A DNA stretch of 64,000 bases from Anaerolinea sp. (GTDB lineage Bacteria; Chloroflexota; Anaerolineae; Anaerolineales; Villigracilaceae): the NCBI GenBank assembly GCA_020723805.1, contig DYID01000004.1, forward strand, positions 1-64,000, given 5' to 3'. Every line of letters begins with the position of its first letter. Position 1 is the first letter of the stretch. The translations under genes and the position numbers were made by a program. Shown here in pieces: positions 1 to 64,000 of the stretch. The notes under the pieces are model-generated. The model was given only the letters and a program-made list of their open reading frames with translations, was not told the origin of the DNA and did not search any database.

Positions 1-33
1 CATTAACTTGATAGCCATCGCCACTTTTCTGTC

Positions 34-2541
34 CAGTTTTTTGGGGTCACTACATTTATTGATTCTGACACAAGACGCTGGTCGAGTGGCTTGCCCGCCA
101 GGGGATTACCGGTCTTAATGCCCTGACGGGCATTTATTGATTCTGACTGCTACATCCAGGCGAAAGCCTTCCCGCTGGAATACGAGTCTTAATGCCCTGA
201 CGGGCATTTATTGATTCTGACTTGTTTCCGGCGTATTTTATTACGCCGGAATTGTTTACGTCTTAATGCCCTGACGGGCATTTATTGATTCTGACGATGG
301 ACAGGAGCCTCTAGATATGTTACAAATGATAGTGTCTTAATGCCCTGACGGGCATTTATTGATTCTGACAATTAGAAGTGTTGGGCTGACCATAAACATC
401 CATGTTATGTCTTAATGCCCTGACGGGCATTTATTGATTCTGACTTAGAAAAAAGACAATGAAAAAGATCGCACTCTCACTGGGTCTTAATGCCCTGACG
501 GGCATTTATTGATTCTGACGAAGACAAGCCATTAGCCCGTTCCGAGGCTTTATATCGGGTCTTAATGCCCTGACGGGCATTTATTGATTCTGACGCAATC
601 CTGAAGCGATGGAAAGTGGAAGGGTTCACGTCAGTCTTAATGCCCTGACGGGCATTTATTGATTCTGACGCACTGGGAGCGGGACACGTTGTTGCAAGCG
701 GCGCGGCAAGTCTTAATGCCCTGACGGGCATTTATTGATTCTGACCAGACAAGACCATGTTGGCATTGTTGAACAACGTTTCGTCTTAATGCCCTGACGG
801 GCATTTATTGATTCTGACAAAACAATGAAAAAGATCGTTTTTGTCGCAGTCACAATCGCGTCTTAATGCCCTGACGGGCATTTATTGATTCTGACGACAA
901 TTTGGGCCCCCGTAGAGACCGAATCTGGAATGTCTTAATGCCCTGACGGGCATTTATTGATTCTGACTCATATTTGCCAGGGGAACTGTACGCCTAGCCC
1001 GTACGGTCTTAATGCCCTGACGGGCATTTATTGATTCTGACGGTTCGAGTAGCCCGATTTCGGACAGAACAGCCAAAACGGTCTTAATGCCCTGACGGGC
1101 ATTTATTGATTCTGACTGGACATCCGTCCGCCCCGGAAAGGACGCAAAAATGGAAGGTCTTAATGCCCTGACGGGCATTTATTGATTCTGACCTTTATCT
1201 GTCCGCTTGGCTAGCCTACCGACCAAATACTAAAGTCTTAATGCCCTGACGGGCATTTATTGATTCTGACCAAAAATCAGCGTAAGCATCACCTTCTGCG
1301 TTCATGGGTCTTAATGCCCTGACGGGCATTTATTGATTCTGACCAAGCACAACCGCTTTATATTCGTACATAAGCAATTAGGTCTTAATGCCCTGACGGG
1401 CATTTATTGATTCTGACAATACTGCATACCGTTGTCTGTGCGCAACGCTTGTACTGGGTCTTAATGCCCTGACGGGCATTTATTGATTCTGACTATCTTT
1501 TCTTGTCAAGGTCTAGCCTCCCCCAAAAAAGTCTTAATGCCCTGACGGGCATTTATTGATTCTGACCCGCCCTCCAGCGAAGCCAACCGACCTGGGCGCG
1601 TGGACAGTCTTAATGCCCTGACGGGCATTTATTGATTCTGACTCCGCGCCGCCTTGAGCCTTGCTCTTCGCACGGTTGGTCTTAATGCCCTGACGGGCAT
1701 TTATTGATTCTGACACGAAAGGAAAAAAACATGTCAACCAGAGTAGAAAGTGTGGGTCTTAATGCCCTGACGGGCATTTATTGATTCTGACCCAATGACC
1801 CCGCATTGCAGTTCATCGTGGACGAGACGTTGAGTCTTAATGCCCTGACGGGCATTTATTGATTCTGACCGTTTTTCCTTTCTGGGCTTGCCGCCCAACT
1901 TTTGTTAGTCTTAATGCCCTGACGGGCATTTATTGATTCTGACCAAGCCAGCGGTCCACCATCTCCTCGTACCGCTTCGCCATATGTCTTAATGCCCTGA
2001 CGGGCATTTATTGATTCTGACTGTAAAGGTGAGGGTGAAGGTCGGGGTCGCCGTCCACGAAGGTCTTAATGCCCTGACGGGCATTTATTGATTCTGACGT
2101 TACAGAGTTGCGCCCGCCTGAGGAAGTTGAAAGGAGTCTTAATGCCCTGACGGGCATTTATTGATTCTGACGAAGTACCAGGACAAGGAAGAGTCCGACA
2201 TTCTGGCGAAAGTCTTAATGCCCTGACGGGCATTTATTGATTCTGACATCCGCCAGTGACGCCATTGAGTTATGATGTCAACGGTCTTAATGCCCTGACG
2301 GGCATTTATTGATTCTGACGTTCCAAGTCGCCTTGAATACCAGTTCCTCAAGATCGGTCTTAATGCCCTGACGGGCATTTATTGATTCTGACGAAATAGG
2401 GAGTTCTATGCACAATATGAGGTAATTGGTCTTAATGCCCTGACGGGCATTTATTGATTCTGACTATAAAAGTGATTGGTCATGATAAAAATCGTAAACT
2501 AATTGGTCTTAATGCCCTGACGGGCATTTATTGATTCTGAC
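34..2541 (-). CRISPR. Type III-A CRISPR array, 33 intact repeats plus one degenerate
   Basis: There are 33 intact 36-nt repeats (first at 112-147, last at 2506-2541) and a decayed one at 34-69, of which only the 17 nt at 53-69 match. Spacers are 36-42 nt. Read on the minus strand the repeat starts GTCAGAATCAAT, contains the hairpin TGCCC-GTCA-GGGCA and ends in ATTAAGAC, which resembles the 8-nt crRNA 5' handle (ATTGAAAC type). This, the decayed repeat at the low-coordinate end and the cas genes on the minus strand all place the leader at 2542 and upward. Cas6 (4711-5559) would cut the repeat hairpins. Intact repeats appear identical by eye. Two spacers (445-483 and 819-859) share a 16-nt core. 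Confidence 0.97.
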
Positions 2542-2734
2542 CCCTGTTTTTCACCGGCACAAAACAGGTATTTTTACCGCCAGAACCGCTGTCATTATAC
2601 CGTACAAATGCCGAATTTTCATCCAAAACATTCGTCCTCTGCCGAATTGACACTCCCAATGAAGGTCCGCGTACCCCCCTCCCCAAAAGGGTCAAAAGCG
2701 GGCGAATCCGGCGGGGGGGTACGCAAACCGCAGT
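2542..2734 (-). promoter_or_regulatory. CRISPR leader with promoter
   Basis: This non-coding stretch lies between cas2 and the first repeat. On the minus strand a perfect TATAAT box sits at 2599-2594, which would start transcription near 2586, about 45 nt before the first repeat. No convincing -35 box is visible. Next to the first repeat is a perfect 8-bp inverted repeat, CCTGTTTT (2543-2550) and AAAACAGG (2561-2568), separated by 10 nt. It could be a leader-anchoring or integration motif for Cas1-Cas2, or a hairpin in the pre-crRNA leader; that role is inferred. Confidence 0.75.
2669..2724. terminator. Inverted repeat after cas2, possible terminator
   Basis: An 11-bp perfect stem is formed by GCGTACCCCCC (2669-2679) and GGGGGGTACGC (2714-2724), with a 34-nt loop. 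It lies just downstream of the cas2 stop codon and before the leader promoter, so it may separate cas operon transcription from the array. No T-run follows it, so a classical intrinsic terminator is not certain. Confidence 0.4.
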
Positions 2735-3022
2735 TTAGACAATCATCGTGCCCGGCGGGGGAGTGATGCGTCCCTGCCCAAGCACGCGCAAACGTCCGCG
2801 GCAGGAGGCGCACAAGGCATACAACCGCAGGCTGTCTTCGTCATCCCGCATGATTTTTCGGACCTTATTGAGCAGTTTTTCCAATTCTACATCGTTCAAG
2901 TACGCCTCGAAGACCGAATCCTGCACGCGCTCGCCCACCGCCTCCATGGCTTTTGCCACCTTTGCCAGGCGCTTCGGGTCGGCGATATCGTAAGTGAGAA
3001 GGTAAAAGGTGCGGTCGGACAT
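2735..3022 (-). CDS. cas2: CRISPR-associated endonuclease Cas2
   Basis: Cas2 forms the Cas1-Cas2 integrase that inserts new spacers at the leader end of the array. The 95-aa product starts MSDRTFYLLTYDIADPKRLA, with the ferredoxin-like first strand and the conserved Asp of YDI, and continues with VQDSVFEAYL typical of the family. The frame stays open upstream to 3082, but that extension is translated AT-rich repeat DNA, so the ATG at 3022 is chosen. No good Shine-Dalgarno precedes it; the repeat occupies that position. Cas2 is the last cas gene before the leader and follows cas1 by 76 nt. Confidence 0.93.
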   Translation of the reverse strand: MSDRTFYLLTYDIADPKRLAKVAKAMEAVGERVQDSVFEAYLNDVELEKLLNKVRKIMRDDEDSLRLYALCASCRGRLRVLGQGRITPPPGTMIV

Positions 3023-3025
3023 GGC

Positions 3026-3098
3026 AGATTTGCGATTTACGATTTTAGATTTGCGATTGACAATCCAAAATCTAAAATCCAAAATCTAAAATCCAAAA
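3026..3098. repeat. AT-rich palindromic element between cas1 and cas2
   Basis: GATTTTAGATTTGCG-type units on the left and CAAAATCTAAAATC-type units on the right flank a GATTGACAATCC core, so the element can fold into a long hairpin. It fills the whole cas1-cas2 gap. Related copies occur at 4014, 4219, 4651, 5563, 6034, 6938, 11955, 15349 and 24945. Confidence 0.85.
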
Positions 3099-4184
3099 TC
3101 ACCGAAACCCCATACCACCGAAATTCGGCTCGCCGCTCTGAATGCAAGCAGCGATCTGCCGCGCCTGCTCGATGAGACACTGCCGCAGAGGGAACTGCAT
3201 CCCCCGCAAGGGATGGGTGAAGCGGGTATCCATGCGGGTTTCATACGCCTGCAAAAAGCGCCGCTGACCGGCTGCTCCAAGCAAAATGGGGCGCTCCGGC
3301 GGACCGGGGCTGAAATCTTCGGGCGTCAGTTGACCGCCGTTCAGGCACCACAAGACGATTCCATCCACGATGGGACGGAACTCCTCCATCAAATCCAAAC
3401 CCAGTCCGGGGCGGTTGTACGCCACCTCGTGCAGGAACCCGGCGTACGGGTCCAGCCCGACCGTTTGCACGGCGCTCGAACACGCCTCTGCCAGCAGAGT
3501 ATATCCAAACGAGAGCAAGACGTTCACGGGGTCGCGCGGCGGGCGGCGGTTGCGGTCGTCGAACTTCCACTTTGGGTCGAAGAGACGGCGCAAGCCTTTG
3601 AAATAAGCCGCCGTCGCCGCCCCTTCCACGCCCAAGAGCGAAGAAAGAGCGGTCTTGCGTTCCACTTCGTCCAGAGCGTGGGAGAGGCTTTCCACACTGG
3701 ATGCAATCTCTGCATCGCCGCGCTCGCGGTTGTGACGCTGAAGCAACGCGCGCTGATGCTGTAACTTAGCGCGAACGAAGCCCTTCGCCATCGCCAGTGC
3801 AAAAGCCGCGTCGCCGCTGCGGGCATATTGGGCGCGGCGCAGGGGAACATGCGGCGTCACCTGTCCCACCAGCCGTCCGCGATATTCCCCGCGCTGGCTG
3901 AGAAATACCACCTCGGTATTTTGCGCGAGGAAGGCGTCTATGGCAGGCGTGGTCAACCCCACATTGCCAAAGATGACCACCTGCTCCACCTGCGAGAGGG
4001 GAACGGAGAGGAGGATTTCGGATGTGCGATTTTCGATTTCGGGATTTTCGATTTGCGATTTTGGATTTGCAATTTGCGATTGCGGATTTGCGATTGCATC
4101 GGGCGAGAGGTCGCGCTCCACCTGCACGCGGCGGTTGCGGATGCGGATTTTGGTTTGTTGTTCCACAAGATATAAGGCTGGCAT
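3099..4184 (-). CDS. cas1: CRISPR-associated integrase Cas1 with a repeat-derived insertion
   Basis: Cas1 is the metal-dependent integrase of spacer acquisition. The 361-aa product starts MPALYLVEQQTKIRIRNR behind a GGGAGG Shine-Dalgarno. The alpha-helical catalytic domain keeps the expected residues: Glu in LGVEGAATAAYF, His in GFLHEV and the acidic LDLMEEFRP segment. It is a stand-alone Cas1 with no reverse transcriptase or Cas4 fusion. Residues about 27-57 (IANPQSQIANPKSQIENPEI and neighbours) are translated from the AT-rich repeat at 4014-4107. They lie in the N-terminal beta-domain just before LLSVPLSQVEQVVIFGN, where other Cas1 proteins have a short turn. The frame is intact and the active site is spared, so the protein may still work. 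Confidence 0.95.
   Translation of the reverse strand: MPALYLVEQQTKIRIRNRRVQVERDLSPDAIANPQSQIANPKSQIENPEIENRTSEILLSVPLSQVEQVVIFGNVGLTTPAIDAFLAQNTEVVFLSQRGEYRGRLVGQVTPHVPLRRAQYARSGDAAFALAMAKGFVRAKLQHQRALLQRHNRERGDAEIASSVESLSHALDEVERKTALSSLLGVEGAATAAYFKGLRRLFDPKWKFDDRNRRPPRDPVNVLLSFGYTLLAEACSSAVQTVGLDPYAGFLHEVAYNRPGLGLDLMEEFRPIVDGIVLWCLNGGQLTPEDFSPGPPERPILLGAAGQRRFLQAYETRMDTRFTHPLRGMQFPLRQCLIEQARQIAACIQSGEPNFGGMGFR
4014..4107. repeat. AT-rich repeat inserted in frame inside cas1
   Basis: About 94 bp of GATTTGCGATTTTGG-type units identical in style to the intergenic elements lie inside cas1 and are translated as a Pro/Ser/Asn/Gln-rich loop. The borders are approximate because the units are imperfect. 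Only GATTT-sense units are present here; the opposite arm seen in the intergenic palindromes is absent. Confidence 0.85.
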
Positions 4185-4218
4185 ACAAACCTCCCTTCAG
4201 CGTTGTTAAGGTGCAACG

Positions 4219-4276
4219 GATTTGCGATTTTGGATTTGCGATTTTAGATTTGCGATTTTAGATTTTAGATTTGCGA
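4219..4276. repeat. AT-rich repeat, left border of the four-helix-bundle pseudogene
   Basis: Four to five GATTTGCGATTTTAG-type units overlap the 3' end of the pseudogene at 4258-4633. The matching units on the other side (4672-4718) run in the opposite orientation, so the pair forms terminal inverted repeats around the pseudogene. Confidence 0.8.
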
Positions 4277-4633
4277 TACCGCAGATTGGCTTTCGCCGTT
4301 TTGTGAGAGGCGGTGAAGATAGCCGTCAGTTCATCCGCTTCTTTGAGCAGCGTATTTCGTTTTTCGCCCGAAACCAGTTTTGCATCGCGCAGCATCTCCA
4401 GCCAGAACAAACTTTCATCGGCTTCTTCTTCCACCACGCCGAGTTTATTGGCAAAATCGGGGCTGGTGCGTCCGCGGCAGGCGGCGCGATAATTGGCGGC
4501 AACAGAGGTGGAGGAACGTATCAATTATTTGGCAATCGTCTCGGCGGCATATTTTTTTCGGCAAGGTTTCGCACAATTCAATCGCCATCAGCGCAAAAGT
4601 CTTTGTGCGGTTTTTCAACTCATCTTCGTTCAT
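4258..4633 (-). pseudogene. Four-helix-bundle protein (S23/IVS-type) pseudogene
   Basis: The first part (start 4633, GGAG Shine-Dalgarno) encodes MNEDELKNRTKTFALMAIEL, the usual first helix of the TIGR02436 four-helix-bundle family known from 23S rRNA intervening sequences. The remainder, in another frame, encodes SSTSVAANYRAACRGR and VVEEEADESLFWLEML. The two are separated by a run of seven A on the coding strand near 4549-4555; removing one A restores the frame. A TAA then stands where the family normally has Gln (before LIRSSTSVAANYR). So there is a frameshift and a nonsense change. The gene has no known Cas role and interrupts the cas1-cas6 junction. The last residues are translated repeat. 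Confidence 0.82.
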
Positions 4634-4650
4634 CGAAAACTCCTTCTTCT

Positions 4651-4718
4651 GATTTGCGCTTTGCGGATTGTCAATCCAAAATCCAAAATCCAAAATCTAA
4701 AATCTAAAATCTAAAATC
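4651..4718. repeat. AT-rich palindromic element, right border of the pseudogene
   Basis: A GATTTGCGCTTTGCG arm, a GGATTGTCAATCC core and CAAAATCTAAAATC units. It overlaps the 3' end of cas6 and supplies the cas6 stop codon (TAG at 4713-4711). Confidence 0.82.
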
Positions 4719-5559
4719 CCCTCGCCTGCCCCAGCCCCTGCGTCGTCCCCGCGCCAACGCCGGAGAAGAGCGCAAACGCCGCCAGGGTGTGAATTTGTCC
4801 CAGCCAAAAACGGTCGAAGTTGGTGGCGGTAAAAGTAATCTGTCCCACCGCGCCGATGCGCATCCCGCCCTCCTTGAGCGGCACCGCGCGGCTCTCCAGG
4901 TCGAAGCGGCTGACCGCCAGGCACTCCTCGGCATAGCGGCGCACTTCGGGCATGAACGCCACCGGCGCAAACGCATTCCACTTTTCGATCAGGCTGTTGA
5001 AGACAAGCGAAGCGGTTGGGAGCGGATGAGAAAGTCCGCCGCTTTTGAAGACCACCGGACTGGTGAACTGGAACGACACCCGGCGCGGAATCTCCACCCC
5101 CGGCAGGAAGCGGCTCCCCAGCGCGGCGTACGAATCAGACCCCGCCCAAGGCTGGGATTCGGTTCCATGAGCCGCCGCCACGCTGAAAGGGATGTGATCC
5201 AATTCCAGCGTGGCGCCCGGCGCGGTTTTAGCAAACTCCAGCAGGAGCGCGGTCAGATCCGCCGCGAGTGAAGTCCAGCGCAGGGAATACGTCTCGCCGG
5301 GCAGGGGGGCGCCGCTTTGCCGCTCGAACTTTCCCATCAAAGTCGAAGCGGTATAAGGGCGGAGGGAATTTGCGATTTGCGATTGCGCCTCGGATGCCGG
5401 AGACGAAGCGTGCAGCCGCTCCGCCAAAGCCGGGTTTGCCTGCCGGACGACATCCAGCAATGCCGCTTGCGAGGCTCTGCCCCACCAGCGGGGAAACTCT
5501 TCGCGGGCGGGTGGAACTTTCAACGGTTGAAGCGTGAGAACGAGGGAGAGAAGGGACAT
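4711..5559 (-). CDS. cas6: CRISPR RNA endoribonuclease Cas6
   Basis: Cas6 cuts the pre-crRNA in the repeat to release crRNAs with the 8-nt handle for the Csm complex. The 282-aa protein has the signature Gly-rich loop near its end (GVGAGTTQGLGQARG) preceded by GAVGQITFTATNFDRFWLGQ, typical of the family's second RAMP fold. The start is MSLLSLVLTLQP at 5559; the longer open frame to 5625 is repeat-derived. Residues about 57-64 (EAQSQIAN) come from a small AT-rich repeat patch at 5367-5388, and the last residues and stop codon come from the element at 4651-4718. No Shine-Dalgarno is visible because a repeat lies immediately upstream. Confidence 0.92.
   Translation of the reverse strand: MSLLSLVLTLQPLKVPPAREEFPRWWGRASQAALLDVVRQANPALAERLHASSPASEAQSQIANSLRPYTASTLMGKFERQSGAPLPGETYSLRWTSLAADLTALLLEFAKTAPGATLELDHIPFSVAAAHGTESQPWAGSDSYAALGSRFLPGVEIPRRVSFQFTSPVVFKSGGLSHPLPTASLVFNSLIEKWNAFAPVAFMPEVRRYAEECLAVSRFDLESRAVPLKEGGMRIGAVGQITFTATNFDRFWLGQIHTLAAFALFSGVGAGTTQGLGQARGF
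5367..5388. repeat. Short AT-rich repeat patch inside cas6
   Basis: Three tandem ATTTGCG-type units, the same unit as in the surrounding intergenic elements, in frame with cas6. They encode part of a linker between the predicted N-terminal segment and RPYTASTLMG. Confidence 0.6.
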
Positions 5560-5562
5560 GGT

Positions 5563-5661
5563 GATTTGCGATTTCTGATTTTCGATTTGCGATTTTCGAT
5601 TGTCAATCCAAAATCTAAAATCCAAAATCTAAAATCCAAAATCTAAAATCTAAAATCTAAA
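5563..5661. repeat. AT-rich palindromic element between cas6 and the Csx15-like gene
   Basis: GATTTGCGATTTTCG units, a GATTGTCAATCC core and at least six AAATCTAAAATCC units give about 100 bp able to form a long hairpin. It supplies the stop codon and last residues (FRF) of the upstream gene and occupies the ribosome-binding region of cas6. Confidence 0.85.
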
Positions 5662-6033
5662 AAGCCTTGCCTCATCACGCACTGCCTGGAGGTTGATGAC
5701 TTCGGCTACCTCAAAGCGCGGCGGGATGGCGCCCTCCACCGGCTTCAGGCGCAAAATGGGCGGGAAGTAGCCCATGCGCCCATGCAGTTCTGCCAGCGTG
5801 AGCGCGGCGATGTAGTTGTAGGAGGGCAGATTGACAATGATGGGCGCGGTCTGCCACTCTTCGGGCGTAAACGTCACCGTCTTGAGAATCTCGCGCAGTT
5901 GCGGCAGGAAGGGCTTCTCTTGCTCGAAGTGAATCGGCAGGGGGATGACCTGCTCCAGCGGATTTTTGGTCAGCGCTTCAATTTGGGCTTTTTGTTCGGG
6001 GGTGAGGGGGTGGGAGAAGTTGAGGAGGATCAT
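5650..6033 (-). CDS. Small CRISPR-associated protein, Csx15-like
   Basis: A 127-aa protein starting MILLNFSHPLTPEQKAQIEA, with a central EEWQTAPIIVNLPSYNYIAA and a conserved-looking LAELHGRMGYFPPILRL segment followed by RFEVAEVINLQAVRDEAR. This pattern matches my recollection of the Csx15 family of small proteins encoded beside type III effectors. Its biochemical role is not visible in the sequence; a function in binding or clearing cOA is possible. It lies between the Can2/Card1-like nuclease and cas6, in the same transcription unit. Upstream is repeat DNA with only a weak GGAAATC Shine-Dalgarno. Confidence 0.75.
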   Translation of the reverse strand: MILLNFSHPLTPEQKAQIEALTKNPLEQVIPLPIHFEQEKPFLPQLREILKTVTFTPEEWQTAPIIVNLPSYNYIAALTLAELHGRMGYFPPILRLKPVEGAIPPRFEVAEVINLQAVRDEARLFRF

Positions 6034-6086
6034 TTGCGATTTCCGATTGTGGATTTTAGATTGGAGATTTTAAATTTGAGGATTGA
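6034..6086. repeat. AT-rich repeat between the Csx15-like and CARF-nuclease genes
   Basis: Degenerate GATTTTAGATTGGAG-type units. They overlap the 3' end of the nuclease gene at 6056-6937, whose last residues (SSNLKSPI) are translated repeat. Confidence 0.7.
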
Positions 6087-6937
6087 AGACCGAGGGTTTC
6101 ATCCAGCGCGGCGCGTAAGCGGGATTGGCTAGGGGCATCCAGCCGCCATCTTCCCGGCGCAGATGCGCGGATGGAGACCAGCACAATTTGGACGCCATAA
6201 GCTTTTGCCAGTTCTTGCAATTGTTCGCCGGGCGTTTTTGCCACAACCCAAATACGGCCAGTGTATGTTCCCAAATATTCTCTGCCTGCAATAGTTGTCA
6301 ATTGATCTAAGCCGTCGCGCTTGCGCTTGTTTGGGCTCAATCCGCTTTTGGCTTCGATGACCGCCGCCTGATTGCCGCGCTGGACAAGGAAGTCAATCTC
6401 GAAAGCAGGGTATTGCAAATTGTGGCGAACATCGTCCGCTTGTGTGCGTAAAAACATAAACAAGGCGGTTTCCTGTTCATTGCTTAAAGGTTTGGACGGC
6501 ACGGATTGCAAGCCGTGTGCCCGCAAGTAATCTTCCGCTGAAATCAAACTCGGCAAGAAATCGGCGGTCTGTTTTATCCCGTTTGCAGTGAAATTCAAAT
6601 GATATAGTTTCGACCGTTTTTTCTCGCTTTCGAGATAAATCACTTCCGCCCCGTGCGAGCGCGCTGATTCGTAGCCTGCCCAAGCCATCGGTTTGGTGCC
6701 GCCGGTCAGGTTGAAGGTCATGCCAGGCTGATAGGCCTGCTCGAATGCAGCACGAATGGATACCAGGTCATAGGGATCGTCCAGCGGGAGTAATTCTGTA
6801 TGCGGCAACAGGGCATGCAGATTTTCCGCCACGCGGCGCGTTTTTTCGGAGTGCGCCAGGATGTGCTGTTTGGGTTTCAGGGCGCGGTCAACCAGAAGGA
6901 CGGGGATGGGCTGTTCACCGATGAGGGAGATTAACAT
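6056..6937 (-). CDS. CARF-PD-(D/E)XK nuclease, Can2/Card1-like (DUF1887)
   Basis: About 293 aa. The N-terminal half is a CARF sensor domain: it begins MLISLIGEQPIPVLLVDRAL and contains the ligand-loop motif NLTGGTKPMAWAGYESAR. The C-terminal half carries a restriction-type nuclease site, FEIDFLVQRGNQAAVIEAKS (Asp about residue 183, Glu-x-Lys about 196-198). Known Can2/Card1 proteins are switched on by cOA and then nick DNA or cut single-stranded nucleic acid; the same is inferred here. It is shorter than Card1 (about 370 aa). The ATG at 6937 is chosen because the upstream extension is repeat DNA. It is co-transcribed with the CARF-HEPN gene upstream. Confidence 0.88.
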   Translation of the reverse strand: MLISLIGEQPIPVLLVDRALKPKQHILAHSEKTRRVAENLHALLPHTELLPLDDPYDLVSIRAAFEQAYQPGMTFNLTGGTKPMAWAGYESARSHGAEVIYLESEKKRSKLYHLNFTANGIKQTADFLPSLISAEDYLRAHGLQSVPSKPLSNEQETALFMFLRTQADDVRHNLQYPAFEIDFLVQRGNQAAVIEAKSGLSPNKRKRDGLDQLTTIAGREYLGTYTGRIWVVAKTPGEQLQELAKAYGVQIVLVSIRASAPGRWRLDAPSQSRLRAALDETLGLQSSNLKSPI

Positions 6938-6976
6938 TGTAGATTGTAGATTTACGATTTTGGATTGGAGATTGGC
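6938..6976. repeat. AT-rich repeat upstream of the CARF-nuclease gene
   Basis: GTAGATTGTAGATTTACGATTTTGG-like units fill most of the 48-nt gap between the two CARF genes and occupy the ribosome-binding region of the downstream gene. Confidence 0.65.
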
Positions 6977-6985
6977 AAGCAAGGG

Positions 6986-8248
6986 TTACAACTCCAATAT
7001 GGGGAAGTGCGGCAGGTCATCTTCGCTGGCGTTTGCAAAATTCAAAACCACGTCACGCAATTTTTGATACGTTTCCGGTTTGACCGGTTCCGTTCCATGC
7101 GCCAGGCGCGATTGGTTACGGGCATACAAAACTTTGTTCAGCTCGACTTCCTGCTCTTGATATTTCTTTCCCAAGTCGTCACCGAGCGCGTGTAATAATT
7201 GATAACTGGCTTTCAAACCCAGTTTCAAGTCGTCTGCGGGGTTTTCAGGGTCAGAATAAAGCCGAACGAAGTCATTTCGCAAACTTTCTGGGATTTGTTC
7301 CGGCTTGACAGCGTTATTTTTGATTTGGTGCGCATTCAGTAGTTGATTTCGCGCCAGGGCTTCGAGCGCGGAATATAAGCGGGCAACTGCATCGTCATAT
7401 TTCTGCGCAACGTCGGCTCGTCTTGCTGCGTTTGCAATCAGGTCGAGAATATCCAATCGTTGCGCTTCCGCCCCTTTCTCGTTGTGCAGGTGCAAAAATT
7501 CAGCGTTTTGCTCCACCACATCGAGCGCCGGGCGCAAGGGGTCGGCGCGTCCAGCAACATACAACTTAAGTTTGCCGAGCGCGGAAAAAATTTTGTTTTG
7601 TGCCGATTTGTACTCAAAGCGGTCCCACAAAGCGTAACCTTCGATGAGTTCCGCCAGCGCGTCATAGACCTTGCGCATATCGGCAGGGACAACAGCGCTC
7701 AAGCGTTTGGCGCGCTCATGCGCGTCGGCAAATCGCCCATGATTGAACAGGAAAGCAATCTCCTGCCGCGCCCGCACCGCCAGTTCAGACCAGGGATTGG
7801 ATTGAAACCATGTCCACTCTTTGCCTTCCAGTACAATGCCAATGCCGCCCCGGTCACGCCCTTGCGGGTCTTTCGAGCCAACGTAAAAATACTGGGATGA
7901 CGTTTCAATTGTCATCAGCACAGCAGCAACCGACATCGGTTTTGTGCCAGCCGTGTATTCAACCGCCAGTTGATTGGACTCCACGCCCCATTTTTTCAAC
8001 ATGCCAGGCAGTTCGCTGGCTAAAGCGCGGTAACACGCCACCAGGTCCTGCGGGCTGGGGGTTTCTATCCAATCGAAATGTTCGGGCTGGTAATTCAGGG
8101 CAGGCAGAATTTTCTCCCGAATGGACGACTTCGTATCGGGCGAAACAAAGAAGCAGATAAAACGCGGCTGCTGTTCGTTTAGCGTATGCACGGCGGCAGA
8201 AATCGCGCCGCCGACATTGACAAGCATGGCTTGGGGTTTTTCGGTCAT
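6986..8248 (-). CDS. CARF-HEPN ribonuclease, TIGR02710/Csm6-like
   Basis: A 420-aa effector. The N-terminal CARF domain has AMLVNVGGAISAAVHTLN and the ligand-loop motif VEYTAGTKPMSVAAVLM. A helical region follows, and near the C-terminus the motif RNQSRLAHG (about residues 373-381) fits the HEPN R-x4-6-H ribonuclease signature. By family, cOA binding would activate degradation of cellular and phage RNA. The ATG at 8248 overlaps the csm5 stop as ATGA and has a GGAG site 7 nt upstream, so it is preferred over the ATG at 8263. This tight coupling to csm5 supports co-expression with the Csm complex. Confidence 0.87.
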   Translation of the reverse strand: MTEKPQAMLVNVGGAISAAVHTLNEQQPRFICFFVSPDTKSSIREKILPALNYQPEHFDWIETPSPQDLVACYRALASELPGMLKKWGVESNQLAVEYTAGTKPMSVAAVLMTIETSSQYFYVGSKDPQGRDRGGIGIVLEGKEWTWFQSNPWSELAVRARQEIAFLFNHGRFADAHERAKRLSAVVPADMRKVYDALAELIEGYALWDRFEYKSAQNKIFSALGKLKLYVAGRADPLRPALDVVEQNAEFLHLHNEKGAEAQRLDILDLIANAARRADVAQKYDDAVARLYSALEALARNQLLNAHQIKNNAVKPEQIPESLRNDFVRLYSDPENPADDLKLGLKASYQLLHALGDDLGKKYQEQEVELNKVLYARNQSRLAHGTEPVKPETYQKLRDVVLNFANASEDDLPHFPILEL

Positions 8249-9795
8249 GACACTCTCCGACATTCAATTTGCCAAACTCTTCCTACTTGTTTTTTGCCAA
8301 TCACTTCGCAAATCACACTTTCGCCTTCTGCATACCGCTTGCTGGTATCGTTGTTCTCGGCGGAAATATGAGCATAGGCGACAGTATCCTCTAATCCAGG
8401 AATGAACAAATCCAAAGCCTTGCCTTCCTGGTTGAAGACTTCGCCTTTGAAGCGGTCGCCGATGTTAGGGATGTCGGTGAATTCGGCAATCAACGGTTTG
8501 GGCTGAGGCTTGGGAGCAGGTTTGGGCGAAGGCGCAACACGGGCGGGAATTTCGCCTGTTGTTACCGTCTCCAAAATTCGTTTTTGCCAGTCAGTTTCCA
8601 TAAAATCAGCGCCTTCCTCTGTCACATTGACCAATACCCATCCTAACGGATAACCTAGCGGCGCGCGTTGGTCTTTATAGGGTAGTCGGCGGCTCATTGG
8701 GAATTCATCGCCGCTTTGGTAATCTTTAGAATGGTGCGCTCCAAGCCTGAAACCGCTAATAATTTCCAGCATGAAATTGTCGTCTTCGCGCAATTGCCCA
8801 TCAAACGTTTTTCCATCCCAACCGGTTCCCCACCCCAATTGCAACAAGAAAGCAGATTCGTTTTCGGCGGCTTGCAGGCTTTGCCAGCGGTGGTAGAGAC
8901 TGACCGCGTTTGAAATCTTGGGTGAGTTTTTCGCCTGATTGGTGTAATACTCAATTTCGGTTTCAATACGTTGGCGGGCATATTGCTGGCAAATTTTCAC
9001 CCACTCGGTTAGACGTTTGGGGTCGCCAAAGTTCAATTTCTTCCATTGTTCGGATTGCGGAGTAGAGCCAAACAAGCGTGTGTCAATTTTGAGAGCGACG
9101 CCTTCCAACAACAGGCTAGCAGGTAGTACCTCGAGACTGGAAATTTTATCCACTCGCTCCATGCTCCAATTCCGATATACGGCCGCGTTGATTAATTGCA
9201 TTCTTTTTGGGTCAATGGGCTGACTGTCTGATACCTGCAAAGCACGCATCAGGTCGTAGTTGGGGCCTTTTCCAGACGGTGCAGAAGGGTAGAAAATATC
9301 TTGCTCGTAGCGGTTGGCAGCCTTTTTCTTATCGAATTTGCGCCTGTCAGCTTCAAATCGCGGCGGAGAAGAAACTTTGTTCAAATCGGGGTAAAGATGT
9401 TTTGTTTTCCACTCCCACCATCCAATCGCGGTGCGGAGCGCGCCTTTCAGGCTGGAACCGGGCAGGTAAGGCTGGTCATAGACGTTTTTAATGAACTCGC
9501 GCACGCGCCCATCCTGTGAAAGCGCCTGGCCGGGGATGTGATAGCGGAAAAGCGCGCTGCCGTCTTTGTATTCCCGGTCATCGGTTATCAGGTCGGCGGG
9601 TTTTGTTCGTGCCAACTGCTCGGCGATTTTAGGGTCGTCAATATTTTGCGCTTCAAGCAAAGCATTTTCATTGAACCGCCAAATCTCGCCATGTTTTTCG
9701 GCAAAATCGTAGCCGCGCAGCATCTCCCGTCCGTTGCCGATGTGCAGGGGGGTAAGGACGGTGATTTTCAGGCGGTAGGTTTTGTAATCGGGCAT
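8245..9795 (-). CDS. csm5: Csm5 with C-terminal OB/S1-like domain
   Basis: Csm5 caps the 3' end of the crRNA in the Csm complex. The 516-aa protein has RAMP features: YRLKITVLTPLHIGNGRE at the N-terminus and PYLPGSSLKGALRTAIGW. After about residue 420 a Pro-rich linker (APSPKPAPKPQPKP) leads to about 75 residues, GDRFKGEVFNQEGKALDLFI then AYAHISAENN and GESVICEVIGKKQVGRVWQI, which read like an S1 or cold-shock OB fold. Csm5 proteins are usually about 350-420 aa, so this tail is an addition. Start has a GGAGG site. Downstream gene overlaps by 4 nt. An RNA-binding role for the tail is inferred. Confidence 0.9.
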   Translation of the reverse strand: MPDYKTYRLKITVLTPLHIGNGREMLRGYDFAEKHGEIWRFNENALLEAQNIDDPKIAEQLARTKPADLITDDREYKDGSALFRYHIPGQALSQDGRVREFIKNVYDQPYLPGSSLKGALRTAIGWWEWKTKHLYPDLNKVSSPPRFEADRRKFDKKKAANRYEQDIFYPSAPSGKGPNYDLMRALQVSDSQPIDPKRMQLINAAVYRNWSMERVDKISSLEVLPASLLLEGVALKIDTRLFGSTPQSEQWKKLNFGDPKRLTEWVKICQQYARQRIETEIEYYTNQAKNSPKISNAVSLYHRWQSLQAAENESAFLLQLGWGTGWDGKTFDGQLREDDNFMLEIISGFRLGAHHSKDYQSGDEFPMSRRLPYKDQRAPLGYPLGWVLVNVTEEGADFMETDWQKRILETVTTGEIPARVAPSPKPAPKPQPKPLIAEFTDIPNIGDRFKGEVFNQEGKALDLFIPGLEDTVAYAHISAENNDTSKRYAEGESVICEVIGKKQVGRVWQIECRRVS

Positions 9796-9825
9796 AAAAG
9801 CCTCCGTATATCCTATAGTAGATTT

Positions 9826-9931
9826 CTCTTGCCCGCTTTCGTTGGACTAAAGTCCCGCCTCATGGCATGAAAGTCGAATGAATTCGACTTTCACTCAGCC
9901 CGCAGGGCTTCCATGAGATGAGCAGGCGGCT
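9826..9931. repeat. Palindromic intergenic element between csm4 and csm5
   Basis: A perfect 11-bp palindrome (GAAAGTCGAAT at 9869-9879, ATTCGACTTTC at 9882-9892, 2-nt loop) is nested inside a longer imperfect inverted repeat made of GGACTAAAGTCCCGCC on the left and GGCGGCTTTAGCCCC on the right. It looks like a REP-type element and fills the only large gap inside the csm gene block. Confidence 0.7.
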
Positions 9932-11053
9932 TTAGCCCCGCTCATGGGGTTTGAGTTTCCAATCCAGCGCCAGCGCAAAACCGGGACGGTAGATAGGATG
10001 AGCAATCGTCTCGCCGCTTTTGGCGTCATATTCGGGGCGCACGTCCGCCGCGCCGCCTTGCGGATTGCCCGCTATCAGGCTTCCTTCCGCCACCAGCCAG
10101 AGACGCTTGCGGCGTTGGGCGGCGGCGTTTTCGGGCGTGCGCAGCCAGCCTTCCACTGCTTCCAGTTTGTAGGCGGAGTTGGCAAGCAGGGCCACTTCAT
10201 CGGCTTTCGGATGCCAGCGGCTGAGCAGGTACGCGGCTGATTGCGGAGCGTTCAGCGGCAGTTCGCCTTTTGGCTCGAAGGTGAAATGTCCATAGCTCGC
10301 CGTGCGCTCGCCGCCCAGACCGGAGTCGCCTAAAGCGGCAAGCAGGGTTGCAAAATCCAGCCGCAAACTGGAAGTTTGCGCTACACCAAACCACAAGCCG
10401 CAGCCCGCGTTGAACAGCACCCGCTCGGACTGGAACAGGTTGGATGCGGAACTGATGCGGTCCACGGTCACGCGCGGGGCGGTTTGGGATGTGAACACCG
10501 TTTGACGCATGACGGCTTCAAGCGGGCGTTCCTTCTTTTGCTCTTTCCCGTTAGATTTGTCCGTGTAGAAGAGAATGCTTTCAGGCAGTTCTTTGATTTC
10601 CGCTTCGGTCAACCACAGAGCGCCGCCTTGCACGGAAAATTTGCACGCCCATTCGTCATCGCTATCCTTTTTGAGTTCGTTATCTAAAAACTCGCCTTTG
10701 CGGGCGCGTTCGATTAACGCTTCGGACAAATAGCGGATTTTCTTGATATTCTTGCCTGCGCCAAACTCTTTGATACGGCTATCTGTGAACAACTCCCGCA
10801 AATCCACCGGCTTGGGGTAAAAGCGCACGCCGCCCGCAAACGGAAAAGCAGACGTGACACGAAATGCAGGCTCGCCGTTTTCGGGCAAAATCTCTTTCAC
10901 ATCCCTGCCCAAATGCCGCCAGGTATCGAGCAGGGCGGCAAAGAGCGTATCGGATGGCACGCTTTCGCGCGACTCTTCCACGCTTTCCACCCCGCCCGCG
11001 CCGATGTGAATCCCGCGCGGAAAGGTGAGATGGTAGTTCGTCAGTTGGGGCAT
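9932..11053 (-). CDS. csm4: Csm4 (Cas5-like subunit)
   Basis: Csm4 binds the 5' handle of the crRNA and contacts Cas10. The 373-aa protein starts MPQLTNYHLTFPRGIHIGAG, then VPSDTLFAALLDTWRHLG, the usual Csm4 N-terminal pattern (SDTLF-AL). It contains TVDRISSASNLFQSERVLF and ends with a second RAMP-like half including GLGGERTASYGHF. The start codon has an AAGGAG site. It lies between csm3 and csm5 in the standard III-A order. No unusual domain is seen. Confidence 0.93.
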   Translation of the reverse strand: MPQLTNYHLTFPRGIHIGAGGVESVEESRESVPSDTLFAALLDTWRHLGRDVKEILPENGEPAFRVTSAFPFAGGVRFYPKPVDLRELFTDSRIKEFGAGKNIKKIRYLSEALIERARKGEFLDNELKKDSDDEWACKFSVQGGALWLTEAEIKELPESILFYTDKSNGKEQKKERPLEAVMRQTVFTSQTAPRVTVDRISSASNLFQSERVLFNAGCGLWFGVAQTSSLRLDFATLLAALGDSGLGGERTASYGHFTFEPKGELPLNAPQSAAYLLSRWHPKADEVALLANSAYKLEAVEGWLRTPENAAAQRRKRLWLVAEGSLIAGNPQGGAADVRPEYDAKSGETIAHPIYRPGFALALDWKLKPHERG

Positions 11054-11070
11054 CGTTGCTCCTTTTCGTG

Positions 11071-11114
11071 GGGCAGGTCTTTAACCTGTCCGCGCAAGTC
11101 AGAGACTTGCGCTA
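11071..11114. repeat. Double hairpin element at the csm3 stop codon
   Basis: Two adjacent palindromes: GGGCAGGTC-TTT-AACCTGTCC (11071-11091) and GCGCAAGTC-AGA-GACTTGCGC (11092-11112). The second runs into the csm3 stop codon (TAG at 11114-11112). It may modulate the csm3/csm4 boundary of the mRNA; the form is of a dispersed REP-like element. Confidence 0.65.
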
Positions 11115-11936
11115 CATGGCGATTTGCTTCTTCAAGCCATCAAAAGCGGCGGCAAAATCAGCCAGGTTCTTGAAGGGCTGCGGGTTGAGCGGTTTGGACG
11201 GCTGAGACGGGTCTTTGCGGAAGGAAACCTGAATGTTGGTAAACGCCACCTTGCCGCTGCCGCGCGAACCAAGCCCGCCGATGTAATCATCTTCTACCAG
11301 TTGCATGGCTTCGAGCAGAATCTTCAACCGCTCCAGGTCTTTCTGCGCCGAGCAGCCTTCGCCCTCGTACAGGCTGAAGACCATTTCCGCTTTGTCGAAA
11401 ATTGCCCCGGCAGGCACGCGCTCCATCTGACGCGGATTGGCGGCGCTGGTGACGCGGTCAATCGAGACTTCGGTCTTGACTTCGGTGTAGGGCAGGTCGG
11501 TTTGGGCGTTTTCCAGTTCTTTCGCGCTCTTTTCGCTCAGGAAGGTATCGCGTACCACCAGACGGGTGGGGGTGGCAAAATCTCGTTCTCCAGGAACGCC
11601 AAATACCTGGCACACATCGCAGGCTGCATATTCTTTGGGTCCTTTTTCTTTGAGTTCTTCGCCTTTGTATTCTGCGCCGCAGGAATGAATATAGCCTTGT
11701 CCAATTCTCTGATTTTGCTTCAAACCTTTGTACTTCTCCAGCAAACTGCGCATCTTACCCTTGAGCGAAGAGCCGGGGATGTAGGGGCGGTTGGTCAGTT
11801 TATCGCGGATGACGGTTTTGTCCACGCCGCCGATTTCCACGCCGGCGTCTGAGCCGCCGATGTGCAAGCCGGTCACTGCCTGGATGTCGAAGGTGATGAA
11901 GACGCGCCCTTTGAGTTCGATTTTTCGTTCAGACAT
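11112..11936 (-). CDS. csm3: Csm3 (Cas7-like backbone, target RNA cleavage)
   Basis: Csm3 forms the crRNA backbone and cuts target RNA at 6-nt steps. The 274-aa protein begins MSERKIELKGRVFITFDIQA, then LHIGGSDAGVEIGGVDKTVI; the Asp of GGVDKTVIRD matches the catalytic Asp of characterised Csm3. PYIPGSSLKGKMRSLLE and CDVCQVFGVPG are further family signatures, and GGLGSRGSGKVAF is the Gly-rich loop. A GGAGGT site precedes the ATG. The intact Asp predicts active target RNA cleavage and hence timed shut-off of Cas10 signalling. Confidence 0.95.
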   Translation of the reverse strand: MSERKIELKGRVFITFDIQAVTGLHIGGSDAGVEIGGVDKTVIRDKLTNRPYIPGSSLKGKMRSLLEKYKGLKQNQRIGQGYIHSCGAEYKGEELKEKGPKEYAACDVCQVFGVPGERDFATPTRLVVRDTFLSEKSAKELENAQTDLPYTEVKTEVSIDRVTSAANPRQMERVPAGAIFDKAEMVFSLYEGEGCSAQKDLERLKILLEAMQLVEDDYIGGLGSRGSGKVAFTNIQVSFRKDPSQPSKPLNPQPFKNLADFAAAFDGLKKQIAM

Positions 11937-11954
11937 GGGAGACCTCCATGAGAT

Positions 11955-12075
11955 TTGGTGATTTTAGATTGACGATTTTAGATTGCAGATTGGCGTACCG
12001 TCCACGAATAGGTCACGAATACGCGAAAGCGATACGATTCGTGTATTCGCGAAAGAATTCGTGGATAGTTTTCGC
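11955..12075. repeat. Repeat cluster between csm2 and csm3
   Basis: AT-rich GATTTTAGATTGACG units at 11955-11995 are followed by an imperfect palindrome built from CCACGAAT, CACGAATACGCGAAAG, ATTCGTGTATTCGCG and ATTCGTGG blocks. The second part is a different repeat family from the first. Nothing coding is seen. Confidence 0.6.
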
Positions 12076-12081
12076 CAAAGG

Positions 12082-12615
12082 TCACTTACCGCCATACGCG
12101 CGGTGATAGGCAAGGATGGATTCAAAAAAGTTAACGAATCGCTCGAAACGCTCCATGCGTTTTTGTTGCTCACCATCTAAAACAAGATTGATGGCAGGCT
12201 CGAACACAGACGCTAAACTCTTTACTCCATCGCCTTCTTTCTTGGCTCGGTAAGCCATTTTAGGTATCAAGAGTCGTAGTTTGTTCCAGACTTTTGTTTC
12301 ACTGGCTGTGCCTTGCAACTGGCTGATTTTGAGTTTGGCTTCGATTTGTCGCACTTCACCGAAAATGGCTCGAATTTGGGATGTAGACAAGCCGCGATAG
12401 ACCAAAATTGCGCCCAACTTGTCACCCCATTCGACGGTCAATTTGGCGCTTCTTTCTTCCTGTTCTTGGTTTGCAGGTAAAAGAATTTGCTTTAGCGCGG
12501 CTTCCTCAAAGGAGATAGGCGCCTGAGTTTGCAATCCCCATTTTTGGAAGTATCTTTGCCAATCTTCTTGTGCCTTGCCTTTTACATCAGAAAAACGGAA
12601 AGTAACGAGACTCAT
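12082..12615 (-). CDS. csm2: Csm2 (small subunit, Cas11-like)
   Basis: Csm2 forms the inner filament of the III-A complex and contacts target RNA. The 177-aa alpha-helical protein contains LSTSQIRAIFGEVRQIEAKL, the recognisable Csm2 signature, and ends with FERFVNFFESILAYHRAYGG. It is longer than typical Csm2 (about 120-150 aa), mostly at the N-terminus. An AAGGAGG site lies 8 nt before the ATG. Its presence, together with csm1, csm3, csm4 and csm5, defines the locus as subtype III-A. Confidence 0.92.
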   Translation of the reverse strand: MSLVTFRFSDVKGKAQEDWQRYFQKWGLQTQAPISFEEAALKQILLPANQEQEERSAKLTVEWGDKLGAILVYRGLSTSQIRAIFGEVRQIEAKLKISQLQGTASETKVWNKLRLLIPKMAYRAKKEGDGVKSLASVFEPAINLVLDGEQQKRMERFERFVNFFESILAYHRAYGGK

Positions 12616-12639
12616 TTTGACCTCCTTGAAAAGTTTGAA

Positions 12640-15288
12640 TTACCGGTCTTTCAACTCCATCCACCTTGCCGCCACGCCAACCCACTCCAGGCGGGCGTAA
12701 TTCGGTTGTTTCTCTTCGTCAGGCAGAACATGGAAATCATCGGTGAGTTCTTGATGTTCTGCATTGTTCTTATCCAAATTGCGCCTCAGCAAATACAGGA
12801 TTCGCCAGTTCCAGGGACCGTAGAGCGTTTGCGGTTTGCCGTCCTGTTTTTTGTCCTTACCTTTCTCGCGGCGTTTCTTCTCCGCCTCGGCGTACAGGTC
12901 GTAATTCATGAGCAGTTTGCGGATGACGGCGGTGCGCTTGTTATCGTCCAATGCTCCCAGCCGTCCCTTCAACTCGCGGGCATTAGCAAATTCGCTCCAC
13001 GGCAAGGGCTGACCCAGGAAGGAGAAAACGTTTTTCTTGTGCGGTTGTCCGTTTTCATCCCACCAGGTCAGGTTTTTGGCGGCGCTCTCGGCTTTTTCGG
13101 CGTCCTTTGCGGCTTTGGCAAGCGGATATTTCTCCGTCACCAGAACCATGCCGCCGCTGATGTGAATGCCGGAGTGACCGCCAGTGTATTTGTGCAGGTC
13201 TTCGTTCACCTGCCAGGCAAATTCCACCAGTTCATCCCACGAGCCGACGAAGAACAGGTCATCGCCGCCGGAGTAGATGGCGTAGAGCGCGTCGCCGTAA
13301 AGCGGCACGTCTTTCTCTGATTTTCCTTTCTGCAGGGCTTCGGCTTTGCGCGCCTCGTCCTTTTTGCGCCGGTCTTCGTTGAAACGTTTGGCAATTTCTC
13401 CTACCCAGCCCTCGAAGAACAGGCTGATGGAGAAACTGAGCGAAGCGATGCGCGAGAGCGTGGCGTCGTTGCCCAAGCCTTCGGCGAAGAGTTTGCCCAG
13501 GTTGTCCACATCGGCGCGGAAGACGCCCAAGCGGGTGATGCCCTGCGATTGGTATGCCATTGCCCCGAAAGGTTTTACTGGATCTTTCGCATCAATATCA
13601 GGCAGGTCATCTACCTTGCCTTGCAATTGAAGAATTTCCTCACGGCTGATGATGGGTGTCACGTTCACTAGCAAACGACGAACCAGAACCTTGCCGCCTG
13701 CCTGGTCTTTTGCTTTCTCGAAAGCATCATCGTTCAATGCCCATACGCGGCTAAATGTTTGTACTTTATCGAAAGTTTCGCCAATCTTGATTTCGAAGCC
13801 CAAATCCTTGAGTGCTTCTTCATAGCCAGATGAGATTTCTTTGCCTGTCAAATCAGCGACCTTTTCAGGATGAGCAAGAAAATTCCAACCGATGAATTGC
13901 GCCTTGCGTAAATCTTCGCCCAGCTTTTCGTAAGAAAGACACGCCGGGCATTTTCGCACGCCTTCATCATCTTTGTCTTTCTTGATGAGTCTGGTATCGG
14001 GGTGTTCGCACCCGCAAACCTGACATTGCTTCTCATCATTCCCGCCGTGTCCCTGCGGCTTAAACAGAATTTTCAATTCGTCTGCATCCAACTCGGCAAA
14101 GCGCCGGTTTTTCACCACCGCCACCGCCCGCGCCAGTTCGCCCCATTTCTCGCTCAGGGGATGTTTGCCGTTTGCCGGGCGCATGAAGTCTTTGGCTTTG
14201 AGCGGAATGCCCTCGATTGCCACGTACAAATCGCCCTGATGGTGTTTGTAGAGAACGCGGCTGAGTTTTTGGCGAATTGCTGGCAATTCTTTGGCATCCG
14301 TTGCCCGCGCCAGCAGATAGAAATTCCCGCCGCCGCCGTAAATCAGGTTGGTGTAGGGCAAGCCCAGTTCGCGCAGCACGAAGCGCGCCGCCGCTTCGGT
14401 GAGCAGTTGCAAATAGAACGAACGCCCGCGCAGGGCGGAAGTCGCCCCTTTGTTGGTGATGGTGTAAATAAAATCCTGCACGCCCGAAATATCGCCGCCT
14501 ACCAGCAGGGCAACATCGGTCTCATCGGTTTTGGCGTTTTCGGCAATCTGACGCAGTTTGTCTTCGGGGAAATCCACCAGACACGCCGCCAGCGCCGCCG
14601 TCATGCGGCTGTGGTCGTAGAGCGAGACGTCCGGGCGGGTGCGATAATAAGCGGAGGGCATGCACCAGCCGTACCGCTGGAGCAGGGCAAGCATGGCTTC
14701 GATGTAGATTTCCGCCAGATCAGCGATAGATTTGTGGGCTTCAGATTCTTTGGTGATGGATTTATAGGCTTCGGCTTCTTTTTTGAAGTCTGCCCACAAC
14801 TTCTCATAAATGCTCCAAACTTTATCATCAGGCAACGCCGCGCTGGGGAAGATGACTTCTTCTTTCAGCGCTAATTTCTCCAGCGGGAAGAAGCGCCATT
14901 TTGACGTATCCTCTTTCCAGCACACGCCATCGGCGTTAATCATGCTGAAAATCGAGAGCAGCTGACGCGGTTGCGCCGCACGGTCATCTTCGCCTTTGGG
15001 CGGGTCGGCGCGCTCGCCCGCTGAAAGGACGTCGGCGGCTTTGACGACCCAATCCATTTTGCTTTGCGGCACATGATGGTTGGCGGCGGGCAGACGGACT
15101 TCCTCACCAAACGGCAAAATCTCTTTCAGGAAATCGTCTGTGAGCATGGCGTGATAATGCCCGTACATTTGGGCGGCATCTTCGCCTTGCAGGCTTCCAC
15201 GCTCTGCGCCTCTCTGCGCGAACTTTCCCACGTCATGCAGCAGACCCGCCAGCGCGGCTGTGAAAATAGATTCTTGGTTATTTGTCAT
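12640..15288 (-). CDS. csm1: Cas10/Csm1, HD nuclease and cOA synthase
   Basis: The large subunit of the Csm complex, 882 aa. The N-terminal HD domain has LAGLLHDVGKFAQRG (His18-Asp19), for single-stranded DNA cleavage. A zinc ribbon (CQVCGCEHPDT and CPACLSYEKLG) lies at about residues 420-450. The palm domain carries YSGGDDLFFVG at about 672-682; the intact GGDD predicts synthesis of cyclic oligoadenylates from ATP when target RNA is bound. Both activities therefore look functional. The start ATG has a GAGGAGG site. The protein supplies the signal read by the CARF proteins encoded downstream and upstream. Confidence 0.97.
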   Translation of the reverse strand: MTNNQESIFTAALAGLLHDVGKFAQRGAERGSLQGEDAAQMYGHYHAMLTDDFLKEILPFGEEVRLPAANHHVPQSKMDWVVKAADVLSAGERADPPKGEDDRAAQPRQLLSIFSMINADGVCWKEDTSKWRFFPLEKLALKEEVIFPSAALPDDKVWSIYEKLWADFKKEAEAYKSITKESEAHKSIADLAEIYIEAMLALLQRYGWCMPSAYYRTRPDVSLYDHSRMTAALAACLVDFPEDKLRQIAENAKTDETDVALLVGGDISGVQDFIYTITNKGATSALRGRSFYLQLLTEAAARFVLRELGLPYTNLIYGGGGNFYLLARATDAKELPAIRQKLSRVLYKHHQGDLYVAIEGIPLKAKDFMRPANGKHPLSEKWGELARAVAVVKNRRFAELDADELKILFKPQGHGGNDEKQCQVCGCEHPDTRLIKKDKDDEGVRKCPACLSYEKLGEDLRKAQFIGWNFLAHPEKVADLTGKEISSGYEEALKDLGFEIKIGETFDKVQTFSRVWALNDDAFEKAKDQAGGKVLVRRLLVNVTPIISREEILQLQGKVDDLPDIDAKDPVKPFGAMAYQSQGITRLGVFRADVDNLGKLFAEGLGNDATLSRIASLSFSISLFFEGWVGEIAKRFNEDRRKKDEARKAEALQKGKSEKDVPLYGDALYAIYSGGDDLFFVGSWDELVEFAWQVNEDLHKYTGGHSGIHISGGMVLVTEKYPLAKAAKDAEKAESAAKNLTWWDENGQPHKKNVFSFLGQPLPWSEFANARELKGRLGALDDNKRTAVIRKLLMNYDLYAEAEKKRREKGKDKKQDGKPQTLYGPWNWRILYLLRRNLDKNNAEHQELTDDFHVLPDEEKQPNYARLEWVGVAARWMELKDR

Positions 15289-15348
15289 TTGACCTCCTCA
15301 ACAAAAGAATTGCCAATCGGCAATCTCCTACGGGGACAATGCCGAAAC

Positions 15349-15534
15349 TCGCAAATCGTCAATCACAAATCAAAAATCGCAAATCTCCCGGTTTCCCCCT
15401 TTCTCCCCCTGTACCGAGATGGCGGCAGTGTAGTGGAAAATTGCCATCCTGTCATGCGGGAAAACCCGTATCTTTGATTGCAGATTGCAGATTGTGGATT
15501 ATAGATTGCAATCATCAATCTCCAATCATCAATC
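15349..15534. repeat. AT-rich repeat clusters between cas10 and the CARF-LuxR gene
   Basis: Two clusters, at about 15349-15386 (GCAAATCGTCAATCACAAATC units) and 15474-15534 (TGCAGATTGTGGATTATAG and CAATCATCAATCTCC units), separated by unique sequence. The rest of the 246-nt gap shows no gene. The right cluster abuts the stop codon of the CARF-LuxR gene at 15535. Confidence 0.7.
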
Positions 15535-16383
15535 TCACCTGCTCCAGTGATAGAAAGGCGCCAGCAGGCGGACCAACTGCGCCTGATTCACATCGGGCAA
15601 ATCCCAGTGTTCGGCGGCTTTGCGGTAGACATTGCGCAAGTGCGTTTCTACCGTGCGCGGCGAGAGCAAGAGGCGTTCGGCAATTTCGGCTTGGGTTAAA
15701 CCATCGCGCCCCAGCAGGTCCAACACATCGCGTTCGGCGGCGCTAACTTTGGTCAGCAGAAAGATGCGCGCGGCATCCCACTGTTCGCGCAGACGCAAAT
15801 GCTCAAGCCGCCGCGCCGCTTCAAAGGGATCAGTCACATCGCGCAGGGCATCGAACACGGGAGAAAGCCGCCCCCAGGGGATGATCGGAATCGGGATCAA
15901 CCGCGCCCATTCCCCAGGTCCGGCATGAAGCGCGCCGGAAGCCTCCAGCGCCGGGTGGGAGGCAAGATGCCACAGCCGATCCTCATCGTCGAAGAGCATT
16001 TGCGCGATCGCCATGCCGGCGACGGTCAACGTGCGCCTGCCGCCGGCAATCATCATGTGAACTTTCTTTTCATCCAGTTTTGCCGCCCTTACCTGGGCAT
16101 ACACGGTACGAAATGCAATCTGTACTTCCTGCGGCGAGATGATGTCTGCCAGCGCGTTACCCTCATCCTGCAATTCAACCGCGTGGCATTGAACGTTCGG
16201 ATGGGAACGGGGAAGATCTGCCAGGATTTTCTCGATGGCAATTTGGGTTTCGGGGCGGGCTTTCGAGGCGTGGATCACAATAAGCGTGGACGGACTTTCC
16301 CGCATTTCATGCAGACAGTCCAGCGCCAAGGTGGCAAGCTGCGGTTTACTCCCCAGTGTGACGATGAGAATGCTTTGATTCAT
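15535..16383 (-). CDS. CARF/ring-nuclease-like domain fused to LuxR-type HTH
   Basis: A 282-aa protein. The N-terminal part begins SILIVTLGSKPQLATLALDC and later has MMIAGGRRTLTVAGMAIAQM followed by DEDRLWHLAS, the pattern of the NE0113/TIGR02584 CARF family that includes ring nucleases. Residues about 218-265 (SAAERDVLDLLGRDGLTQAE, IAERLLLSPRTVETHLRNVY) are a clear LuxR/GerE DNA-binding domain. The likely role is transcription control, possibly of this operon, in response to cOA; whether it also degrades cOA is unknown. It is the first gene of the cas operon, with a GGAG site and its own promoter. It differs from Csa3, whose HTH is winged. Confidence 0.85.
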   Translation of the reverse strand: MNQSILIVTLGSKPQLATLALDCLHEMRESPSTLIVIHASKARPETQIAIEKILADLPRSHPNVQCHAVELQDEGNALADIISPQEVQIAFRTVYAQVRAAKLDEKKVHMMIAGGRRTLTVAGMAIAQMLFDDEDRLWHLASHPALEASGALHAGPGEWARLIPIPIIPWGRLSPVFDALRDVTDPFEAARRLEHLRLREQWDAARIFLLTKVSAAERDVLDLLGRDGLTQAEIAERLLLSPRTVETHLRNVYRKAAEHWDLPDVNQAQLVRLLAPFYHWSR

Positions 16384-16403
16384 GAGTCTCCGCGCAGAAG
16401 CGG

Positions 16404-16432
16404 ATTATAAACTTGCCTTGTACCGTTGTGAT
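16404..16432 (-). promoter_or_regulatory. Candidate cas operon promoter
   Basis: On the minus strand a perfect TATAAT box (16409-16404) lies 17 nt downstream of ATCACA (4/6 match to TTGACA). Transcription would start near 16397, leaving a 14-nt leader that carries the GGAGACTC site of the CARF-LuxR gene. A second weaker candidate is TTGACA (16538-16533) with TTACTT (16515-16510), also 17 nt apart. No operator is obvious. Confidence 0.5.
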
Positions 16433-16577
16433 TGAGCCTGACAAAACCGCAAATTCCCTGACCGATATGAGCACCAGACGCTGTCGGAAACAATATTGTG
16501 ACGCAGCGGAAGTAAGCGGCGCGCCCTAACCTTGTCAACGTGGGCGGGATGTCCGCAAGAAACAAAAACGGCGGCTG

Positions 16578-16616
16578 AAAATAACAAGACCGGCTCATGA
16601 CCGGTCTTGTTATTTT
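16578..16616. terminator. Bidirectional intrinsic terminator between the cas operon and hutH
   Basis: A perfect 16-bp stem, AAAATAACAAGACCGG (16578-16593) and CCGGTCTTGTTATTTT (16601-16616), with a 7-nt loop. A/T ends on both sides suit both directions. It ends hutH transcription, which abuts it at 16617. Confidence 0.88.
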
Positions 16617-18140
16617 CTATCCCAACTTCCCCACCACCTTTTCCACTTCCTCCAAAATCTCACCGCGTTTCACCAGTTGCTTCATCGCATTGTGGTCGTT
16701 GTACAGCGGGCGGTCAACATCCAGATGCGCCACATATTTGCGGATGACCTCCCGCGCTTTCTGCGTGCCGCGTCCCGGCGTGAACTCGCGGAAATCGAGC
16801 GCCTGCGCCGCCGCCATCAATTCGATGCCGATCACGCCATAGGCGTTATCGAGGATTTGCCCGTTCTTGATGGCGGTATTCATGCCCATCGAGACGAAGT
16901 CCTCCTGATCCGCCGCGGCGGGGATGGACTGAATGCTCGCCGGCGCAGACAAAATCCTCTGCTCCACGATCAAGTGGTCAGCGGTGTATTGGCTGAGCAT
17001 CATCCCAGAGTAGAACCCAGGCTCGTGGGCGAGGAAATCCGGCAGTCCCTGAGAAAGAGCCGGGTTCGTCAGCCGGTTCATCCGCCGCTCGGAAAGGACG
17101 CACACCATCGTAATCGCCGCGCCCGCCATATCCATCGGCAGTGAAACCGGAGTCCCCTGAAAGTTCGCGCCGGTGAGCGTCAACTTCATCTCCGGCACAA
17201 AGATCGGATTATCCCCCACGCCGTTCAACTCGATCTCGACCTGCGAGCGTGCATACGCAATCGCATCACGCGCCGCGCCGATGACCTGCGGCGTGGAACG
17301 CATCGAATAGGCATCCTGCACTTTGGTTTTCATTTTGCCTGTTGTCAAATCCGAGCCTTCGATGACCTTCATGATATTTTTCGCCGACGTAATCGCGCCG
17401 CTAAAGCCGCGCAGTTCATGTAGTTTGGTATTGTACGGTTTGAGATTCCCCAACAGCGCCTCGATGGACATCGCCGCCGCAATCTCCGCCTGCTTGAGCA
17501 GACGTTCCATCTCGTAAATGTGAATGGCGGACATGGCGGTCAGCAAATTGGAGCCATTGATTGCCGCCAGTCCGTCGCGCGCCTGCAAGCCCGGGATGGC
17601 AATCCCCGCCCGCCGCATCGCTTCGTGACCTGGGAGCCGCTCGCCGTGATAAAAGGCTTCTCCTTCACCCATGAGCAGGAGCGCCGCCTGCGCCATCGGA
17701 GCCAGGTCGCCGCTTGCGCCCACCGAGCCCTTCTGACAAACCACCGGCGTAACGCCCTTGTTGAGCATCTCCACCAGTGTCAGGGTAATCTCAGGCCGGC
17801 AGCCGGAATTGCCGTGCGCGTGGACGTTGATCCGCGACGCCAGCGCCGCACGGACATATTCGATGGGCGCGGGCTCGCCGATGCCCGCCGCATGGTTGTA
17901 GATGAGGTACTTCTGAAATTCCTTTACCTGCTCATCGCTCAGCACCACTTCCGAAAACTCACCAATGCCGGTGTTCGTACCGTACATGATTTCTTTGGCG
18001 GCGAGCTTCTCCTCCAGCATGGCGCGGCAGACTTTGATGCGTTCCAGTGCTTCGGGGGCGAGTTCCACTTTTTCATTGTCTCGTGCAATTGCAACGAGTT
18101 TTTCGATGGTGAGGGATGAACCGTCGAGGACGATGGTCAT
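16617..18140 (-). CDS. hutH: Histidine ammonia-lyase
   Basis: Converts L-histidine to urocanate and ammonia, first step of histidine degradation. The 507-aa protein has the self-processing MIO triad in GSVGASGDLAPMAQ and typical family segments MYGTNTGIGEFSEVVL and SMDMAGAAITM-like core sequence. Length matches the family (about 500-515 aa). No other hut genes are visible in the window, so it may act alone or its partners lie elsewhere. A related aromatic ammonia-lyase or aminomutase cannot be fully excluded by eye, but the overall pattern favours HutH. Confidence 0.92.
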   Translation of the reverse strand: MTIVLDGSSLTIEKLVAIARDNEKVELAPEALERIKVCRAMLEEKLAAKEIMYGTNTGIGEFSEVVLSDEQVKEFQKYLIYNHAAGIGEPAPIEYVRAALASRINVHAHGNSGCRPEITLTLVEMLNKGVTPVVCQKGSVGASGDLAPMAQAALLLMGEGEAFYHGERLPGHEAMRRAGIAIPGLQARDGLAAINGSNLLTAMSAIHIYEMERLLKQAEIAAAMSIEALLGNLKPYNTKLHELRGFSGAITSAKNIMKVIEGSDLTTGKMKTKVQDAYSMRSTPQVIGAARDAIAYARSQVEIELNGVGDNPIFVPEMKLTLTGANFQGTPVSLPMDMAGAAITMVCVLSERRMNRLTNPALSQGLPDFLAHEPGFYSGMMLSQYTADHLIVEQRILSAPASIQSIPAAADQEDFVSMGMNTAIKNGQILDNAYGVIGIELMAAAQALDFREFTPGRGTQKAREVIRKYVAHLDVDRPLYNDHNAMKQLVKRGEILEEVEKVVGKLG

Positions 18141-18204
18141 ATTACATTCTCCTGTTGGGTAATGATGCCGTTATTGTACCCCCAAAGAAAATGGGCTTTT
18201 TAGG

Positions 18205-18302
18205 ATTAAGTGGGGCGGATTTGCCACCGAGCGCACAGAGACCTTTGAAAAAACTCGAAAAACTCAATTTTCTCTGTGATCTCTGTGGCTTACCCCACCA
18301 AA
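18205..18302. repeat. Imperfect palindromic repeat (CACAGAG family)
   Basis: TGGGGCGGATTTGCCACCGA followed by GCGCACAGAG on the left is mirrored by CTCTGTGGCTTACCCCA on the right, with an AT-rich centre. It resembles the interior of the elements at 34003-34121 and 62172-62313 but lacks their GGGAGTGTCTAA ends. Confidence 0.6.
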
Positions 18303-18382
18303 TACCAGAGAACCAGAAAACGGCTTGCCGAAAAGGAGAAATCCAGCGACAATAGGACATCTCAACCCACAGGACACCACCC

Positions 18383-18853
18383 ATGATTTCCACAGCCAGC
18401 GAAGCAGACAAAGCGCAAATTGCCGACATCACCGCCCGCGCCGGGGTGTTCAGCCAGGAGGAGATTGACTCCGTTCCGGCGATGTTCGATGAGTATCTCA
18501 AATACGGCGCCGATGCCAGCGGGTATCACTTTATTGTCTATCGCGAGGGGGAGCAGGTGCTGGGTTATGCCATTTACGGCTACCGCGATCTGACCGACGG
18601 CGTGTATGACCTGTACTGGATCGCCGTGGACCCCAACGCCCGCCGCAAAGGCGTGGGACGCAAATTGTTGACCGCCTGCGAGGAAGCCGTCCGCTCCGAG
18701 GGGGGGCGGATGCTCATTGCAGAAACATCGGGGACGGCAGAGTACGCCTCCACGCGCGAGTTTTACCTCCGCACGGGATTCGTCAACGAGGCAAGCATCC
18801 GCGATTTTTACAAGCCCGGCGATGATTTGAACATCTTCGTCAAACGGCTCTAG
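18383..18853 (+). CDS. GNAT family N-acetyltransferase
   Basis: A 156-aa acetyl-CoA-dependent N-acetyltransferase. The acetyl-CoA-binding motif is DPNARRKGVGRKLLTACEEA (R/Q-x-x-G-x-G/A type), preceded by the beta4 strand VYDLYWIAV and followed by TSGTAEYASTREFYLRTGF. The substrate is not identifiable. An AGGA-containing region precedes the ATG. It is followed after 25 nt by the PIG-L gene on the same strand, although that gene has its own promoter-like box. Confidence 0.85.
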   Translation: MISTASEADKAQIADITARAGVFSQEEIDSVPAMFDEYLKYGADASGYHFIVYREGEQVLGYAIYGYRDLTDGVYDLYWIAVDPNARRKGVGRKLLTACEEAVRSEGGRMLIAETSGTAEYASTREFYLRTGFVNEASIRDFYKPGDDLNIFVKRL

Positions 18854-18865
18854 CGGCTGTTCGGG

Positions 18866-18871
18866 TACAAT
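18866..18871 (+). promoter_or_regulatory. -10 box 7 nt before the PIG-L start codon
   Basis: TACAAT is followed by 7 nt and then the ATG at 18879, so an RNA started here would begin at or next to the start codon. One of nine such arrangements in the window. Confidence 0.5.
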
Positions 18872-18878
18872 CACGCCC

Positions 18879-19625
18879 ATGACCAACTCAACAGAATACA
18901 TCCCCCGGCGTGCGATGAGCATCCACGCACACCCCGACGACCAGGAGTTTTCCATCGGCGGCACGCTCGCCAAGTGGGCGCGGGCAGGTTGTGAGATTAT
19001 TTCCGTCGTCATCACCAGCGGCGACGCCGGCTCCAACGACCCAGCCAAAGGCGCGGACTACAAACCCATCCTTGCGGAACTGCGCGAGAAGGAACAGCTT
19101 GCTGCAAACGCCGTGCTGGGAATCAAAGAGACGATTTTTCTGCGTTACCCGGACGGCGAACTGGAACCGACCCTCGCGCTTCGCAAGGAACTGACCCGCC
19201 TCATCCGCCAATTCAAGCCTGATACCGTTCTGACGGGGAATCCTGAGGGATGGTTTTACGGCAGCGAGTACCTCAATCACCCCGATCACCGCGCCGCGGC
19301 GCAGGCGGCTTGTGCGGCGGTCTTTCCGTCAGCGGGGACAAGGCTCATTTTTGCGGACCTGCTATCGGCGGGGTATGAACCGCATGAAGTCGAGCGCTTG
19401 TACATCCACGGCACGGACAAGTCCGATACCTGGGTGGACATCACCGAGACTCTCGAGGTCAAAATCAAGGCGTTACAGCAACATGCCAGTCAGGTGCCGC
19501 TGGACGAGGTGGGCAAGTGGCTGACGGAGTGGGCAGAGGAGGAAGCAAAAGACAAGGGCATGAAGTATGCCGAGAGTTTCAAGGTGATGATTTTGAAAAG
19601 GGAAGAGGAAGAAAAGGTTGGGTAA
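18879..19625 (+). CDS. PIG-L family (LmbE-like) deacetylase
   Basis: A 248-aa zinc-dependent deacetylase. SIHAHPDDQEFSIGGTLAKW holds the metal-binding H-P-D-D motif, and NHPDHRAAAQAACAAVFPS supplies the second histidine motif. GSEYLNHPDH lies in the expected place. Family members remove acetyl groups from GlcNAc-type substrates, for example in bacillithiol or mycothiol synthesis; the substrate here is unknown. The start appears leaderless, with TACAAT 7 nt upstream and no Shine-Dalgarno. A strong terminator follows. Confidence 0.88.
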   Translation: MTNSTEYIPRRAMSIHAHPDDQEFSIGGTLAKWARAGCEIISVVITSGDAGSNDPAKGADYKPILAELREKEQLAANAVLGIKETIFLRYPDGELEPTLALRKELTRLIRQFKPDTVLTGNPEGWFYGSEYLNHPDHRAAAQAACAAVFPSAGTRLIFADLLSAGYEPHEVERLYIHGTDKSDTWVDITETLEVKIKALQQHASQVPLDEVGKWLTEWAEEEAKDKGMKYAESFKVMILKREEEEKVG

Positions 19626-19627
19626 GG

Positions 19628-19667
19628 AACGTCCCGAAGGCTTTGAAGTCTTCGGGACGTTTTTTTT
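19628..19667 (+). terminator. Intrinsic terminator after the PIG-L gene
   Basis: AACGTCCCGAAG and CTTCGGGACGTT form a 12-bp stem with a short loop, followed by a run of T. The CGTCCCGAAGG core recurs at 21485-21568 and 29770-29812. It overlaps the end of the convergent gene at 19666. Confidence 0.92.
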
Positions 19668-20367
19668 AGAACACCCAGTGCCCAATGACCGCAGAGACCG
19701 CCGTGAGGGTGATGTTGTCAATATCCTTGAAGGGGAGTGATTCGATGAGCGTTCCGCCCAACGCAGTCCAGAGAATGGGAACAAAATAGGTTTGGAAAGG
19801 CGCGGCAAAGACGCCCGCATTGATGTAAACGAACAGGACGAAGGCGGTCATCAGAGCGCCGCCCGCAAAGACGCTCAACGATCCCGCCACGCTTTTTTCG
19901 ATGGACCAGAACAGTTTCGGCGATTGGACGCGCCGCCCGACGATGTCGGCAATGCCGTCGCCGCCGCACATCATCATGAGGGCGGTGATGCCGATGGGTG
20001 AGTCTTTCCAGTAGAGGACCGTGAGCAGGACGAACATCACGCCGTAGAACAGCGGTCCACGCAGGATTTCGCGCGGGTTGCCCGTGCGGGTCATTGCCTG
20101 GACGGCGGCTTCATCTTTGATTACGCCCGTACCGACGAGGATGAATTGAACGGTGATGAGCAGTGGAACCAGTGCGGCAAGGTAACGGGAAATGGGCTGG
20201 TCGGGGAACAGGAGCCAGCACAGGACGAAGATGGGACCTGTGCCGATGTGAATCAACTTGCGGCTGAGTTTACTTCCGATCCAGCCGCGGTGGGCGAAGT
20301 AATCCATGATACGGAGGAAGGCGATGGCAATGGCAAAAGTGAGAACGGTGGCAAGGTAGGGGTTCAT
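19666..20367 (-). CDS. Phytol kinase-like / phosphatidate cytidylyltransferase-type membrane protein
   Basis: A 233-aa protein with about seven predicted membrane segments. SRKLIHIGTGPIFVL and MMMCGGDGIADIVGRRV are signatures of the SEC59/DGK1/VTE5 polyprenol kinase family (CTP-dependent kinases of dolichol or phytol). The probable substrate is an isoprenoid alcohol in the membrane; this is inferred from family. It stands between a convergent PIG-L gene and a co-directional CPBP gene. Confidence 0.78.
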   Translation of the reverse strand: MNPYLATVLTFAIAIAFLRIMDYFAHRGWIGSKLSRKLIHIGTGPIFVLCWLLFPDQPISRYLAALVPLLITVQFILVGTGVIKDEAAVQAMTRTGNPREILRGPLFYGVMFVLLTVLYWKDSPIGITALMMMCGGDGIADIVGRRVQSPKLFWSIEKSVAGSLSVFAGGALMTAFVLFVYINAGVFAAPFQTYFVPILWTALGGTLIESLPFKDIDNITLTAVSAVIGHWVF

Positions 20368-20417
20368 GAGGGTTCCTGAAAGAGTTTTCTGGTATTAACA
20401 CACGATGTTGTGATCGG

Positions 20418-21329
20418 TTATCCCCCGCCTGGCGCAATCGAACCGATTGCCAGGAACGAGAAAATCCACACGTCCTGCCAAAAGTGAATGAACCATGCCC
20501 ACCACAATCCGCGCGTTTCGAGCATGGACTTGCCCAAAAACCAGCCCAAAAAACCCGCCATGAGGACGCCGACCACGCCGTAGGGAACGCCGTAAAAATG
20601 ACCGATGCCGAAATATGCCGCCATCAGCCAAAGCGCCTGATTTCTCCCTACCGCATCTTCCAGCACGGATAGAAACGACGCCTTGTATGTCATCTCTTCG
20701 TTGAAGGCGTTGAGTGCGGCGGCAATCAGCACGGCAGGCAGGAAGGGCAGGGCGCGCACGACGAGGTCCAGCGGCGGACTCCCCGCCAACATCAGAAACG
20801 CCAGCGTGCCCAGGCTGATAAAAAATGTGAAGTTGCGTCCCACCTTGTCCCAGGGGGAGCCGGGCTCGATGCCCAGCCAACGGACTCCTTCTGCCGGGGC
20901 GTGCCTATCGCCCATCCTCAGAAAAAAGGCGCTGGCGCGCTTCCGCATCAGGAACAAGGCGGCAATCATGACCAGCGTCACTATCAACCGCAGCGACTGC
21001 TCCGCCGGCATGAACACGTTGAAAGAGGGGTTCTCCAGCCATGCGCGGTAAAAGAGTAGTTGCTCCACCTTTGTGTAAACGAACCACTCTGTCCCGGTCA
21101 ACACCAGGAACAGAGCGAAAAACGGACGTAAGCCGCGCACTGCGTTCCAGAGAAACGTCAACGCCAGTCCCGCCAGGGTTACGCCTGCGGCGATTGCCGC
21201 GCTCAAGTCTGCAGAGACCGGGGATTTGAAAATTTCCTGCAAAATGATTTTGGGAAGCCCGGATGATAAGCAGAGAAACACCCAGGCGGTCACGATCAAG
21301 GCTTTCGATTTCGACGTTTCGAAATTCAT
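20418..21329 (-). CDS. CPBP family intramembrane glutamic protease
   Basis: A 303-aa protein with about eight membrane segments. AALNAFNEEMTYKASFLSVL carries the Glu-Glu motif, AYFGIGHFYG the His motif and WFIHFWQD the final motif of the CPBP (Abi/CAAX-like) family, which cuts or binds peptides inside the membrane. The usual Arg of EExxxR is replaced by Lys/Ala here (EEMTYKA). Targets are unknown. Confidence 0.85.
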   Translation of the reverse strand: MNFETSKSKALIVTAWVFLCLSSGLPKIILQEIFKSPVSADLSAAIAAGVTLAGLALTFLWNAVRGLRPFFALFLVLTGTEWFVYTKVEQLLFYRAWLENPSFNVFMPAEQSLRLIVTLVMIAALFLMRKRASAFFLRMGDRHAPAEGVRWLGIEPGSPWDKVGRNFTFFISLGTLAFLMLAGSPPLDLVVRALPFLPAVLIAAALNAFNEEMTYKASFLSVLEDAVGRNQALWLMAAYFGIGHFYGVPYGVVGVLMAGFLGWFLGKSMLETRGLWWAWFIHFWQDVWIFSFLAIGSIAPGGG

Positions 21330-21422
21330 AACTTTGCCTCCTCACACCTTCTCATTGTAGAAACTTCCACCCTCTGTTTCAATAGAACAATGTCAGGTAT
21401 GGCAGCGAATTATGTTACTCTC

Positions 21423-21464
21423 AAAAAAAATCCGTCCCGAGGCTTCGACCATCGGGACGGATTT
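21423..21464 (-). terminator. Intrinsic terminator, leftward
   Basis: On the minus strand AAATCCGTCCCGA pairs with TCGGGACGGATTT and is followed by eight T (21430-21423). It would end transcripts from the gene at 21607-22332. Confidence 0.88.
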
Positions 21465-21484
21465 GCAATCCTGCCAAGGATTAA

Positions 21485-21568
21485 CTGATGTTACGCATCG
21501 TCCCGAAGGTTTGGCTGGAAAATAGGCGCAATTTGCGAGAACCTTCGGGACGTTTCGTGTAAGGTGAG
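21485..21568. mobile_element. 84-bp MITE-like element, variant interior
   Basis: Left end CTGATGTTACGC and right end GTAAGGTGAG match the 84-bp elements at 42084 and 63290, and the length is also exactly 84 bp, but the interior is a different palindrome (CGTCCCGAAGGTTT / AACCTTCGGGACG). Flanks GGATTAA (21478-21484) and GAATTAA (21569-21575) look like a target duplication with one mismatch. Confidence 0.65.
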
Positions 21569-21606
21569 GAATTAAGTTACATCGCCGTTCATTTGCGGGC
21601 AGTTCG

Positions 21607-22332
21607 TCACTCACTTCTCCGTTCCCGCATTACAAACGCCCCCAACAGGATGACAATCGTCAACACCGCCACTGCCAGCAGCAAAATGGACGGCATCCAC
21701 CCGCCCATGGCGCTCACCGCCACTCCCATCCCGACTACAACCGCCAGAAACATCATTGGACGGTTATATCTTTCCGTCCAGACATCCGCAGCGTCTGCCC
21801 GCCTCATGCCATACATTCCCCAGCCCAGCCCGCCCAGCGTGAGCAAAACGAGAAAAGCAAAAATCGTTCTGCCGCTGCCGGGCAAATCCACGATAAAAAT
21901 GCCGCAAGTCGCTTCTTGATTGGGCAGGGGATATACCGAATACACCAGCGCCTTGGCAAAAATGAAACGTTCCAGGTCAATGTTCTCGGGTCCCACCGTC
22001 CATTCCAGCCGTTTGGTCTCACCGGGCGCAAGTTCCAACTGCTCCAGGAACTCTTCCGGCAGCAGTGACGTGCTGATCTCCGCCCGCACCACCGGGCGAA
22101 GCGGAACATCCAGCGGATTCGAGACCTTCAACGAAATCGAGCGTGTCTCGTCGCGCGTCATCAGCACGGGACAACTGAACCCGCGCAGTCCTGAATCCGC
22201 CAGCCGGCGAAAACCATAAAACGCGGCTTCCATATCCGCCCACGCTGCGACCACTGTCAGGTATAACCCCGCCAGCACCCCAATCCAATAGGGGACATAA
22301 ATCAGAAAAGACGAAGTTCGTTTGTTCTTCAT
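21607..22332 (-). CDS. Uncharacterised membrane protein
   Basis: A 241-aa protein I do not recognise. It has an N-terminal membrane helix (FLIYVPYWIGVLAGLYLTVV), an extracytoplasmic beta-rich region (about residues 50-145, with SISLKVSNPLDVPLRPVVRA and LAPGETKRLEWTVGPENI, resembling an Ig-like or COG1470-type fold), one helix at about 155-175 and two more near the C-terminus. ATG at 22332 is chosen over GTG at 22338. A leftward terminator at 21423-21464 ends its transcript. Confidence 0.7.
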   Translation of the reverse strand: MKNKRTSSFLIYVPYWIGVLAGLYLTVVAAWADMEAAFYGFRRLADSGLRGFSCPVLMTRDETRSISLKVSNPLDVPLRPVVRAEISTSLLPEEFLEQLELAPGETKRLEWTVGPENIDLERFIFAKALVYSVYPLPNQEATCGIFIVDLPGSGRTIFAFLVLLTLGGLGWGMYGMRRADAADVWTERYNRPMMFLAVVVGMGVAVSAMGGWMPSILLLAVAVLTIVILLGAFVMRERRSE

Positions 22333-22388
22333 AGACACTGTTTCACCTTGAATATTGTATCCGTGTTCCCCCCGCTGGAGACGCTCCT

Positions 22389-22838
22389 TTAGGATGATTT
22401 ACCCAGCAATTCCAGCAATCCGCTTGGATATAAAATGGACTTTCCCTCTCCGAACTCATCGAGACTCTTCCACGTCGCCTTAAAGGACTCGCCAGCATCC
22501 GCCTCGTTTCCTTCGACTTCAGCCTGCTCATACAACCCGGAATCGGTCAACGCCCCATCATAGACCAGCACGATCTCGTGACCCGCCTCTCCGTTGAAGA
22601 CAAAGATATTTTCCAGCACGCCGAGATATTTCAATGCAACGACCTCTGCGCCAATCTCCTCCATCAACTCGCGCCGCACCGTATCCTCGCTTCGTTCGCC
22701 AAACTCGATAGCGCCGCCCAGCGGACGGTAAAAAGTCTGTTGTTTGAGCGGGTCATATCCCTCGGCGACGAGGATGCGACCGTTATGGCGAAACACACAA
22801 ATGGCAAGCGGACGGATTCGGTTCTTCTTCATGTTCAT
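22389..22838 (-). CDS. NUDIX hydrolase
   Basis: About 149 aa. The Nudix box is complete: GAIEFGERSEDTVRRELMEE followed by IGA (GX5EX7REUXEEXGU). Such enzymes hydrolyse nucleoside diphosphates linked to another group; the substrate is unknown, and the plain architecture fits an ADP-ribose or oxidised-nucleotide type. The ATG at 22838 is chosen; a 26-bp palindrome (22845-22870) lies directly upstream where a Shine-Dalgarno would be. Confidence 0.88.
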   Translation of the reverse strand: MNMKKNRIRPLAICVFRHNGRILVAEGYDPLKQQTFYRPLGGAIEFGERSEDTVRRELMEEIGAEVVALKYLGVLENIFVFNGEAGHEIVLVYDGALTDSGLYEQAEVEGNEADAGESFKATWKSLDEFGEGKSILYPSGLLELLGKSS

Positions 22839-22844
22839 CAAAAA

Positions 22845-22870
22845 GTAGAGCGAGATTAATCTCGCTCTAC
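22845..22870. repeat. 26-bp perfect palindrome between the NUDIX gene and miaB
   Basis: GTAGAGCGAGATT and AATCTCGCTCTAC are exact inverted copies with no loop. The palindrome contains the miaB stop codon (TAG at 22869-22867) and could act as a terminator or transcript hairpin. Confidence 0.75.
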
Positions 22871-24204
22871 AGAGAAATCAATTCCGGTTGTTTTTGCAAA
22901 CTCGCCTGCATGGACCACGGTCCCGTCCAGGTGATGGTGACCGGCAGGATTTTGCCTTTCAGGTCTTCCTCCGATTCGACGAAGACCAGTTTGTTGGTGG
23001 GGGTGCGTCCCTTCCAGCGGTTTTTGACCTTTTCCTCGAACAGCACTTCCACGGTCTGACCGAGATAGTTTTTGTTGATTTCAGCGACGATCCGTTCCTG
23101 CAACTCCTCCAACATGCGGAAGCGGCGCATCTTCTCCTCTTCGCTGACGTTATCCACCATGCGGCGGGTGGCGACTGTCCCCTCGCGGGGGGAGTAACGG
23201 GCTAAATGGGCAACGTCCAGTTTGAGGTCCGATAAGACGCGGTAGGTCTCCATGAACTGTTCCTCGGTCTCGCCGGGGAAGCCGACGATGATGTCGGTGG
23301 CGATGGAACAGCCGGGAATTTTTTTGCGGATGAGGTCAACCAGGTTGCGGTAGTCTTTCTGGGTGTAGCCGCGCTTCATGTTGGCAAGCACTTCGTCGTC
23401 GCCCGCCTGGATGGGGACTTCGATGTGCGGCATGACTTTGGGCAGTTCGGCGACCGCATCCATGAGGTCTTCGGTGAAGTAGTTGGGGTGTGAGGTCAGG
23501 AAGCGGATGCGCTCGATGCCTTCGATTTCATGGACGATGCGCAGAAGGGCGGCGAGGTTGGGTCCGTCGGGAATGTCTTTGCCGTAGCGATCCACAATCT
23601 GACCGAGGAGCGTCACTTCCTTGACGCCCTGCGCCGCCAGCGAGCGAATTTCGGCGACGATGTCGCCCACGGGGCGGCTGCGTTCCACGCCGCGGCGGAA
23701 CGGGATGATGCAGAAGGTGCAGGCGTGCGAACAGCCATACACCACCGGCACGTGCGCGCTGACGATTTGCCCGCGTTCGTGCTGAGGCAGAAGCAGGTCG
23801 CCGTCCATGTAGGCGAAGCGGCGTTCGGTCTCGCTCGATTCGAGGGCGCGGATTTCGCCTTGTGTGAGGAACGAGATGAGCGGTCCCGGGTCGGAGGGCG
23901 GCGAGAAGACATCCACATAAGGGAGTTTTTCGCGCAGTTTTTCCGCGCCGCGCACGCCGACGAGGCATCCCATCAGGTTGATGACGAGGTTGGGATTCTG
24001 CCGCTTTAACGGGAGCAGGCTGGAGAGGCGTCCGAGCGCTTTGTCTTCGGCAGACTGCCGCACGACGCAGGTGTTCAAAACGATAACGTCCGCTTCTTCG
24101 GCTTTATCGGTAAAGGTGTAACCCAGATGCTCGAGGGACGAGCCGACGCGTTGCGAGTCGGCGACGTTCATCTGGCATCCTTCGGTCCAAATGTGATACT
24201 TCAT
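22867..24204 (-). CDS. miaB: tRNA 2-methylthio-N6-isopentenyladenosine synthase MiaB
   Basis: A radical-SAM methylthiotransferase that adds the 2-methylthio group to i6A37 of tRNAs. The 445-aa protein starts MKYHIWTEGCQMNVADSQRV (first cluster-binding Cys), with further Cys in VLNTCVVRQSAEDKALGRL and NLMGCLVG, then the radical-SAM motif CSHACTFCIIPFRRG. A TRAM domain ends the protein (VEVLFEEKVKNRWKGRTPTN). Length fits MiaB. The promoter box TATAAT (24218-24213) is only 8 nt from the ATG, suggesting a leaderless mRNA. The stop codon lies in a palindromic element. Confidence 0.94.
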   Translation of the reverse strand: MKYHIWTEGCQMNVADSQRVGSSLEHLGYTFTDKAEEADVIVLNTCVVRQSAEDKALGRLSSLLPLKRQNPNLVINLMGCLVGVRGAEKLREKLPYVDVFSPPSDPGPLISFLTQGEIRALESSETERRFAYMDGDLLLPQHERGQIVSAHVPVVYGCSHACTFCIIPFRRGVERSRPVGDIVAEIRSLAAQGVKEVTLLGQIVDRYGKDIPDGPNLAALLRIVHEIEGIERIRFLTSHPNYFTEDLMDAVAELPKVMPHIEVPIQAGDDEVLANMKRGYTQKDYRNLVDLIRKKIPGCSIATDIIVGFPGETEEQFMETYRVLSDLKLDVAHLARYSPREGTVATRRMVDNVSEEEKMRRFRMLEELQERIVAEINKNYLGQTVEVLFEEKVKNRWKGRTPTNKLVFVESEEDLKGKILPVTITWTGPWSMQASLQKQPELISL

Positions 24205-24212
24205 GGCGGGGA

Positions 24213-24218
24213 ATTATA
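24213..24218 (-). promoter_or_regulatory. -10 box 8 nt before the miaB start codon
   Basis: A perfect TATAAT on the minus strand, 8 nt upstream of the ATG at 24204. No Shine-Dalgarno fits in the gap (TCCCCGCC). Confidence 0.55.
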
Positions 24219-24303
24219 CTTGAAATAAGCGGATGCCGCGGCGCTGGGACAAGCCGCCCGCTGTCATGGGATGATGCGGATGGGTCGAAAACAGGGGATG
24301 TTT

Positions 24304-24678
24304 TCAGGGCGCGGGGCGTATGCCGCAGCTTTTCGGGACGCCAGGGAGCGGGTCGCCAAAGGTGGCGGCGCTGCAGGTCATGGTAAGGGGACCGGTAACG
24401 TGTTGGGTGTAATAAACGCCGTTTGCTCCATACTGGACTTCATAAGCGCCTGCGGGAATGCTGAACGTTTCGCCTTCGTTGGCGGCATGGACAAAGTCCC
24501 CGCCAATAATGCCCATTTCAGCCAGTGAATTGTTGATGGCGCTGAAGGTGTTCCCTACTTTGGGTCCCATGAGTTGAAGCACCGAAATCACGATGATGGC
24601 AATGAGGGCAATGATGATGGCATACTCCACCATCCCCTGCCCTTTGCGTGGTTGGAAGGAAGAAAAAAATAAATCCAT
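24304..24678 (-). CDS. Flp-type prepilin
   Basis: A 124-aa class III signal-peptide protein. PRKGQG then MVEYAIIIALIAIIVISVLQ gives a prepilin peptidase site (Gly before the mature Met, with Glu at +3) followed by the hydrophobic helix of Flp/TadE-like pilins. The C-terminal half (after about residue 60) is longer than in typical Flp pilins (about 60 aa total) and has two Cys (MTCSAATFGDPLPGVPKSCG) that could pair. No tad genes are visible nearby. The ATG at 24678 is preferred to a TTG at 24699. Confidence 0.78.
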   Translation of the reverse strand: MDLFFSSFQPRKGQGMVEYAIIIALIAIIVISVLQLMGPKVGNTFSAINNSLAEMGIIGGDFVHAANEGETFSIPAGAYEVQYGANGVYYTQHVTGPLTMTCSAATFGDPLPGVPKSCGIRPAP

Positions 24679-24851
24679 CGTAGAACTTTCACGAGACAAT
24701 CAATCTATTAAATGGACGCCGCCAGGGTGGGAAAGTTACAATTTTGAGAGGCGGGTAGGAGAGGTGATTGCTTGCTGGAAGCGGAAAACCTCAAGCCGCC
24801 GCGTCAGGCGAGGTACTTATGGTAAAATTTCGTCCGCCCGTGAATGTTTGT

Positions 24852-24939
24852 GGAGGGATGGCCGAGTGGTTGAAGGCGCATGTCTTGAAAACATGTTTGG
24901 GTCACACCAACGTGGGTTCGAATCCCACTCCCTCCGCCA
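24852..24939 (+). tRNA. tRNA-Ser (UGA)
   Basis: Acceptor stem GGAGGGA pairs with TCCCTCC, the anticodon loop reads CTTGAAA (anticodon TGA), a long variable arm is present as expected for Ser, and the T-loop is GGGTTCGAATCCC. The 3' CCA is encoded. It stands 89 nt before a second tRNA-Ser. Confidence 0.96.
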
Positions 24940-24944
24940 GACGA

Positions 24945-25018
24945 TTTACGGTTTCAGGTTGACGGTTTTGACCCGCCAATCTAAAATCCTAAATCGTCAA
25001 TCGAAAATCGAAAATCAT
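24945..25018. repeat. AT-rich palindromic element between the two tRNA-Ser genes
   Basis: GATTTACGGTTTCAGGTTGA units on the left and CAATCTAAAATCCTAAATCG plus TCGAAAATC units on the right. This is the cas-operon repeat family in an unrelated location, which shows it is genome-wide. Confidence 0.65.
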
Positions 25019-25028
25019 CAACCTCCTT

Positions 25029-25122
25029 GGGGAGGTGCCAGAGTGGTCGAATGGGGCCGCCTGCTAAGCGGTTACTGGGGCGAAATCCTCAGTCGCAGGT
25101 TCGAATCCTGTCCTCCCCGCCA
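25029..25122 (+). tRNA. tRNA-Ser (GCU)
   Basis: Acceptor stem GGGGAGG pairs with CCTCCCC, the anticodon loop is CTGCTAA (anticodon GCT), the variable arm is long and the T-loop is GGTTCGAATCC. CCA is encoded at 25120-25122. The last 9 nt are part of a 53-bp direct repeat. Confidence 0.96.
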
Positions 25123-25281
25123 TGCGAAACACGCTTGAGAAGTCAGGCGTGTTTTGTTTTTTGCCGCACGCCCTCGCAGGGAGGGTGGCATTCCCCTAAA
25201 GGAAGCGATGTCGAAGCCTGCCGTCAGGTCCCCGCCATGCGAAACACGCTTGAGAAGTCAGGCGTGTTTTGTTTTTTGCCG
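25114..25281. repeat. 53-bp direct repeat of a tRNA-Ser 3' end plus terminator
   Basis: Positions 25114-25166 and 25229-25281 look identical. Each copy contains the last bases of tRNA-Ser(GCU) including CCA, then a terminator hairpin (AACACGC / GCGTGTT followed by T-rich DNA). The 62 nt between them are not a tRNA. A duplicated tRNA 3' end is typical of an integrase attachment site. Confidence 0.85.
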
Positions 25282-25303
25282 GCGGGTGGTCAATGAAAGA
25301 CGC

Positions 25304-25600
25304 TTATTCTGTGTCTTGTTTCGTCAAATCGGCGTGTTCGGGGTGCCTGCGGATGTACGCCGCCGCGTAGGAACACATGGGAATCACGCGCAGGGAATTT
25401 TCCCTGGCGTATTGCAGAGCCGCCTCGACGATCTTCCCGGCGATGCCCTGCCCGCGCAGGGAAGGGTGGACGCCCACATGCGTGATGACAAACCGATTTC
25501 CGTCTCGGAGGTAATCCAATTTGCAGAGTTTTCCTTCAATCACCGTCTCGAAGCGCTGTTCTGCCGGGTTGTGAACGATTTGGAGGGAGTCAATATCCAT
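25304..25600 (-). CDS. Small GNAT-like N-acetyltransferase (YjdJ type)
   Basis: A 98-aa protein of the short GNAT family (PF14542). ITHVGVHPSLRGQGIAGKIV is the acetyl-CoA-binding motif and VIPMCSYAAAYIRRHPEHAD the usual C-terminal motif with conserved Cys. Substrate unknown. A GGAAGG site precedes the ATG. Its start lies 3 nt after the stop of the upstream DegV gene, so the two form an operon. Confidence 0.87.
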   Translation of the reverse strand: MDIDSLQIVHNPAEQRFETVIEGKLCKLDYLRDGNRFVITHVGVHPSLRGQGIAGKIVEAALQYARENSLRVIPMCSYAAAYIRRHPEHADLTKQDTE

Positions 25601-25603
25601 GGG

Positions 25604-26470
25604 TTACCCTTCCATTACCGGGAAGTAGCACAATCCCGCCGTGCCGGGACCGGTGTGCACCGCCAGCGCCGGCGAGAGTTCCGCTATGAACGATTCGACC
25701 ACCTCGACCTTCGACTCGACCAGTTCCCTGATCTTTTCCACCTCCCTCAGCGCCCCCGCATGGACGTAGGCGATCTTGGCTTTCCCCTTCCCCACCGCCT
25801 CCGCCACCATCTCCACCATTTTCAGGTAGGCTTGTCCGCGGCTGTGTGCCTTGCCCAACGGCACAATGACGCCCTCCACCATGCCAATCAGGGGCTTGAT
25901 GTTGAGCATGCTGCCCACCAGTTGCTGCGCCCTGCCGATCCGCCCGCCCATGTAGAGGTACTTGAGGGTATCGGCGGTTTGAATCATGCGGGTGATGGGA
26001 ATCATCTTCCTGACGAGGGCAGTCACACGGTCCAGAGAAAGACCCGCCAGGGCAGCGCGCGCGGCTTCGATTACCATCCAGCCCTGACACAGCGAGACGT
26101 TCTGCGTATCCACCACTTCGATGCGGACATGCGGATATTCGTCCTTCATCATGGACTGCGCCACCGTCGCCGCCTGATAAGCGCCGCTTCCTTTGGATGT
26201 CATGTGAATGCTGATGATTTCGCTTCTGCCTTCGTTTGCCAGTTGTTTGTATGCCTCGAAGTAATCGCCGGGACCCGGGCTGGCAGTGGTGGGCAGGACG
26301 CGGGCGGTCACCAGCCAGCGCAGAAATTCCTCGCGCTGAATGGTGACGAGGTCGCGCAGAATCTCCTCTCCGCGGTGGATGTAATAAGCCACGGTGCGGA
26401 TGTGCAGACGTTCCAGCAATTCTTCGGGAATGCTGGCGCATGAATCGGTCAGAACGGCAACATCGGTCAT
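25604..26470 (-). CDS. DegV family fatty-acid-binding protein
   Basis: A 288-aa protein starting MTDVAVLTDSCASIPEELLE, the DegV N-terminal signature, with ISIHMTSKGSGAYQAATVAQ and GMVEGVIVPLGKAHSRGQAY. Known members bind a fatty acid and act with fatty-acid kinase (FakB-like). No FakA is in the window. A TACAAT box upstream on the minus strand near 26500 and a CAGGAG site give a conventional leader. Confidence 0.88.
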   Translation of the reverse strand: MTDVAVLTDSCASIPEELLERLHIRTVAYYIHRGEEILRDLVTIQREEFLRWLVTARVLPTTASPGPGDYFEAYKQLANEGRSEIISIHMTSKGSGAYQAATVAQSMMKDEYPHVRIEVVDTQNVSLCQGWMVIEAARAALAGLSLDRVTALVRKMIPITRMIQTADTLKYLYMGGRIGRAQQLVGSMLNIKPLIGMVEGVIVPLGKAHSRGQAYLKMVEMVAEAVGKGKAKIAYVHAGALREVEKIRELVESKVEVVESFIAELSPALAVHTGPGTAGLCYFPVMEG

Positions 26471-26558
26471 AGGTGCTCCTGTTTCTTTTTATTGTACACA
26501 GTTTCACGAAACCGGGCGGTAAAACGAAGCGTTTTGCCGCGAGCAGCCGGGGCGGTCA

Positions 26559-26587
26559 TTGACCCGCTTTTTGTTTGCTCTTACAAT
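26559..26587 (+). promoter_or_regulatory. Promoter for kamA
   Basis: TTGACC (26559-26564), a 17-nt spacer and TACAAT (26582-26587), a near-consensus sigma-70-type promoter. Transcription should start about 26594, roughly 105 nt before kamA. Confidence 0.7.
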
Positions 26588-26593
26588 ACTGAC

Positions 26594-26656
26594 ATGCTCT
26601 CCAAATTCGCAGGCTTCTTTCGACCCGATCATGACCCTCCGTTGACGGTCGTGTAA
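26594..26656 (+). CDS. Possible 20-aa leaderless upstream ORF of kamA
   Basis: ATG at 26594 follows the TACAAT box by 6 nt, the same spacing as other suspected leaderless starts here. It encodes MLSKFAGFFRPDHDPPLTVV and stops 42 nt before the kamA ATG. It may be a leader peptide that tunes kamA, or chance. No Shine-Dalgarno is present. Confidence 0.35.
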   Translation: MLSKFAGFFRPDHDPPLTVV

Positions 26657-26698
26657 TTCATCTTACCGTTTCCCATTCTTACTACTTTCGGAGGAAAA

Positions 26699-28036
26699 AT
26701 GCCCACCCCATTTGTATCCAAACGTGCGCCGATTTACGCCGATGTTCCCGATGAAAAGTGGAACGACTGGCGCTGGCAATTGAGTCATCGCTTGAACACC
26801 GCAGAGGAAATTGAGAAAGTCATCCCGCTGACCGACTCGGAACGCAAAGCCTTGAATACGCAAGGCTTGTTCCGCGTGGACGTGACTCCCTACTTCATCT
26901 CGCTGATTGACCCGAACGACCCCGACGACCCCATCCGCAAACAGGTCATCCCGCGCGCCGAGGAATTGCAGACCTTCACCGCCATGATGGAGGATTCCCT
27001 CGCCGAAGACCGCCACTCTCCCGTGCCCGGGCTGGTTCACCGCTACCCCGACCGGGTGCTCATGCTGGTCACCACACAATGCGCCTCCTATTGCCGCTAC
27101 TGCACCCGCTCCCGCATCGTCGGCGACCCCGGGCAGACCTTCAACCGCCAGGAATTCGAAATGCAAATCGAATACCTCAAGCGCACCCCCCAGGTCCGCG
27201 ACGTTCTGCTCTCCGGCGGCGACCCGCTCGTTCTGGCGCCCAAAGTCCTCGAAGAACTGCTCTCCCGCCTGCGCGAAATTCCCCACATCGAAATCATCCG
27301 CATCGGCTCGCGGGTGCCGGTCTTCCTGCCCATGCGTGTCACACAGGAATTGGTGGACATGCTGGCAAAATACCATCCCCTGTGGATGAATATCCACGTC
27401 AACCATTCCAACGAAATTTCGCTGGAACTTGCACAGGCTTGTGACCGTCTTACCAGAGCCGGCATCCCGCTGGGGAATCAGTCGGTCCTGCTCGCAGGCG
27501 TCAACGACAACGTTCACATTCAGCGCAAACTGGTGCATGACCTTGTCCGCATCCGCGTCCGCCCCTACTACCTCTACCAGTGCGACCTGGTGGAAGGCGC
27601 CGGGCACTTCCGCACCCCTGTTGCCAAAGGCATCGAAATCATGGAAGGCTTGCGCGGACACACCTCCGGCTACGCCGTACCGCAGTACATCATTGACGCG
27701 CCCGGCGGCGGCGGCAAGATTCCCGTCATGCCCAATTACCTGCTGAGCATGTCCGATCATAAGGTCGTCCTGCGCAACTACGAAGGTTACGTCACTACCT
27801 ACGAAGAACCCATTGATTACATCCCCAGCCATGCCGCCAAGTTCAAGGGCGAGAAACGTCCCGAACCCGGGCAGGAAGGCATCCACGGACTGCTGGAAGG
27901 CAACCAGATGTTCATCAAACCCGAAGGCTTCGACGAAACGCATGACCGTCACGGCATCCAGCATCGCCTCAAAGATGCCAAGAAATGGGTCCCGCTCGGC
28001 ATCGGAGAGGGCTCGTCCCAACCCAATGAACAATAG
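26699..28036 (+). CDS. kamA: L-lysine 2,3-aminomutase
   Basis: A radical-SAM and PLP enzyme that interconverts L-lysine and beta-lysine. The 445-aa protein has the cluster motif CASYCRYCTRSR at about residues 127-138, GGDPLVL, and the PLP-lysine region PGGGGKIPVMPNY. The first residues (APIYADVPDEKWNDWRWQLS) are typical. GGAGG lies 6 nt before the ATG. Roles in the family are lysine fermentation or making beta-lysine derivatives as osmolytes; there are no fermentation partners here, so the second or an unknown role is possible. It is followed 17 nt later by a lipoprotein gene. Confidence 0.93.
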   Translation: MPTPFVSKRAPIYADVPDEKWNDWRWQLSHRLNTAEEIEKVIPLTDSERKALNTQGLFRVDVTPYFISLIDPNDPDDPIRKQVIPRAEELQTFTAMMEDSLAEDRHSPVPGLVHRYPDRVLMLVTTQCASYCRYCTRSRIVGDPGQTFNRQEFEMQIEYLKRTPQVRDVLLSGGDPLVLAPKVLEELLSRLREIPHIEIIRIGSRVPVFLPMRVTQELVDMLAKYHPLWMNIHVNHSNEISLELAQACDRLTRAGIPLGNQSVLLAGVNDNVHIQRKLVHDLVRIRVRPYYLYQCDLVEGAGHFRTPVAKGIEIMEGLRGHTSGYAVPQYIIDAPGGGGKIPVMPNYLLSMSDHKVVLRNYEGYVTTYEEPIDYIPSHAAKFKGEKRPEPGQEGIHGLLEGNQMFIKPEGFDETHDRHGIQHRLKDAKKWVPLGIGEGSSQPNEQ

Positions 28037-28052
28037 CAATCAAGGAGACAAA

Positions 28053-28703
28053 ATGAATCGAACCACTCAGCGCACACTTCTCTTTCTGATGGCAGGCATC
28101 CTCCTGCTCGCCGCCTGCGCGCCGGCGCCTGCCTCCGCTCCCACTGCGGACCCGACGGAAATCGCCCGGCAGGTGCAGGAAATCGTCGCTCTGACCGTTG
28201 CCGCGCAAAGCGCCCTGACCGAACAGGCTCAGGCGGCACAGCCGACCAACACCCCGCTTCCCACTCAGACCGAAGCAGTGCTCCTGCCCTCCCCAACCCC
28301 CATCCCGCCGACAGCGACTCTCATCGTCCTGCCTTCGCCCACCACGGCTCCCGTCAGCGGCGGCAGCGGCAACTTCCCGCCGGCGCCCCGCGAATACGCC
28401 TGCGCCATCGCCACTCAAAGCCCAGCCAACTACAGCGTCTGGAAGCGTAACAAGGACTTCGATATCGTCTGGACGCTGGTCAACACCGGCACGAAACCCT
28501 GGCGCGACGGCTCCGACCTCGTCTTCCAGAGCGGCACGAACTTTGCCACGACCACCTTTGTGGAACTGCCTGAGGTAAAACCCGGCGGCAAATTCAAAGT
28601 GGTGCTCGACGCCGTTACCCCCTCCAAAGCGGGAACTTATACGATGGTCTGGAAACTCGAGGGCGGATTCTGCCTCCCCTCGCTGATCATCAAGGTAGAA
28701 TAA
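28053..28703 (+). CDS. Lipoprotein with NBR1-type Ig-like domain
   Basis: A 216-aa secreted lipoprotein: a signal peptide ending in the lipobox LLAAC (Cys about residue 22), a Pro/Thr-rich stretch (about 65-115), then an Ig-like domain with FDIVWTLVNTGTKPWRDGSD and VKPGGKFKVVLDAVTPSKAG that fits the NBR1 central domain-like family. AAGGAG lies before the ATG. The next gene encodes a diverged copy, so the pair is a tandem duplication. The function is unknown; cell-surface binding is a guess. Confidence 0.8.
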   Translation: MNRTTQRTLLFLMAGILLLAACAPAPASAPTADPTEIARQVQEIVALTVAAQSALTEQAQAAQPTNTPLPTQTEAVLLPSPTPIPPTATLIVLPSPTTAPVSGGSGNFPPAPREYACAIATQSPANYSVWKRNKDFDIVWTLVNTGTKPWRDGSDLVFQSGTNFATTTFVELPEVKPGGKFKVVLDAVTPSKAGTYTMVWKLEGGFCLPSLIIKVE

Positions 28704-28728
28704 TCAACAACGATCCGACCGGCGCCGC

Positions 28729-29361
28729 ATGCTCAGACAAAACAGACCTCTGTTGTGGCTTCTTGTCCTTGTTTTGACTGCCGCATGCGCGCCGGTTCTT
28801 TCCGCTGCACCCGCTGTCCCCACGCTGGACGCGGCGGCGATCAACACCATCGTTGCCCAAACCGCCGCTGCCGCATCCACCCAGACCTCCGAGGCGGTCG
28901 CCGCTTCCATGCCCACCCCAACGCCTCCGCCTTCTCCCACCGCCACCCCCACATTCATTCTGGTGTACCTGTCTCCCACTGCTCCGACGCTTCCCCCCAT
29001 GGCGACAAGCACCTCCAAAGTGACGGGCAGTAGAGATTACGCCTGCCGTATCCTCAAAAGCCCGGAGAACGGCGTGACCTACGCCCCGCGTACCCGTTTC
29101 AATGCCGTCTGGCAGTTTCAAAATACCGGCAGGCAGATATGGGATAGCGAAAAGGTGGTCTTTGTCTATGACTCCGGCGACCGCTTCCATGTCACTGCCG
29201 CCTATAACCTGCCAAAAACCGCCGAGTTTGGCGACGTGGCGGAATTCATCGTGGAGATGGAAGCGCCAAAGAACCCCGGTGCTTACACCACCTATTGGAC
29301 ATTGCAAAACGGCGGGGAAAAATTTTGCACGGTCAGCCTGAGCATTATTGTGAAAGAATGA
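28729..29361 (+). CDS. Lipoprotein with NBR1-type Ig-like domain, paralogue
   Basis: A 210-aa paralogue of the preceding protein with the same layout: signal peptide with lipobox LTAAC, a Thr/Pro/Ser-rich linker (MPTPTPPPSPTATPTF) and the Ig-like domain (RTRFNAVWQFQNTGRQIWDS, FIVEMEAPKNPGAYTTYWTL). Both keep one Cys at the start of the domain (YAC) and one near the end (FC), perhaps a disulfide. It lies 25 nt downstream of its neighbour and has no clear Shine-Dalgarno, so coupling or readthrough is likely. Confidence 0.78.
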   Translation: MLRQNRPLLWLLVLVLTAACAPVLSAAPAVPTLDAAAINTIVAQTAAAASTQTSEAVAASMPTPTPPPSPTATPTFILVYLSPTAPTLPPMATSTSKVTGSRDYACRILKSPENGVTYAPRTRFNAVWQFQNTGRQIWDSEKVVFVYDSGDRFHVTAAYNLPKTAEFGDVAEFIVEMEAPKNPGAYTTYWTLQNGGEKFCTVSLSIIVKE

Positions 29362-29408
29362 CAATCAAAAATCTGCGTAGTTTGCGTTTTCTTGCGCTCT
29401 GACAGAAA

Positions 29409-29450
29409 AACGAACAGCGGCTGGTCTCATCAACCAACCGCTGTTCGTTT
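29409..29450. terminator. Terminator hairpin after the lipoprotein genes
   Basis: AACGAACAGCGG and CCGCTGTTCGTT form a 12-bp stem with an 18-nt loop, followed by TTAA on the right. It lies between convergent genes and may work both ways. Confidence 0.75.
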
Positions 29451-29464
29451 AATACTCTGACGGT

Positions 29465-29725
29465 TCAGGAGGTAGGAGGAATAACGCTGTCCGCCAGGGG
29501 TTCGGGTTTCTTGCGCAGGGTGAAGAAGCCCACGCCCACCGGAATCAGAATCAAAAAGAGGGACAAGCACATAAGGACAAAGCCAACGACAGGAGACAGG
29601 CTTTGGTCGTTGAACGTCCCGTTGCCTGTTGCGGTGATGCCGCCAAACAGACACAGGAACAAACCCGGACAGCCGCACAACACCGTGGCGGCAAGGGTGG
29701 CAAGAATGCCGGTATTCTTATTCAT
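29465..29725 (-). CDS. Small two-helix membrane protein
   Basis: An 86-aa protein with two predicted membrane helices (ILATLAATVLCGCPGLFLCL and VVGFVLMCLSLFLILIPVGV) and a short C-terminal tail. The ATG at 29725 has a GAGGAGAG site. I do not recognise a family; small proteins of this layout (Cys-Gly-Cys-Pro-Gly in the first helix) seem frequent in this kind of genome. Confidence 0.65.
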   Translation of the reverse strand: MNKNTGILATLAATVLCGCPGLFLCLFGGITATGNGTFNDQSLSPVVGFVLMCLSLFLILIPVGVGFFTLRKKPEPLADSVIPPTS

Positions 29726-29769
29726 GACATCTCTCCTCATTGAAATGGATTTATCCGAGTATACACCAA

Positions 29770-29812
29770 CGTCCCGAAGGTTCTCCTCAAACCTTCGGGA
29801 CGTTTTAGATTA
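29770..29812. terminator. Hairpin terminator after pheT
   Basis: CGTCCCGAAGGTT and AACCTTCGGGACG form a 13-bp stem, with TTTT on the plus-strand side. It lies 3 nt after the pheT stop. The same core occurs at 19628 and within the 21485 element. Confidence 0.8.
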
Positions 29813-29814
29813 GG

Positions 29815-32331
29815 TCAACTGCGTAACTTTGCGCCGATTTCGCTTTCCAGCCGCTTGACGATCTTCTTGCGGATGGCGGCGGCTTCGGCGTCGGTCAGCG
29901 TGCGGTCCGACTGATAGGTCAGGCTGTATGCCAGGGACTTTTTGCCCGCGCCAATCTGTTCCCCGCGATAGACATCGAACAATTTGACGTTTGCCAGCAT
30001 CTTGCCGCCGGTCTGACGAATCAACGCCTCCACCTGCGCCGCCGGCACCGCTTCATCCACGATGACAGCAATGTCTTCGAGAACGGGCGGCACCTCCGGC
30101 ACTGCACGAATCCCATAGGCAGGCGGGGTTTGACGCAGGACATCCAGGTCGAACTCTGCCAGCAGGATGGGCGCATTGCCCGCTTCGTAGCGGTCCCGCA
30201 CCAGCGGGTGCAGTTCGCCGAAGACGCCCACCACTGTCTCGCCGATGCGCACTTCGGCGGCTTTGCCGGGGTGCAGGTGGGAGACAGAGGCGGTCGGGGC
30301 GTAGGAAAGGTCCGGGTAGTGAAGCCCGCTCAGGAGGAGTTCGATGCGTCCCTTCAGGTCGTAGAAGTCAAAATGGGGGGCGTCCTTCACATCCCATGCC
30401 AGGGCTTCCCGCAGGCCGGTCATCGCCAGGACGAGTTTACGCGGCTCGTTGGGGAGGTCGCCAGGCTTCGGCTCGAAGACGGGACCGATTTCGAACAGGG
30501 CAATCGAGTCGGCGCGCGCGTTCTTTTCCACAGCCTCCAGCACCGAGGCAGCCAGGCTGCGCCGCATCACGCGCCGTTCGGGGGCAATGGGGTTGGCAAG
30601 CGCCACGTATTCGTCGAACTTTGCCAAACGGCTCTCGCGTTCGGGCGAGGTGAGGCGGTAACTGACGATTTCCTGAAAGCCCAAATTCACCAGCAGGTCG
30701 CGCAGATGCTCCTCCCACTCATGGGCGGGGTTGCCCACCTGCGGCGGAAGGGCGTCTGCCATGCGCGTTTCGGGGAGGTTGTCGTAGCCGTAACTGCGGG
30801 CGACCTCCTCCAGCACGTCGGCAAGTCCCACGATGCCTTCGCCAATGTCGAGGCGGTGAGGCGGGGCGGTCACTTGTAATTGGTTATTGGTAATTTCGCA
30901 TTTGAACTCGAGGCGCGTAAGCAGGTCGGCGATTTGTTCGAGCGTGAGGTCAATGCCCAGCAGGCGCTTCACGTCTTTTGTGGCGACGGTCACTGTCGGC
31001 TCTTTGGGTGGGAGGGGGTAGGCGTCCACCAGCCCAGGGGCGATCTTTCCGCCCGACCACTGCGCCATGAGTTGCAGCCCACGCCGCACGCCAACTTCTG
31101 CCAGCGAGGGATGCACGCCGCGCGAGAAGCGGAACGACGCTTCGGAGGGAAGGTTGTGCTGTTTCGCCGTCTTGCGGATGTTGATGAAGTTCCACGCCGC
31201 GCCCTCCAGCAGGACGTTGCGCGTCTTTTCTGTGACCTCGGACTCGGCGCCGCCCATTACGCCTGCCATCGAAAGCGGACCTTGTTCGTCGCACACCAGA
31301 ACGTTCGTCGAGGTGAGCGTCCGCTCCACGCCGTCGAGCGTGGTGAGTTTTTCTCCATCCGCTGCGGGGCGAGTGATGATTTTGACTTTCTTTCCGCCGG
31401 CGCGGGCTTTGAGAACGTCGTAGTCGAAGGCGTGCAGGGGTTCGCCCTGGTCGAGCATGGCGTAGTTGGTGGCGTCCACGATGTTGTTGATGGGACGGAT
31501 GCCCGCCAGCCTGAGCCGCCGCTGGATTTTGTAGGGGCTGGGTTTGATTTCCACATCGCGGATCAATCCCAGCACGAAGCGCGGGTTGAGTTCAGGCTCG
31601 GTGATTTCAATGGCGACCAGGTTTTCAACCGCTTCGCCGTCGGTCTTATATTCGATGAGCGGCTTGCGGAGTTCGCGTCCGGTCAACGCGGCGAGTTCGC
31701 GCGCCACGCCATAGACGTTCGCATTGCGCGCCATGTTCGGCAGGATGCTGATGTCCAACACGGCGTCGCCCATATAATCGGCGAGCGGGGTCCCGACGGG
31801 CGCATCGTCGTCGAGGAGGATGATGCCTTCATGTTCTTCCGAGATGCCAAGTTCTTTCTCCGAACAAACCATCGAGTAGGATTCGACGCCGCGGATTTTG
31901 GCGCGTTTGAGCGTGGTCAGCACCAGCCCGTCGGCATGACCGTCGTAGATGGTCGCGCCTTCTTTTGCGTATGCCACCTTGAGCGGCTTGGGCAGTTTTC
32001 CCGTGCCTTTCAGGTGGAAGATGTTCGGCGCGCCGGTCAATACCACCTGTTCTTTTTCGCCGTCGAACAGGTCGAGCAGGGTCAGGCGGTCGGCATTGGG
32101 ATGCGGTTTCACCTCGCGGATTTCCGCCACCACGATTTTGTCGTGCGCCCACGAGATGCCGCTGGTCTTGAACTCGTGCCGTCCGCCATCCTGGTAGGCG
32201 GGCATTGGCAGACCGACATATTTGATTTCGTCCACTTCGAGCCCGGCAAGCGTCAACTTGCGGGCGATTTCTTCGACGGAAAGACCGTCGAGGTCAATGT
32301 AATCTTTCAACCATGAGAGAGGAATTTTCAT
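29815..32331 (-). CDS. pheT: Phenylalanine-tRNA ligase beta subunit
   Basis: The tRNA-binding subunit of the alpha2beta2 enzyme that charges tRNA-Phe. The 838-aa protein starts MKIPLSWLKDYIDLDGLSVE, has the EMAPII-like tRNA-binding domain (IVVAEIREVKPHPNADRLTL), the B3/B4 editing region, B5 and a C-terminal anticodon-binding FDX-ACB domain (KSLAYSLTYQSDRTLTDAEA). Length is normal. pheS lies upstream on the same strand, 235 nt away, with a repeat element in between; the T-box upstream of pheS probably controls both. Confidence 0.96.
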   Translation of the reverse strand: MKIPLSWLKDYIDLDGLSVEEIARKLTLAGLEVDEIKYVGLPMPAYQDGGRHEFKTSGISWAHDKIVVAEIREVKPHPNADRLTLLDLFDGEKEQVVLTGAPNIFHLKGTGKLPKPLKVAYAKEGATIYDGHADGLVLTTLKRAKIRGVESYSMVCSEKELGISEEHEGIILLDDDAPVGTPLADYMGDAVLDISILPNMARNANVYGVARELAALTGRELRKPLIEYKTDGEAVENLVAIEITEPELNPRFVLGLIRDVEIKPSPYKIQRRLRLAGIRPINNIVDATNYAMLDQGEPLHAFDYDVLKARAGGKKVKIITRPAADGEKLTTLDGVERTLTSTNVLVCDEQGPLSMAGVMGGAESEVTEKTRNVLLEGAAWNFINIRKTAKQHNLPSEASFRFSRGVHPSLAEVGVRRGLQLMAQWSGGKIAPGLVDAYPLPPKEPTVTVATKDVKRLLGIDLTLEQIADLLTRLEFKCEITNNQLQVTAPPHRLDIGEGIVGLADVLEEVARSYGYDNLPETRMADALPPQVGNPAHEWEEHLRDLLVNLGFQEIVSYRLTSPERESRLAKFDEYVALANPIAPERRVMRRSLAASVLEAVEKNARADSIALFEIGPVFEPKPGDLPNEPRKLVLAMTGLREALAWDVKDAPHFDFYDLKGRIELLLSGLHYPDLSYAPTASVSHLHPGKAAEVRIGETVVGVFGELHPLVRDRYEAGNAPILLAEFDLDVLRQTPPAYGIRAVPEVPPVLEDIAVIVDEAVPAAQVEALIRQTGGKMLANVKLFDVYRGEQIGAGKKSLAYSLTYQSDRTLTDAEAAAIRKKIVKRLESEIGAKLRS

Positions 32332-32425
32332 AGGTCACATTCTTTCTTTGAACCGCCGAGAGCGCAATAACTCTTTCTTCTTTCTCTCTTTTCCTTACTT
32401 CGTGTTCTTTGCGTCTTCGCGGTAA

Positions 32426-32551
32426 GTCATATTACGCGGTAGTGCGAGATTCTTGCCCTGAGCCTGCCGAAGGGCATCTCGCGTTTTCTGGCGACATGAA
32501 CCCCCTTGCGGGGACAATGTGTCGCGCTACGAAGAAACTGCATAAGGTGAG
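32426..32551. mobile_element. Expanded copy of the 84-bp MITE-like element between pheS and pheT
   Basis: Ends TCATATTACGC and GTAAGGTGAG-like (ATAAGGTGAG) match the 84-bp family and the interior matches it in reverse orientation (TCTCGCG, GGCGACAT, TCGCGCTACGA), but two extra palindromic patches (one of the GCCCTGAGCCTGCCGAAGGGC type at about 32456-32476) lengthen it to about 126 bp. Flanks GCGGTAA and GCGGCAA resemble a target duplication. Confidence 0.55.
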
Positions 32552-32566
32552 CGCGGCAAGTCGTTT

Positions 32567-33625
32567 TTAGAACTGTTCCAGGAATCTGAGGTCGTTGCCC
32601 CAGAAATAACGGATGTCGTCAATGCGGTAGCGCAGCATCAACTGACGTTCCGGTCCCATGCCCCAGGCGTAGCCGGAATAACGCTTCGGGTCGTAACCGC
32701 CGTTTTGCAGCACGACCGGATGCACCATGCCGCAGCCCAAAATCTCGAGCCAGCCGGAGTTTTTGCACACGCCGCAGCCCTTCCCGCCGCAGACGAAGCA
32801 CTCCACGTCCATCTCGGCGGACGGCTCCGTGAACGGGAAGTACGAAGCGCGGAAGCGTGTGCGCGCTCCCTGACCGAACATGCGCCGCGCGAAATCGTTC
32901 AACGTCCCTTTCAAGTCGGCAAAGGTGATGTTCTCTCCTACCACCAGTCCCTCCACCTGGTGGAACTGAATCTCCGAACGTGCCGTAATCTGCTCGTAGC
33001 GGAAGCACATGCCCGGCAGGGCAATGCGAATCGGCGGCGGATTATCAGGGTTCATTTTTGCAAACTCGCGCATGGCGTGGATTTGTCCCGGCGAGGTGTG
33101 CGTGCGGAGCAAAATCGGGTTCTCACCGCGCTCGCCTGCCTCCACGAAGAACGTATCCTGCATATCGCGTGCGGGATGGTTGGGCGGGAAGTTCAGCAAC
33201 TGGAAGTTGAACTCGTCCGTTTCCACCTCGCGCGAGGTGTACACCTGAAAACCCATCTCGGCGAGGATTGCCAGCACCCGCCGCAACTGTTGGGTGGAGG
33301 GATGCAGCCGCCCGACGTGGACCGGTCTGCCCGGCAGAGTCACATCCAGCGTTTCCTCGGCGAGGGATTTCGCCAGCGCGGCTTCCTTGATTGCCTGAGC
33401 CTTTTCCTCGAAAGCGGCTTCCAGCGCCGCCTTGACCCGGTTCGCCGCCGCCCCGACGGCTGGTCGCTCCTCCTTCGAGAGTTTTCCCAGCCCGGCAAAG
33501 ACCTGCATCAGCGGCGAACTGCGCCCGATGTGCGCCACCCGCCAGGCTTCCAGCGCGGCTCCATCGGCGACGGAACGCAGCGCCTCCAGCGCGGTCTTTT
33601 CGATTTCATTCAATTGTTCCAGCAT
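32567..33625 (-). CDS. pheS: Phenylalanine-tRNA ligase alpha subunit
   Basis: The catalytic subunit of PheRS. The 352-aa protein has a helical N-terminus (MLEQLNEIEKTALEALRSVA) and the class II core: HPARDMQDTFFVE (motif 2 region), RTHTSPGQIHAM, FHQVEGLVV and GMGPERQLMLRYRIDDIRYF (motif 3). A Cys-rich insertion, CFVCGGKGCGVCKNSGW, is the zinc-like loop found in many bacterial PheS. GGAGG precedes the start. Expression is predicted to be controlled by the Phe T-box at 33661-33961. Confidence 0.96.
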   Translation of the reverse strand: MLEQLNEIEKTALEALRSVADGAALEAWRVAHIGRSSPLMQVFAGLGKLSKEERPAVGAAANRVKAALEAAFEEKAQAIKEAALAKSLAEETLDVTLPGRPVHVGRLHPSTQQLRRVLAILAEMGFQVYTSREVETDEFNFQLLNFPPNHPARDMQDTFFVEAGERGENPILLRTHTSPGQIHAMREFAKMNPDNPPPIRIALPGMCFRYEQITARSEIQFHQVEGLVVGENITFADLKGTLNDFARRMFGQGARTRFRASYFPFTEPSAEMDVECFVCGGKGCGVCKNSGWLEILGCGMVHPVVLQNGGYDPKRYSGYAWGMGPERQLMLRYRIDDIRYFWGNDLRFLEQF

Positions 33626-33660
33626 TCATGCCTCCAGATTGAGGGTTTCGATATTGACAA

Positions 33661-33961
33661 ACAAAAACCTCCCGCCCGCAAATGGGACGGGAGGGAGAGA
33701 GTTCCCGCGGTACCACCCAAATTAGCCTGTGTAGGCTCACTCAGTGCTGACCATCATCAGCCTCCCCTGTAACGCTGGGACTGCGGTTCATACTACACGG
33801 TAGAGCGTGATAAATCCTGCGCTACGTTCACATGAACGGCTCGAGAGGGAACTTCGGCTGGTTTCGGTCGAATGGGACTTTCAGCGCATTCATCCCATCT
33901 CTCTGGCGGCTTCCGCCAGCCTACTTTCCTCTGTCAATGCTTTTTATGGGGTCGCCTGTTA
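33661..33961 (-). promoter_or_regulatory. T-box leader (Phe specifier) of pheS-pheT
   Basis: On the minus strand the T-box sequence TTGGGTGGTACCGCGGGAAC occupies 33720-33701. It is followed by an intrinsic terminator (33694-33668: GGGACGGGAGG with CCTCCCGCCC type stem, then T-rich 33667-33661). Upstream, stem I contains AGAGAGATGGG and a specifier loop where TTC (33851-33849) sits between the helices GGCTGG/CCAGCC and GAGG/CCTC. TTC is a Phe codon, matching the regulated genes. Uncharged tRNA-Phe should stabilise the antiterminator and allow pheS and pheT to be read. Confidence 0.93.
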
Positions 33962-33967
33962 GCGTTT

Positions 33968-33995
33968 ATTATCTGCGAAAACAGGATGATGTCAA
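33968..33995 (-). promoter_or_regulatory. Promoter of the pheS-pheT T-box transcript
   Basis: TTGACA (33995-33990), 16-nt spacer, GATAAT (33973-33968) on the minus strand. The start would be near 33961, giving a leader of about 335 nt. A MITE-like insertion abuts the -35 box. Confidence 0.75.
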
Positions 33996-34002
33996 GGGAC
34001 AA

Positions 34003-34121
34003 GGGAGTGTCTAATGTCGTGGGCTTAGCCACAGAGAGCGCAGAGATTTTGAGATTTTTCTCAGAGATCTGTGTGAGCTCTGTGGCAGAAAAAACTTTAT
34101 CCCATTCTTTTAGACACTCTC
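34003..34121. mobile_element. 119-bp MITE-like element with 8-bp target duplication
   Basis: Ends GGGAGTGTCTAA and TTAGACACTCTC are inverted copies (11 of 12). Perfect 8-bp direct repeats AGGGACAA flank it at 33995-34002 and 34122-34129. The interior is a CCACAGAGAGCGCAGAGA / TCTGTGTGAGCTCTGTGG type palindrome. No coding sequence, so a transposase would have to act from elsewhere. Confidence 0.85.
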
Positions 34122-34123
34122 AG

Positions 34124-34145
34124 GGACAACTCTGCAGAGTTGTCC
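34124..34145. repeat. 22-bp perfect palindrome beside the MITE
   Basis: GGACAACTCTG and CAGAGTTGTCC. The MITE-like element inserted just at its left edge, within the duplicated AGGGACAA. The next 110 nt up to 34256 contain no recognisable feature. Confidence 0.7.
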
Positions 34146-34256
34146 TACAAACCCCATTTAACGGCGTACCCCGCCATCGCAGGCGGGGCAGCCAGTGACC
34201 AACTCAGAGGGAGGAGAGAGTTATTTGCCAAATGGGCGTGTGACAGCCCACTTAGT

Positions 34257-34475
34257 TTACAAAGGACGGATGTCGGGATTGGTGCCGCACCAAGCGCAAG
34301 CCATTTTGTCCAGGCTGTTGCACTCCATGGCGTTGGAGCAGCGGCTTGCCGTCACTCGCGGGGGCTGGTCGGGAAGATGCTCGGCGGGGTACACCACCTG
34401 ATCTTCCAGCGCCACCTCATGCCCGACATGCTCACAGTATCGGACCTTGACGATCTTCCACTGTTTCTGAGCCAT
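34257..34475 (-). CDS. Small Cys/His-rich protein, probable zinc binding
   Basis: A 72-aa protein starting MAQKQWKIVKVRYCEHVGHE, with Cys and His at CEHVGH, then CSNAMECN and ACAWCGTN near the C-terminus, enough ligands for one zinc site. A GGAGGTG site lies 7 nt before the ATG. I do not recognise a family; the function is unknown. It is a monocistronic gene between the pheS control region and the sugar dehydrogenase. Confidence 0.7.
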   Translation of the reverse strand: MAQKQWKIVKVRYCEHVGHEVALEDQVVYPAEHLPDQPPRVTASRCSNAMECNSLDKMACAWCGTNPDIRPL

Positions 34476-34515
34476 ACGACACCTCCAGTGTACGACCACA
34501 TTGTATGACAACACT

Positions 34516-34542
34516 GTGACGCCTGCCAGTGACAGGCGTCAC
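34516..34542. terminator. Hairpin between the Cys-rich gene and the sugar dehydrogenase
   Basis: GTGACGCCTG and CAGGCGTCAC, a perfect 10-bp stem with a 7-nt loop. It has no T-run, so it may be a terminator or a repeat. Confidence 0.45.
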
Positions 34543-34587
34543 AAATCAGGATGACAATCCGCCTATAGTAGATGAGACTTGGTTGAA

Positions 34588-35829
34588 TTACTTGCGGACG
34601 AGTTGATACACTTCCCCGCCGTCTGCCAGGAGATAGACCTCACCGTTTTTGTCCTGCCCAAACGAGGTGATGTTGACATCGGTATCGAACAGGACCTGCG
34701 TCTGCCACGCCCCATCGAGCCGCATCAACCCCCAGATGAACCCTGTGCAGTAATCGCCGTAGAGGTAAATGCCGTCCCACTCCGGCATGGCGCCGCGATA
34801 AACATACCCGCCGGTGACGGAACATCCGCCCTCGGAATGACTGTACTCTGCCACCGGGTCGGTCAGCCCGGCGGGGGCATCGCCTTCGAAGGCGTGGGTG
34901 CCTTCGAGGTAATCCCAGCCGAAGTTCACACCGCCGGGCGAGGCGGCTGGGAGATAGTTAATTTCCTCCCAGGCGTTCTGTCCTACATCGGCAATGTACA
35001 GGTCGCCGGTCAGCGGATCGAATGCCATGCGCCAGGGATTGCGCAGCCCATACGCCCAGATTTCATCGCCGAAGGGATTATCGGGCGGGATGGCGTAAGG
35101 CTCGGCGGTGTCCACGTCGAGGCGCAGGATTTTGCCCAACAGCGTATCCAGCGACTGCCCGTTCCCAAAGGGGTCGCCTCCGGCGCCGCCGTCGCCCAGC
35201 CCGGCGTAGAGATAACCGTCGGGACCAAATTGCAGCGTCCCGCCGTTGTGATTGGGAAAAGGCTGGTTGATGCGTAACAGGTTCACTTCGCTGGATGGGT
35301 CTGCCTTGTGAGAGTCGTCAGAGACCTGAAAACGGGAAATGAACGTATCGCCTCCGCTCCCCGTGTAGTTGACGAAGAAATAGCCGTTTTGTGCATAGTT
35401 CGGATGGAACGCCAGCCCAAGCAAACCCATTTCGTTGGAACTGTCGTTCACGCGGTCTTCGATATTGAGGAACGGCGCATCGAGCAATTGTCCGTTTTCG
35501 ATGATGCGGATGCGCCCGGCTTTCTCGACCACAAACAACCGCCCGGAGCCATCCGCTTGCAGGTCCACAGGGCGGGCGAGACCGGAAGCAATCAACGCCC
35601 AGTTGAAATCATCCGCGTTGGGGAAGGTGGTTGCGTTCGGCGAAGAGATTGGGGAAAGGGGGCTGGGAGGAAGGTCCGTCGGAGTGGGAGGGGGAGGGAG
35701 CGCTGTCGGCGAGGGAAAGGCGGGGAGGGTCGAGTCAGGCGTCGGCGCGGAAAGAGGCGGAGTCTGCGGCGTTGTGCAAGCCGTCAGCGTCAGCAATGTC
35801 AATAGAAGGAGAAGACGTTTTTGCATCAT
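34588..35829 (-). CDS. PQQ-type soluble aldose sugar dehydrogenase, lipoprotein
   Basis: A 413-aa secreted six-bladed beta-propeller oxidoreductase (glucose/sorbosone dehydrogenase family). The signal peptide ends in a lipobox (LLTLTAC), followed by a Pro-rich linker and blade motifs DLQADGSGRLFVVEKAGRIR, GLLGLAFHPNYAQNGYFFVN, NHNGGTLQFGPDGYLYAGLG and EIWAYGLRNPWRMAFDP; the family's catalytic His is in the NHNGG motif. PQQ binding is inferred. The start ATG overlaps the DUF1232 stop, so the two genes are translationally coupled. Confidence 0.9.
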   Translation of the reverse strand: MMQKRLLLLLTLLTLTACTTPQTPPLSAPTPDSTLPAFPSPTALPPPPTPTDLPPSPLSPISSPNATTFPNADDFNWALIASGLARPVDLQADGSGRLFVVEKAGRIRIIENGQLLDAPFLNIEDRVNDSSNEMGLLGLAFHPNYAQNGYFFVNYTGSGGDTFISRFQVSDDSHKADPSSEVNLLRINQPFPNHNGGTLQFGPDGYLYAGLGDGGAGGDPFGNGQSLDTLLGKILRLDVDTAEPYAIPPDNPFGDEIWAYGLRNPWRMAFDPLTGDLYIADVGQNAWEEINYLPAASPGGVNFGWDYLEGTHAFEGDAPAGLTDPVAEYSHSEGGCSVTGGYVYRGAMPEWDGIYLYGDYCTGFIWGLMRLDGAWQTQVLFDTDVNITSFGQDKNGEVYLLADGGEVYQLVRK

Positions 35830-36182
35830 TCGTCTGTATCTGCGGATTCGGCGTCTATCACATCGTTCGCTTCATCGAGGTTACTGCGCAGGTTCTGCAT
35901 GTGCTCCCGCACCACCTCCGGCGGACAGAGTTCCACAAAGAGCGTGGAGCCAATCCACAGGATGGCGGCATCGTCCAACACGCCGATGATGGGGAGGGCA
36001 ATGGCAGGGACAACGTCCACGGGCCAGAAGAGGTATGCCACCGAAGCCAGCGGCAGAAGTTTGAGGAAGAAGTTGACGCGCTTGTCGCCCATCAGCCTGC
36101 CGATGAGTTTGAGGCGCAGGACAAAGTCGCGCATCATACCGCCCTGCGGAACGGTCAATTGTCGGTCTTTTCGATTTGCCAT
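35826..36182 (-). CDS. DUF1232 (YkvA-like) membrane protein
   Basis: A 118-aa protein. SVAYLFWPVDVVPAIALPII followed by GVLDDAAILWIGSTLF is the DUF1232 signature, a short membrane hairpin of unknown role. A GGAG site lies before the ATG at 36182 and a TATAAT box further upstream on the minus strand. The downstream sugar dehydrogenase starts inside its stop codon (ATGA). Confidence 0.87.
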   Translation of the reverse strand: MANRKDRQLTVPQGGMMRDFVLRLKLIGRLMGDKRVNFFLKLLPLASVAYLFWPVDVVPAIALPIIGVLDDAAILWIGSTLFVELCPPEVVREHMQNLRSNLDEANDVIDAESADTDE

Positions 36183-36255
36183 GAAAATCTCCTTGTTTGC
36201 AGGATTATAAAAGAGTTTGCTTAATCTACGAAAAGAGCAAGATGCGGTTTCCATG

Positions 36256-36261
36256 TAAAAT
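36256..36261 (+). promoter_or_regulatory. -10 box 6 nt before the NYN gene
   Basis: TAAAAT followed by 6 nt (AGCCGT) and the ATG at 36268. Fits the leaderless pattern. Confidence 0.5.
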
Positions 36262-36267
36262 AGCCGT

Positions 36268-36735
36268 ATGCCCTATCTGATTGACGGTCACAATCTGATT
36301 CCCAAATTGGGACTGCGCCTCGATTCGGCAGACGATGAGATGGAACTGATTGCCGTCTTGCAGGAATACTGCCGCCTCGAACGCCGGCAAGTGGAAGTGT
36401 ACTTCGACGGCGCCCCTGCGCTTCGAGCCGGGACCCGCAAACTGGGACTCGTCACCGCGCATTTCGTCCCCCTGAATACCACCGCCGACGAAGCCATCCG
36501 CCGGCGGCTGAAGAAGATGGGCAGGAGCGCCAAAAACTGGACGGTGGTGTCCTCCGATCACCAGGTACAGACGGAGGCGCACGCGGCGCAGGCGGAGGTC
36601 ATGTCTTCAGAGACGTTTGCCGCTCAACTCCAACGGGCTCGCCAGTCTGCTCCCAAGCCTGCCGAAGACCGCAATCTCTCGCCTCAGGAAGTGGAGGAAT
36701 GGCTCAGGGTTTTCAGGGAGAGAAAAAAGGGTTAG
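36268..36735 (+). CDS. NYN domain protein (YacP-like RNase)
   Basis: A 155-aa PIN-fold protein. It starts MPYLIDGHNLIPKLGLRL, with the D-G-H-N motif of NYN/YacP (Rae1-like) proteins, then VEVYFDGAPALR, TTADEAIRRRLKKMG and WTVVSSDHQVQTEAHAAQAE, which carry the acidic residues of the nuclease site. Known relatives cut mRNA on ribosomes; the target here is unknown. The TAAAAT box 6 nt upstream suggests a leaderless mRNA. Confidence 0.85.
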   Translation: MPYLIDGHNLIPKLGLRLDSADDEMELIAVLQEYCRLERRQVEVYFDGAPALRAGTRKLGLVTAHFVPLNTTADEAIRRRLKKMGRSAKNWTVVSSDHQVQTEAHAAQAEVMSSETFAAQLQRARQSAPKPAEDRNLSPQEVEEWLRVFRERKKG

Positions 36736-36812
36736 GATGTTTGGGGGATGTATTTGGATAATTCGCATCTTATTTCTAATTATCATTTAATGTCAGTGCA
36801 AGACAACGCGAG

Positions 36813-36918
36813 TATAGTGGGAGTACGACACCTGCCCTCCCCCTTACTGGTATTAGGTGTCCTGCCATCGCTCTGACCAGCATGCCCCCCCCATGCTGGC
36901 AGGGCGGTGGTTTTTTTT
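36813..36918 (+). ncRNA. Candidate small RNA between the NYN and HDAC genes
   Basis: ATGTCA (36790-36795), 17 nt, TATAGT (36813-36818) form a plausible promoter. Transcription from about 36825 would read a hairpin GACACCT (36827-36833) / AGGTGTC (36855-36861), then a stem CCAGCATG / CATGCTGG (36877-36899) inside a larger imperfect stem, ending in eight T (36911-36918). This gives an RNA of about 94 nt. It cannot be the leader of the next gene, whose own -10 box lies after the T-run. I do not recognise a family; part could simply be the NYN gene terminator. Confidence 0.4.
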
Positions 36919-36931
36919 CTTTAACAAAGAC

Positions 36932-36937
36932 TATAAT
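36932..36937 (+). promoter_or_regulatory. -10 box 6 nt before the HDAC-family gene
   Basis: A perfect TATAAT followed by 6 nt (GAAACT) and the ATG at 36944, again with no Shine-Dalgarno. Confidence 0.55.
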
Positions 36938-36943
36938 GAAACT

Positions 36944-37951
36944 ATGACCACCCTCTACACTCTCGTGCAGTCGCCCGAACATGTCTATCCCGACCATCCC
37001 GAACGCCCCGGGCGCTTCGACCTGCTGACGCCCAAACTTCCCTCCTTTTCGGCGGAGGCAGTGGATGTAACCCCCGCTTCGCCCGCCGACGTGAGCCTGG
37101 TCCACCGCCCCAAACTGATTGCCACGCTGGAAAAGGTCTGCCGCGAGGAGGCGCCCGGCATCATTGATTACGCCCCCACCTACGTCACCCCCACCTCCTT
37201 CGACGACGCTCTGCTGGCGGCAGGAGGCGTACTCACCTGTGCGCGCGCCGTTCTGCACGGGGAGGCGCACAACGCCTTTGCCATCGTCCGCCCGCCGGGA
37301 CATCACGCCGAACCGGACCGCGCGATGGGCTTTTGTCTGTTCAACAACGTCGCCATCGCCGCACGCGACGCACTGCAAGGCGGACTGGAACGCGTCATGG
37401 TGATTGACTACGATGCCCATCACGGCAACGGCACGCAGGCGGCGTTTCTGGAGGACGAACGTGTTGCGTTTCTGTCCGCGCATCAGTGGGGTATTTATCC
37501 CGGCACGGGCTGGATGACCGATGCGCCTCATGCCAAAAAGCGGATTGTCAACGTGCCGCTGCCGGCGTATGCCGGCGACAGGGTCTATGAGCAGGTTGCA
37601 GAGCGAATCTTCAAGCCGTTTGTCGAATCGTTTCGTCCGCAGATGATCTTCGTTTCGGTGGGCTTCGACGCGCATTGGAACGATCCCATCACCATGCTGG
37701 GACTTTCCACACGCGGCTATGGAATGTTGGCGCAGAAAGTCGTTGCGCTGGCGGAGGAATACTGCAACGGGAAGATCGTCTTCGTCCTCGAAGGCGGCTA
37801 CGACCCGCTCAACGTGGCAAACGGCGTGGAAGCGGTCTTCGCCGCGCTGACAGGCAAAGGGGAGCCGGACGCGCGCGACCCTAGTCCGCGCCCGGAACCG
37901 GACTGCGAATCGCGTATTGAGGAAGTACGCAAGTGGCATGGATTTGCGTGA
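36944..37951 (+). CDS. Histone deacetylase family (AcuC/acetylpolyamine amidohydrolase-like)
   Basis: A 335-aa zinc hydrolase. HPERPGRF at the N-terminus, RPPGHHAEPDRAMGFCLFNN (tandem His) and VIDYDAHHGNGTQAAF (zinc ligands Asp and His) are the class II HDAC-like signatures, and VLEGGYDP closes the active site. Bacterial members deacetylate acetyl-lysine proteins or polyamines. The open frame extends upstream to 36857, but the ATG at 36944 is favoured by the family's start and by the TATAAT 6 nt upstream. Confidence 0.9.
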   Translation: MTTLYTLVQSPEHVYPDHPERPGRFDLLTPKLPSFSAEAVDVTPASPADVSLVHRPKLIATLEKVCREEAPGIIDYAPTYVTPTSFDDALLAAGGVLTCARAVLHGEAHNAFAIVRPPGHHAEPDRAMGFCLFNNVAIAARDALQGGLERVMVIDYDAHHGNGTQAAFLEDERVAFLSAHQWGIYPGTGWMTDAPHAKKRIVNVPLPAYAGDRVYEQVAERIFKPFVESFRPQMIFVSVGFDAHWNDPITMLGLSTRGYGMLAQKVVALAEEYCNGKIVFVLEGGYDPLNVANGVEAVFAALTGKGEPDARDPSPRPEPDCESRIEEVRKWHGFA

Positions 37952-38048
37952 GCGTTCCTTTATAATCGGCATAGAAGTGAGCGCTCTCCAGCGCTCAACA
38001 GCAGTAGAGACCGCCGATGCGCGGTTTCATCTGGAAGGAGTGACCAAC

Positions 38049-39107
38049 TTGGCTCGCAGACGTACCCTCGGCTATGTGGAAAATCAATGGACCTGCCCGA
38101 ACTGCGGCTCGCGCAACCGCGGCAGCCTCAAGACCTGTGAAAATTGCGGCGCGCCCCAGCCGGAAAATGTCCAGTTCGAACTGCCGCCGGAACAAAAATT
38201 CGTGCAGGACGAAAAGCAGATTCAAGAGGCGCAGGCGGGCGCGGATATTCACTGCGGCTTTTGCGGCACGCGCAACCCCGCCACGGCAACGACCTGTTCG
38301 CAATGCGGCGCGGACTTGAAAGAAGGCAAGGCGCGTCAGGCAGGTCAGGTGATGACCGCCCCGCCGCCTCCGCCGAAGGTCATCAAATGCGCCAACTGTG
38401 GAGCCGAGAATCCCGGCAATCAATCCACTTGTACGCAATGCGGCGCGGCGCTGCCGAAGGTACAGCCGGTTGTTGCGCCGGCGGTATCTCAGCCCGCCGG
38501 AGGAACGGTCAAAGCGGCGGCGCCCAAAAAGACCAATTGGCTGTTGGTCGGCGGGATATTGGCGTTCTTCGCCATCTGCTGTGTGGCGGGAATATTTTTA
38601 TTTCTGGTTCCCTCACAATCGGTCGAAGCGACGGTGACCGACGTCCACTGGCAGACGGTGGTGCCGGTGCAGGAGATTCGCCCGGTCAACTACACGGACG
38701 AACGCGGCAGCCCCCCTTCGGATGCGTACAACGTCTCCTGTCACGACGAAAGCCGCGAGGTCTGCGAGCAAAAGACGATTGACAGAGGCAACGGTTATTC
38801 GGAGGTGGTGGAGGAATGCCACACCGAAACGGAGACGTATTGCTCCTACACCGTGGACGAGTGGACGACCATCCAGACCTACACGCTGGAAGGGAATGAC
38901 CTCCAGCCGGTGTACGATACTCCCACCCTCACCAGCGACCAGCGGCTGGGAGATGAGACGGAGGAGTTCACGGTCACCTTCTCGACGGAGGACGGAATCA
39001 AGACCTATTCGCCGGAGACTCTCACCGAATTTCAGCAGTTCGCCATCGGCAGTACGTGGACGTTGAAGATGAATGTGCTGGGGGGCATCGTCAGCGTGGA
39101 GCCATAG
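38049..39107 (+). CDS. Zinc-ribbon membrane protein
   Basis: A 352-aa protein with three zinc ribbons in a row (CPNCGSRNRGSLKTCENCG, CGFCGTRNPATATTCSQCG, CANCGAENPGNQSTCTQCG), a Pro-rich linker, one membrane helix (WLLVGGILAFFAICCVAGIF) and an extracytoplasmic beta-rich domain with several Cys (VSCHDESREVCEQK, ECHTETETYC). The start is taken as TTG at 38049 because GGAAGGAG lies 8 nt upstream and the ribbon begins soon after. A TATAAT box at 37961-37966 and a hairpin GAGCGCT/AGCGCTC in the leader precede it. Function unknown. Confidence 0.75.
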   Translation: MARRRTLGYVENQWTCPNCGSRNRGSLKTCENCGAPQPENVQFELPPEQKFVQDEKQIQEAQAGADIHCGFCGTRNPATATTCSQCGADLKEGKARQAGQVMTAPPPPPKVIKCANCGAENPGNQSTCTQCGAALPKVQPVVAPAVSQPAGGTVKAAAPKKTNWLLVGGILAFFAICCVAGIFLFLVPSQSVEATVTDVHWQTVVPVQEIRPVNYTDERGSPPSDAYNVSCHDESREVCEQKTIDRGNGYSEVVEECHTETETYCSYTVDEWTTIQTYTLEGNDLQPVYDTPTLTSDQRLGDETEEFTVTFSTEDGIKTYSPETLTEFQQFAIGSTWTLKMNVLGGIVSVEP

Positions 39108-39130
39108 GATACGAGCAGACTTCTCACCCC

Positions 39131-39166
39131 AAAAATAAGACCGGCGATTGCCGGTCTCATTTTTTT
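39131..39166. terminator. Bidirectional terminator between the zinc-ribbon gene and acnA
   Basis: AGACCGGC-GATT-GCCGGTCT with A-run on the left and T-run on the right. Confidence 0.92.
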
Positions 39167-39208
39167 ACTTCACGTTTGCCGCACAAAATTTTTTGTTCGG
39201 CGCGGGGG

Positions 39209-41920
<2,712 letters not shown>

Positions 41921-42083
41921 GAGGATACTCCTTTTGGTGATTTCGCCTGCTGCGCAGCCAACGTTCTCTTATCTTGCCGTGTGCGTAGGAGAACGCACAC
42001 TACGCGGCGGGCATTTTCTCACCACTCCGAAGAATACAAAGGAGCGCCTTTGCTATCCTTGCCTGTGTGGTGTTGTTTACAAT

Positions 42084-42167
42084 CTGATGTTACGCAGTTT
42101 TCTCGTAGCGCGACATTTATGTCGCCCGAAAACACGAGATAAATCTCGCGTCACCGCGTAAGGTGAG
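42084..42167. mobile_element. 84-bp MITE-like element after add
   Basis: Ends CTGATGTTACGC and GCGTAAGGTGAG, with two inner hairpins (GCGACAT-TT-ATGTCGC and CGAGAT-AA-ATCTCG). It aligns without gaps with the element at 63290-63373. Flanks TTACAAT (42077-42083) and TTACAAG (42168-42174) fit a 7-bp target duplication with one mismatch. It abuts the add stop codon (TAA at 42170-42168). Confidence 0.82.
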
Positions 42168-43208
42168 TTACAAGTTCAGGTCTTTTTTGAGTTGTGAAAC
42201 GAGTGTTGTCTTTTCGTCTGCCGGCAGGAAACCCGCCTGCGCCGCAGCGACGATGCGTTCCTTGAGGGTGTATTGCGGCATTTGAAGCGTATCGCAGGCG
42301 TTATAGTATTCGTGACTGAGCGTGATGCGCGAGATGCTGGGGTCGTCGGTGTTGATGGTGACGTTGAGACCGCTTTCGAACATTTGCATCAGCGGATGCG
42401 CCTCGAGCGTCTCTACCACGCCGGATTGATAGTTGCTGGTGATGCAAACCTCAAAGGCAGTCTGCCGTTCGCGCGTCAGGGCGGTGACGTTTTCATCCTC
42501 CAGCACCCGCACGCCGTGACCGATGCGTTCGGCGCCCAATTCCTCGATGGCTTCGCGGATGTGCGCCGCCGGTCCCCATTCGCCGGCATGGATGGTGACG
42601 TGCAAGCCCGCCTGCCGGGCTTCGCGGAAGATTCCGTAGAAGGGCTGGGAGGAAAATTCCGCTTCGTTGCCTGCCAGGTCGAGACCCACCAGCCCGTCCT
42701 TGATGTGTTCCGCTGCCAGCCACGCCACCTGCTCAGCAAGTTCGGCGCTTTCGTGCCGGTTGACCGATGCAATCAACTTTACGTTGATGTTGTGACGGGC
42801 GGCGGTTTCGCGGGCGCTGGCGATCACCCAGTCAATGACATCGTGCAGGGGGAAGCGTTCGGCGCGGCTCAACGCCACAGGCGTGAAGCGCAATTCCAGA
42901 TAGCGCACATTGTCTCTTGCCGCGTCTTCCACCGCCTCGCGCGTGATGCGGTGAATCACATCGGGCGAGCGGTAGAACATGCGCAGGGTGTTGAATTTGG
43001 AGAGAAAATTCTGGAAGGTGAATTTATCTTCTTCCTGAATTTGCACGAGCGTGCTCAGGCGCAGAACGTCCGCCGGGATGGTCATGCCGTGCTGTTTGGC
43101 AATGTCCAGCATGGTGGTCAGGCGCAGAGACCCTTCGAGATGGCGGTGCAGTTCCACCTTGGGGAGGATGCGGTACGAATTCAAAGATGCGGTGACACGC
43201 TCGTTCAT
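42168..43208 (-). CDS. add: Adenosine deaminase
   Basis: Zinc enzyme that deaminates adenosine to inosine in purine salvage. The 346-aa protein has PKVELHRHLEGSLR (metal ligands), HAGEWGPAAHIREAIEELGA (catalytic His/Glu region), RIGHGVRVLED and NTDDPSISRITLSHEY (metal ligand Asp). Length and motifs fit bacterial Add. It lies 10 nt downstream of secA, so the two are probably co-transcribed; the functional link is not evident. Confidence 0.93.
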   Translation of the reverse strand: MNERVTASLNSYRILPKVELHRHLEGSLRLTTMLDIAKQHGMTIPADVLRLSTLVQIQEEDKFTFQNFLSKFNTLRMFYRSPDVIHRITREAVEDAARDNVRYLELRFTPVALSRAERFPLHDVIDWVIASARETAARHNINVKLIASVNRHESAELAEQVAWLAAEHIKDGLVGLDLAGNEAEFSSQPFYGIFREARQAGLHVTIHAGEWGPAAHIREAIEELGAERIGHGVRVLEDENVTALTRERQTAFEVCITSNYQSGVVETLEAHPLMQMFESGLNVTINTDDPSISRITLSHEYYNACDTLQMPQYTLKERIVAAAQAGFLPADEKTTLVSQLKKDLNL

Positions 43209-43218
43209 GACAATAAAA

Positions 43219-46200
43219 TTAACTTCGCCTGCGCCGTTTCTTTTTTCCGCCGCCGGGTTGTGGAGCGGCTTGCGTCTGCGCTGCCGCGGGCTTGTCGGCG
43301 ATTTCGACGGGAGCGATCTCGACAGGTCTTCGCTGCAAAGTAAACATGCGGCTGATGACCAGCGCGCGAATATCTTCCATCAGTTGGGCAAACATTTCGG
43401 ATGCCCTGGCTTTGTATTGTACCAGCGGGTCACGCTGGGCGTAAGCCTCGAGGTTGATGGAAACCCGCAGCGCTTCGATGCGCGTCAGATAATCCACCCA
43501 CAACTCTGTGATGGCGCCCAGCAGGAGACGGCGATGATATTCGTTCAGCGCATATCTGCCCAGCGCCTCCACCAGCGCCTCGCGGTCGGACTCACTCAAG
43601 CCTGCCGCGCTTTCCTCCAGCCTTGCCTCCCCGAAGGCTCTACGCGCCGCCTCGCCGAAATCTGCCAGCCTCACGGCATTGGAGGAGAGACGGGCGTACT
43701 CCGCCTGCCCGATGGCAAATGCCAGCGCCTCCTGCGCCTCTTCGAGGTGGGTGAGGATGTCTTCGGTCAATTCCTCGGCGTCCACGCCTTCCAGCAGCTG
43801 CGCCATCAGGTGGGCGTAACTGAAGCGCTGAACGGTCATCTTTTCCTGGCGGTGCGTCTTCGAGTTGAAGACGGTGCGCGTGCCTTGTGAAAGCGAGATG
43901 AGCAGTTGCAGTTTGGTGGTATCGTTCAGAACGGGCGGCATCAGGTTGTGGATGTCGCGTTCGATTTGTCCGTTTTCGCCGACGAGCAGTTCGCGCCGGC
44001 GTTCGAGTGCGCGGTGGGTCAGGTCGAGGATTTTGTCGGCGGCGTCGTCCCAGTCTTGCACCTGGAATTTGTCGCCCAGCGAGTCGCCGGCGCGGTTTGC
44101 CGCCGCGGCGGCAACGCGCGAAGCGTAGAGGACGAGCAGATGTCCCTTGACCGTGTTGGCAATGAGTTCCTTCGCCTTTTGCGGGTCTTGCTCCAGGAGG
44201 CGCAATTGTTCGCCGTTCATGCGGATTTGCATTCCCACCAGCGGGTTGATTTCCTCCAGCATCTTTTGCGGGCGGGGAGTCTCGTCTCTATCCTCCAGGC
44301 TGTCGAAGTAGGCGTCGAGCGCGTCGAGGCGGGAGGCGAGTTGCGTGTTGAAGGCTTCCTCGGTGCGGTCGAGCAGGTCTTCGATGGCGTGCAGGTGATG
44401 GGCGTTTTCCGCTTCGATGGCGCGGGCAATCAGGTCGAAGGTCGAACGCCGCACGTCGTCAGTTTTGGAGAGTTCCTTGAGTAACAGAGACAAGCCAAAG
44501 CTGGGGAAGATGCGTTCGCCGCTCATGAAGGGCGGTTGAATCTCCTCCAGCCAGGCAATCAGTTTCCAGGGTCCCTCTTTGTCTTCCAACCCGCTTTGCA
44601 CGCGCTGTTTGACTTCGTCTTCGAGCATGACGTGAATGTCGTCGCTCAGGTCTTCCTTGACGAAGATGAGGTCGCGCTGACCGTAGATTTGTCCGCGCTG
44701 TTTGTTGAGTACGTCGTCGTATTCGAGCAGGTGCTTGCGGACATCGAAGTTGGCGCCCTCCACGCGGTGCTGTGAACTTTCGATGATGTTGCCCACCAGC
44801 CGCACTTCGAGCGGGAGGGAGTCGTCCACTTTGAGGGTTTGCATCAGGCTGTTGACGCGGTCGCCGCCGAAGAGACGCATGAGGTCGTCTTCGAGGGAGA
44901 GGTAGAAGCGCGAGGAACCGGGGTCGCCCTGACGGGCGGCGCGTCCGCGCAGCTGGTTGTCAATGCGGCGGGCTTCGTGACGCTCCGAGCCGATGACGTG
45001 CAGACCGCCCAGTTCCTTGACGCGCTCCATGTCATCGAAGTATTGCAGGAAGAGTTTGACCTCCGCCGCGTAGATGCCGTAGTTGGCGGGGTCAATCTGT
45101 TTGAGGGCGGCGCGGCGTTCTTCGTGGGTCATGTCGAACGGGTCTTTGTAGCCGTTTTTGCCCAGCACGCGGTTGACGGCGGTGACGACTTCTTCGGCGA
45201 GTTCGCCGCCGAGTTTGATGTCCACGCCGCGCCCTGCCATGTTGGTGGCGATGGTGACCGCGCCGAACGCGCCCGCCCCGGCGATGATTTGCGATTCTTC
45301 CGTGTGCTTGCGGGCGTTCAGCACCTGATGCGGCACGCCGCCTTGCAGCACCGACTTTAGTCGGGGGATGTCCTTTTCCTCCAGCCGCAGGATGTCGAGG
45401 ATGACCGCCAGGTTGGAGGGGTCGTCGAGGCTGATGGTGGAGTACCCGAACGGCTGGATGAACTTGCGCAGCGCATCCGCGGAGATGGTGTCGAGCGGGG
45501 CGTTGAACTGCGCCAGTTCCGGGATGAGGCGCCCGTCTTCTTCGCGCTTGTTCGCTTCCATCCACAAGCGGCGGACGAGGGCAACCTGCAGGAGGCGGCG
45601 GACAGGCTCGGCTTTGAGGCGCAGCGAGAGGCGTTCGGAGGCTTCGACCGAGGTGGTGCCGATGAGCAGAGGGCGTCCGCGCACGTGTTCGCGCACGATT
45701 TCCATGACGAGGGCGCGCAGTTTTGCCTCCACCGTGCGGTAGATGACATCGGGGTAATCTTTGCGGCGGTAGAAGAGGGGACGTTTTTGCGGATCGTCGC
45801 GTTTGGCAAAGTAGGAGTAGGGATACCCCTCCTCATCCTTCGCATGGACTTCGACCAGCGGCGCGTCCTTGCCGAACGCCTGATATTCGAGATGAGGCGG
45901 GATGGGGACAACTTCCAGTTTGTAGATTTTGTTGAACTCTTCCGCTTCGGTGAGGGCGGTGCCGGTCATGCCCGCCAGTTTTTTGTACATGCGGAAGTAG
46001 TTTTGCAGGGTGATGGTGGCGTAGGTGACGTTTTCCGGCTCGATGCGCACGCCCTCCTTCGCCTCCACCGCCTGATGCAAACCATCGCTCCAGCGGCGCC
46101 CGGGCATGAGCCGCCCTGTGAATTCGTCCACGATGACCACTTTGCCCGCCTGCACGAGGTAGTCCTTGTTGCGGTGAAAGAGGAATTGCGCTCGCAGCGC

Positions 46201-47235
46201 CTGTTCGAGGTAGCCGCGCAGACGCGCCTGTTCCGGCGTCACATCCTCCGGTCGGTCAGGGTCCATCAACGGTATACCGAGCATCTGCTCCACGCGCGCC
46301 AGCCCGATTTCCGTAATCGAGACGGTGCGGTCTTTCTCGTTTACTTCGTAGTCTTCGGGTTTGAGTTGTTTGACGATTTGCGCCATTTTGGCGTACCACT
46401 CCAGGTTGCCCGAAGCGGGTCCTGAAATGATGAGCGGTGTGCGCGCCTCGTCAATCAGCACGTTGTCCACCTCGTCAATGATGGCAAAGTGATGCCCGCG
46501 CTGGACGCGCTCCTCCAGACTCATGGTCATGTTATCGCGCAGGTAGTCGAAGCCGAACTCCGCATTGGTGCCGTAGGTCACGTCCGCCGCGTAGGCTTCG
46601 CGGCGGTCCACCATGCGCAGGTGCTGTTGGTCTTCGTGCGGCGACTCGCGCGTGAAATCCACCAGGAAGGCTTTCTTGCCGTTCTCGGTCGCTGCCGCCA
46701 TTTGCAGTACGCCCACTGAGAGTCCCAGCATGTGGAAGATGGGCGCCATCCAGCGGGCGTCGCGCCGCGCCAGATAATCGTTGACCGTAATCAGGTGAAC
46801 GCCCCTGCCGAGCAGGGCGTTGAGATAGATGGGCAGCGTGGCGACGAGCGTTTTGCCTTCACCGGTGCGCATCTCGGCGATGGAGCCGCGGTGCAGGACG
46901 ATGCCGCCCAACAATTGCACGTCGTAATGACGCTGTCCCAGCGTGCGCTTGGATGCCTCGCGGACGGCGGCAAACGCCTCCGGCAGGATTTCCTCCAGCG
47001 CTTCCTGCTCCGCCTGGAACTGTTCCTGTTCCGATAAGCCTGACCCCACCCCATCCCTTCGCGCAGGGAGGGGTAAACGCGCCCGGAACTCATCCGTTTT
47101 GGCGCGCAGAGCGTCGTCGCTCAACGCCTCGAACTGCGCCTCCAGCGCGTTGATCTGGCGGACGGTTTCGCTTAATTGTTCGATGATTTTTTTGTTGGGG
47201 TCGCCCCCGAATAATTTGACAAAACTCTTGAGCAT
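43219..47235 (-). CDS. secA: Preprotein translocase ATPase SecA, unusually long
   Basis: Drives protein export through SecYEG. The 1338-aa protein has Walker A MRTGEGKTLVATLPIYLNAL, DEAD-type VDEVDNVLIDEARTPLIISG, and ERHEARRIDNQLRGRAARQG (GRSGRQGD in most SecA). Most SecA proteins are 800-1000 aa. Extra sequence lies between SVEASERLSLRL and GVPHQVLNARKHTEESQIIA (about 95 aa) and between DIKLGG and LGGLHVIGSERH (about 65 aa), with further length in the C-terminal half. The C-terminus is a basic tail (GGGKKKRRRRS) and lacks the SEC-C zinc motif. A TATAAT box and an AAAGG site precede the ATG. Confidence 0.94.
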   Translation of the reverse strand: MLKSFVKLFGGDPNKKIIEQLSETVRQINALEAQFEALSDDALRAKTDEFRARLPLPARRDGVGSGLSEQEQFQAEQEALEEILPEAFAAVREASKRTLGQRHYDVQLLGGIVLHRGSIAEMRTGEGKTLVATLPIYLNALLGRGVHLITVNDYLARRDARWMAPIFHMLGLSVGVLQMAAATENGKKAFLVDFTRESPHEDQQHLRMVDRREAYAADVTYGTNAEFGFDYLRDNMTMSLEERVQRGHHFAIIDEVDNVLIDEARTPLIISGPASGNLEWYAKMAQIVKQLKPEDYEVNEKDRTVSITEIGLARVEQMLGIPLMDPDRPEDVTPEQARLRGYLEQALRAQFLFHRNKDYLVQAGKVVIVDEFTGRLMPGRRWSDGLHQAVEAKEGVRIEPENVTYATITLQNYFRMYKKLAGMTGTALTEAEEFNKIYKLEVVPIPPHLEYQAFGKDAPLVEVHAKDEEGYPYSYFAKRDDPQKRPLFYRRKDYPDVIYRTVEAKLRALVMEIVREHVRGRPLLIGTTSVEASERLSLRLKAEPVRRLLQVALVRRLWMEANKREEDGRLIPELAQFNAPLDTISADALRKFIQPFGYSTISLDDPSNLAVILDILRLEEKDIPRLKSVLQGGVPHQVLNARKHTEESQIIAGAGAFGAVTIATNMAGRGVDIKLGGELAEEVVTAVNRVLGKNGYKDPFDMTHEERRAALKQIDPANYGIYAAEVKLFLQYFDDMERVKELGGLHVIGSERHEARRIDNQLRGRAARQGDPGSSRFYLSLEDDLMRLFGGDRVNSLMQTLKVDDSLPLEVRLVGNIIESSQHRVEGANFDVRKHLLEYDDVLNKQRGQIYGQRDLIFVKEDLSDDIHVMLEDEVKQRVQSGLEDKEGPWKLIAWLEEIQPPFMSGERIFPSFGLSLLLKELSKTDDVRRSTFDLIARAIEAENAHHLHAIEDLLDRTEEAFNTQLASRLDALDAYFDSLEDRDETPRPQKMLEEINPLVGMQIRMNGEQLRLLEQDPQKAKELIANTVKGHLLVLYASRVAAAAANRAGDSLGDKFQVQDWDDAADKILDLTHRALERRRELLVGENGQIERDIHNLMPPVLNDTTKLQLLISLSQGTRTVFNSKTHRQEKMTVQRFSYAHLMAQLLEGVDAEELTEDILTHLEEAQEALAFAIGQAEYARLSSNAVRLADFGEAARRAFGEARLEESAAGLSESDREALVEALGRYALNEYHRRLLLGAITELWVDYLTRIEALRVSINLEAYAQRDPLVQYKARASEMFAQLMEDIRALVISRMFTLQRRPVEIAPVEIADKPAAAQTQAAPQPGGGKKKRRRRS
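47041..47076. repeat. G+C-rich imperfect palindrome inside secA
   Basis: CCCCATCCCT and AGGGAGGGG around TCGCGC, in frame near codons 54-66 (LPARRDGVGSG). Relatives have a shorter segment between the first helix and ILPEAFAAVREA. Probably a REP-like insertion. Confidence 0.5.
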
Positions 47236-47300
47236 TCGATACCTTTCGGCAGGATTATAGCATGGCGGTATTCATCCCCAAGATTTGACTTTCATTAGAA

Positions 47301-47326
47301 ATAAAAAAACGGCGCAGGGACGCCGT
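47301..47326 (-). terminator. Terminator of the sigma factor operon
   Basis: On the minus strand ACGGCG-TCCCTG-CGCCGT is followed by seven T (47309-47303). Confidence 0.9.
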
Positions 47327-47331
47327 CTTGT

Positions 47332-47505
47332 CTAGCGGGAAGGTCGTTTTGGCGGTGTGGAGGGTCTCAATGAGACCGCTGCTTCGATTTGCCGGAGGTA
47401 TGTTTGGCGGCGCGTCCGCAGCATTCTGGCAGGGTAATGGCTCTCGATGTTTTTCAGGTCGGAAAGAATCTTCAGAATGCGGCGGTCGCTGAACTTGGGT
47501 TTCAC
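47332..47505 (-). CDS. Small protein coupled to an ECF sigma factor
   Basis: A 57-aa basic protein, starting with GTG at 47505 that overlaps the sigma factor stop as GTGA. It reads MKPKFSDRRILKILSDLKNI, then YPARMLRTRRQTYLRQIEAA, and ends in a Pro/Arg-rich tail. It stops 6 nt before the terminator, so it is part of the operon. By position it could be the cytoplasmic part of a sigma-binding (anti-sigma) protein that lacks the usual membrane and outer domains, but I see no zinc-binding motif. It is too short for usual gene callers. Confidence 0.6.
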   Translation of the reverse strand: MKPKFSDRRILKILSDLKNIESHYPARMLRTRRQTYLRQIEAAVSLRPSTPPKRPSR

Positions 47506-48068
47506 AGGTCGTCCTGTTCGCTGCCAATCTGATGTTCGAGAGCCTTCCTCAACTTGGCAATGCCACGATTCTGAATCACCTTCACGTTGTTCACTTCTTT
47601 GCCGATGATTTGCGCCGTTTCCTTGAGACTGAAATCCTCCAAAAAGCGCAGGATGATGACGTGCCGCTGGTCATCGGTCAATTCCGAGTTCATGGCAGAG
47701 ACCAGCGCTTCCATCAGCACGCGCTCCTCGATTTGAGTCGCCGTGGGAACGGTGCGCTCCCTTTCCTGCACGTTGATTGCCACCTCCAGCGGGGCGGTGT
47801 GTTTGTTGTCGCGCGAACGATCCACCACCAGATGATAGGCAGTCTGGTACAGGTACGAGCGCAGATTGGTGCGGGGACCTTTTCCGTTGGCAAATTGTTC
47901 GAGGAGTTGGGAAAATACATCGCCGACGATGTTATCTGCCTCGATGGGGTCGTGACACAACCTCAAGGCATACTTGTAAATCGCCGGCGCATAAGAGTCG
48001 AAGATGGCAGTGAGCGCCTCTTCGTCCAGTTTTTGTGCGGCTTTGAGCAGAGTCACCCCGTCGTTCAT
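47502..48068 (-). CDS. ECF-family RNA polymerase sigma factor
   Basis: A 188-aa sigma-70 family protein with region 2 (AIFDSYAPAIYKYALRLCHD, ADNIVGDVFSQLLEQF) and region 4 (LTDDQRHVIILRFLEDFSLK, ETAQIIGKEVNNVKVIQNRG). It has no regions 1 or 3, so it is an ECF sigma. The target genes are unknown. The gene at 47332-47505 is translationally coupled. A promoter with TATAAT lies about 85 nt upstream. Confidence 0.92.
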   Translation of the reverse strand: MNDGVTLLKAAQKLDEEALTAIFDSYAPAIYKYALRLCHDPIEADNIVGDVFSQLLEQFANGKGPRTNLRSYLYQTAYHLVVDRSRDNKHTAPLEVAINVQERERTVPTATQIEERVLMEALVSAMNSELTDDQRHVIILRFLEDFSLKETAQIIGKEVNNVKVIQNRGIAKLRKALEHQIGSEQDDL

Positions 48069-48150
48069 AATGGCAGATTACTCCAGGTTCATAAGAAGGT
48101 TCTCAGTAAGATAAATTTCTCGAAACAAAAGGGACGGGCTTGATATTTGT

Positions 48151-48179
48151 ATTATAAACCGTCCTGCCCCGCTGGTCTA
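48151..48179 (-). promoter_or_regulatory. Promoter upstream of the ECF sigma gene
   Basis: TAGACC (48179-48174), 17 nt, TATAAT (48156-48151) on the minus strand; start about 48144, leader about 76 nt. Confidence 0.5.
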
Positions 48180-48318
48180 ACCGGCAAACGGGGATTTATG
48201 GGGGATTGGCGCTTGCGAGGTTCTTCTTAATGAAGCGATAAGGAAAGCTCGGTAACATTTTCAGTGTTCGAGCAGTCTATCAGGGCAGGTTTTGCCATCG
48301 TTTTGACAAGGAGTTGCC

Positions 48319-48963
48319 ATGTTTTCATCGTTTGAAGGACCCGACCGCCGCCGTTTGGAAGAACGCATCCGCACTGAGGGACGTCTTCCGCCCGGGCAGT
48401 CGCTGACGCTCAAATTCCCGGTCTTGCACTATGGACCCGTCCCGCCTTTCAACCCCGCCACCTGGGACTTCCGCGTGTGGGGGGAGGTGGAGGAGGAAAA
48501 GCGCTGGACGTGGGAGGAGTTCAATCAACTGCCCCGCACCAAAATCCAGATGGACATCCATTGCGTGACGCGCTGGAGCAAGTTCGATACCGTCTGGGAG
48601 GGCGTTTCGGTGCGCACCATGGTGGAGAACGGGCTGTTCAAAATCAAACCGACCGCCGCCTATGTGATGCAGCACGCCGAGTACGGCTTTACGGTCAACC
48701 TGCCGCTGGAGGTGGTGCTGCAAGATAACTTCCTGCTTGCCACCCATTTCAACGGCGAACCGCTCACACCCGATCACGGCTACCCCCTGCGCGGCGTGGT
48801 GGGATACATCCCCGGGCGCGAAGATTTGGAGACGCCCTATTTTTGGAAAGGCGCCAAGTGGCTCCGCTCGCTGGAGTTCATGCCCCGTGACCGGCGCGGG
48901 TTCTGGGAGCAGGCGGGCTATCACAACCGCGCCGATGTGTGGAAAGAGGAACGTTTCGGTTAA
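48319..48963 (+). CDS. Molybdopterin-dependent oxidoreductase, sulfite-oxidase fold
   Basis: A 214-aa protein with the SUOX Moco-binding fold and no heme or dimerisation domain, as in YedY/MsrP-type catalytic subunits. WTWEEFNQLPRTKIQMDIHC then VTRWSKFDTVWEGVSVRTMV contains the Cys expected to ligate molybdenum. ATHFNGEPLTPDHGYPLRGV and GYIPGREDLETPYFWKGAKW are typical. No Tat signal is present, so it may be cytoplasmic. An AAGGAG site precedes the ATG. Substrate unknown. Confidence 0.87.
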   Translation: MFSSFEGPDRRRLEERIRTEGRLPPGQSLTLKFPVLHYGPVPPFNPATWDFRVWGEVEEEKRWTWEEFNQLPRTKIQMDIHCVTRWSKFDTVWEGVSVRTMVENGLFKIKPTAAYVMQHAEYGFTVNLPLEVVLQDNFLLATHFNGEPLTPDHGYPLRGVVGYIPGREDLETPYFWKGAKWLRSLEFMPRDRRGFWEQAGYHNRADVWKEERFG

Positions 48964-48968
48964 AAACA

Positions 48969-49002
48969 ATCGGATGGCAGAAATGCCATCCGATTTTCTT
49001 TT
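48969..49002 (+). terminator. Intrinsic terminator after the Moco oxidoreductase
   Basis: ATCGGATGGCA-GAAA-TGCCATCCGAT, an 11-bp perfect stem with a tetraloop, followed by TTTCTTTT. Confidence 0.92.
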
Positions 49003-49026
49003 GACGAAGAGTGCGCTTGCGGGGGA

Positions 49027-50157
49027 TTACGGTCTCTTGCCCAGCGTGACGGTGATGTCCACTTTCTCCCCATCGCGCAGGACAGTCAGCACCGCCGTAT
49101 CGCCGGGGGATTTGGTGGTGAGCAGGTAACTCAGCAGTTTGTCGAAAGAGGGAACCGGCTTGCCGTCGAAGGCGATGATCAGGTCGCCGCCGGCGTTCAA
49201 TCCCTCGATGCGGGTGGGGGTGGTGCCGGCGCGCACGCCTGCCTTGTCGGCGGGACCGCCCGGAGTCACTGCCAGAACGTAGGCGCCGGTGTAGGTGTTC
49301 AAACCCAACGCTTCGATTTCCTCGAGGCTCAAGTCGCTGGAGGAGGTGATGCCCAGGTAGGGATATTCGTACTTCCCATCGCGGATGAGGACCGGCACAA
49401 TCTTCTTCACCAAATTGATGGAGACAGAAAAACCAACGCCGGAGTTGACGGCATTGCCTGTCATCTCATTGAAACTGCTCGTGCGGATGGACTGATTGAT
49501 GCCCACCACTTCTCCGTTCATGTTGAAGAGCGGACCGCCCGAGTTGCCGGGGTTGATTGCCGCGTCGGTCTGGATGATGTCGGCGGTGCTGAAGAAGCCG
49601 CCGCCACCGGGCGCGGCGCTGGCGGGCTGAGTCCTGCCCAGCCCGGAGACGATGCCGAGCGTCATCGTGCCGTCCAACCCAAAGGGATTGCCAATCGCAA
49701 CTACCGGCTGTCCCACGCGCAGGGTGTCCGAATCGCCGAGGGGCAAGGGATGAAATTCCGAAGCGGGCGCATCCACCTTGATGACAGCCAGGTCGGCATC
49801 TTTGTCGGTGCCGATGACCGTGCCATGTGCCTTGAAACCGGAAGAAAAATCAATTTCCACCGTGCTTGCGCCGTCAATGACATGCTGGTTGGTGACGACA
49901 TGTCCCTCCGCGTCATACACGAAGCCGGAGCCTTGTCCCGTGTCGGTGCGGATGGAAACTACACCGGGAAGCACCCGCTCATACAGCGCGGTCAGCGTGC
50001 CATCCATGGGGACAGGGTTGAGGGAGCCCGGCGGCAGGGTGGGGACGGTCGAAGGCGCAGAATCAGGCTGCGGCGAAGAAAGAGGCGCAACGCCCGGCAG
50101 TTGACATGCCAGCGCGGCGAGAGTCAGAATCAAAAGTACGGGTAAGACACGTTTCAT
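49027..50157 (-). CDS. HtrA/DegP-like serine protease, lipoprotein
   Basis: A 376-aa secreted trypsin-like protease with one PDZ domain. The signal peptide ends in a lipobox (LAALAC). The catalytic triad is visible: His in VVTNQHVIDG, Asp in DADLAVIKV and Ser in NPGNSGGPLF. The PDZ region (GAYVLAVTPGGPADKAGVRA, GGDLIIAFDGKPVPS) follows. By family it removes misfolded proteins outside the membrane. The ATG has an AGGAG site; it lies 8 nt after the stop of the DnaJ gene, so chaperone and protease form an operon. Confidence 0.92.
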   Translation of the reverse strand: MKRVLPVLLILTLAALACQLPGVAPLSSPQPDSAPSTVPTLPPGSLNPVPMDGTLTALYERVLPGVVSIRTDTGQGSGFVYDAEGHVVTNQHVIDGASTVEIDFSSGFKAHGTVIGTDKDADLAVIKVDAPASEFHPLPLGDSDTLRVGQPVVAIGNPFGLDGTMTLGIVSGLGRTQPASAAPGGGGFFSTADIIQTDAAINPGNSGGPLFNMNGEVVGINQSIRTSSFNEMTGNAVNSGVGFSVSINLVKKIVPVLIRDGKYEYPYLGITSSSDLSLEEIEALGLNTYTGAYVLAVTPGGPADKAGVRAGTTPTRIEGLNAGGDLIIAFDGKPVPSFDKLLSYLLTTKSPGDTAVLTVLRDGEKVDITVTLGKRP

Positions 50158-50165
50158 TCCTGCTC

Positions 50166-51047
50166 CTAGAATTTGATTTTCGAGGCTTGCTCGAGAAGTT
50201 CTCTCTGCTTGGGCGAGAGGTATTTGGGGATTTGTACCTTGACCTTTACATAAAGGTCACCCTTGCTCTTCGGGTCGCGGACGTGCGGCATGCCGCGCCC
50301 GGCAAGCCGAAAGATCTGCTCCGGTTGGGTGCCGGCGGGGATGTTGAGTTTGATACGCCCGTCGAAGGTTTCCACCTCCGCTTCGCCGCCCAGGATGGCG
50401 GTGAAGACATCTATCGTGGCGGTGGTGTGCAGGTCGTCGCCGCGCCGCTCAAAGCGCGGATCATCGGCGACTTGAATGATGAGATACAAATCGAGCCCAT
50501 CGGGACCGGCGCCCGCCACGCGCACCTTCGACCCCGTGCGGACGCCCGCCGGGATGCGCACGCGCTTTTGCTTGCCGCCGCTGGAAATCAGACGGGTGGT
50601 TCCCTTGTATGCTTCTTCGAGGGTGATGTCCAGTTCCTGCTGGTAGCCCTGCGGCTGTGTCCGCGCCGATTGCCTCCCGCCCATGCCGAAGAGGGTTTGG
50701 AAGAAATCGGAGAAGCCGCCGCCAAACATGTCGTTGAGGTCGTCTATGTTGACGCGCGCGCCGCCGGGGAATCCGCTGTATTCGCTCCAGTTGAAATCAC
50801 CGGGCGCGCCGCGCCGTTGCCACTGGGAATAATCGGCGCCCAGACGGTCATAGTGCGCGCGCTTTTTCGGGTCGCTCAACACCTCGTACGCCTCGTTGAT
50901 TTCCTTGAAGCGTTCCTCCGCCTGTTTGTTGTTTGGGTTGTAGTCCGGGTGATATTGCTTCGCCAGTTTGCGGTATGCCTTGCGAATGTCCGCCTCGCTG
51001 GCGTTGCGCTCCACACCCAGGATTTTGTAATAGTCTTTATATTCCAT
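50166..51047 (-). CDS. DnaJ-family co-chaperone, CbpA-like
   Basis: A 293-aa Hsp40. The J-domain is at residues 1-70 ([20 protein letters not shown], with the HPD motif in YHPDYNPN), then a Gly-rich linker with [20 protein letters not shown] and two C-terminal substrate-binding domains ([20 protein letters not shown]). The zinc-finger domain of DnaJ is absent, so it is of the CbpA type. It stimulates DnaK. It is followed by the HtrA-like protease in an apparent stress operon. Confidence 0.93.
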
Positions 51048-51185
51048 GCGACAATTCTTATCACCGCGCGGGATTCAAGTCAAGCGCCCGGTTGGATGAT
51101 TAACGCAACTCTAATTCGATTGGAAAGAAGATGAAAGAAGAAAGAGGAAGCCCCGCGTCTTTCCCGACCCGAAGCCTGCTCCCGC

Positions 51186-52835
51186 TCAACCGACCTTTTT
51201 CACCAGATAGAATTCTCCCCGCTCGAAGCCGCGGCTGAGATAGTATCTCCGCGTCCCCACCGCCGCAATGACTGCCAGCCGCTCGAAGCCGTTTGCCTTT
51301 GCCACCCGTTCCGCCTCTTCCAGCAGGCGCGTTCCCAGACCGGCGTGCTGTGCCGCGCCTTCTTTCTCCGCTCCCACCGGCAGTGATTGACCATAGACAT
51401 GCACCTCGCGGATGAGCGCCGCGCCTTCGAGGTCGGCGATGCCGGTTTGGGGAGAGTCTTTGCCGGGCAGGGAGAGACGCACGAACCCCGCCAGTTTGTC
51501 ATCGGGCGTGACGAACGAGATGAAATGTTCCTCCGCCGCGCCCGCCTGATAGACCAGGTCGTCCAGTTGGAGCAAGTCGGGCTGAACCGGCTTGCCCTTC
51601 ACTTCGCGGCAGCGCACGCACTGACACTGCGTCCCGCGCCGCCTCATCTCATCCTGCACGTCCTGCCGCAGGCTGGTGCGGCGGTTGCCTTCCACCACGT
51701 TGGTGGAGGGAATGTCGCGGATGACACGGTTGACGCGGCAGTAGCGCGGGATGGTCGGTTTAATGTCGGCGAGCAGGTCAATCAGTTCCTGCGTGGTGTA
51801 CGGCTTGAATTCGCCTCTCTGCCAGTATTCGTACAACTCGGCGTTTGCCAGCAGTTGATTGGGATAGATTTTGATTTCATCCGGGCAGAAGTCAGTCCAC
51901 AGGCGGGCAAAGTCCTCGCGGTCCGATTCGGGGGTGGCGCCCAGCAGGTTGGGCATCCAATGCAGGACGATTTTGAATCCCGCCGCGCGGAGCAGGGCAA
52001 CCGCCCGGCGCGTGCATTCCACGTCATGTCCGCGCTTGTTGAGTTCGAGGATGCGGTCATCGAGACTTTGCGCCCCCATCTGTACCTTGGTCACGCCCAA
52101 ATGCCGCAGCCAGCGGATTTCATCGGGAGTGATTTCATCCGGGCGCGTTTCGATGACCAGTCCCACGTTGCGGTGAGGGGCGGTCTCGTTGAGGAGGTGG
52201 TCGTTCTCGAGTTCGCCGTGACCTAACCCCCTTTCTCCCTCTTCCCTGGCAGGGAAGGGGGACGGGGGGTTAGGTCCATTCATTGCATCGAAGCAGCGCT
52301 TGACGAACCACTCCTGATAATCGCGGCGGTACGAAGACCACGTCCCGCCGAGGATGAGCAGTTCGATTTTGTCGGTGGGATGCCCCAGGCTTTGCAACTG
52401 TTCGATGCGCGAGCGCACTTGGGCATACGGGTCGAATTGATGCTCCACGGCGCGCATCGCGCCGGGCTCATCGGGCAGGTACGACTTGGGCATGCGCACG
52501 TCGGTGGGGCAGAAGATGCATTTGCCGGGGCAGGGATAGGGCTTGGTCAGCACCGTGACGGTGGTCACGCCGGAGAGAGTCCGCATGGGCTTCATGCGGA
52601 TGCGCTCGAGCAGATGCGGGTCTGCCTCCATCTCTCCCGCCGCGACCATTTCGTGATACATGGTCACCAGCATGGACTTGTTGAGGTAGCCGCCGCTCTT
52701 GAGCGGGTGGCTGCGCAGGGTGCGCGTCACATCGCGTCCGCGCCGGATTTCCTCCAGCACGGTGCGCGCCAGTTCCTTTTTATCGGGGGTGAGGAGATGG
52801 GTCTCTCTCCAGAGTTCTCGCCGTTCGGGGTGCAT
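51186..52835 (-). CDS. Elp3-family tRNA U34 acetyltransferase (radical SAM + GNAT)
   Basis: A 549-aa protein. The radical-SAM domain has YPCPGKCIFCPTDVRMPKSY (cluster Cys), ELLILGGTWSSYRRDYQEWF and NETAPHRNVGLVIETRPDEI; the C-terminal GNAT domain has STNVVEGNRRTSLRQDVQDE and GLGTRLLEEAERVAKANGFE. Elp3 makes cm5U34 in tRNA. Bacterial Elp3 is known but not universal. The element at 52220-52276 adds 19 residues (NPPSPFPAREEGERGLGHG) after the CFDAMNG motif. The ATG at 52835 has TATAAT 10 nt upstream and no Shine-Dalgarno. Confidence 0.9.
   Translation of the reverse strand: MHPERRELWRETHLLTPDKKELARTVLEEIRRGRDVTRTLRSHPLKSGGYLNKSMLVTMYHEMVAAGEMEADPHLLERIRMKPMRTLSGVTTVTVLTKPYPCPGKCIFCPTDVRMPKSYLPDEPGAMRAVEHQFDPYAQVRSRIEQLQSLGHPTDKIELLILGGTWSSYRRDYQEWFVKRCFDAMNGPNPPSPFPAREEGERGLGHGELENDHLLNETAPHRNVGLVIETRPDEITPDEIRWLRHLGVTKVQMGAQSLDDRILELNKRGHDVECTRRAVALLRAAGFKIVLHWMPNLLGATPESDREDFARLWTDFCPDEIKIYPNQLLANAELYEYWQRGEFKPYTTQELIDLLADIKPTIPRYCRVNRVIRDIPSTNVVEGNRRTSLRQDVQDEMRRRGTQCQCVRCREVKGKPVQPDLLQLDDLVYQAGAAEEHFISFVTPDDKLAGFVRLSLPGKDSPQTGIADLEGAALIREVHVYGQSLPVGAEKEGAAQHAGLGTRLLEEAERVAKANGFERLAVIAAVGTRRYYLSRGFERGEFYLVKKVG
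52220..52276. repeat. 57-bp palindromic element inserted in frame in elp3
   Basis: GACCTAACCCC at the left end and GGGGTTAGGTC at the right end are exact inverted copies, and an inner CTTCCCTG-GCAGGGAAG hairpin fills the middle. Its length is 57 nt, exactly 19 codons, so the reading frame is kept. Confidence 0.82.
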
Positions 52836-52845
52836 GGTGCTGCGG

Positions 52846-52882
52846 ATTATAACCGTTACGCCGCGCCTGGGTGTTATATAAT
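52846..52882. promoter_or_regulatory. Divergent -10 boxes for elp3 and the methyltransferase gene
   Basis: TATAAT on the minus strand (52851-52846) lies 10 nt before the elp3 ATG. TATAAT on the plus strand (52877-52882) lies 6 nt before the methyltransferase ATG. Both genes would start with almost no leader, and their promoters overlap. Confidence 0.6.
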
Positions 52883-52888
52883 CGCCGC

Positions 52889-53623
52889 ATGGATTCCGCC
52901 GTTGCCGCACGCCTGCTCGAACTCAACCGCGAGTTTTATACCCGCTTTGGCGGTTCTTTCTCTGCCACGCGCCAGCGGATTCAGCCCGGCGTGCGCCGCA
53001 TTCTGGAGAGCCTGCGGGGAGATGAAAACATCCTGGATTTGGGATGCGGCAACGGATGGCTTGCCCGCGAACTGGCGAAGCGCGGTCACCGCGGGACGTA
53101 TCTGGGCGTGGACTTCAGCCTGCCTCTGCTCCGAGAAGCGGGGTTTCACGCTGAGGGCTTTTCTGCCCGGTTCGTGGAAGCAGATTTGAGTCAGTTATCA
53201 GTGAGCAGTGATCAGTTATCAGTGAGCAGTGAGCAGTGGTCAGTGGTCAGTGCTTTCGCCGTGCTTCATCATATTCCCTCGCGTGAACTGCGGCTGGAGA
53301 TTTTGCGGACGGTTCATTCCCTGCTTTCACCCGACGGGAGGTTCATCCATTCGAACTGGCAGTTTTTGAACAGCGAAAAACTGCGGTCGAGGATTCAGCC
53401 ATGGGAGGTCGTATCAATTTCGAGGTCGGAGGTGGATGCGGGGGATTATCTGCTCGATTGGCGGAGCGGAGGACGGGGTCTGCGTTACGTCCATCACTTC
53501 AGCGAGACGGAGTTGCAAGCGCTGGCACAGGAGAGCGGCTTCGAGGTGTGCGAGGTCTTTTATTCGGATGGGGAGACGGGGGATTTGGGGTTGTACGAGG
53601 TCTGGCGGGCGGTTAGAAACTGA
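52889..53623 (+). CDS. SAM-dependent methyltransferase with a heptamer-repeat insert
   Basis: A 244-aa class I methyltransferase. ENILDLGCGNGWLARELAKR is motif I, TYLGVDFSLPLL motif II and AFAVLHHIPSRELRLEIL motif IV region. Between VEADLS and AFAVLHH, residues about 101-121 (QLSVSSDQLSVSSEQWSVVS) come from a tract of nine 7-bp units at 53190-53252; in relatives the acidic motif is followed directly by the hydrophobic strand. The tract is 63 nt, so frame is kept. A TATAAT 6 nt upstream suggests a leaderless start. It overlaps the convergent GGDEF gene by 11 nt. Substrate unknown. Confidence 0.82.
   Translation: MDSAVAARLLELNREFYTRFGGSFSATRQRIQPGVRRILESLRGDENILDLGCGNGWLARELAKRGHRGTYLGVDFSLPLLREAGFHAEGFSARFVEADLSQLSVSSDQLSVSSEQWSVVSAFAVLHHIPSRELRLEILRTVHSLLSPDGRFIHSNWQFLNSEKLRSRIQPWEVVSISRSEVDAGDYLLDWRSGGRGLRYVHHFSETELQALAQESGFEVCEVFYSDGETGDLGLYEVWRAVRN
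53190..53252. repeat. Nine tandem heptamers inside the methyltransferase gene
   Basis: Nine 7-bp units of the form RNCAGTK (for example ATCAGTG, AGCAGTG, GTCAGTG), 63 nt in total. Every three units give seven codons, so the protein carries an imperfect heptapeptide repeat (QLSVSSD, QLSVSSE, QWSVVSA). Confidence 0.9.
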
Positions 53624-56018
53624 CGGCGGCGCAGTTCCGCCCTTTGTGTTTGGCAATGTACATTGCTTGGTCGGCGCGGGCAAGCAGGCTTTCGATGTCG
53701 GGCGTGTTTTGATTTTGCTCGGCGATGCCGATGCTGATGGTGATGTTCAGGTTTTGACCGTCAACGGGGATGACCAGTTTTTCCACAGCCATTCTCAACC
53801 GCTCTGCCACTTTTCTGGCGGTCTCGGCGTCAATTTCCACAAATAGACCGGCGAACTCCTCGCCGCCGTATCTGCCCAGCGGGTCGGCTTCGCGGATTTC
53901 CTTGCGGCACAGAGCGGCAAGGGCGCGGAGCACTTCGTCGCCGGCGGCGTGACCGTAGGTGTCGTTGATTTTTTTGAAGTGGTCCACGTCGAAGATCATG
54001 GCGGAGAGGGAACGTTTGTAGCGGCGGGCGCGTTCGAATTCCCGTTTGGCAATTTCCATGAAGTGACGGCGGTTGTAGAGCCCGGTCAACCCGTCGGTGA
54101 TGGCGAGGCGCCGGGTTTCTTCGAACAGGCGGGCGTTTTCGATGGCGACTGCCACCTGGTCGGCGAAGGCGCTGACGAGTTCGAGGTTGGCGTTGGTGAA
54201 GTGGAAAGGTTCGACGCTGTCAATTGCCAGCAAGCCGATGAGTTGATCGCGCACCAGCAGAGGCACGCCCAGCCAGGAGCGGATGTGGTCGTGGGGCGGC
54301 TGGTTGAAGGCGGCGAAATGTTTGTGCGCCTCGTGCAGGATGTAGGGCTGGCGGGTTTGGATGACGACGGTGTTGGGGTTATCGCCGGGGACGGGGAAAC
54401 GAATGCCAACGACCGGAGCCCTGAATCCTTCGCCGCCGATGATTTCCAACTCGCCGTTGCGCAGCAGTTGAACGGAGGCGCTGTCGTAGGGGAGCACATG
54501 GGCAAGCTGCTGCAGGATGCGGCTGGTTGCCTCGCGGATATCGAGGGTTTCTACCACCGCCGCACCTGCTTTGCGCAGAGTCTCGGCTTCCTCGGCGCGG
54601 CGGCGGGCTTGTTCCATTGCCTGCAGTTTGGCAATTGCCAGCGCCGCCAGGTTGGTTGCCTGTTCGCTGATGATGATTTCATCTGTTGAAAAACGGTGGG
54701 GCTGGGCAAAACCGAGAAGTACCGCTCCCAATTTTTTTTCGTTGGCAATCATGGGGATTACCAACATGGAGATGGTGGAGAATTGTTCGGCAATGCGACG
54801 GCTGATGTAGGGTGTGTTTTTGAGATCCTCAATGACGAGGCTGTGTTCCGCCTCCAGCGCAGTTGCGGTCAGGGTTTTTTCGTCTGGCTGGAAGTGCAGG
54901 CTCAGGCTGCGGTACGTATCGCGCATGGGACCATAGGCTGCCAGCGGAATTACCTGCTTTTTCTTCTCGTCCCACAGGGCGAGAAAACAATCGTCTGCGT
55001 TAATGAGGAAGCCGAGGTGATCCACGAGGAACTGCGCCATATCTTGAATGTCTTCCTTGCGCAGGGCGGCGCTCAAGATTTCCTGAAGCAGGTTCAGGTT
55101 TTGTTGGCGTTTGAGCAGGTTGGTTTGGATGGCTTGGCGATTGAGCGCCGCGCTGAAGATGTCGGCGGCGGTGTGCAGGGCGTCCAGTTCGGATGCGCTC
55201 CATATTCGTTCATCCCGGCATTCGTCGAAACCGATGAAGCCCCACAGCGTGCTGTCAATGAAGATGGGCATGATGGCAAGCGAGAGAATATCCTGTTCGG
55301 TAAGCAGGTCTTTTTCTGATGGGGGGAAGTCCTTTACCCGCCCGGCGATGTATTTGCCCTGTAGCAGCGTCTCTTCCCAACGCGTGAAGCCCGCCTCGCG
55401 CCATGCCAGGTTTTGGAGGGCGGGATTTTGGATTTGCGGCGAAATGCCCTCGTCCACCCACTCGTAGCGCTGGCTGATGAGCGAAACGCCTTCTTCTGAA
55501 ACATGACGTTCAAAGATGTACACGCGGCTGGCGCCGGCAGCTTTGCCCAATCCTTCCAGCGCTGTCATTACGTTCTGTTCCCAGAGGGAGGTTTTGAGGA
55601 ATAATTCGGATGCGGCGCTGACGGCGCGCAGGATGGTGTCGCGGCGCAGGAGGGCGCTTTCGGCGGCTGTTTTTTCGCGCAGGAGGGTTGACATGCGCCC
55701 GACGATGAAGGCAAGGATGAGCAGAATAAGGTTGCCAATAAGGTATCCCTCTCCCTCAAAAAACACCCGTATCGAACGGTCGAATACCCGCAGGGCGGCG
55801 ATATTGGCGAGGATGGACATGATGGTGGTGATGATGCCGCCCCAAATGCCGAAGTACCAACTACCGGCAATGATGGGGATCACTGCCAGCGCGGTGATCA
55901 CCATGCCGACATCATTATGAAACCAAGTGAAGACCCCCACATACACGGTGAAGAGCAGCGCTACGATGATGTAGCGGCTGGTCCGTTTGGCAGGGGCAAG
56001 AATCTTTTGTGGCAACAT
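53613..56018 (-). CDS. Membrane GAF-GGDEF diguanylate cyclase
   Basis: An 801-aa sensor. Four N-terminal membrane helices (about residues 17-115, with IIVALLFTVYVGVFTWF and GYLIGNLILLILAFIVG) are followed by GAF-like modules (three by eye, about 150-620) and a GGDEF domain with DGLTGLYNRRHFMEIAKREF and RYGGEEFAGLF. The active GGEEF and the RxxD inhibitory site (READ, five residues before) are both intact, so it should make c-di-GMP with feedback control. The ATG at 56018 is chosen; TAAAAT (56031-56026) lies 7 nt upstream. The ligand is unknown. Confidence 0.9.
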   Translation of the reverse strand: MLPQKILAPAKRTSRYIIVALLFTVYVGVFTWFHNDVGMVITALAVIPIIAGSWYFGIWGGIITTIMSILANIAALRVFDRSIRVFFEGEGYLIGNLILLILAFIVGRMSTLLREKTAAESALLRRDTILRAVSAASELFLKTSLWEQNVMTALEGLGKAAGASRVYIFERHVSEEGVSLISQRYEWVDEGISPQIQNPALQNLAWREAGFTRWEETLLQGKYIAGRVKDFPPSEKDLLTEQDILSLAIMPIFIDSTLWGFIGFDECRDERIWSASELDALHTAADIFSAALNRQAIQTNLLKRQQNLNLLQEILSAALRKEDIQDMAQFLVDHLGFLINADDCFLALWDEKKKQVIPLAAYGPMRDTYRSLSLHFQPDEKTLTATALEAEHSLVIEDLKNTPYISRRIAEQFSTISMLVIPMIANEKKLGAVLLGFAQPHRFSTDEIIISEQATNLAALAIAKLQAMEQARRRAEEAETLRKAGAAVVETLDIREATSRILQQLAHVLPYDSASVQLLRNGELEIIGGEGFRAPVVGIRFPVPGDNPNTVVIQTRQPYILHEAHKHFAAFNQPPHDHIRSWLGVPLLVRDQLIGLLAIDSVEPFHFTNANLELVSAFADQVAVAIENARLFEETRRLAITDGLTGLYNRRHFMEIAKREFERARRYKRSLSAMIFDVDHFKKINDTYGHAAGDEVLRALAALCRKEIREADPLGRYGGEEFAGLFVEIDAETARKVAERLRMAVEKLVIPVDGQNLNITISIGIAEQNQNTPDIESLLARADQAMYIAKHKGRNCAAVSF

Positions 56019-56111
56019 TAAGTTTATTTTATGGATTTGCCGGAACACAAATATTACAAGTTGGGGACAATTTAGTTTCCTTTCGGTTTTGGAGGTTTTG
56101 ATACGGAAGGC

Positions 56112-57125
56112 TCAAGCAGTCTTAACGTGGTTGGGATTCATGATGTACATCCACCAGTTATGGTGGATGCCGTTTAGGCGTCCCTTCGTTTTGGGGAGGT
56201 GACTCAGCCACCAGAGATGATGTTTGCGGATGTCGCCGCCGCCCCATTCGGCGGCAGTGACCTGGCGAATGAACTCGCCGCCTTTGAAATCGGGGAAGTT
56301 GTACAGCCAGTCATCGCATTCGCTCAGCACAGGGCGGGGATTGTTCCAGTCATAGTCGCGCAGGCTGTTCGGCGCAAAGTGGACGCTGCCGCAAGCGGCT
56401 TGACCGGGATGGGTAAGTTCGCGGCGGATGAAGCGCTTCCACAGGTTTTGCTCTTCGGGCATTCCTTCAAAGACTTTTTCCATGATGGATTCGGCGCGGT
56501 GTCCCATGTTTTCGAGCATTTCGCCAACGCCGCGCTCGCAGGAAAATCCCATGACGACAAAGCGCCGCCTGGCGGCTTCGGTGTGTTTGAGGGGCGGGGC
56601 GTTGCACCAGAAGGCGCCGGGTCCGCCCATGATGGATTCGTAGAAGCCGGCGTGAGGGAAATTGAAGATCCAGACTTCGTCAATCTCGCCGTTGGCGACT
56701 CGTTCCAGAACGCGAAATTCCTTGAGGATGGCGTGATAATCCGCTTCCTGCGGGACGTGAGGACGCGCCGCGCCGCGCACGACGTTGAGGTAGGTCTGGG
56801 CATCGTATTTGTAGCCGTCCACTTTTGGGGGGAAGTCGTCCACCTCCAGCCGTTCGATAATTTTGTAGCGGGCGAGTTCTCCGCTGGCAAGCAGAATATC
56901 GGACATGAAGCCCACTGCCAAGTCTTCCACGCGGTTCCAGCGCATGAGTTCGGAGAGTTTCTTGCCGCTTGCCTTATCCACCACAGGGTCGTAGGCAATG
57001 ACGAGGGTGTTGAGAGTCGTTGTCAGCGGCGGGATGGCTGGGTCGTCGGGGTCAACTGCCGGCGGGGGAGGAGGCGGGGGAGTCCGTTTTTTGAAGAGAC
57101 GGCTGAGGCAGGAGAGGAGGTCCAT
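56112..57125 (-). CDS. Conserved hypothetical protein
   Basis: A 337-aa protein I cannot name. After a short Lys/Pro-rich N-terminus it has VIAYDPVVDKASGKKLSELM, YKIIERLEVDDFPPKVDGYK, DEVWIFNFPHAGFYESIMGG, CNAPPL, VVMGFSCERGVGEMLENMGH and NNPRPVLSECDDWLYNFPDF, which look like a well-conserved globular enzyme rather than a structural protein. No signal peptide is clear. The ATG at 57125 is taken; upstream is a heptamer tract that occupies the ribosome-binding region. Confidence 0.7.
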   Translation of the reverse strand: MDLLSCLSRLFKKRTPPPPPPPAVDPDDPAIPPLTTTLNTLVIAYDPVVDKASGKKLSELMRWNRVEDLAVGFMSDILLASGELARYKIIERLEVDDFPPKVDGYKYDAQTYLNVVRGAARPHVPQEADYHAILKEFRVLERVANGEIDEVWIFNFPHAGFYESIMGGPGAFWCNAPPLKHTEAARRRFVVMGFSCERGVGEMLENMGHRAESIMEKVFEGMPEEQNLWKRFIRRELTHPGQAACGSVHFAPNSLRDYDWNNPRPVLSECDDWLYNFPDFKGGEFIRQVTAAEWGGGDIRKHHLWWLSHLPKTKGRLNGIHHNWWMYIMNPNHVKTA

Positions 57126-57210
57126 GGGTTGAAAGTCTAAAGGCAAAGGTCTAAGGTCTAAGGTCGAAGGTCGAAGGTCAAAGGTCTAAAGTCGAAGGTC
57201 TAAAGTTGAA
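57126..57210. repeat. Heptamer repeat tract upstream of the hypothetical gene
   Basis: About twelve imperfect 7-bp units (AAGGTCT, AAGGTCG, AAAGTCT, AAAGTTG) fill almost the whole gap between the genes at 56112 and 57214. Sequence differs from the CAGTG heptamers at 53190. Confidence 0.85.
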
Positions 57211-57213
57211 GGG

Positions 57214-59634
57214 CTATGGAAGGTTGACAGCGAAGTAGACTTGGTTGCCGATGGCGAGGTAGAGGACGTAGTTGGGGCTGATGGTCATGGCGCTGACGGG
57301 TCCTGCCTGGAAGGGGCTGGCGCTGCCGGCGTAGCCGGTGACCTGGTTTTGCAGTTCGAGCGAGCGCGGGGTGAGGCGGAAGACACTGCGGTTTTCAGCG
57401 TCGAGCAGCAGGACGACCGGGTTGGGCGGGTTGGTGAGCGCCATTTGGGTGAAGTGCGCCTGTGCGAAGATGTCCATGTCGCGGTGGGCAGGGAAGTTGT
57501 CAATGCGCGGGGCGGGGTCTATGCAGCGGGTGGGGACTTCGTTGAGGCGGCTGTAGGCGCAAGTGGAGAGATGCCCGTCGGCGTGGAGCAGGTAGAGATC
57601 GTCGCCGCTGACGGCGAGGTCTATGGCGGTGGAGATGTCGGGGATTTGGCTGCCGAAGAAGAAATAGGGCGGTTCGGTGAAAGAGCTGTTTTTGCCGCGA
57701 TAGACCCATACGGAGCGGGTCTCGGAGTCGAGGATGTAGAGGTTGTCGTTATCCAGCGCAAAGGCGGTGATGCGCCCCCAGTTGAGGTTGGGCAGGGCGG
57801 GCAGTTTGGAGGCGCGGGGGACTTGCCCGGGCGTGCAGTAGAGCAGCGTGCCGTTGGCGTCAATGCCCAGGACGCTGGCGCCAAATACGTTGACTTTGGG
57901 CAGGGCGAGGATGTCCACCAGCGTGCCGACTTGCACACCGCTGTGTGTGCCGGGCTGGCAGGTGAAGGCGGCGTCGTATTCCAGGCTGCGCCCGTTAAAA
58001 GCAGCGTGCAGGATGGCGCCGCTTTCGGCGTTGAGCATGTACAGGTCGCTTTCGCTTGCCGCCATGCGGCTGATTTGCACCGCGCCGCCCAGCCCGTTGG
58101 TGAAGGCAGGGATGAACTCGAGGCGGACGACGCCCATGAGCGCGTCGAGTTTCGCCTGCGTGTCGCTGCGCAGAATGCGGATTTCGTCGGTTTCGCGGTA
58201 TTGTTCCGCCTGGGCGGCGCGTTCCAGCACACGCAGGTAGGCGTCGCGCTGGCGGACGGGGTCGGTTTCGCTGGATGCCTGGGCGTTCTCCACCAGCGCC
58301 CGCTGGTACAGTTCGTTGTAGGTTTCGTTGAGTCCGTAGTTGCTATAGACGAGCCACGCCACCACCGACACTGCCAGAGGGATAAAAACCGCCATGAACA
58401 CCATGACGTAGTTGGGGATGGTCAACGGCTCGGCGGATTCGGCGGCGGGCAGGAGTTTGGGGATGTGGCGGCGCAGGAAGTCGCCGATGCGTTCGTTCAA
58501 ACGCCGCCCGCTCCTGATGCCTCCCACGACGGCTTTTGCCATCTGACGCGCCGCCTCGGCATGTGCGTCGGGCTTGGCGGGCGGGAAGAGGCGGAAGCGG
58601 GTTGGGGGGCCGGCTTGCGGCTCGAAGGCTTCTTCTTTTACCTCTTCGGCTTCGGGTGCGGGCGCAGAGGGTTTGAGGCGCGGAATGGACGGCGGAAACT
58701 CGCGCGCGGTGACCCTCTCAGGAGCGGCGAGGGGAGGTTCCTCCTGCGAGCGGGGCGGGATGGCGTAAGCGGAAGGCTGGACGAAGTGAGCGCCCATCTC
58801 TGCCAGCGCGTCGAGCTCTTCCTCCGTAATGACCGGCTTGGAGGAGGACATGTCTGCGGCTGGAGGGGGAGCGGAGGATGTTTCAGCGTGAATGGGTTCT
58901 TGAATGACGGGAGCAGGCTCAGGCTGGGAGCCTGAAGCGGTGACTTCCGGGCGCAGGATAGTGATGACGCCGCTTCCGCTCTGCGGTTGGATGAGCGCGG
59001 CGTGCACGTCGCTTTTCGTGAGCATTAACTTGCGGTAACTCGCCTCCAGCAAGGCGGGCGGGCGCTCGTAGAGCAGGTCGGCTTCCCAGTCTTTGGGGAA
59101 CTTGCCGCACAGCGCAATCAGATCGCCAGGCTTGAATTCGATTTGCGAGAAGTAGGTTTGGGCGCTCTGGCTCGACCCCAGCCCTCTGCCCGAAAGCGCC
59201 GGCTCGTGAATATGACGTTGACCGCCCTCCGTCACCCACACCACATGCACCGGTCCGCTGAGAGAGAACGTGCAGAGGTTTTCGCGCACCGATGCCAGAA
59301 TGAGCGAACCGAGCGCATACTGCCCGCGCCCGGTCGTCGAAAGATTCCGTTCCAGAAGTGCGGCGTTGACGGCTTCAGCCACCCGCCGCATGGCGAAGGT
59401 CAGCGAGCCGTGCGTTTGATAAAAAAGGTCTGCTGCGCGGCGGACGAGTTCCTCCACCTCTGCCGGCGCAAAATCGGCATTGCCCGAGAGCATGAGGTAC
59501 AGCACCAGGCTGTCCCGTTCGCGTCCGCGGGCGGTTTTGCGCGGCGGCGCCACAGCCAACAGACCGGGCAAGTGGGGGTAGGCTTGTCCGTTTTGGCGGT
59601 GAAGGGGGAGGATGGTCAAGTCAAAGGCTGACAC
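57214..59634 (-). CDS. Membrane protein with PP2C-like N-terminus and propeller-like C-terminus
   Basis: An 806-aa protein. The first 220 residues (VLYLMLSGNADFAPAEVEEL, GQYALGSLILASVRENLCTF, FKPGDLIALCGKFPKDWEAD) resemble a divergent PPM/PP2C phosphatase fold but the metal-binding Asp residues are not obvious. A Pro/Glu-rich linker follows, one membrane helix (YVMVFMAVFIPLAVSVVAWL, about residue 420), a coiled-coil-like stretch and a repeat region with LYMLNAESGAILHAAF, NLYILDSETRSVWVYRG and DLYLLHADGHLSTC that suggests a beta-propeller outside the membrane. The role is unknown; sensing is possible. Confidence 0.65.
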   Translation of the reverse strand: MSAFDLTILPLHRQNGQAYPHLPGLLAVAPPRKTARGRERDSLVLYLMLSGNADFAPAEVEELVRRAADLFYQTHGSLTFAMRRVAEAVNAALLERNLSTTGRGQYALGSLILASVRENLCTFSLSGPVHVVWVTEGGQRHIHEPALSGRGLGSSQSAQTYFSQIEFKPGDLIALCGKFPKDWEADLLYERPPALLEASYRKLMLTKSDVHAALIQPQSGSGVITILRPEVTASGSQPEPAPVIQEPIHAETSSAPPPAADMSSSKPVITEEELDALAEMGAHFVQPSAYAIPPRSQEEPPLAAPERVTAREFPPSIPRLKPSAPAPEAEEVKEEAFEPQAGPPTRFRLFPPAKPDAHAEAARQMAKAVVGGIRSGRRLNERIGDFLRRHIPKLLPAAESAEPLTIPNYVMVFMAVFIPLAVSVVAWLVYSNYGLNETYNELYQRALVENAQASSETDPVRQRDAYLRVLERAAQAEQYRETDEIRILRSDTQAKLDALMGVVRLEFIPAFTNGLGGAVQISRMAASESDLYMLNAESGAILHAAFNGRSLEYDAAFTCQPGTHSGVQVGTLVDILALPKVNVFGASVLGIDANGTLLYCTPGQVPRASKLPALPNLNWGRITAFALDNDNLYILDSETRSVWVYRGKNSSFTEPPYFFFGSQIPDISTAIDLAVSGDDLYLLHADGHLSTCAYSRLNEVPTRCIDPAPRIDNFPAHRDMDIFAQAHFTQMALTNPPNPVVLLLDAENRSVFRLTPRSLELQNQVTGYAGSASPFQAGPVSAMTISPNYVLYLAIGNQVYFAVNLP

Positions 59635-59825
59635 GGCGTAAGAACATCGAAAAACTTGCCATCATTATACTGGTAAAATTCGAGTGCAACGCAGGGGCAT
59701 GGCGGCTTTCTTCTTTCCGCTATGCCCTTTCATTCTGTCAAAGACGCAGAGGCTGATGTGTAATCTGTGCGGACGTTAGAGTACGTCCATTACGCAACGG
59801 TAAGCCTTCATAATAAGATACATAC

Positions 59826-60833
59826 ATGGAAATCAAACGACACAACGACTTTTCTGAAATAGACCCCGCCGCATGGAACACGCTGGTCGAACAAAGCATC
59901 GCCGATACGCCCTTCTCGCGTTACGAATACCTCAGCGAATGGTGGAAGACGCGCGGCGGCGGCGAATGGAAGAATCCCTGCCTGGCGCTTCTCTCCGCCT
60001 GGGAAAACGACCAACTCCTCGGCATTGCGCCTCTTTTCATCCATGAATATGAGGGGCAACAGACGTTACTGCTGATCGGCAGTATCGAAATTTCCGACTA
60101 TCTGGATTTGATTGTCCGCGAGGCAGACCTGCCGCGTTTCCTCCCGGCTCTGCTGGACTTTCTCGCCTCTTCCTTACCCGAAACCTGGTCTGCCCTCGAT
60201 TGGTATAACCTCCCCGACGCCTCTCCCACCCTCCCCGCTCTGCGGGCGGAAGCCGAACGACGCGGCTGGAATTACCACGAGGAAATCTACCGTCCCACAC
60301 CGCGCATTCCGTTGAACTGCTCCTTCGAAGAGTATCTCACCCGCATTGATAAAAAACAGCGTCATGAAATCCGCCGCAAGATGCGCCGCGCCGCCGAAAG
60401 CGGTCGGGTGCGCTTTTATGTGGTGGACAAGAACGCCGACATCGAACCCGAACTGGAGGCGTTCTTTCACCTGATGGTACAGGAGCCGAACAAAGCCCTC
60501 TTCCTGCGCGATGTAATGCGCGACCAGATGTCGCGTTCGATTCGCGCCGCACACGAATACGGCTATCTCTGGCTGGGCTTCCTCGAAGTGGACGGCGTCA
60601 AAGCCGCCGCCTCGCTCAACTTCGACTACAACAACAAACTCTGGGGCTACAACTCCGGCCTCAGCCGCGATTTCATGGAACTTTCCCCCGGCTGGGTTCT
60701 GCTTGCCCATACCATTGAATGGTGCTGTGAAAACGGGCGTTATGAGTTCGACTTCATGCGCGGCGACGAGGAATACAAGTATCGCTTTGGGGGAGTGAAC
60801 CGTTATGTGATGCGGGCGAGGATAACGAAGTAA
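59826..60833 (+). CDS. GNAT/FemAB-like acetyltransferase (CelD/BcsL type)
   Basis: A 335-aa protein of the PF13480-type family. It has PFSRYEYLSEWWKTR near the N-terminus, YLTRIDKKQRHEIRRKMRRA in the centre and KLWGYNSGLSRDFMELSPGW then YEFDFMRGDEEYKYRFG at the C-terminus, the usual conserved motifs. Members are linked to exopolysaccharide or cell-envelope modification. The TAAGAT box (59814-59819) 6 nt before the ATG suggests a leaderless start. It converges on the membrane protein gene at 60834, whose stop codon abuts its own. Confidence 0.83.
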   Translation: MEIKRHNDFSEIDPAAWNTLVEQSIADTPFSRYEYLSEWWKTRGGGEWKNPCLALLSAWENDQLLGIAPLFIHEYEGQQTLLLIGSIEISDYLDLIVREADLPRFLPALLDFLASSLPETWSALDWYNLPDASPTLPALRAEAERRGWNYHEEIYRPTPRIPLNCSFEEYLTRIDKKQRHEIRRKMRRAAESGRVRFYVVDKNADIEPELEAFFHLMVQEPNKALFLRDVMRDQMSRSIRAAHEYGYLWLGFLEVDGVKAAASLNFDYNNKLWGYNSGLSRDFMELSPGWVLLAHTIEWCCENGRYEFDFMRGDEEYKYRFGGVNRYVMRARITK

Positions 60834-62144
60834 TCAGACATCCCTGCGCTTGAACAAATCGGTCATCACATATCCGCAGAGTGCCAATCCCAGCAGGGTG
60901 AAGGGCATTTGCCATCCCATGGGAAACAAAAAGGGATGGTCGTAGGCTGTGGGTTTGAAAATGACATACCACGACAGCGGGGCGAGAATAGAGTACCAGG
61001 TGGATGCCATCAACGCCAAGCCGCCGGCAGGAAAACTCTCGGGCTTCCATACTTTGTGCTTTACCAGGAATATCCCTGTGAAAACGCCAAAGAGCGCAAT
61101 AAGTTTCCAGTATGGCACCTGCCAAACTTGTGGTGGAGTCTGGGTGTTGAACGCATTGGTATTGAGGTAGATGGATAACACGTCGTTGAGGTTTGCCTCC
61201 TTGCTTTCTTTATACGTCTTGGTGTTGTATTTTCCCGTATTTAGCGACGACCTTCTGCCAAGCGTGCTGACAATATAGTTGACCGAGCTTCTGATGCTGC
61301 CATCGTTTATGGCGATCTGGGCGGCAAGGATGATGACGCCCACCAGGACAGCTGCCGTCATGGCGAGACCTGCTTTGAACACCCTCGCGGTCAGCGTACG
61401 CCAAGTCCACTTGTCCACAATGGCAAAGTAGATGAAGGGTACAGTAGTCATCACGAGCACGGTGGTGATTAATTCGAAGCCGGTAAATAGAACTTTGAGA
61501 AACACTGCGGCAAAGAGGATGAAGTAAATTTTCCGGGCGGGAAAGATATTCCTTTTTGATGCATTTGCAAGCAGGGCAATGGCTGTCAGCGCCGGTACAT
61601 AAAAAGCCCACAGGCTCCAATAAGAATTCGATGCAGGCAGGATGAACCATTCCGATGCCGCACAGAAAAGCAAAACAAGAACCGCGGACAACCATCCGAC
61701 ATGCACTGCCAGCCAGGCGGCGAAAAGCGAGAGGGTAAGCGCCGATAACAGGGTGGTGGAGAGGCGCATGAAGGTCAGTATGTGTTGAGGCGGCAGATTT
61801 GTGATGAGCGCAAATGCGCTGAGAATCACCCCCTGCGCGCCCGGATGCGACTTGTAAGGCAGATAATCTTCCACTCCGCTGCCGCTGGTGTAGATTTCAT
61901 ATTGCGGGTCCAGATCAAAATTCCATCCCCCGGAGGAATTGGCAAGCCCAAGCAGCCCGCCGGCGGAGAAGATGCCGTCTTGCCGCGACTTTGCCAGGCG
62001 AGCAACCACCACGCGTTCGTAGGTCTGTTCCCAGATGCGGTAGTAGCCGGGTTCAACCACTTTCCACTGGTCGCGATACAGGCTGGGAAACAAAAACGCT
62101 ATTCCGCCGATCCAAAAGAGCAGAAAAAGAATCTTTTCAGACAT
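60834..62144 (-). CDS. Polytopic membrane protein, glycosyltransferase-like
   Basis: A 436-aa protein with about ten membrane helices. The outer loop after helix 1 (DQWKVVEPGYYRIWEQTYER, KSHPGAQGVILSAFALI) is the kind seen in GT-C glycosyltransferases, although a clear Asp-Asp or Asp-Glu catalytic motif is not visible. Substrate unknown. TATAAT (62156-62151) lies 6 nt before the ATG, another leaderless-type start. Base composition is lower in G+C than its neighbours, which hints at different ancestry. Confidence 0.65.
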   Translation of the reverse strand: MSEKILFLLFWIGGIAFLFPSLYRDQWKVVEPGYYRIWEQTYERVVVARLAKSRQDGIFSAGGLLGLANSSGGWNFDLDPQYEIYTSGSGVEDYLPYKSHPGAQGVILSAFALITNLPPQHILTFMRLSTTLLSALTLSLFAAWLAVHVGWLSAVLVLLFCAASEWFILPASNSYWSLWAFYVPALTAIALLANASKRNIFPARKIYFILFAAVFLKVLFTGFELITTVLVMTTVPFIYFAIVDKWTWRTLTARVFKAGLAMTAAVLVGVIILAAQIAINDGSIRSSVNYIVSTLGRRSSLNTGKYNTKTYKESKEANLNDVLSIYLNTNAFNTQTPPQVWQVPYWKLIALFGVFTGIFLVKHKVWKPESFPAGGLALMASTWYSILAPLSWYVIFKPTAYDHPFLFPMGWQMPFTLLGLALCGYVMTDLFKRRDV

Positions 62145-62171
62145 GCCCGGATTATAACTTTTCCAAGTGCA

Positions 62172-62313
62172 GGGAGTGTCTAAAAGGCTGGGCTAAAGAA
62201 ATTTCACCACAGAGAACACGGAGTCTATAGAGATTTTTCAAAGGGATTTTCTCCGTGATTTTTGTGCGCTTCGTGGTTAAATCTTTTGCAAGCCCGCGAG
62301 ATTAGGCACTCCC
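62172..62313. mobile_element. 142-bp MITE-like element (GGGAGTGTCTAA family)
   Basis: Ends GGGAGTGTCTAA and TTAGGCACTCCC are inverted copies with one mismatch. The interior is a CACAGAGAACACGGAG / CTCCGTGATTTTTG type palindrome, related to the 34003-34121 copy. The flanking bases do not show a convincing target duplication. Confidence 0.7.
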
Positions 62314-62376
62314 CAATGAAATTTTCTGAATTGCATTCTTACGGATTCGGAGTATCATTCAGCCATCGGAGGCGCC

Positions 62377-63255
62377 ATGCAAAAAGACTACACCAATGAA
62401 ATTTTGGAATTGATTCGCCGCACATCGTCCAGCCTGCCGAAGGATGTAGAAGACCGCCTGCGAGCGTCTATCGAGAAAGAGGAGCCGGGCTCCGCGGCGC
62501 GCGGCGCGCTGGAAACGATCCTCAAAAACGTCGAATTGGCGCGCGCCAATTCGACGCCGATTTGTCAGGACACCGGCACGCCCATCTTTTACGTCCACTA
62601 TCCCGAAGGGATGAGCACCCGCAAACTGCGGGAGCAGATTCGAGCCGCGATGGCGGAGGCGACCAAACGGTCCTATATGCGACCGAACGCCGTGGATGCC
62701 ATCTACGACAAAAATACCGGCAACAACCTCGGCGGCGACGATTTCCCGTACATCCACTTTGAAGAAGTGGACGCCGACCAGCCGCTGGTCATCGAGTTGA
62801 TGCTCAAGGGCGGCGGCTGCGAGAACGTCGGGCGGCAGTATTCCCTGCCCGATAACAGCCTGGGGGCGGGGCGCGACCTGGCGGGCGTCCGCAAGGTGGT
62901 GCTGGATGCGGTGCAAAAGGCTCAAGGTCAGGGTTGTGCGCCGGGCATTTTGGGCGTGTCCATTGGCGGCGATAGAGGCTCGTCGTATATCAAGTCGAAG
63001 GAAGTGTTGTTCAGCGAAATTGGCACGCGCAACCCCGACCCGAAGATTGCGGAACTGGAGGAGCGCCTGACGAAGGAAGCCAACGAGTTGGGCATCGGTC
63101 CGATGGGCTTTGGAGGGAAGACCACCGTGCTGGATACGAAGATCACCGGGATGCACCGCCTGCCGGCTTCATATTTTGTGTCGGTCTCCTATATGTGTTG
63201 GGCATATCGCCGCCGCAAGATGACGGTGAAGGGCGACGAGGTGGAATACGATTGA
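62377..63255 (+). CDS. Class I fumarase, alpha (N-terminal) subunit
   Basis: A 292-aa subunit of the 4Fe-4S hydro-lyase (fumarate hydratase or L(+)-tartrate dehydratase). The cluster Cys lie in STPICQDTGTPIFY and KGGGCENVG, and GCAPGILGVSIGGDRGSSYI is a family signature. GGAGG lies before the ATG. The beta subunit follows after 173 nt. Fumarase fits with acnA in the TCA cycle; tartrate dehydratase cannot be excluded. The two-subunit form is common in thermophiles and anaerobes. Confidence 0.9.
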   Translation: MQKDYTNEILELIRRTSSSLPKDVEDRLRASIEKEEPGSAARGALETILKNVELARANSTPICQDTGTPIFYVHYPEGMSTRKLREQIRAAMAEATKRSYMRPNAVDAIYDKNTGNNLGGDDFPYIHFEEVDADQPLVIELMLKGGGCENVGRQYSLPDNSLGAGRDLAGVRKVVLDAVQKAQGQGCAPGILGVSIGGDRGSSYIKSKEVLFSEIGTRNPDPKIAELEERLTKEANELGIGPMGFGGKTTVLDTKITGMHRLPASYFVSVSYMCWAYRRRKMTVKGDEVEYD

Positions 63256-63289
63256 TTCTTTAACCACGAAGGGTACAAAGGCTTAAGAA

Positions 63290-63373
63290 CTCACCTTACG
63301 TAGTTTCCTCGTAGCGCGACATTCATGTCGCCTGAAAAGGCGAGATAAATCTCACGCTATCGCGTAATATGAG
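63290..63373. mobile_element. 84-bp MITE-like element between the fumarase genes
   Basis: Ends CTCACCTTACG and CGTAATATGAG, with inner hairpins GCGACAT-TC-ATGTCGC and CGAGAT-AA-ATCTC. Perfect 7-bp direct repeats TTAAGAA flank it (63283-63289 and 63374-63380). It splits an older palindromic repeat (CACGAAGGGTACAAAGG / CCTTTGTG) lying between the two genes. Confidence 0.88.
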
Positions 63374-63428
63374 TTAAGAACAAATTCCTTGGTGTGCTTT
63401 ATGTCCTTTGTGCTTGAAAGGAAAAAAC

Positions 63429-64000
63429 ATGCGCGAAATCACCATTCCCATCAGTGATGAAGTCATTCGCAGCCTGCACGCCGGCGACCCGGTGCAGTTG
63501 AGCGGGGTCATGATGACGGGACGCGACGCCGTCCACAAGTGGATGAGCGAAACGTTCATCAAGAAGACGCGCCAGCCGCAGGGCGACGATTTGCAGGTGT
63601 ACGAAGAAATCAAGAAGATTCTCGATCACGGCGTTTTGTATCACTGCGGACCCGTGGTCTCCGGGCTGGATACGAAGGAGTACAAATTCGTCGCCGCGGG
63701 ACCCACCACTTCCATCCGCGAGGAGCCGTATCAGGCGGATGTGATGCGGCATTTCAACCTCAAGGGCGTAATCGGCAAGGGCGGCATGGGTGCGAAGACC
63801 CTGCAGGGCTGTGTGGAGACGCCCGGCGTGTACTTCCATGCCATCGGCGGCGCGGCGGCGTTCCTCGCCCAAACGGTGCAAAAGGTGCTGGGCGTTTATA
63901 AATTGGAGGAGTTCGGCGTCCCTGAAGCGATGTGGGTGATCGAGGTGAAGAATTTCCCCGTCGTGGTCACCATGGATGCGCACGGCGTGAGTCAGCATTC
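63429..64000 (+). CDS. Class I fumarase, beta (C-terminal) subunit, cut by the window end
   Basis: The first 190 residues of the second subunit: MREITIPISDEVIRSLHAGD, VMMTGRDAVHKWMSE, HCGPVVSG, AAGPTTSIREEPYQADVMRH and GKGGMGAKTLQGCVETPGVY, all typical. The frame is open to the end of the window, close to the expected full length (about 180-210 aa). AAAGGAAA precedes the ATG. It pairs with the alpha subunit at 62377-63255; an 84-bp element lies between them. Confidence 0.92.
   Translation, partial: MREITIPISDEVIRSLHAGDPVQLSGVMMTGRDAVHKWMSETFIKKTRQPQGDDLQVYEEIKKILDHGVLYHCGPVVSGLDTKEYKFVAAGPTTSIREEPYQADVMRHFNLKGVIGKGGMGAKTLQGCVETPGVYFHAIGGAAAFLAQTVQKVLGVYKLEEFGVPEAMWVIEVKNFPVVVTMDAHGVSQH

Follow-up and report, generated by a model that had tools for sequence, protein, structure and literature searches.

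The question raised by this locus is whether the gene at the head of a type III-A CRISPR cluster could couple the signalling of Cas10 by cyclic oligoadenylate (cOA) to transcription. The gene lies in the window, i.e. the whole 64,000-nucleotide stretch of Anaerolinea sp. DNA that was analysed. An earlier note, made from the sequence alone, had read it as a CARF domain fused to a LuxR-type DNA-binding domain that heads the operon, and had proposed a cOA-responsive switch. The gene, called the regulator here, and its neighbours are as follows.

15535..16383, minus strand: regulator gene, predicted CARF (NE0113/Crn1-like)-LuxR/GerE HTH protein; single open frame, 282 aa
12640..15288, minus strand: cas10/csm1 with the HD and GGDD motifs kept (profile matches, motif reading)
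8245..12615, minus strand: csm2, csm3, csm4 and csm5 (profile matches)
6986..8263, minus strand: CARF-HEPN effector gene of the TIGR02710 family (profile matches)
6056..6982, minus strand: CARF-PD-(D/E)XK effector gene, Card1/Can2-like
5650..6033, minus strand: csx15, of a cOA sponge or ring nuclease family (function from PMC13148439)
2735..5625, minus strand: cas6, cas1 and cas2
53..2600, end approximate: CRISPR array with the 36-nt repeat GTCTTAATGCCCTGACGGGCATTTATTGATTCTGAC (read on the plus strand)

In the 3' direction from the regulator, the genes follow on the same strand in the order csm1 to csm5, CARF-HEPN, CARF-PD-(D/E)XK, csx15, cas6, cas1 and cas2, ending in the array; the gap between regulator and csm1 is 246 nt. 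With the HD and GGDD motifs present, the Cas10 of the locus should in principle be able to make cOA. Periodic repeats of 7/14 nt (GATTTGCGATTTTAGATTTGCG-like) were seen at several junctions of the cas cluster between 3015 and 15511, including the regulator-csm1 gap. Csm5 (8245-9795) has 516 aa, and its part beyond approximately residue 393 resembles, by eye, an S1/OB-type extension; the match in locus L062 spans all 516 residues, and the csm5 matches in the other loci end by residue 394. Elsewhere in the window, a T-box leader was found at 33680-33946 on the minus strand (Rfam RF00230, 107.9 bits).

Domains and predicted ligand pocket of the regulator

The regulator consists of a CARF part (approximately residues 1-170), a linker helix (186-211) and a DNA-binding part of four helices (215-280). 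The Pfam profile PF09623 (Cas_NE0113) matched residues 13-156 (E 1.7e-23, 83.9 bits, cut-off 23) and PF00196 (GerE) matched residues 214-255 (E 5e-9, 36.1 bits, cut-off 23.5). The earlier reading of an NE0113-like N-terminus and a LuxR HTH in one frame was thereby borne out, and the motifs quoted for it (VTLGSKPQLATLALDC, IAGGRRTLTVAG and DRLWHLA) are all present. The HTH stretch gave a weaker match above cut-off to sigma-70 region 4 (30.5 bits against 25.7) and matched HTH_24, a winged-HTH model, exactly at its cut-off of 21.9 bits. The NCBIfam Csx14 profile TIGR03642 (54.1 bits) and TIGR02584 (25.9 bits) both stayed under cut-off, as did the Csa3 CARF profiles PF22662 (13.6 bits against 27) and TIGR01884 (24.2 against 60.2).

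An AlphaFold2 model built from 15 sequences (mean pLDDT 85.2) revealed a Rossmann domain, the linker helix and the four helices. Compared with the PDB, the modelled CARF domain matched the ring nuclease Sso2081 with Z 16.0 (rmsd 1.9 over 145 residues), Cad1-CARF with Z 17.4 and Csa3 with Z 11.9; these fold matches scarcely reach the DNA-binding part. The assignment of the N-terminus as a CARF domain is thus supported by the predicted fold, and the structural match on which the earlier note had staked its proposal was found. The model has no strand past residue 165 and therefore no wing, so a winged HTH was not found in it. GerE was the best DNA-binding match in Pfam, which supports a LuxR/GerE-type HTH at the C-terminus. 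Within the close subfamily, the recognition helix residues S241, R243, T244, V245, E246, L249 and R250 were invariant in 12/12 sequences.

The CARF pocket was compared with solved structures using a profile from 19 diverse members of the regulator family. Sso2081 was the top solved structure (E 7.9e-11), and LGSKPQ and GGRRT of the regulator aligned with its LGTSPG and GGRKS. According to PMC10018336, motif I of Sso2081 (Gly9-Thr10-Ser11) matters for catalysis and the arginine of motif II (Gly104-Arg105-Lys106) for binding, and Can2 and Card1, which are described there as being without GTS, do not cleave cA4. The position equivalent to Ser11 was K in seven, Q in seven and E in five of the 19 regulators, and serine in none. 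Motif II read GR[RK] in all 19, with an invariant Arg followed by R (13) or K (6). Since GR[RK] is kept and Ser11 is replaced, we predict that the regulator binds cOA but leaves it intact. Because the motif-I serine is missing from every member, ring-nuclease activity is unlikely, which speaks against the earlier suggestion that the CARF part might cleave cOA and make the switch self-limiting. By analogy, the most likely ligand is cA4, since the neighbouring Card1-like effector and Csx15 belong to families that use it (PMC9704534 and PMC13148439, respectively).

Distribution of the CARF-LuxR fusion

A survey of the two-domain architecture across genomes, as the earlier note had proposed, found the fusion to be stable: PF09623 and GerE both matched at E<=0.01 in 19/19 members of the diverse alignment, and the fusion recurs in Rhodothermus marinus. 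Close relatives of the regulator (E below 1e-70) were present in 13 of the 152 genomes of its taxonomic family, with two copies in genome G126, one of them split over two frames. More distant relatives were found in five further genomes (E 1e-17 to 1e-23; one partial) and a 39-residue remnant in G023; the remaining rows were HTH-only matches. The PADLOC profile PDLC01851, 'CARF3--CARF', covered residues 3-278 of the regulator (E 8.2e-80). At E<=1e-10, it matched in 88/400 genomes of the phylum, and many of these matches are ordinary LuxR proteins hit by its C-terminal part, so the profile already contains the LuxR domain. The CARF-LuxR architecture is accordingly already inside a published profile, labelled only 'CARF3--CARF'.

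Gene neighbourhoods were counted at 60 CARF-HTH places drawn from the family and phylum surveys, a set that leaves aside the close subfamily (G000, G015, G151) and, except for G043, CARF-only and HTH-only rows. With Cas10 rows below the Pfam cut-off mostly excluded, a Cas10 palm domain lay within 10 kb of 39/60 places and downstream on the same strand in 34/60; 16 places had no Cas10 palm on the contig, and five had one only farther than 10 kb away. A GTDB contig scan with the family alignment yielded 17 loci, in ten of which csm1 follows directly downstream of the regulator on the same strand. Two of these ten come from one genome, L074 beginning inside the regulator and L075 having it in two frames. 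In the other seven, the contig ends within approximately 260 nt (L063, L067, L068, L070) or the gene is a fragment (L073, L077, L078). The remnants at L077:528-2289 (91 residues) and L078:3464-3574 (37 residues) are without a match to the csm genes of the window in the sequence available around them. In L077, on a contig labelled Candidatus Falkowbacteria, the remnant leads into irregularly spaced repeats that share ATGCCCGTCAGGGCATTAAGAC with the CRISPR of the window, a pattern suggestive of a lost operon between regulator and array.

Outside the phylum, a homologue with 34% identity was found on two Rhodothermus marinus plasmids, where its gene stands directly ahead of csm1-csm5. It is annotated as 'CRISPR-associated ring nuclease'. 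In the copy on plasmid pRMAR01 (L137, RMAR_RS14160), motif I reads LGEQPQ, and by its sequence this protein is probably misnamed; proteins annotated as ring nucleases may thus include transcription factors without the motif-I serine. The plasmid collection yielded no matches beyond these two, whether P0001 or a distant member served as query. Two scans of viral contigs gave no relative, and 50,697 phage records gave no match at E<=1e-3. Spread by phages or plasmids was therefore rejected, with plasmid matches in R. marinus only.

A candidate operator at the putative csm promoter

Four further elements belong to the regulator and csm transcripts.

16404..16432, minus strand: promoter-like site of the regulator gene, sigma-70-like, ATCACA-N17-TATAAT (consensus match only)
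15457..15468, minus strand: candidate operator; the inverted repeat, CGGGTTTTCCCG, has its centre at -42.5 relative to the inferred csm promoter
15427..15455, minus strand: putative csm promoter, ATGACA (15455-15450), 17 nt, TACACT (15432-15427) (conserved layout)
15386..15419, minus strand: possible leader hairpin, approximately +2 to +35 (arm-exchange test)

The start of csm transcription was placed near 15420, 7 nt past the -10 box, and the -42.5 centre rests on this start. In LuxR systems, -42.5 is the classical centre of the lux box (PMC7585371). The gaps between regulator and csm1 share a layout of inverted repeat, ATGACA (or ATGACG, ATGGCA), exactly 17 nt and TANNNT, which was observed in 15 of the 22 scanned loci, plus L141. 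Its carriers are all 13 close-subfamily loci with enough sequence (the window, L062-L066, L069-L072 and L074-L076) and two more distant ones, L036 (44% identity) and L033 (39%). In L067 and L068, the contigs end inside the layout and give partial matches, and L073 is a fragment. The layout is absent from the distant members L019 (ahead of csm1), L034 and L035. L032, with a next gene that is Cmr-like by eye, has a looser version that was not called by the model. In 4/15 loci (L064, L065, L069, L033), the regulator gene extends at its 3' end into the repeat.

With this layout conserved at csm1, the regulator is probably transcribed from a promoter of its own and probably acts, in the manner of LuxR, on a csm operon with a separate promoter. 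Sigma-70-like consensus sites such as that at 16432-16404 occurred three times in the scanned stretch against a mean of 1.0 in shuffles, and TATAAT-like boxes were seen by eye near the start codon upstream of several relatives. The regulator is the first gene of the cluster, as the earlier note had it, but probably not of the csm transcript, given its own promoter-like site (16432-16404) and the second, conserved one in the csm1 gap. The link to transcription of the cas operon gained a conserved candidate operator, at the csm promoter and not upstream of the regulator gene. The upstream target that had been proposed, 16384-16600, contained no match to the site model, and the sole match at E<=0.5 in the genome of the window was 15418-15477, downstream of the gene.

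The dyad reads GGG-N4-CCC in 8/13 aligned sites and is imperfect in 5/13; in other sites the outer arms pair instead, e.g. GCGT/ACGC in L074. Arm pairing stood modestly above column shuffles (20/500 as good for cells paired, 13/500 for the covariation score, 115/500 for pairs changed on both sides). With 0-2 mismatches to an 18-nt pattern, the operator is the sole place in the 3.69 Mb genome of the window. Allowing three mismatches gave eight further places against four in a reversed control, and a wider regulon in this genome was therefore rejected as noise.

Leave-one-out weight matrices placed their best match on the true site in 13/13 gaps, with 0/1000 shuffles as good in each; the shuffle preserves dinucleotides unless its walk fails, and the test is less independent in that near relatives remain in the training set. 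A model built from the sequences of the 13 sites alone was applied to the 152 family genomes at E<1e-3. It matched 11 of the 13 regulator genomes, the contigs of the other two (G056, G072) ending within approximately 40 nt of the gene, and 1 of the 139 others (G073), in which the contig begins at the site and csm1 lies approximately 80 nt on. Strong sites occurred once per genome, except in G126. The csm1 gene was present in 16/152 genomes at E<=1e-20. Five of these have no relative of the regulator in the available sequence upstream of csm1, and no site was found there in any of the five (0/5; G001, with just 270 nt available to the scan, G006, G021, G042 and G074), nor in G061, the source of L019, where a distant CARF-HTH gene stands ahead of csm1.

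Since most regulator loci used for co-occurrence also served to train the model, the sites outside training weigh most. These are G348:C5 (regulator 36% identity, E 4.4e-8), G129, G073, a site at cas1 of G126, and one at the second csm operon of G126, which is near-identical to a training site. In G126, cas1 is directly preceded by an operator-promoter copy (L117, G126:C3:11912-11962, E 3.5e-4), which suggests that the same regulator controls adaptation genes. A second operator-like site, L153 (G239:C8:66081-66126, E 4.7e-6), was seen ahead of a small predicted membrane protein in G239, a genome that also has a CARF-LuxR gene.

At E<=0.01, the model matched 18 places in 396 genomes of the class, seven of them at csm1-linked CARF-LuxR loci that span four taxonomic families (f1, f2, f4, f105). 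Four of the other 11 (L143, L144, L145, L147; E 1e-4 to 4e-3) lie directly behind another LuxR-HTH match and have a similar repeat, -35 box and 17-nt spacing. By eye, the gene preceding L143, L144 and L147 encodes a non-CARF LuxR protein with an RTVExH/KTVExH recognition-helix pattern; for L145, the HTH match alone was seen. The L147 site overlaps the gene end, like four training sites, a minor confound. Sites behind other LuxR genes are a hint that the candidate operator is read by a LuxR HTH. The model found no site at 30 more distant Chloroflexota CARF-HTH loci nor at the two R. marinus loci, and the operator claim is therefore limited to the csm1-linked clade.

Downstream of the promoter, the csm mRNA may begin with a hairpin. 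In the window, its stem is TCTCGGT/ACCGGGA and its loop contains AGGGGGA and GGGGGAAA. A hairpin was observed in 8/14 leaders (window, L062, L064, L066, L069, L071, L076, L118), with stems of 6 to 15 pairs that vary widely in sequence but keep their pairing, and G-rich loops of 20-26 nt. Arms from the same leader paired better than arms swapped between loci (0/2000 permutations as good), both for 11 leaders picked after reading the gaps and for all 14, which include three without the hairpin. Of the tests made, only this exchange of arms supports the stem; MAFFT aligned the stems poorly and single folds were mostly unexceptional. Ten leaders folded against their own shuffles gave z from -2.27 to +1.37, just one being clearly better, and the leader of the window folded no better than its shuffles (z 1.20). 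Searching the leader against Rfam gave none at the gathering score and four matches at E<=5, all below gathering. Possibly the hairpin is a new cis-RNA element. CsrA was rejected as a partner of the GGA-rich loop, as no CsrA was found in the genome.

Proposed role of the regulator and comparison with known systems

A sensor-HTH protein that adjoins a conserved, likely site probably turns the neighbouring CRISPR genes up or down upon alarm. We consider it somewhat better than an even bet that the protein serves its own type III-A locus as a dedicated transcription factor that senses cOA and acts as a class-II activator of the csm operon. The two domains, the conserved layout of operator and promoter and the co-occurrence of this layout with the regulator are what we observed; binding at the candidate site, activation and gating by cOA are what we infer. 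Cas10 would make cOA, most likely cA4, which would bind the CARF pocket of Crn1/Sso2081-like build from which the GTS motif is missing. On the weak sigma-70 promoter that immediately precedes csm1, a dimer of the LuxR-type HTH would occupy the inverted repeat at approximately -42.5 and recruit polymerase, thereby activating the csm operon as a class-II factor and, in a single genome, cas1-cas2 as well. Binding of cOA would alter this action, and we favour activation, in which Cas10 signalling raises csm expression in a feed-forward manner. DNA binding by Csa3, including Csa3a, was reported to be cA4-independent in vitro (PMC8699464, PMC8844856), so gating by cOA is not assured. More tentatively, and with a little less than even confidence, we propose a closed circuit from the Cas10 messenger through the CARF-LuxR activator to csm via the -42.5 operator, and in some genomes to cas1-cas2. 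If true, detection of an invader would step up interference as well as memory formation. Within one bacterial class, the operator is found alongside the regulator and a weak promoter in four taxonomic families.

The ligand could also act with the opposite sign, the protein being an activator when ligand-free that is switched off by cOA, a negative-feedback brake that would stop csm synthesis after the alarm. Such a brake, which we regard as rather unlikely, has the same anatomy and the same operator and differs from the cOA-stimulated activator in the sign of the ligand effect alone, which the sequence does not decide; the probabilities we attach to the two overlap. In Csa3, cA4 rearranges the wHTH domains in a way that was considered to be possibly at odds with DNA binding (PMC8844856), in line with a brake, whereas Csa3b bound promoters better with a cOA analogue (PMC7480081). 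If the protein instead repressed the csm operon until released by cOA, the biological outcome would be the same, and since the operator touches the -35 box, its occupancy could block polymerase. Yet the -42.5 centre and the off-consensus -35 and -10 boxes fit LuxR-type activation, and the csm1 at L128, which is without the regulator, has a perfect TTGACA (TTGACA-N17-TAAACT), a single case and not a test; we hold repression to be improbable.

Other readings take the operator or the HTH away from the regulator. The inverted repeat might serve another host LuxR-type regulator, as the similar sites behind other LuxR-type genes would allow, or form a leader or terminator structure, and a scan rates it terminator-like on the opposite strand. 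On the csm strand, however, no T run follows the repeat, and within the taxonomic family the strong sites track the CARF-LuxR regulator, which makes these readings unlikely. Finally, the annotation of the R. marinus homologue would make the protein a Crn1/Csx14-type ring nuclease whose HTH is vestigial or structural, and Sso2081-type structures do come first by profile and among the best by fold. With the motif-I serine missing throughout, the recognition helix near-invariant in the close subfamily and the operator conserved, we judge this very improbable.

The cOA-sensing activator that we favour resembles Csa3 of the Sulfolobales (Csa3a/Csa3b), in which a CARF sensor with a C-terminal DNA-binding HTH is linked to cas transcription. 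Csa3a was reported without ring nuclease activity, as predicted for the regulator, and Csa3b activates cmr genes and binds adaptation promoters (PMC8699464, PMC8844856, PMC7480081). In contrast to the winged HTH of Csa3, which is archaeal and linked to type I systems, the regulator has a LuxR/GerE HTH and is bacterial, encoded at a type III-A locus whose promoter is sigma-70-like, and its CARF domain is closer to Sso2081 and Cad1 (Z 16-17) than to Csa3 (Z 11.9). With Crn1/Csx14/Cas_NE0113 (PADLOC CARF3), it shares the CARF family by PF09623 and fold, but it lacks the motif-I serine and has the added LuxR HTH. One published ring-nuclease survey limited candidates to 250 aa (PMC12409355), so that the 282-aa regulator would be dropped. 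LuxR/NarL-FixJ (GerE) activators share its HTH family and recognise an imperfect inverted repeat centred at -42.5 (PMC7585371), the position that the inferred csm start would give here; their sensor is an acyl-homoserine-lactone or receiver domain instead of CARF.

CalpL-CalpT-CalpS and RtcR also couple a cOA/CARF sensor to transcription (PMC11229360, PMC9650030). Unlike the regulator, Calp works through an anti-sigma factor that is cleaved and a sigma factor that is set free (PMC11229360), and RtcR acts with sigma-54 and an AAA+ domain (PMC4012209). Regulation of transcription by NE0113-family proteins was already predicted in a 2014 survey (PMC4012209), and in a 2025 classification the effectors activated by cOA include transcriptional regulators (PMC12669027). 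Among the papers listed from a literature collection with few subscription titles and without the 2020 CARF classification by Makarova et al., none was found to describe a CARF-LuxR protein or an operator for it. CARF-HTH regulators as such are already known from Csa3, and what is new here is the putative target site. With regulator, candidate operator and promoter conserved within 1 kb, alarm control of the protein's own genes, and the direction of that control, can be tested simply.
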